Shown here: positions 1 to 15,851 of the stretch, piece by piece
How the letters are laid out: each line of letters begins with the position of its first letter
How positions within the stretch are numbered: position 1 is the stretch's first letter
Assembly: GCA_030019105.1 (NCBI GenBank)
Contig: JASEGY010000015.1
Span: forward strand, 1 to 15,851
From: a bacterium
GTDB lineage: Bacteria; UBA9089; JASEGY01
Direction: 5' to 3'
Length of the DNA: 15,851 nt
Translations under genes and position numbers: made by a program
Notes under the pieces: model-generated
What the model was told of the DNA's origin: nothing
Seen by the model: the letters and a program-made list of their open reading frames with translations, nothing else
Databases searched by the model: none

Positions 1-55
1 AAAGCCTAAACTCCAATCTTCAACCAACCCCAAAATCTTTTTCTTAAGCACTATA
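1..55. repeat. Right end of a TATAG-family MITE-like element, cut by the window edge
   Basis: Bases 1-14 are the tail of the 53-bp palindrome seen complete at 13691-13743. Bases 15-55 match the right arm of the element at 13631-13784, including CCAACCCCAAAATC, TTTTTCTTAAGC and the terminal ACTATA. The rest lies left of the window. The element ends directly against the peptide-like reading frame at 56-106, so it has probably displaced that frame's 5' half and promoter. Confidence 0.75.
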
Positions 56-106
56 AGATTAATTTTAGACTTTATTGTCAAGGTCGTAACTCTTATTAAG
101 AGTTAA
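56..106 (+). pseudogene. 5'-truncated homologue of the small amphipathic peptide at 2911-2991
   Basis: Sixteen codons plus stop align without gaps to the last sixteen codons of the peptide at 2911-2991. This copy reads RLILDFIVKVVTLIKS and the other KLILDFVVRVLTVFIG. Eight residues are identical and most others are conservative (K/R, V/I, L/V). Base differences fall mainly at third and first codon positions, which indicates past selection as protein. The frame is open upstream into the MITE-like element ending at 55, with no ATG, GTG or TTG start inside the window. It is therefore either a broken copy or a fusion starting outside the window. Hairpins follow it at 123-147 and 155-181. Confidence 0.5.
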
Positions 107-122
107 AAAATACCTGTTGCTC

Positions 123-181
123 TAAGGTTGTGTCCACAGAAACCTTAAAACGTGGAGGTGTCACCCTATACTTGGCACCTT
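123..181 (+). other. Two hairpins downstream of the truncated peptide copy
   Basis: The first stem is TAAGGTT (123-129) with AACCTTA (141-147). The second is GAGGTG (155-160) with CACCTT (176-181), allowing a terminal G-T pair. The same two hairpins in the same order follow the intact peptide at 3010-3032 and 3043-3068. There the first stem reads AACGTT/AACGTT, so a G-C pair has become C-G with pairing preserved. That supports a conserved RNA structure. The remaining bases up to the tadA stop at 220 show nothing else I recognise. Confidence 0.5.
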
Positions 182-219
182 AAAACTATGTTGTCAGGGT
201 AGTGGGTGCTCCGCCTACT

Positions 220-1590
220 TTATCTGTGATAGAGAAATGTTTCTGCCGGCAATTCGATCCCTCTCTCAGTAAATTTATGATAAAACTTGGGTCTGATCCC
301 GGTGGGATGCATTTCACCAATAACTTTGCCCCCTTCGCCTATTCCTTTCTGCTCAAAGATAAAGATGTCCTGCAGGGTAATCACATCACCCTCCATGCCT
401 TGAACCTCTGAGATGTGGGTGATCTTTCTGCTCCCATCCTGAAGCCGGCTTTGCTGGATAATCAAATCGATGGCCGAGGCAATCTGTTCTCTGATGGCCA
501 CCATCGGCAGTTCCATTCCGGCCATCAGAACCATCGTTGATATTCGGGAAAGGGTGTCCCGGGGGGAGTTGGCATGCACCGTGGTCAACGATCCGTCGTG
601 TCCTGTGTTCATCGCCTGGAGCATATCCAGGGCCTCTCCTGATCTAACCTCGCCCACAATAATCCGATCCGGCCTCATCCTGAGGCAGTTTCTGACCAGA
701 TCACGAATAGTGACCGCCCCCTTGCCTTCGATATTAGGCGGTCTTGTCTCCAAACGAACGACGTGGTCCTGATGGAGCTGTAATTCAGCCGCATCTTCAA
801 CCGTAACGATCCTCTCATCTGTCGGAATAAAGGAAGAAAGCACATTCAGGGTGGTGGTTTTCCCTGAGCCTGTGCCGCCGGAAACAATGATGTTTAACCT
901 GGCCCGAACACAGGCCGAGACGAAATCAGCCATTTCTCTGGTCATTGATCCAAAACGGATAAGATCATCTACTTGAAGTTTCTCCTTGAAGAATTTCCGG
1001 ATGGTCAAAGAAGGCCCATCAATGGCCAGGGGCGGGATAATGGCGTTTACCCTGGAGCCGTCCCGAAGCCTGGCATCCACGTAAGGACTTGATTCGTCAA
1101 TCCTTCTGCCAATAGGCGAGACGATCTTTTCAATAATATGTAAGACGTGTTGATCGTCCTTGAAGGTCACATTGGTGAGCTCCAACCGGCCTTTACGTTC
1201 CACGTAAACCCTTTTGTAGCTGTTGACCATAACTTCAGTGACAGAAGGATCTTTGAGGAGAGGCTCAATCGGTCCTAAACCGAGGATCTCATGGATAAGC
1301 TCGTCTAAGAGCCTGTCATGTTCCGCCCTGGTGTAAGAGATGTGTTCCTCGGAGCTAATCTCAATGATAAAATCCTCTACCTGTTCGGACAGGAGTCTTT
1401 GTTTCAGTTCTTCATCCGGTTCCTTGAGGAGCTCCGCATCTATTTCCTCCACGATCTTATCGTAGACCTTGGTTTTAAGCTTAGTTAAAGGATTATCCGG
1501 CTCCTTGGTTGCTGCCCGTCTGGGTGTTAATTTCTTATCTTTTTGGTGGCCGACCTTTCTGGCTTCCTCTAATCTTTTTAATAGTGACAT
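220..1590 (-). CDS. cpaF: Tad pilus assembly ATPase CpaF/TadA
   Basis: This is the secretion ATPase that powers Tad/Flp pilus assembly as a cytoplasmic hexamer beneath the inner-membrane platform TadB/TadC. It is 456 residues, normal for CpaF. From the chosen start, the linker and N-terminal domain occupy about residues 30-200. The Walker A loop GGTGSGKT is at about 238-245, the Walker B region RIIVGEVR at 309-316, and the His box TGHDGSLTTVHANS at 329-342. I chose ATG at 1590 because GAGGT lies 10 bases upstream. In-frame ATGs at 1611 and 1695 exist, but the sequence between them is made of a GGACAAAG-type tandem repeat that covers other spacers too. The gene is the last Tad gene before the left edge; tadB/tadC, usually next, are separated from it by at least 219 noncoding bases or absent. 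Confidence 0.95.
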   Translation of the reverse strand: MSLLKRLEEARKVGHQKDKKLTPRRAATKEPDNPLTKLKTKVYDKIVEEIDAELLKEPDEELKQRLLSEQVEDFIIEISSEEHISYTRAEHDRLLDELIHEILGLGPIEPLLKDPSVTEVMVNSYKRVYVERKGRLELTNVTFKDDQHVLHIIEKIVSPIGRRIDESSPYVDARLRDGSRVNAIIPPLAIDGPSLTIRKFFKEKLQVDDLIRFGSMTREMADFVSACVRARLNIIVSGGTGSGKTTTLNVLSSFIPTDERIVTVEDAAELQLHQDHVVRLETRPPNIEGKGAVTIRDLVRNCLRMRPDRIIVGEVRSGEALDMLQAMNTGHDGSLTTVHANSPRDTLSRISTMVLMAGMELPMVAIREQIASAIDLIIQQSRLQDGSRKITHISEVQGMEGDVITLQDIFIFEQKGIGEGGKVIGEMHPTGIRPKFYHKFTERGIELPAETFLYHR

Positions 1591-1611
1591 ATCTTCTTTT
1601 ACCTCAGTCAT

Positions 1612-1675
1612 TGGTCCTCTGTCCTTTGTTCGTTGTCCTATGTCCTTGGTCTGCAAATGACAAAGGACAACGGAC
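1612..1675. repeat. Degenerate GTCCTTT/AAAGGAC word array with inverted halves
   Basis: The left half repeats GTCCTNTGTCC-like words and the right half carries the complement (GACAAAGGACAACGGAC), so the stretch can fold back. It lies between the tadA start and the next array. An in-frame upstream ATG makes it look like tadA coding sequence, but its composition is that of the intergenic arrays. Confidence 0.6.
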
Positions 1676-1703
1676 GTATCCTCTTCAAAAGTCATGGTAG
1701 AAT

Positions 1704-1795
1704 GATCAGGGGTCAGGGGTCAGGGGTTCAAGGTTGGTCACATTACGTGCCATCTAACCTTGCATCCTGACCCCTGACTCCTGATCCCTGCCTTG
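1704..1795. repeat. Degenerate GGGGTCA word array with inverted halves
   Basis: The left side repeats GGGGTCA three times from GATCAGGGGTCAGG onward. The right side carries the complement (CCTGACCCCTGACTCCTGATC). An AAGGTT/AACCTT pair lies between them. The two sides can form one long imperfect hairpin separating porV from tadA. There is no run of T typical of a simple intrinsic terminator. Confidence 0.65.
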
Positions 1796-1804
1796 GCTCT
1801 TACC

Positions 1805-1849
1805 ATTAGATTTGAAGAAGATACCAACGGACTATTATTCAAATCTAAT
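1805..1849. repeat. Perfect 12-bp inverted repeat across the porV stop codon
   Basis: ATTAGATTTGAA at 1805-1816 is exactly complementary to TTCAAATCTAAT at 1838-1849, with a 21-base loop that contains the porV stop codon (1835-1837). In minus-strand RNA this puts a 12-bp hairpin on the end of the porV message. It may act in 3'-end protection or weak termination. No U-tract follows. Confidence 0.6.
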
Positions 1850-2710
1850 CAGGGCCGAAAACCGGTGGGTATCCGGCAGGGCTTCGTTAAATCGGAAGGA
1901 GTAATCAAGCTGCCATGATTTATAATTTACCCCGATTCCAAAGGATAAAAGAATCTGTCGCTTCTTTTCTAAGATACTACTTCCACCGGCTCTGAAGCTA
2001 AATTCCACTTCTTTCACAGCCCTAAGTTGATATTCTCCTCCCAGGGCTATCCTCTTCAAGAGCTTATCCTGTTCTCCGCTTACCTGGGCGGCTAAAATCA
2101 GATCAGAGTAATGCCAAGCCAGGCCTAAATCGACCTGCCAGGGGAGATGCTCTTTCCTTGCAGTATCCCACTCCAACCGGCTTATTACGTCTCGTATCGT
2201 TACCCCGGCCGAAATGTCAGCCGCGGGCCTGAACAGGAGACCGATATCTGCGCCATAACCCTTTGCCTTGCCTTCTTCTATATCCGAGTCTATTTTAAAG
2301 TATTTAACATTTGTTCCCAGTGAAAGTAATGGATTGACTTGCCTGGCGTAAGAGAGAAGATAGGCCGTTTCTTGCCAGGAGGGGTTTTTTGAGTCATGGC
2401 TGGCCCTGGACAGGGCGGAAGCCCCTCTAACATCAGAATTGGTTGCGATAGAGAGAAATTCCTCGCTGATCAGGTTAAGGGAGAATAGATCAGTATGCAT
2501 AAAGGAAATTTCATGGGAGTCAAGCTGGGTTAAGCCGGCCGGATTATAGTAAGCTCCACTGGCATCGTTGGCCAGAGCAGCATAAGCCTCACCCATCCCG
2601 GCGGCCCGAACCCCCAGCCCTGAGAAATCAAAGGCTCCTCTAACCCCGGCGCTTGCCGGGCCGACAAGGCCTAAGCAAACAACAATTGTTATAGCTAAAG
2701 ATCTTTTCAT
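1835..2710 (-). CDS. PorV/PorQ-family outer-membrane beta-barrel protein
   Basis: The product is 291 residues with a signal peptide (MKRSLAITIVV...GPASAG) and then the family's N-terminal signature: GAFDFSGLGVRAAGMGEAYAAL followed at once by NDASGAYYNPAGL. The rest alternates short beta-strand-like segments and ends in the aromatic FSALIRFE, typical of outer-membrane barrels. In Bacteroidota PorV is the type IX secretion shuttle and PorQ a related barrel. In other phyla similar proteins occur without a full type IX system, so the exact role is open. ATG at 2710 has GAGGTGA 8 bases upstream; a GTG at 2722 is inside that site. The neighbour upstream is a large exported protein with a FlgD-like C-terminus, so a partner relation is plausible. 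Confidence 0.85.
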   Translation of the reverse strand: MKRSLAITIVVCLGLVGPASAGVRGAFDFSGLGVRAAGMGEAYAALANDASGAYYNPAGLTQLDSHEISFMHTDLFSLNLISEEFLSIATNSDVRGASALSRASHDSKNPSWQETAYLLSYARQVNPLLSLGTNVKYFKIDSDIEEGKAKGYGADIGLLFRPAADISAGVTIRDVISRLEWDTARKEHLPWQVDLGLAWHYSDLILAAQVSGEQDKLLKRIALGGEYQLRAVKEVEFSFRAGGSSILEKKRQILLSFGIGVNYKSWQLDYSFRFNEALPDTHRFSALIRFE

Positions 2711-2725
2711 TTTTGTAGTCACCTC
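2708..2725. repeat. 18-bp direct repeat, left copy (flanks the peptide island)
   Basis: CATTTTTGTAGTCACCTC here is repeated exactly at 3100-3117. Read on the minus strand it is the porV Shine-Dalgarno plus start codon. The two copies bracket the 374-base plus-strand peptide island. Confidence 0.75.
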
Positions 2726-2737
2726 GCTTTTTTACCC

Positions 2738-2766
2738 TTGACTTTTGGTGGATTTAATGTTATAAT
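2738..2766 (+). promoter_or_regulatory. Sigma70-type promoter for the plus-strand peptide island
   Basis: TTGACT at 2738-2743 and TATAAT at 2761-2766 are separated by 17 bases, a near-consensus housekeeping promoter pointing away from porV. Initiation is expected about 2772-2775, just upstream of the structured leader. No other plus-strand promoter this strong was noticed in the window. Confidence 0.75.
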
Positions 2767-2803
2767 AGATTTTGGTAGCGGGCCATGTACGCATTGGGCG
2801 CTC

Positions 2804-2833
2804 CTGGTTAGTATGGTGCAACATTCTAACCAG
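2804..2833 (+). promoter_or_regulatory. Leader hairpin 1
   Basis: CTGGTTAG (2804-2811) and CTAACCAG (2826-2833) pair perfectly. After one T-T mismatch the stem continues with ATG/CAT, closing a 6-base loop GTGCAA. It sits between the 5' pairing arm and the terminator-like hairpin. Confidence 0.65.
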
Positions 2834-2872
2834 AAAAAGGTAGGAGTGAAAAGCTTCTACCTTTTTCTTTTT
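2834..2872 (+). terminator. Terminator-like hairpin in the peptide leader (possible attenuator)
   Basis: AAAAAGGTAG (2834-2843) pairs perfectly with CTACCTTTTT (2857-2866). Three further inner pairs (GAG/CTT, one G-T) close a 7-base loop. A T-rich tract, TTTTTCTTTTT, covers the stem end and the following bases. In the plus direction this has the form of an intrinsic terminator. It would yield a ~95-base RNA from the promoter at 2738-2766, or attenuate read-through into the peptide ORF. It could also act for minus-strand transcripts. Confidence 0.6.
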
Positions 2873-2910
2873 ATGTGCCTGCCATTCAGAGGAAGAAAGG
2901 AGGCTTACCA

Positions 2911-2991
2911 ATGCGTACATTTGACAAACTCAAGGTGTTCAAACTTATCCTTGACTTTGTTGTCAGAGTTCTAACCGTGTTCATCGGTTAA
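2911..2991 (+). CDS. 26-residue amphipathic cationic peptide, fold-back-regulated, unknown family
   Basis: The peptide begins MRTFDKLKVFKL and ends RVLTVFIG. It has five basic and two acidic residues in an alternating hydrophobic pattern that would form an amphipathic or membrane-associated helix. AAAGGAGG lies 7 bases before the ATG, one of the best ribosome sites in the window. A near-consensus promoter lies upstream at 2738-2766. A diverged copy of its C-terminal sixteen codons at 56-106 shows conservative changes, which argues that it is translated. It runs opposite to every flanking gene. Size, charge and a start codon buried by complementary leader sequence resemble type I toxins, but I recognise no known family. 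A leader peptide or a secreted peptide are alternatives. Confidence 0.6.
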   Translation: MRTFDKLKVFKLILDFVVRVLTVFIG

Positions 2992-3009
2992 AGTCTGTTT
3001 TACCAGAAA

Positions 3010-3068
3010 AACGTTGAACCTGCTGTAACGTTAAATCTGTAGGGGTGCTAACTTGCACGTTCGCACCT
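3010..3068 (+). other. Two conserved hairpins downstream of the peptide ORF
   Basis: AACGTT (3010-3015) pairs with AACGTT (3027-3032). GGGTGC (3043-3048) pairs with GCACCT (3063-3068), with one G-T pair, and is followed by TAAAAATATTTTT, so the second may end the transcript. The same pair of hairpins follows the truncated copy at 123-181, with a compensatory change in the first stem. Confidence 0.5.
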
Positions 3069-3099
3069 AAAAATATTTTTATCTCTGGATGGCAGGCTC

Positions 3100-3117
3100 C
3101 ATTTTTGTAGTCACCTC
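3100..3117. repeat. 18-bp direct repeat, right copy
   Basis: This is identical to 2708-2725. On the minus strand it gives a good Shine-Dalgarno and ATG (3100-3102), but the reading frame stops after seven codons. It looks like a stranded copy of the porV translation start rather than a live gene. The stretch 3118-3280 beyond it shows no gene or recognisable element. Confidence 0.7.
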
Positions 3118-3300
3118 AATCTCGAATAGCTGGATTTTTGGTAGATATTGGAAAGATTTCTCTCGGTGCCTTAGCTTTTGGTCAGTTTCTTTCAAAAAAA
3201 CCGTTTGATTTATATTTCTTTTTAGGATGACTAATTATAGCCCTTCTATTCCTCATTATTGCCGTTGTCTTAGAGTCATCACCTCCAAAGGAGTAGTAAA

Positions 3301-3417
3301 ATGGCTGGTATATTATTTATAATTATGCTTGGGACCTTGATCTTTGGCCTGGTCGTTCTCTACCTGGATAGGCGAGGACGTAAAAGCCATTCTTCAAAAG
3401 AGAGACTCGAAACTTGA
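3301..3417 (+). CDS. Small single-pass membrane protein (38 residues), hypothetical
   Basis: The reading frame starts MAGILFIIMLGTLIFGLVVL, a clear transmembrane helix, followed by a basic segment (YLDRRGRKSH) and a hydrophilic tail. AAAGGAG at 3287-3293 sits 7 bases before the ATG. The last few codons (KERLET) run into the GAAACTC-word repeat at 3403-3436, so the original C-terminus may have been replaced. The shape, one helix then a positively charged cytoplasmic tail, is common among small accessory subunits of membrane complexes and among small toxins. I do not recognise the family. I saw no convincing promoter just upstream. It is opposite in strand to the Tad genes. Confidence 0.45.
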   Translation: MAGILFIIMLGTLIFGLVVLYLDRRGRKSHSSKERLET

Positions 3418-3436
3418 AACCCGAAACTCGAAACTA
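3403..3436. repeat. GAAACTC/GAAACTT word array
   Basis: Words of the form GACTCGAAACTTGAAAC repeat about four times. The same word array occurs at about 10137-10160 and 11553-11580. Here it separates the stop of the 940-residue protein (3442) from the end of the small plus-strand frame. Confidence 0.7.
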
Positions 3437-3441
3437 AAATG

Positions 3442-6264
3442 TTATCTCACCACCGCCACCAACCGATGCACCGTGGTCTCCTCTCCTTGTTCAGAAACCA
3501 TTATCCTCAGAATATAAAGCCCGTTGTTTACTATGTGGCCATCCTCATCTCGACCATCCCAACCAAAAGTCTTACCGCCCTCCATTCGGCGGACTTGATC
3601 CCCTGATAGTCCATAAACCCGGATACTGGAGTAATCGGCTGCCTCAATACCGGTGATAGTTACCTCCTCTCCGAGTCCCGGATTAAATGATTCTGCCGAG
3701 AGGGTGATAACATCTTCCAAGCTGGCTTCAAGGGATACGGGATAGGCTAAGGTATAAGCTGAGGCCAGCTTGTTTATTCGGAGAGAAAGGGCTTCCGTGT
3801 CTAATTCAAGAATAGCTTCCGGCAGGGACTGCCATACGCTTCCCAAATAACCATAAATAACCAAATCTTCCTTGCTCACGCCTAAAGGAAAATCACTTCC
3901 CTGATAGGGGAGAATAAGCTTGATGGGTTGGGTAAATTCCCAGCCTTCTATATTCCGGGATGAATCCTGCTTATCGTAAAATCTGATCACTTTGCCTAAA
4001 GACTTAAATTCTGCGGGCAGGGCCGGAACAGACAATGCCTCGGTGATCAATAGATTACTAAACTGATATGATGGTTCATGAGTAAGATTTGTCCCCGGAT
4101 AGATAATGCCGTATAATTGTCCTCCATAAGTGATCAGCACGTTATCTAAGAGATCGACCTTGAAATCAAAGGTGTAAACTGCGGCGGCTCCACCGGTATC
4201 TTTGGCGTAAACAACAATGGTATATGTTCCGGATGAGGTAATATTACTGGTTGGTTGAAAGATAAGCTCTACATTTTTGGAGTCTCGTTTCAGAATTCCA
4301 CTTACTTTATTCCCCTCTTTATCTCGCAGGTAGAGATCAGATCCATCCAGATCAACCCCTGAACCGGTTGGGCCATCATTCAGTTGAACCGACACGTCAG
4401 TTATTGGTTTAGTCAGAGGCGGGTCATTTAGTTCAAAAGGCTGTTGGTTGAGATAGACAAGACTCACCTTAGGCGGGCTTCGATCCTCAATGGTGAAAGC
4501 ATATTCGGTTTCTTGTTTGTTTCCCAGCTTATCCAGGGCAATAATGCGGACAGTGTACATCCCGGGCAATCTCAGGTAACCGCCTGGTATCTCAAATCCT
4601 TCCAATTTTAAGATACTGTCGCCATAAGGAATCAACCTGCCAGGGATGCTCACTCCCAAAGGATCGAGAAGCTTGATGGAGGAGGCAATAAAATCCACCC
4701 CGCTTCCCTCATCTTCTAACCCAATCGAGATTTCAATCACTTGTTCAATAGTGGGGTCGATGGTTTCATCTTTGTTTGGCTTAAAAGAAGAGATGACCGG
4801 AGGCTGATTGTCCGTGCCCGGCCCTGTAGTTCTTTTTACCGTCATTGATTTGGTTACCGGCTCAGCCAAAAGACCATAGCCAATCTCTCTGGCAGGTTCA
4901 ATATGCCATTTCTCTCCGGTAACAACATCAGCTTCTCTGAAAAAGTCAACAAACTCAAACTCGCGGTCGAGAAGTTGAGACTGAAGGGTAATAGAATATG
5001 TCCCATCCTCGAAAGCTCCACATGGTTTCCAAAGAACACCGAAATTGGCGTGATAATAAGGATGTCCACGTTCATCAGTATATGGACCGTTGAGGGGGAC
5101 AAGGGTATCCCAGTCATTAGTTTTATCCTCATCGGGCTTGTCTGGCACATAGGGATCCCCTATTTGAAAACCATCTGGTGTCAGGTAGACACCATTTTCG
5201 TCCCGTGGCCAGTAAATCCGGTCCCACCCCACCCACCCCCGAACGATCTCATCACTATCCCAACCTTCGTACAGGTCGTGCTGAAGGTAAACGCTCTGAT
5301 ATCCTTCTCTATGAACCTCAAATCCAACCAGTGCATAGGGCCTGGGACCAGTTGAACCAGCGTTATCAAGCCCTAAAAAAGGATTATTTGGGAAATCTAA
5401 CACCCTGAGCTGATCCGGATCAGCCCAGAGATAGAGATCAAAGCTGATATCTGTCCAATCAGCCACCTCATCCCCCTCCGGAGAGTAGGGATTTGGAGAA
5501 ATGAGGCTATTGGTGATCTCCAGTTTAACTGTAGAGAGAACGATATTACCTACTGCTGCCGGCTCACTCTTATTACCATATTGATTAACGGCCGTGATAA
5601 CATAGGTATATTGATTATCAGGGTAAGGACTAAGGTTATCGTCCAGTCCATCCCAGGTGGCCTGATTGGCCCCGGCTTTGCCCGATGCAGAACCAATGGT
5701 TTCTATTGCTGAGGTGCCAGGATAGGCACGATAATCAAGATAAGATTCGTATATCCTGATGGTGACCTGACAGCTTTCACTCAAGGTGTAATTAATCTTT
5801 GCCCCGGCTGAACCCTGGGGCGGGACATAGCAGGGATCAAAAGGGGTGGGAAAGACAGAGTCGTTAGATATAATTGGCCTGGAGGCATAAATGGTTACTT
5901 TCTCTTCGGCCTGTTTGGTTACCTTCTGGTCAGGTGTTTCCAGGTAGAAAAAGACAGGCCCGTTCTTAATGGAGTCGCCCTCGCTGATGGCATAATCCCT
6001 TCCGTAAATTTGATCATTGGCCGTTGTGTCTCCATTTGAACCATCGTCGTAGAGCTGTATTCCCTCGTGAATGTGGGATATCCCAACGGTAAGGAGACCT
6101 GCTTCTTCCACCCAGGCCGTGAAGTGGATAATATCGCCAATGTTTAGCGGCTCGGCAGCCGTATCCCAACTGACTTCAACTTTGGTAATCCGGGCCAGAG
6201 AAATGGCCGGAAAAAGCAGTAAAGCTAAAAAAACCACCGTTATCCTTAGCTTCCATAGTCTCAT
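3442..6264 (-). CDS. Large exported protein with FlgD-like and Ig-like domains
   Basis: The product is 940 residues. A signal peptide (MRLWKLRITVVFLALLLFP...SLA) is followed by a beta-rich domain. A FlgD-like segment at about 135-225 contains the hallmark WDGLDDN...PDNQYTYVI. A second segment starting near 250 opens with NPYSPEGDEVADWTDISF, close to the SPNGDGVND motif of gliding/T9SS-type proteins. Two Ig-like repeats sit at about 490-700 (PPVISSFKP; SPPKVSLVYL). The C-terminal 75 residues again have the FlgD/T9SS sorting-domain shape (FGWDGRDEDGHIVNNGLYILRI). GGAGGT lies 8 bases before the ATG. The neighbours are the PorV-like barrel (1835-2710) and tadV. It is probably a cell-surface or adhesive protein linked to the pilus locus; its partner and anchoring route are inferred. 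Confidence 0.8.
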   Translation of the reverse strand: MRLWKLRITVVFLALLLFPAISLARITKVEVSWDTAAEPLNIGDIIHFTAWVEEAGLLTVGISHIHEGIQLYDDGSNGDTTANDQIYGRDYAISEGDSIKNGPVFFYLETPDQKVTKQAEEKVTIYASRPIISNDSVFPTPFDPCYVPPQGSAGAKINYTLSESCQVTIRIYESYLDYRAYPGTSAIETIGSASGKAGANQATWDGLDDNLSPYPDNQYTYVITAVNQYGNKSEPAAVGNIVLSTVKLEITNSLISPNPYSPEGDEVADWTDISFDLYLWADPDQLRVLDFPNNPFLGLDNAGSTGPRPYALVGFEVHREGYQSVYLQHDLYEGWDSDEIVRGWVGWDRIYWPRDENGVYLTPDGFQIGDPYVPDKPDEDKTNDWDTLVPLNGPYTDERGHPYYHANFGVLWKPCGAFEDGTYSITLQSQLLDREFEFVDFFREADVVTGEKWHIEPAREIGYGLLAEPVTKSMTVKRTTGPGTDNQPPVISSFKPNKDETIDPTIEQVIEISIGLEDEGSGVDFIASSIKLLDPLGVSIPGRLIPYGDSILKLEGFEIPGGYLRLPGMYTVRIIALDKLGNKQETEYAFTIEDRSPPKVSLVYLNQQPFELNDPPLTKPITDVSVQLNDGPTGSGVDLDGSDLYLRDKEGNKVSGILKRDSKNVELIFQPTSNITSSGTYTIVVYAKDTGGAAAVYTFDFKVDLLDNVLITYGGQLYGIIYPGTNLTHEPSYQFSNLLITEALSVPALPAEFKSLGKVIRFYDKQDSSRNIEGWEFTQPIKLILPYQGSDFPLGVSKEDLVIYGYLGSVWQSLPEAILELDTEALSLRINKLASAYTLAYPVSLEASLEDVITLSAESFNPGLGEEVTITGIEAADYSSIRVYGLSGDQVRRMEGGKTFGWDGRDEDGHIVNNGLYILRIMVSEQGEETTVHRLVAVVR

Positions 6265-6282
6265 TTTTATTTACCTCCATTT

Positions 6283-6395
6283 AGTATCTGGTGTCTGGTT
6301 GTCCGGTGTCTGGTTGTCCGGTGTCCGGTGTCTGGTGTCTGGCTATCTGGTGTCTGGTCGTCTGGTGTCTGGTTGTCTGGTGTCTGGTCGTCTGA
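6283..6395. repeat. TGTCTGG/TGTCCGG word array
   Basis: At least ten near-copies of TCTGGTGTCTGGTTG-type words follow one another upstream of the 940-residue gene. The complementary words (ACCAGACACCAGACAACC) lie at 6557-6627, with a MITE-like element between them. Together they could form one giant hairpin. This is not CRISPR: there are no unique spacers. Confidence 0.8.
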
Positions 6396-6417
6396 TGGTT
6401 AATCAGAGTGAATTAGA

Positions 6418-6553
6418 GGCATTGTTCATCGTTTCGGCCATTTGTAGTGGTCGAGCTTGCTCGACATTACGGCAGAGCAAGCTCTGCAACTACAATACTG
6501 CAACTACAACACCCATAAGGTCAAGCACTATTGGCCGAAACGATGAACAAGCT
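6418..6553. mobile_element. MITE-like element, TTGTTCATCG family, with 8-bp target duplication
   Basis: Perfect 19-bp terminal repeats TTGTTCATCGTTTCGGCCA (6422-6440) and its complement (6532-6550) enclose the palindromic core at 6443-6494. GAATTAGA occurs directly on both sides (6410-6417 and 6554-6561), as expected for an 8-bp target-site duplication, which sets the element at 136 bp. It contains no coding capacity, so mobility would need a transposase in trans. The core's arms GTCGAGC-TTGCTCGAC and GCAGAGC-AAGCTCTGC plus the closing stem TGTAGT/ACTACA form a three-way junction. Confidence 0.75.
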
Positions 6554-6556
6554 GAA

Positions 6557-6627
6557 TTAGACTACCAGACTACCAGACACCAGACAACCAAACTACCAGA
6601 CTACCAATTACCAGTTACCAGTCATCA
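6557..6627. repeat. CCAGAC/ACCAGACT word array running into the tadV 3' end
   Basis: This array is complementary to 6283-6395. It overlaps the tadV stop at 6608-6610, so the last tadV codons (TGNW) are made of repeat sequence. It probably acts as a spacer or terminator-like fold at the end of tadV. Confidence 0.7.
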
Positions 6628-7117
6628 AGAGAGCGCCGATAGTGCCCAGCGAGATGGCTACGCCATACGGCACATGGATATTATGCTCTCTTTTGATCTG
6701 GCCTTTTTCAAACCCCGGTAAAAGCCCTATGCCCGCCCAGAAGATATGCTTCAGGCTGGACCATAAGGTCCTATGCCAGATCATCGCGGCCACGGAAATA
6801 ATCCCGCCGATAATAGCCGTATAAAGTATGGCCCCAAGAATAAAGGGATAGCCCATCATGGCCCCAATGGCCCCCATCAGTTTTACATCTCCCGCCCCCA
6901 TGCCCCCCGCCAGGTAAACAATAAAAAAGGGGACAAAGCCAAGCAAAAGACCGATAAAGCTGCTGCCCAGGCCTCCTGAGTCCGGCAAGATTCCTCCTAA
7001 GATCAAACCGGCTAAAATGGCCGGCAAAGTAAGCCAGTTAGGAATGGTCTTGTATTTCAGGTCTGTGAAAAAAGCGATAACTAAAACTGTTAAAAGCAGG
7101 ATCGTTTGAATATTCAT
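6608..7117 (-). CDS. tadV: Prepilin peptidase TadV/CpaA (A24 aspartic protease)
   Basis: This inner-membrane protease removes the leader of Flp prepilins and TadE/F pseudopilins. The 169-residue product is multi-pass. It shows the two catalytic aspartates of the family: D19 in FFTDLKYKTIPNW and D77 in the GxGD motif GGMGAGDVKLMG. It is the short CpaA form without an N-methylase domain. I chose ATG at 7117 because AAAGAGG lies 4 bases upstream; a TTG at 7144 is in the adjacent repeat. Its substrate, an Flp pilin gene, is not in the window. It follows cpaE with ~170 bases of repeat between them. The C-terminus has been rewritten by the downstream tandem repeat. Confidence 0.92.
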   Translation of the reverse strand: MNIQTILLLTVLVIAFFTDLKYKTIPNWLTLPAILAGLILGGILPDSGGLGSSFIGLLLGFVPFFIVYLAGGMGAGDVKLMGAIGAMMGYPFILGAILYTAIIGGIISVAAMIWHRTLWSSLKHIFWAGIGLLPGFEKGQIKREHNIHVPYGVAISLGTIGALLMTGNW

Positions 7118-7138
7118 TTTGCCTCTTTCCTTCCTATG

Positions 7139-7285
7139 GTTCAAGGTTCAAGGTTCAGGGTTCAAGGTTAAAAAGCGATCAACCGTGAACCTTGAACTGT
7201 GAACCGTGAACACGGAACTGTGAACCGTGAACACGGAACTGTGAACCGTGAACACTGAACTGTGAACCGTGAACACTGAACCCAT
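7139..7285. repeat. GGTTCAA / GTGAACC word array, with a 21-bp higher-order period
   Basis: The left part repeats GGTTCAAGGTTCAAG. The right part repeats the complement, and from about 7201 has a regular 21-bp unit (GGAACTGTGAACCGTGAACAC) about three times. The halves are inverted and could fold into a long hairpin in the cpaE-tadV spacer. A related array lies at 8560-8647. Confidence 0.85.
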
Positions 7286-7291
7286 TAACGG

Positions 7292-8545
7292 TTACCCTCC
7301 CTTAGTCTTTCCTGAAAACAACCCCTTGAGCCATCCCTCTTTCTGCTTCGCTTTATCCTCATCCTCGCCAATAATCTTCATGGCTAACTCCTCTACTCTC
7401 TTAGTTACCAGTTCCTTTTCATACCCCAGGACAAAAGGTGTTCCTTCGTTAATAGACGGAATAATTTTCCGGCCGTCACTGGGGATCTGGCCCAGGATAG
7501 GATAATTCAGGGCCTCTTCCACTTCAGAGGGAGTAATCCCCATCCTGGTTTCGGTTCGGTTAATGACGAGGGATACCTTGTCTTTAAAGCCAAGAGAATC
7601 AATGATGTCAAGACCCAACCTGGCATTCTTGATGGCCGGAAGGTCCAGGGTAAAGACAAAAAGGATCAGATCAGACAGGTTTAAAGCAGCCAGCAGGCTG
7701 TCATTCAGATGCTTGGGGCTGTCAATAATGATAAAATTATAGCTTGACTTGAGGACATTAATGATTTCCTCTATGTGTGCCCCGTTAACCAATTCGGCCT
7801 GTTCCGGCTTGAGGGGTGCGGCTAAAAGTTTCAGCCCGGTATCGTGCTTGATGAGATAGGATTCTAAAAGGCTCTCCTCCAGTTTTCCTTGCTCGGAGAT
7901 TTCTTTGACCAGGCCGGCTATTGTCTTTGTTGGGGTTAAATTAAGCATTACCGCACAATCACCAAATTGAAGGTCCAGGTCCATCAAAGCAACCTTTTCT
8001 CCCCCGGGTTGAAGTATCTTAGCCAGCATAACAGCCAGATTAACAGAGAGGAGACTTCCTCCGGAACCGCCTTTGGTACTGAATAAAGTGATTACTTTAC
8101 GGCGTGACTCCGGAGGAAGGGCAGATGGGGAAGCGTTAATGTGCTCTTTCTCCTTCTCCTGGATTTTGACTATTCTTAGAACGGTTTCAGCTAATTTCTC
8201 CCGGTTGATGGGCTGAATAAGCAAGCCCCTTGCCCCGGCCAGCATTGCCTCCTGGATTGTTTCAGGGAAAAGCTCCTGATCAGAGAGGATGACGATGCCT
8301 ATTTCCGGATTTTCTTCCACCAGGCCTTCGGTAATCTTCATCCCTTCCTCTTGTTCCAGGGCAATATTTAAAAAGATTATATCAGGCCGGGTTTTGACCG
8401 CCGAAGGGATGATGTCTTCTGGTGTGTCTATTTCAGCGATGATTTCTATCTCTCTGGGTAAAGTAAAGAAGAGCTTTTTTAAATTGATTCTGGCCTCGGT
8501 TGATTCTTCGGCTATCAAAACCCGGATAGTAGGTTGTTCACTCAT
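7292..8545 (-). CDS. cpaE: Tad pilus localisation ATPase CpaE/TadZ
   Basis: The 417-residue product has two domains. Residues 6-127 form a response-regulator-like fold (IRVLIAEEST, PDIIFLNIAL, GARGLLIQP). The usual phospho-accepting aspartate is replaced by N60, so it is a pseudo-receiver, typical of TadZ. Residues 150-400 form a ParA/MinD-like ATPase with STKGGSGGSLLSVN at 157-169, the MDLDLQFGD segment and the Walker B strand FIIIDSP. The signature lysine K158 is kept, but the second P-loop lysine is a glycine (GGSGGS), as in many TadZ proteins. The family places the pilus machine at a pole or membrane site. GGAGG lies 5 bases before the ATG. It lies between the secretin and tadV. Confidence 0.93.
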   Translation of the reverse strand: MSEQPTIRVLIAEESTEARINLKKLFFTLPREIEIIAEIDTPEDIIPSAVKTRPDIIFLNIALEQEEGMKITEGLVEENPEIGIVILSDQELFPETIQEAMLAGARGLLIQPINREKLAETVLRIVKIQEKEKEHINASPSALPPESRRKVITLFSTKGGSGGSLLSVNLAVMLAKILQPGGEKVALMDLDLQFGDCAVMLNLTPTKTIAGLVKEISEQGKLEESLLESYLIKHDTGLKLLAAPLKPEQAELVNGAHIEEIINVLKSSYNFIIIDSPKHLNDSLLAALNLSDLILFVFTLDLPAIKNARLGLDIIDSLGFKDKVSLVINRTETRMGITPSEVEEALNYPILGQIPSDGRKIIPSINEGTPFVLGYEKELVTKRVEELAMKIIGEDEDKAKQKEGWLKGLFSGKTKGG

Positions 8546-8559
8546 TGTTTCCTCCGTTG

Positions 8560-8647
8560 TAACTGTTCACGGTTCAAAGTTCACGGTTCAAGATTAGTCG
8601 CCTTGCGCTCTTCGAACCGTGAACCTTAAACCGTGAACCATGAACCT
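8560..8647. repeat. GGTTCA / TGAACC word array with inverted halves
   Basis: The left half reads GTTCACGGTTCAAAGTTCACGG and so on; the right half reads GAACCGTGAACCTTAAACC and so on. The two are separated by about 25 bases and can pair. The array occupies the whole spacer between the cpaC stop (8648) and the cpaE Shine-Dalgarno. Confidence 0.8.
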
Positions 8648-10114
8648 TCATTTCATCTCTTCTTTCAACCGTTTAATTCTCTCGGTTTCATCCGGCATTA
8701 GTTCCGGCTCTTTTATCTCCTCCAGATGCGCGGAAGAGATGATCTGAGGAGTAATCAGGACGACTAATTCCTTGTGTTCTTCAGTCCCCTGGCGATTGAA
8801 AAACAGATTGCCTATGACCGGCAGGTGACTCAAGAGAGGCACGGTATCTAATTTTTTCGCTTGAGACCGATTAACCAATCCCCCCAGGATAATGGTCTCG
8901 CCATCTTTAATAGTTACCGCCGTGGAAACTTTTTTCTCTAAAAAGGCTGGCGTGCCACTGACGGCATTAGCCCAATCCAGATCAGAGACGCTCGATTCTA
9001 TCTTAAGATTGATATTCTTTAACCGGTCTACCAACGGGGTGATATTAAGTTGAATTCCGTAGTCGACCCAATCAATAGATGTAATTCGTTCGCTGGCGGC
9101 AATCTCGGTTGTGCTTGGAATCGGTACACGGCCGCCCATATTGACGTAGGCCTCCTGGCCGCTAAGGGTAACTAAACGAGGGGCGGATATGATCTTAAGA
9201 TCGCCCTTACTGTGTAAGGCTTGAATCATAGCCCTGATATTCAGCGCTTCTCCCAGAGATGTCCGGGCTATGCCAATATTGAAGGCATTCTGGAAAAGAT
9301 TAGGCCCAACGACCTCAACAGAGGTAGATGGATCGTGTTCTCTGAATTTGGACGCCCAATTCAAGCCCAATTCATCTATTAACTTTTGGGTAATCTCAAT
9401 AAGCTCTAACTTGACCAGAACCTGAATAGAACCAGTAACTTCAATGAGATTGACCACCTTCTCATGAAAGAATTTGGCTAAGGTCCCGGCCTTTTCACGG
9501 TCATGTTGAGTAGCGACACTTCCTCCCAAAACAAAACCGTCCCCCAGTTTGACCAGACTTACCCCTTCCAGCCCCGGAACTTTTTTGATTTGATCTGTGG
9601 GGCTTGGCCCTGGTTCTGGAGGGGGGGGAGCTTGTTCTTGAGGCAATGCTTTTTTCTCAGATACCTGGATGAGATTAATTACCGATTTGCCAAAGGAGTC
9701 GGCTATGGTTTTGGCCAACTCTCTCCTGTCTTCGGTTAGAACCACCCCTTCCAGGACAATACTCTCTCCAATAATGGCCGTCTCTACTCCTTCCAGTCCC
9801 TCAATCTGATTGATCCGATCAAGAGTTGGCATCTTCTCTTCTACTTTTATTCTGTAAAGTACTCGACCGAATTCAGTCCAGACATGCAAAGAGGTGTCTC
9901 CGGGGGTTTTGCCGTTAACCAGGATTTCATTGCTTGAGACCACCGTGGCATCAGCGATCTCTGAATTGCCAACGGCAATCCTGACTACGTCCTTGATCTG
10001 AAGAACGATTGAATCACCTTTTTTAACCACCCATGATTTAATCTCTTTCGAATGTACTGTCACAGCGGTGGCACATAAAAGAAGTGTAAATATGATTAGG
10101 ATGACTTTTTTCAT
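8648..10114 (-). CDS. cpaC: Tad outer-membrane secretin CpaC/RcpA
   Basis: This forms the ring-shaped outer-membrane channel through which the Flp pilus emerges. The product is 488 residues. A signal peptide (about 1-22) precedes the pilus-formation N-terminal domain (KKGDSIVLQIKDVVRIAVGN...EIADATVVSSNEILVNGK). BON-like segments around 100-225 each end in VNLI. The secretin domain at about 230-465 includes VNMGGRVPIPS, the beta-strand array and LVVLITPQII. GGAGGAGG lies about 10 bases before the ATG. The start overlaps the preceding gene's stop by four bases (ATGA, 10111-10114), indicating translational coupling with the CpaC-like protein. The C-terminal tail is charged. Confidence 0.94.
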   Translation of the reverse strand: MKKVILIIFTLLLCATAVTVHSKEIKSWVVKKGDSIVLQIKDVVRIAVGNSEIADATVVSSNEILVNGKTPGDTSLHVWTEFGRVLYRIKVEEKMPTLDRINQIEGLEGVETAIIGESIVLEGVVLTEDRRELAKTIADSFGKSVINLIQVSEKKALPQEQAPPPPEPGPSPTDQIKKVPGLEGVSLVKLGDGFVLGGSVATQHDREKAGTLAKFFHEKVVNLIEVTGSIQVLVKLELIEITQKLIDELGLNWASKFREHDPSTSVEVVGPNLFQNAFNIGIARTSLGEALNIRAMIQALHSKGDLKIISAPRLVTLSGQEAYVNMGGRVPIPSTTEIAASERITSIDWVDYGIQLNITPLVDRLKNINLKIESSVSDLDWANAVSGTPAFLEKKVSTAVTIKDGETIILGGLVNRSQAKKLDTVPLLSHLPVIGNLFFNRQGTEEHKELVVLITPQIISSAHLEEIKEPELMPDETERIKRLKEEMK

Positions 10115-10962
10115 TTTATTCTATCCTCCTCCATAAGTAAGTTTCGAGTTTCGGGTTCGGGGCACCCGCTTGCGGGTCGTCCGGTTTCAACTTCCGACTC
10201 AGGGTGTTTGTTTTCCCTGCTTCCCTCGTCCGGCTCATCTTCAATTAGGCACTCTTCCTTAATAACCTTTTTTTCTTTAACAATTCCCCGGTAGATTTCT
10301 ATTTCTTTTTCAACCCCAGGTTCTTCTAAATTTGGAGTCGGAGCGACCTTGATAAGATTAACTACCCGGTCATATTCTGCTTCAGCCAGTGATTGGGCTA
10401 ATTTAGCTTCAGCTTCAGTTGCCGCCTTTCCTTTTAAAATAAGGGTGTCCCCAATCAAATAAGCGCTGACCATCTCAAGTCCTTCTATTTCCCTAAGTTC
10501 AGCTAATGGTTCCGTAATCCGAATAAGATTTACCACCTCTTTCCCGGAGGATCGGGCCAGTTTCTCAGCGATCGCCGCCTGCTCTTTTGTTTCGACTTGT
10601 CCCCCTAAAACAAGATTTCCCTTCAGAATAGAGGTCTTTACGCCTTCAAGTCCCTCGATCTTTCTGATCTCCTGAATAGGGAAATTATCCCCCAATACCC
10701 TGATCCGGTAAGGGATAACTCCTTCAGGAACCCAAACGTGCAGAGATGTCTCCCCTTCCTTTTTCCCGTTGATCAAGATTTCATCAGGTGAAACGACAGT
10801 AGCATCAGCAATATCAGGGCTTCCAATAGCAATTCGGCTTACATCTTTAATCCGCAGGACAATGGAGTCTCCAGCGCCAACTACCCATTGCTTGCCCCAA
10901 ACCAGGGACGGAAGGATAAGAAAGGCCAGTATCAAAATCGTTACCTTGAGTTTCGGGTTCAT
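10111..10962 (-). CDS. CpaC-like periplasmic protein: pilus N-domain plus BON repeats, no secretin core
   Basis: The product is 283 residues. The signal peptide is MNPKLKVTILILAFLILP...VWG, followed by the pilus-formation N-domain almost parallel to that of the next gene (AGDSIVLRIKDVSRIAIGSPDIADATVVSPDEILINGK). Two BON-like modules follow at about 100-215, each ending in VVNLI. It lacks the C-terminal secretin ring domain, so it probably arose by duplication of the cpaC 5' half. It may form an extra periplasmic ring or collar on the secretin. ATG at 10962 has GGAG about 5 bases upstream. The last ~30 residues are hydrophilic and encoded by a GTTTCGAGTTTCGG-type intergenic repeat, so the tail looks acquired. 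The stop overlaps the cpaC start (ATGA). Confidence 0.8.
   Translation of the reverse strand: MNPKLKVTILILAFLILPSLVWGKQWVVGAGDSIVLRIKDVSRIAIGSPDIADATVVSPDEILINGKKEGETSLHVWVPEGVIPYRIRVLGDNFPIQEIRKIEGLEGVKTSILKGNLVLGGQVETKEQAAIAEKLARSSGKEVVNLIRITEPLAELREIEGLEMVSAYLIGDTLILKGKAATEAEAKLAQSLAEAEYDRVVNLIKVAPTPNLEEPGVEKEIEIYRGIVKEKKVIKEECLIEDEPDEGSRENKHPESEVETGRPASGCPEPETRNLLMEEDRIK
10137..10195. repeat. GTTTCGAGTTTCGG words and ACCCGC-GCGGGT hairpin inside a gene 3' end
   Basis: The GTTTCGA/GTTTCGG words match the arrays at 3403-3436 and 11553-11580. A tight hairpin, ACCCGC-TT-GCGGGT (10164-10177), follows. Both lie in frame inside the 3' end of the CpaC-like gene, so the repeat was absorbed as coding sequence. 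Confidence 0.6.
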
Positions 10963-11029
10963 TTGGTCTCCTTGCGGCTTGAAACATTCTGTGGCAAATA
11001 TACTGCACACCGTCATAAACTGAGTTATT

Positions 11030-11187
11030 GGGACGGTTCAAAAATCGTCCATTTTCTTGTGAAACCTTGCGTTCTTTCTGGAGTTTAGGCTTTAGCCTTT
11101 CATAACTAATGAAATCCTAAAGGATTAACTCCGGAAAGTTAATGATAATTTTTAGCCGCAAGCTTTCACAGTAAGGTGAACCATCCC
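11030..11187. mobile_element. MITE-like element, GGGACGGTTCA family, copy 1
   Basis: Terminal repeats are GGGACGGTTCA (11030-11040) and TGAACCATCCC (11177-11187). They are flanked by a perfect 8-bp direct duplication, GAGTTATT (11022-11029 and 11188-11195). Inner arms TGTGAAACCTTGCG and CGCAAGCTTTCACA also face each other. The exact centre is occupied by the 53-bp palindrome at 11080-11132, which also occurs in TATAG-family elements. There is no coding capacity. Confidence 0.82.
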
Positions 11188-11247
11188 GAGTTATTTAAAG
11201 CTCTGAAACCGTAGTGTAAATAGGGAGTCGAGTTCTTTTTTAATGGC

Positions 11248-11345
11248 ATTGAATATCGAATATCGAATAAAGAATTTCGAATTATGAAGTCTTGTTCTTC
11301 TTTTTCCTTCGACATTCATTATTCCTTGTTCAATATTCGATATTT
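11248..11345. repeat. ATCGAAT word array with inverted halves
   Basis: GAATATCGAATATCGAATAAAG and similar words on the left face CATTCATTATTCC and AATATTCGATATT on the right. It is AT-rich and noncoding, and lies between the two GGGACGGTTCA elements. The right end provides the target sequence duplicated by copy 2. Confidence 0.7.
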
Positions 11346-11346
11346 T

Positions 11347-11501
11347 GGGACGGTTCACCTTAGTGTGAAGCTTGCGGGTATGTGGATAACTGTTTGTAGT
11401 AGCAAAGCTTGCTTTGCTTGAGTAGGATTAGCAGAGCAAGCTCTGCGACTACAAGTTGCCCGGAAGAAATCACAGGAAAAACGATGAAAATGAACCGTCC
11501 C
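11347..11501. mobile_element. MITE-like element, GGGACGGTTCA family, copy 2
   Basis: Perfect terminal repeats GGGACGGTTCA (11347-11357) and TGAACCGTCCC (11491-11501) are flanked by a perfect 8-bp duplication, GATATTTT (11339-11346 and 11502-11509). The left inner sequence CACCTTAGTGTGAAGCTTGCGG matches the inner right arm of copy 1. The exact centre is the 59-bp three-way-junction palindrome at 11395-11453. The core therefore differs from copy 1 although the frame is the same. With copy 1 and the array between, it fills the unusually long cpaB to cpaC-like spacer. Confidence 0.85.
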
Positions 11502-11552
11502 GATATTTTACACATTATTAAAGCTCAATTTGTAACAGTGTCGAGTATACCT

Positions 11553-11637
11553 GCGAGTTTCGGGTTTCGGGTTCAAGCGTAGAAACGAGGAAAAAATCCA
11601 CAATCCACAATCCACAATCCGCAATCCGAAATCTGCT
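11553..11637. repeat. GTTTCGG words followed by CACAATC words
   Basis: GAGTTTCGGGTTTCGGG is followed by four or five copies of the 9-base unit CAATCCACA. The array runs into the stop of cpaB. Complement-type words (TTTCGGATTTCGG) stand on the other side of cpaB at 12463-12520, so cpaB is bracketed by a matching pair. Confidence 0.7.
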
Positions 11638-12445
11638 ATCTTCCCTGAACATTTTTTTCTTCCCGTTGAATCCCTTTATATATCTCTACCTTGCCGGCCG
11701 GGGCAAGGCCTTTACCAAAAAGGTTTTTTGGAGTTGCCCCTGTGGTCCAGACTTGAGCCAGACTGTCCGGATTCCGAAGGATAAGCCTGAAACGCATCGC
11801 CTTATCTACCCCCAGGATGAGTTGTTCCGCCTCACCTGGAGTAACGGCCAGCGTAACCGTATCAAAGACTACGGGGGGCTTATCTTCCTCTGCAGTTTCT
11901 GTTTGCTTTTCCTTTAAAGACCGGTATATTTGACCAATAGCCATTACCTGGGCATTTTGAACGATGATCTTAGCTACATCCTCGCCGGCAAATTGTTCGG
12001 AAAAGGTTCCGATAACGTCAACGATATCCCCTGGCTTGACTAAGTAAGAAACGGCTCCGGTATTGTCAACGACAATAGTTACTGCCCGGCGTCCCTTAGG
12101 AATCACATAAGATAAACGATCGCCGGCATACAACTGGGTTCGCAGGATAGGTGAGCCGGATTTGATGGCTACCCGGCTGAATTGTCCTTCTACTTCATCA
12201 ATAGATGAAAAGACATCCGGATTGACCAGCTCGGCTTCCATATTTTTTACCGTTAACATCATGGCGCTTATAACCTGTTGGCCCGGAATATCCCTCATGG
12301 CATAAACTACCGGGACCCTGGTTGAGGTTTCCTCTACTGGTGGAGCCGCTGGACGTTTTTCTGCTTGAGAGAAGTAAATATAAGCCAGCCCTGTGGTTAG
12401 CAAACCAAGCGCTATAGCTGCGATAATAAAACCTTTTCCTCTCAT
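11636..12445 (-). CDS. cpaB: Flp pilus assembly protein CpaB/RcpC
   Basis: CpaB/RcpC is a membrane-anchored periplasmic protein that works with the secretin, and in some species is needed for pilin modification. The product is 269 residues. One N-terminal membrane helix (GFIIAAIALGLLTTGLAYIYF) is followed by a proline-rich linker. An SAF domain lies at about 43-110 (VPVVYAMRDIPGQQVI...SGSPILRTQL), then the RcpC beta domain at about 110-240 (RAVTIVVDNTGAVSYLVKPGDIVDVI, VTLAVTPGEAEQLI). GGGTGA lies 5 bases before the ATG. It is the first Tad gene in transcription order here and is separated from the next one by ~670 bases of mobile and tandem repeats. That makes a single unbroken message doubtful. 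Confidence 0.93.
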   Translation of the reverse strand: MRGKGFIIAAIALGLLTTGLAYIYFSQAEKRPAAPPVEETSTRVPVVYAMRDIPGQQVISAMMLTVKNMEAELVNPDVFSSIDEVEGQFSRVAIKSGSPILRTQLYAGDRLSYVIPKGRRAVTIVVDNTGAVSYLVKPGDIVDVIGTFSEQFAGEDVAKIIVQNAQVMAIGQIYRSLKEKQTETAEEDKPPVVFDTVTLAVTPGEAEQLILGVDKAMRFRLILRNPDSLAQVWTTGATPKNLFGKGLAPAGKVEIYKGIQREEKNVQGR

Positions 12446-12462
12446 TTATTTCACCCCCAATA

Positions 12463-12520
12463 AGATTTCGGATTTCGGATTGTTCCGATTTCGGATTGCG
12501 GCTTGCGGAATAAGAAATCC
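12463..12520. repeat. TTTCGGATT word array
   Basis: GATTTCGGATTTCGGATTG-type words repeat about five times upstream of cpaB. They are complementary in type to the AATCCGAAATC words downstream of the same gene. Confidence 0.7.
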
Positions 12521-12521
12521 T

Positions 12522-12650
12522 GGCCTTGTTCATCGTTTCGGCCATTGAATCAATTTTGTAGTGGTCGAGCTTGCTCGACATTACGGCAGAGCAAGCTCTG
12601 CAACTACATCGAACCAAATTTGGTCAAGCGCTATTGAACGAAACGATGTA
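12522..12650. mobile_element. MITE-like element, TTGTTCATCG family, second copy
   Basis: The left end GGCCTTGTTCATCGTTTCGGCCA matches the element at 6418-6553. The right end is diverged (GAACGAAACGATG, then TATCC). The 52-bp core at 12557-12608 is identical to 6443-6494 base for base. The flanks around the core differ (GAATCAATT on the left, CGAACCAAATTTGG on the right). A complete target duplication is not visible; only ATCCT occurs on both sides. The noncoding stretch 12651-12825 beyond it shows only a weak hairpin (12736-12758) and an uninterpretable open frame. Confidence 0.7.
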
Positions 12651-12825
12651 TCCTCTTCAAAAGTTATGGTATACTCAACGCGGGCATAATCTGCGATTTT
12701 GTATCTTCTCAACTGGTCAGTAGCAAGTTCTCCATAAGTGCTTGATTTTTCGACACTTAAGTTTTTCGCAGTTCAGACGCAATCGCGTAGAGAAAAGGCT
12801 TTAGTTTCAACAACTTACAGAGTAT

Positions 12826-13503
12826 TCATTCTGGGAAAAGCTGAGAACTTACTGCTGTCCAGTTCTTAAACACTATAGTTTCCACCTCTGAGCTAACCCG
12901 GAAGAACCGACAGAATAGGAACTGCTGGATCGCTCCTGACGGGGTCACGTGGTCTTCCAGGTGCCATTCTTTGAGCTCAAATCCCTCGCCCAGAAGTCTT
13001 TGCATCCGATCTACATCGTATTGCACCACGTCTAAGCCACTACACCGGCCTGGACCTTCCGGCCCGAAGGTGGCGATCACCACATGCCCTTCCTCAGCGA
13101 GGGAGCGTCCCAGGACTTTCCGGTACGCTCTCTGATCTTCCTCAGTGGTGAGAAAATGCAGGACCGCCCGATCGTGCCAGAGATCCCAGCGATGCGGAGA
13201 CTTGAACCGGGTCACGTCCTCCACGTACCACTCAACAGCTTCGGCCCGAGTTGCGAGTCGTGCTCGGGTGCGCTGGATGGCCTCCTCTGAGACATCCAGA
13301 ACCCCGGGTTGTTGGTATCCAATTGCGAGGAGAGCATCGACGAGTATTGAGGTTCCGCCGCCAACATCCAGTATCCGGGCGCTCGGGTCCAAACCGGCAT
13401 TAGCGATAAGGCGGAGAGACGTCTCCGGCCTCGACTGAAACCAACTGACCCGGGTCGGGTCCTTCGTTTCGTAGACTTTATTCCAATGAGACCACCGATC
13501 CAT
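12826..13503 (-). CDS. Class I SAM-dependent methyltransferase
   Basis: From ATG at 13503 the product is 225 residues and opens MDRWSHWNKVYETKDPTRVSWFQ, a common start of one class I methyltransferase family. The SAM-binding motif ILDVGGGTSILVD follows, then VLDVSEEAI (acidic end of beta-2), YVEDVTRF and DLWHDRAVLHFL. The substrate cannot be told. GGAG lies 9 bases before this ATG. An in-frame ATG at 13599 would add 32 helical residues (MVKTAVLEAFEERQEW...) that are not usual for the family and resemble the C-terminal helix of some type II antitoxins. The last ~23 residues also look like an extension. The gene is clearly GC-richer than its neighbours and is flanked by MITE-like elements, so it was probably acquired. 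It has no link to Tad. Confidence 0.85.
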   Translation of the reverse strand: MDRWSHWNKVYETKDPTRVSWFQSRPETSLRLIANAGLDPSARILDVGGGTSILVDALLAIGYQQPGVLDVSEEAIQRTRARLATRAEAVEWYVEDVTRFKSPHRWDLWHDRAVLHFLTTEEDQRAYRKVLGRSLAEEGHVVIATFGPEGPGRCSGLDVVQYDVDRMQRLLGEGFELKEWHLEDHVTPSGAIQQFLFCRFFRVSSEVETIVFKNWTAVSSQLFPE

Positions 13504-13630
13504 GGGTCTTATCTCCATATCTGATAATGCCTCGCCAACCAGGTCAGTCAGCCATTCCTGTCGCTCCTCAAATGCCTCCAGAACGGCCGTCTTTACCATA
13601 GCCTTGAGTTTAACTTCGTTCTATTGTTAC

Positions 13631-13784
13631 TATAGCTTTTAAGATAATGTTTCTGGGGTAAGCGAACTCAAGACAGGCTGTTCAACTTTTGGAGTTAATC
13701 CTTTAGGATTTCATTAGTTATGAAAGGCTAAAGCCTAAACTCCAATTGATAGCCAACCCCAAAATCTTTTTCTTAAGCACTATA
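13631..13784. mobile_element. MITE-like element, TATAG family, left of mutM
   Basis: The ends TATAGCTTTTAAGATAATG and the complement of AAATCTTTTTCTTAAGCACTATA form imperfect ~29-bp terminal repeats (23 of 29 positions by my alignment), ending inward in TTTTGGGGT. The middle holds the 53-bp palindrome (13691-13743). The element lies between the methyltransferase and the mutM stop. It is in the opposite orientation to the copy at 14659-14811. Confidence 0.75.
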
Positions 13785-13812
13785 CATTCATGTTAACCTC
13801 AGGATACCATAG

Positions 13813-14652
13813 TTATTCTTGCCTGTCAAGAGCTTTTAACTTCTGGCATGAAGGACAAAAACAGGTGGAACGGCTGCTAAGTTTCAGCCGTTTAACAGGC
13901 TGTCCGCACTGAAAGCAAGGCTTGCCTTCCCGGCCATAGACCTGATGCAACTCCTGGAAGGAACCCCGTTCACCGTCTGAATCAACATAGTTGCTCACGC
14001 TTGATCCTTTTAGCTTAATGGCCCTGGTCAAGACCTGGCGAATGGCTTTATAAAGTCTCTCTATCTGAGCGGAAGTTAAGCTGCCGGCTGGTTGAAGGGG
14101 ATGGATTTGAGCCAGATGAAGGACCTCGTCTGAATAGATATTCCCTAATCCGGCCAGAAAGCTCTGGTTGAGGAGCAGGGGTTTGATGGCTCCTTTCCTT
14201 GAGGCGATTAGTTTTCCGAATTCCTGACTGGAAATCTCTAAGGCATCAGGCCCCAGCCCGGCTAATTGAGGGAGGCCGGTTACCTGGTCTGTCTTGAGCA
14301 AGATCAGATATCCGAACTGCCGCAAATCTGCATAGCGAAGTTGGTTGCCTTTGGCAAGATCAAAGACAAGATGAGTGTGTTTATTTACCGGCGCTTCCGG
14401 ACGGGTATAGATAATCTGGCCGGTCATCTTGAGATGGACAACGAGGCTCCAATCTTCAGAGAGGTCGAAAATAATCATTTTCCCCCGGCGACTGACTCCC
14501 TGAAAGACAAGCCCTGTTAGCAGGGAGGCAAACTCCTCTTTATTTTCCCTCAAGACCTTGTCCAGATTTACCTTCACCTGGCGTATCTTTTGGCCGGGCA
14601 GCTTTTCTTTTAATCCCCTGACAATAGTCTCAACCTCTGGTAATTCCGGCAT
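13813..14652 (-). CDS. mutM: Formamidopyrimidine-DNA glycosylase MutM/Fpg
   Basis: This base-excision repair enzyme removes 8-oxoguanine and ring-opened purines and cleaves the abasic site. The product is 279 residues, normal for the family. The catalytic N-terminus is PELPEVETI (nucleophile P2 after Met removal, with E3 and E6). K58 in RRGKMIIF is the DNA-contacting lysine. The helix-two-turn-helix has the motif LNQSFLAGLGNIYSDEVL. The zinc finger is complete: C246, C249, C266, C269 (CX2C-X16-CX2C). GAGGT lies 4 bases before the ATG, and that ribosome site lies at the worn edge of a MITE-like element. Inverted copies of this element bracket the gene on both sides. Confidence 0.96.
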   Translation of the reverse strand: MPELPEVETIVRGLKEKLPGQKIRQVKVNLDKVLRENKEEFASLLTGLVFQGVSRRGKMIIFDLSEDWSLVVHLKMTGQIIYTRPEAPVNKHTHLVFDLAKGNQLRYADLRQFGYLILLKTDQVTGLPQLAGLGPDALEISSQEFGKLIASRKGAIKPLLLNQSFLAGLGNIYSDEVLHLAQIHPLQPAGSLTSAQIERLYKAIRQVLTRAIKLKGSSVSNYVDSDGERGSFQELHQVYGREGKPCFQCGQPVKRLKLSSRSTCFCPSCQKLKALDRQE

Positions 14653-14658
14653 TGTTAC

Positions 14659-14811
14659 CTCAGTATTTAAGAAAAAGATTTTGGGGGTGGTTGTAATTGA
14701 AGTTTAGGCTTTAGCCTTTCATAAGTAATGAAATCCTAAAGGATTAACTCCAAAAGCTACATAGCCTATATTGAACTCGCCTACCCCAAAAACATTATCT
14801 TAAAAGCTATA
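14659..14811. mobile_element. MITE-like element, TATAG family, right of mutM, inverted
   Basis: This is the reverse-oriented relative of 13631-13784 along its length: AAGAAAAAGATTTTGGGG on the left, the 53-bp palindrome at 14699-14751 (GA instead of GG at its first two bases), then ACCCCAAAAACATTATCTTAAAAGCTATA on the right. The left terminus (14659-14663) has drifted from TATAG to CTCAG. That drift creates part of the GAGG of the mutM ribosome site on the minus strand. Confidence 0.75.
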
Positions 14812-14837
14812 GTAGCGGATGAGCACCAAAACGATGA

Positions 14838-15677
14838 TCAAGGCCAATAATTAATATAGTGGCTGAAGAGCGAGATCGTGCCGACTGTCCAGCAATAATA
14901 AGAGAAAATAGCTAAGTTGCGGTTGGCCAGAATGGCCAGGAGGATTTTGATGGCGGCTAACCCGGAAAGAAAGGCGACGGCTGTTCCCAGAGTGTAGGCT
15001 AATAAGGAAGACGAATCAACCAGGGACACATCCTTTAATTCCAGGATCATCGCCCCGGTGATGGCCGGGATGGAAAGGATAAAAGAGAAGGAGGCGACTA
15101 ATTTTCGGTCTATTCCTCTTAAGATGCCGGTGCTGATGGTTGCCCCTGAACGGGAGATGCCGGGAATAATAGCTATCCCCTGGGCAATGCCAATCAGGAG
15201 GGCGTCAAGGGTGTTCAGCCGTGTTCCATCTTTTCGCAGGTAAGCGTAACGTTCGGCCAGAAAAAGTATGCTTCCGGTAACCAGAAGCATCACGGCGACT
15301 GTCTGCGGGGCGCTAAAGAGCGCTTCAAAATAATCCTTAAAGACAAGGCCAATAATTCCGGTCGGAACAGACCCAATGATAATCAGGGAAAAAAACCATC
15401 TCTGGGGATGGTCATGCCATATTTCTCTGGAGCCTTTCCCGGCCTGGTATTCACCCCATATCCCCCCTAACGCGGAGATAATCTGCCAGATGTCTTTATA
15501 AAAGTAGACCAGAACAGCCAGCATGGTGCCTCCATGCAATATCACATCGAAAACCAGATTCGGGCCTTCAAAATTCAGCATTGACTGGGCAATGACCAGA
15601 TGCCCGGAACTGGATACCGGCAGGAACTCGGTCAGACCCTGAATTAATCCTAATAAAACTGATTGCAGTATCTCCAT
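14838..15677 (-). CDS. uppP: Undecaprenyl-diphosphate phosphatase UppP/BacA
   Basis: This inner-membrane enzyme dephosphorylates undecaprenyl diphosphate to recycle the lipid carrier for peptidoglycan and surface polysaccharide. The product is 279 residues with about eight hydrophobic segments. Both family signatures are present: GLTEFLPVSSSGH at residues 14-26, with E17 and H26, and PGISRSGATIS near residue 175, with its conserved arginine. GGAGG lies 7 bases before the ATG. It is followed by mutM on the same strand after ~180 bases of MITE-like DNA, so co-transcription is uncertain. Overexpression of such enzymes is known to raise bacitracin resistance, but nothing here suggests special regulation. 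Confidence 0.96.
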   Translation of the reverse strand: MEILQSVLLGLIQGLTEFLPVSSSGHLVIAQSMLNFEGPNLVFDVILHGGTMLAVLVYFYKDIWQIISALGGIWGEYQAGKGSREIWHDHPQRWFFSLIIIGSVPTGIIGLVFKDYFEALFSAPQTVAVMLLVTGSILFLAERYAYLRKDGTRLNTLDALLIGIAQGIAIIPGISRSGATISTGILRGIDRKLVASFSFILSIPAITGAMILELKDVSLVDSSSLLAYTLGTAVAFLSGLAAIKILLAILANRNLAIFSYYCWTVGTISLFSHYINYWP

Positions 15678-15689
15678 AGTGCGGCCTCC

Positions 15690-15851
15690 TGCCGCAATTT
15701 AACATTAAGGACAAAAAGGACGCAAGGGACACAAAGGACCTCATCAGGCCGCAATCCTTTAACCTGATCACCGATAACTGATTACCTGCTCTGTTGGACA
15801 CAAAGGACCTCATCAGGCCGCAATCCTTTAACCTGATCACCGATAACTGAT
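15690..15851. repeat. GGACAAA words and a 69-bp direct tandem repeat upstream of uppP
   Basis: A 56-base segment beginning GGACACAAAGGACC and ending CCGATAACTGAT occurs at 15727-15782 and again, apparently exactly, at 15796-15851. This gives a period of 69 bases that continues past the window edge. It is preceded by GGACAAAAAGGACGCAAGGG, related to the array at 1612-1675. There is no gene in this stretch. Confidence 0.85.

Follow-up and report, generated by a model that had tools for sequence, protein, structure and literature searches.

A plus-strand island whose leader complements its own start codon: a candidate fold-back-inhibited small-peptide gene family in one bacterial genome

What does a short plus-strand island encode in a stretch whose genes run on the opposite strand? 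The window, by which we mean the whole 15,851-nucleotide stretch of DNA analysed, is one contig (C120) of a 4.3-Mb genome of an uncultured bacterium, assembled in 1053 contigs and 95.3% complete. Its genes lie on the minus strand, and several carry tad-pilus-type domains (T2SSE, prepilin peptidase, secretin, RcpC/CpaB). An outer-membrane-protein-like gene that starts at ~2710 borders the island (copy A; Table 1) on one side, and on the other lies a FlgD-Ig-domain gene, which stops at 3442. The first-pass annotation had described it as a compact unit set against its flanking genes, with a near-consensus promoter (TTGACT, 17 bases, TATAAT), a ~135-base leader with two strong hairpins and a strong Shine-Dalgarno, and all of these parts are recovered here: the neighbours are on the minus strand, the promoter has TG before its -10 in addition, and the leader, counted from the expected transcript start, measures ~138 nt and holds both hairpins (HP1 and HP2). 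The island is therefore real as described, and three features absent from that annotation are added below: a complement of the start codon in the leader (P1), a pairing between two distant arms (PL) and a family of six copies.

The island is flanked by an 18-bp direct repeat. A genome of the same genus (G001) has the minus-strand gene's copy of this repeat, followed by the same GCTTTTTT, an arrangement that target-site duplication in its simple form would not entirely explain. Downstream, between the island and the convergent gene (3118-3420, plus strand), remnants of small membrane-protein-like frames can be seen by eye, one broken and one of ~38 codons.

Table 1 Features of the island (copy A) and of its relatives; positions without a contig name are those of the window.
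Feature	Position	Strand	Remarks
Direct repeat, left copy, 18 bp	2708..2725		RBS and start of neighbouring minus-strand gene
Promoter TTGACT-17-TATAAT, extended -10 (TGT)	2738..2766	+	11/12 to consensus, promoter scan
HP0, 5' hairpin GGTAGCG...CGCTCC	2774..2804	+	Loop with the anti-start sequence; 3' side with the anti-Shine-Dalgarno CTCC
P1 anti-start arm ATGTACGCATTGG	2785..2797	+	13/13 complementary to 2908-2920
HP1 hairpin	2804..2833	+	Folding and covariation over six copies
HP2 hairpin and T-run, intrinsic-terminator-like	2832..2873	+	Terminator scan; hairpin proper 2832-2868
PL 5' arm	2877..2898	+	Unbroken pairing 2877-2892; just upstream of Shine-Dalgarno
Shine-Dalgarno AAAGGAGG	2896..2903	+	Leader CTCC pairs with it in cognate duplex
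P1 start-codon arm CCAATGCGTACAT	2908..2920	+	Perfect complement of 2785-2797
26-codon ORF MRTFDKLKVFKLILDFVVRVLTVFIG	2911..2991	+	Paralogues in same genome
HP3, 3' hairpin GTAGGGGTG...CACCT	3039..3069	+	Conserved in A-D
PL 3' arm	3076..3097	+	Matching ends in B, C, D, H; element end ~3100
Direct repeat, right copy, 18 bp	3100..3117		Perfect match to 2708..2725; the pair flanks the island
Copy A	this window	+	ORF intact, 26 codons
Copy B	C453:11660-11293		ORF intact
Copy C	C453:7435-7079		ORF intact
Copy D	C319:~4049-3679		ORF intact
Copy E	C410 from 3059		Frame ends after nine codons at another repeat, near contig end
Copy F, remnant	C453:5934 to ~5825		Promoter and HP2 only; without HP0, HP1
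Copy G	C953 from ~2350		ORF 18 codons; palindromic repeat between HP2 and Shine-Dalgarno
Copy H, 3' half	~56..212	+	End of peptide frame, HP3-like hairpin, PL 3' arm

The peptide of copy A matches weak relatives in the same genome, all with the same layout, and further copies were found by DNA similarity, by a covariance model covering HP1, HP2 and the PL 5' arm (R1) and by a peptide profile. Six copies in the genome (A, B, C, D, E and G) share an extended -10 promoter, HP0, HP1, the terminator-like HP2, a Shine-Dalgarno and a short ORF, and the recurrence of this layout in five further promoter-leader copies argues that the island is not a product of chance. A promoter like that of copy A is found by scan in B, C, E and G, and that of remnant F was read by eye; for copy D the scan found no consensus promoter. 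Copy G was detected at E 0.07 by R1, which had been built without it. A second model, covering HP0, HP1 and HP2 (R2), matches A-E and G at E 2e-8 to 2e-18, values that hold by construction since these copies built the model; remnant F reaches E = 0.36. The half copy H, which a different repeat interrupts close to where the contig begins, is probably the other half of copy E. A palindromic repeat of ~52 nt (GGAGTTTAGGCTTTAGCCTTTCAT...ATGAAATCCTAAAGGATTAACTCC), seen by eye at 1-15 and 11079-11132 of the window, recurs intergenically and beside or inside family copies, namely near B and F (L047) and inside G (L075).

In all six copies the leader complements its own start-codon region over 7-14 nt, start-codon bases included, and the paired letters differ among the copies. 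With G-U pairs allowed, the longest unbroken pairing is 13, 14 and 12 nt in A, B and C, respectively, the complement in A being perfect; under strict pairing it is 12 nt in both E and G, and in D it is short, with 7 pairs and 3 more across an internal loop. Both sides have changed in 15 of the 22 pairs, a count reached by none of 500 shuffles, and in a fixed 22-column register 69.7% of 132 cells are paired versus 36.5-40.8% in slid controls, although the alignments behind this and the other pair counts were placed in register manually and padded with N, and for P1 the register was chosen copy by copy, which biases its count towards pairing. When the duplex energies of all six leaders with all six start regions are tabulated (6 x 6), the cognate duplexes sum to -159.6 kcal/mol, which is the best of the 720 assignments and is reached by no other. 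Five of the six leaders prefer their own start region; the exception is the leader of D (-20.5 with the start of A, -21.7 with that of G and only -17.8 with its own). The 3' side of HP0 carries CTCC in every copy. This motif pairs with the GGAG of the Shine-Dalgarno in the cognate duplexes of A, B, C, E and G, the leader of D pairing with a neighbouring stretch; within the HP0 stem it faces GGAG in B, C, E and G, and CTCC thus has two possible partners.

As a control, 143 Shine-Dalgarno-preceded ATGs in four sequences were searched, and five have a leader complement of at least 10 nt: those of copies A, B and C, the mirror image of A and one ATG in a nest of palindromic repeats. The last, an 11-nt complement at 11484 of the window, is part of the nest and not a family copy. 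The nest itself (11026-11506) lies in a gap between pilus genes and consists of repeats with TTGGGACGGTTCA ends, two direct and one inverted.

The leader is also strongly structured. Positions 2770-3000 of copy A fold with z = -7.0 (0 of 200 shuffles as good) and the reverse strand of the region with z -7.2 (0 of 100), so fold energy alone does not pick the strand. Over HP0, HP1 and HP2 in the six copies, 95% of cells are paired and 13 of 31 pairs have changed on both sides, with none of 500 shuffles matching either value. Such changes affect 6 of 10 pairs in HP1 and 6 of 13 in HP2, and HP0 is the weakest of the three helices (81.8% of cells paired).

A longer-range pairing, PL, joins the region just upstream of the Shine-Dalgarno to the end of the element. 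In copy A a repeat search pairs 2877-2898 with 3076-3097 (82% paired over 22 nt), and 9 of 14 columns have changed on both sides over A-D, a count without shuffle control. For the full-length RNA of A-D, the lowest-energy nested fold given by RNAfold contains PL in all four copies, ahead of the P1 fold by 1.6, 6.1, 5.1 and 11.0 kcal/mol, respectively. Removal of the PL 3' arm makes the P1 fold the most stable one for A, B and C and leaves it 1.9 kcal/mol short of the minimum for D. Read literally, these nested folds would describe a nascent message that is closed and a finished one that can open. However, RNAfold draws nested folds only and cannot represent crossing helices, and the unbroken stretches of P1 and PL share no bases. 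Mutual exclusion of the two pairings was therefore rejected as a conclusion, and because a single pseudoknot could accommodate both, no direction is claimed for a switch. A third pairing, P0, between the 5' end and the region after the stop codon, is good only in B and C; the transcript of copy A is expected to start at or after the 5' arm of P0, and we keep this pairing as no more than a lead.

The ORF is intact in four of the six copies (26, 26, 26 and 25 codons in A-D) and looks coding. From codon 6 on, the differences summed over the six pairs of these copies fall as 52/21/63 at codon positions 1/2/3, and pN/pS ranges from 0.37 to 0.64. The first-pass annotation had proposed homologues with intact frames and codon-biased substitution as tests of its reading, and both are found, in copies B, C and D and in this codon-like pattern. 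Seven peptide residues are invariant in A-D (M1, K8, V9, L14, D15, F16 and G26), the net charge is +3, +3, +3 and +6, and the mean hydrophobicity is 0.01-0.26. The length of 26 codons and the cationic character given to the peptide of copy A are thus retained, but not its amphipathicity: 27, 15, 11 and 8% of shuffles reach the helical hydrophobic moment of A, B, C and D, respectively, and since shuffles do so often, none of the four peptides stands out as amphipathic. The earlier statement that no known family is recognisable agrees with the database searches. The peptide has no credible match in Pfam, where two sub-threshold matches are to unrelated eukaryotic families, and none in PADLOC or NCBIfam; neither the island nor its paralogues match Rfam, and the window has no Rfam match at the gathering threshold. 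At E <= 5, Rfam on the four paralogue loci returns a sub-threshold mir-627 and, elsewhere in these loci, a selenocysteine tRNA match (L062:282-364, i.e., G000:C410:1781-1863) of 46.5 bits against a cut-off of 47, which suggests that this genome may use selenocysteine.

Beyond this genome, 385 others yielded no further family copy with an ORF. With strict filters, R1 at E <= 0.01 matches 1 of 386 genomes, this one, and the peptide profile matches two at E <= 0.001; the second of these, in G020 (E 2.5e-5), was set aside, as it lies in a different frame inside a 93-codon ORF. At E <= 1, matches occur in 71 of 98 genomes, nearly all by short stretches; with the limit at E <= 0.001 there remain the window itself, G001 (through the start of the neighbouring gene) and G085 (through a promoter stretch). 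Close relatives in the comparison set are a second genome of the genus and ~17 from elsewhere in the phylum, and the pilus-cluster gaps of G001 that match those of the window (~170 and ~290 nt) contain no island. Some 40 weak R1 or R2 matches occur in the phylum beyond the six copies. In the 18 examined, no ATG behind a Shine-Dalgarno has, within 300 nt, a leader complement longer than 8 nt, and a promoter of at least 9/12 lies just upstream of a single one, G001:C153, which, as the sole promoter-preceded locus, is taken as a possible leader-only relative. Here, a promoter like that of copy A (11/12 by scan) stands 11 nt upstream of the R2 match (E = 0.0054), compared with 15 nt in B and 13 nt in E, and is followed by three hairpins like HP0-HP1-HP2, with no ORF seen. 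By eye, the candidates at C631, C1030 and G001:C14 look like plain terminators. Plasmids and phages gave no DNA-similarity match at E <= 1e-5. A pattern for the HP2/PL core gave no match in viral contigs and one in genome contigs, in a Bacteroidetes sequence that by eye has no promoter-leader layout and is taken as chance, and the peptide profile gave 28 pattern matches in viral contigs, none of them confirmed.

The covarying complement, the hairpins and the codon-position pattern together make the leader appear selected to hide its own ribosome-binding site. We favour, with somewhat better than even confidence, the reading of the island as a toxin-type gene for a membrane peptide, inhibited by the fold-back of its message, which would work like that of a type I toxin. 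The DNA itself shows the layout, the covarying complementarity, the coding-type substitution and the terminator-like HP2. In the proposed mechanism, each element would give rise to a message for a cationic membrane-type peptide of ~26 residues that is silenced in cis, the loop of HP0 pairing with the start-codon region ~120 nt downstream and the base of this hairpin pairing with the Shine-Dalgarno. As HP2 lies between the promoter and the ORF, many transcripts, probably most, should stop there and end as a leader of ~100 nt. A message that reads through could fold via P1 in the cell, with start codon and Shine-Dalgarno masked, and the peptide would be made only once this fold opens, for which processing at either end of the message (in the leader or at the 3' end) or a switch linked to PL would be plausible triggers. 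Once unmasked, the peptide would be expected to harm its own cell.

Type I systems typically combine a toxic hydrophobic or helical peptide of under 60 amino acids with a separate antisense RNA from its own opposite-strand promoter. We do not file the island as one, because no antisense promoter stood out in A-D, the family libraries searched contain neither the peptide nor the RNA, and the peptide is a putative toxin. Thus, the label offered by the first-pass annotation, a type I toxin or other fold-back-regulated small-peptide gene, is kept in its second half, through the compensatory complement of six copies and the coding-like ORF, and not in its first. Its remark that no antisense promoter is visible also stands: in A-D none stood out, the best scores being reached by 38-100% of shuffles at positions that are not conserved, in a consensus scan that a weak promoter or one for another sigma factor could escape.

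With HP2 placed ahead of the ORF, a leader that ends there could serve as an RNA antitoxin, and a same-strand type I system of this kind is a possibility we take seriously while considering it rather doubtful. The leader of ~100 nt would then accumulate, and the loop of HP0 would act in trans on processed, leaderless messages, mainly those of its own copy. The scan does call HP2 an intrinsic terminator on the sense strand of each of the copies A-D, always between promoter and ORF; the pairing is cognate-best in all leaders but that of D; remnant F keeps just the promoter and HP2; and the leader-like unit of G001:C153, in the genome of the same genus, combines a promoter with the lack of an ORF. 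However, masking in cis fully explains the same complement, F is without HP0 and HP1, the match in G001 is weak and has no adjacent ORF to act on, and the scan calls no terminator at HP2 of copy G. In the type I systems known to us, the RNA antitoxin is encoded on the opposite strand or by a separate gene, and the literature consulted describes no antitoxin leader on the toxin's own strand, although this does not prove that none exists. In its fullest form, which we offer tentatively, this would be a type I system with one promoter on one strand: an attenuator would split transcription into an antitoxin leader and a read-through toxin message that carries the antitoxin in cis, and the pairing would have diversified among the paralogues such that each mostly silences itself.

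The peptide may also be no toxin at all. An ordinary combination of ribosome-binding-site sequestration and attenuation could regulate a signal, membrane-stress or leader peptide, and coding selection and structure do not reveal function; the moments of the four intact peptides, within reach of 8-27% of shuffles, and an ORF that is broken or shortened in two of the six copies agree with such a role. We consider it unlikely, as a double lock of terminator and masked start would seem costly for a harmless peptide, and the size, charge and hydrophobic helix resemble those of known type I toxins as described in the consulted part of a published account (PMC8309996).

The orientation of the copies bears on the source of a possible antisense RNA. 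In 8 of 8 loci (A, B, C, D, E/H, F, G and G001:C153) the element runs opposite to its known flanking gene or genes, of which copy D has one, and its 3' end falls just past the stop codon of the convergent neighbour, by 6, 7, 19 and 7 nt in copies B, C, D and H, respectively. An antisense RNA could therefore come from the host operon, the convergent neighbour reading through and silence of the operon releasing the peptide. As an account of the family this is nonetheless improbable: the orientation may reflect tolerance of insertion, the 3' end of copy A is 341 nt from the convergent stop, and in copy D a terminator-like match within HP2 reads antisense to the element. The position of four of the five complete 3' ends, 6-19 nt past a convergent stop, may possibly reflect an insertion preference. 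Finally, that the family is a MITE- or REP-like palindromic repeat, dispersed in the genome, with fortuitous inverted arms and ORF is very improbable, for although the copies begin and end at similar points between genes, GTAG stands before HP3 in A-C, one Y1_Tnp match occurs in the genome and the window has other palindromic repeats, the complement includes start-codon bases in every copy and covaries with the start region, promoter-like, terminator-like and Shine-Dalgarno sites recur, and codon position 2 has the fewest differences.

Known systems share parts of the fold-back-inhibited gene proposed here. In hok/sok, a translation-inert message with 5'-3' pairing encodes a small membrane toxin, and hok is translationally coupled to an overlapping mok frame. 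The island would resemble it in combining predicted 5'-3' pairing of the message with a predicted small membrane peptide, but neither it nor its paralogues match Rfam, and no Sok-like antisense promoter stood out. In the consulted sections of the report on aapA/IsoA of Helicobacter pylori, a multi-copy chromosomal family of small toxic peptides (AapA3 has 30 amino acids) is described whose primary transcript masks the Shine-Dalgarno, with a 5'-3' long-distance interaction, module-specific pairing and a fold that processing opens (PMC6733600). The multi-copy small-peptide family, the long-range pairing and its copy specificity have counterparts here in sequence, and a masked Shine-Dalgarno is predicted. 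By contrast, IsoA is described there as a separate antisense RNA from the opposite strand, whereas here the complement lies in the same-strand leader before a terminator-like hairpin, and the consensus scan found no conserved antisense promoter in A-D for an IsoA-like RNA over the ORF. For timP/TimR of Salmonella, the consulted parts of two reports describe a ribosome-binding site that is sequestered co-transcriptionally before a pseudoknotted active conformation forms (PMC11228461, PMC11295053); P1 and PL of the island would cross as well, but TimR is presented as a separate, divergently transcribed sRNA, and none is seen here. ChiZ and IspZ of E. coli, terminated 5' UTR-derived sRNAs, are examples of leader RNAs with functions of their own; as far as the consulted account goes, they sponge other sRNAs and, unlike the leader described here, are not antisense to their own downstream ORF (PMC7815308).

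In this family the complement sits on the same transcript as the start codon, ahead of a terminator-like hairpin, and its letters differ between paralogues while the pairing is kept. If read correctly, toxin and antitoxin would here do without a second promoter, and the paralogues would be a ready set on which to follow how pairing specificity diversifies. The search rule gained, a leader loop complementary to the downstream start codon, requires no homology to known toxins.
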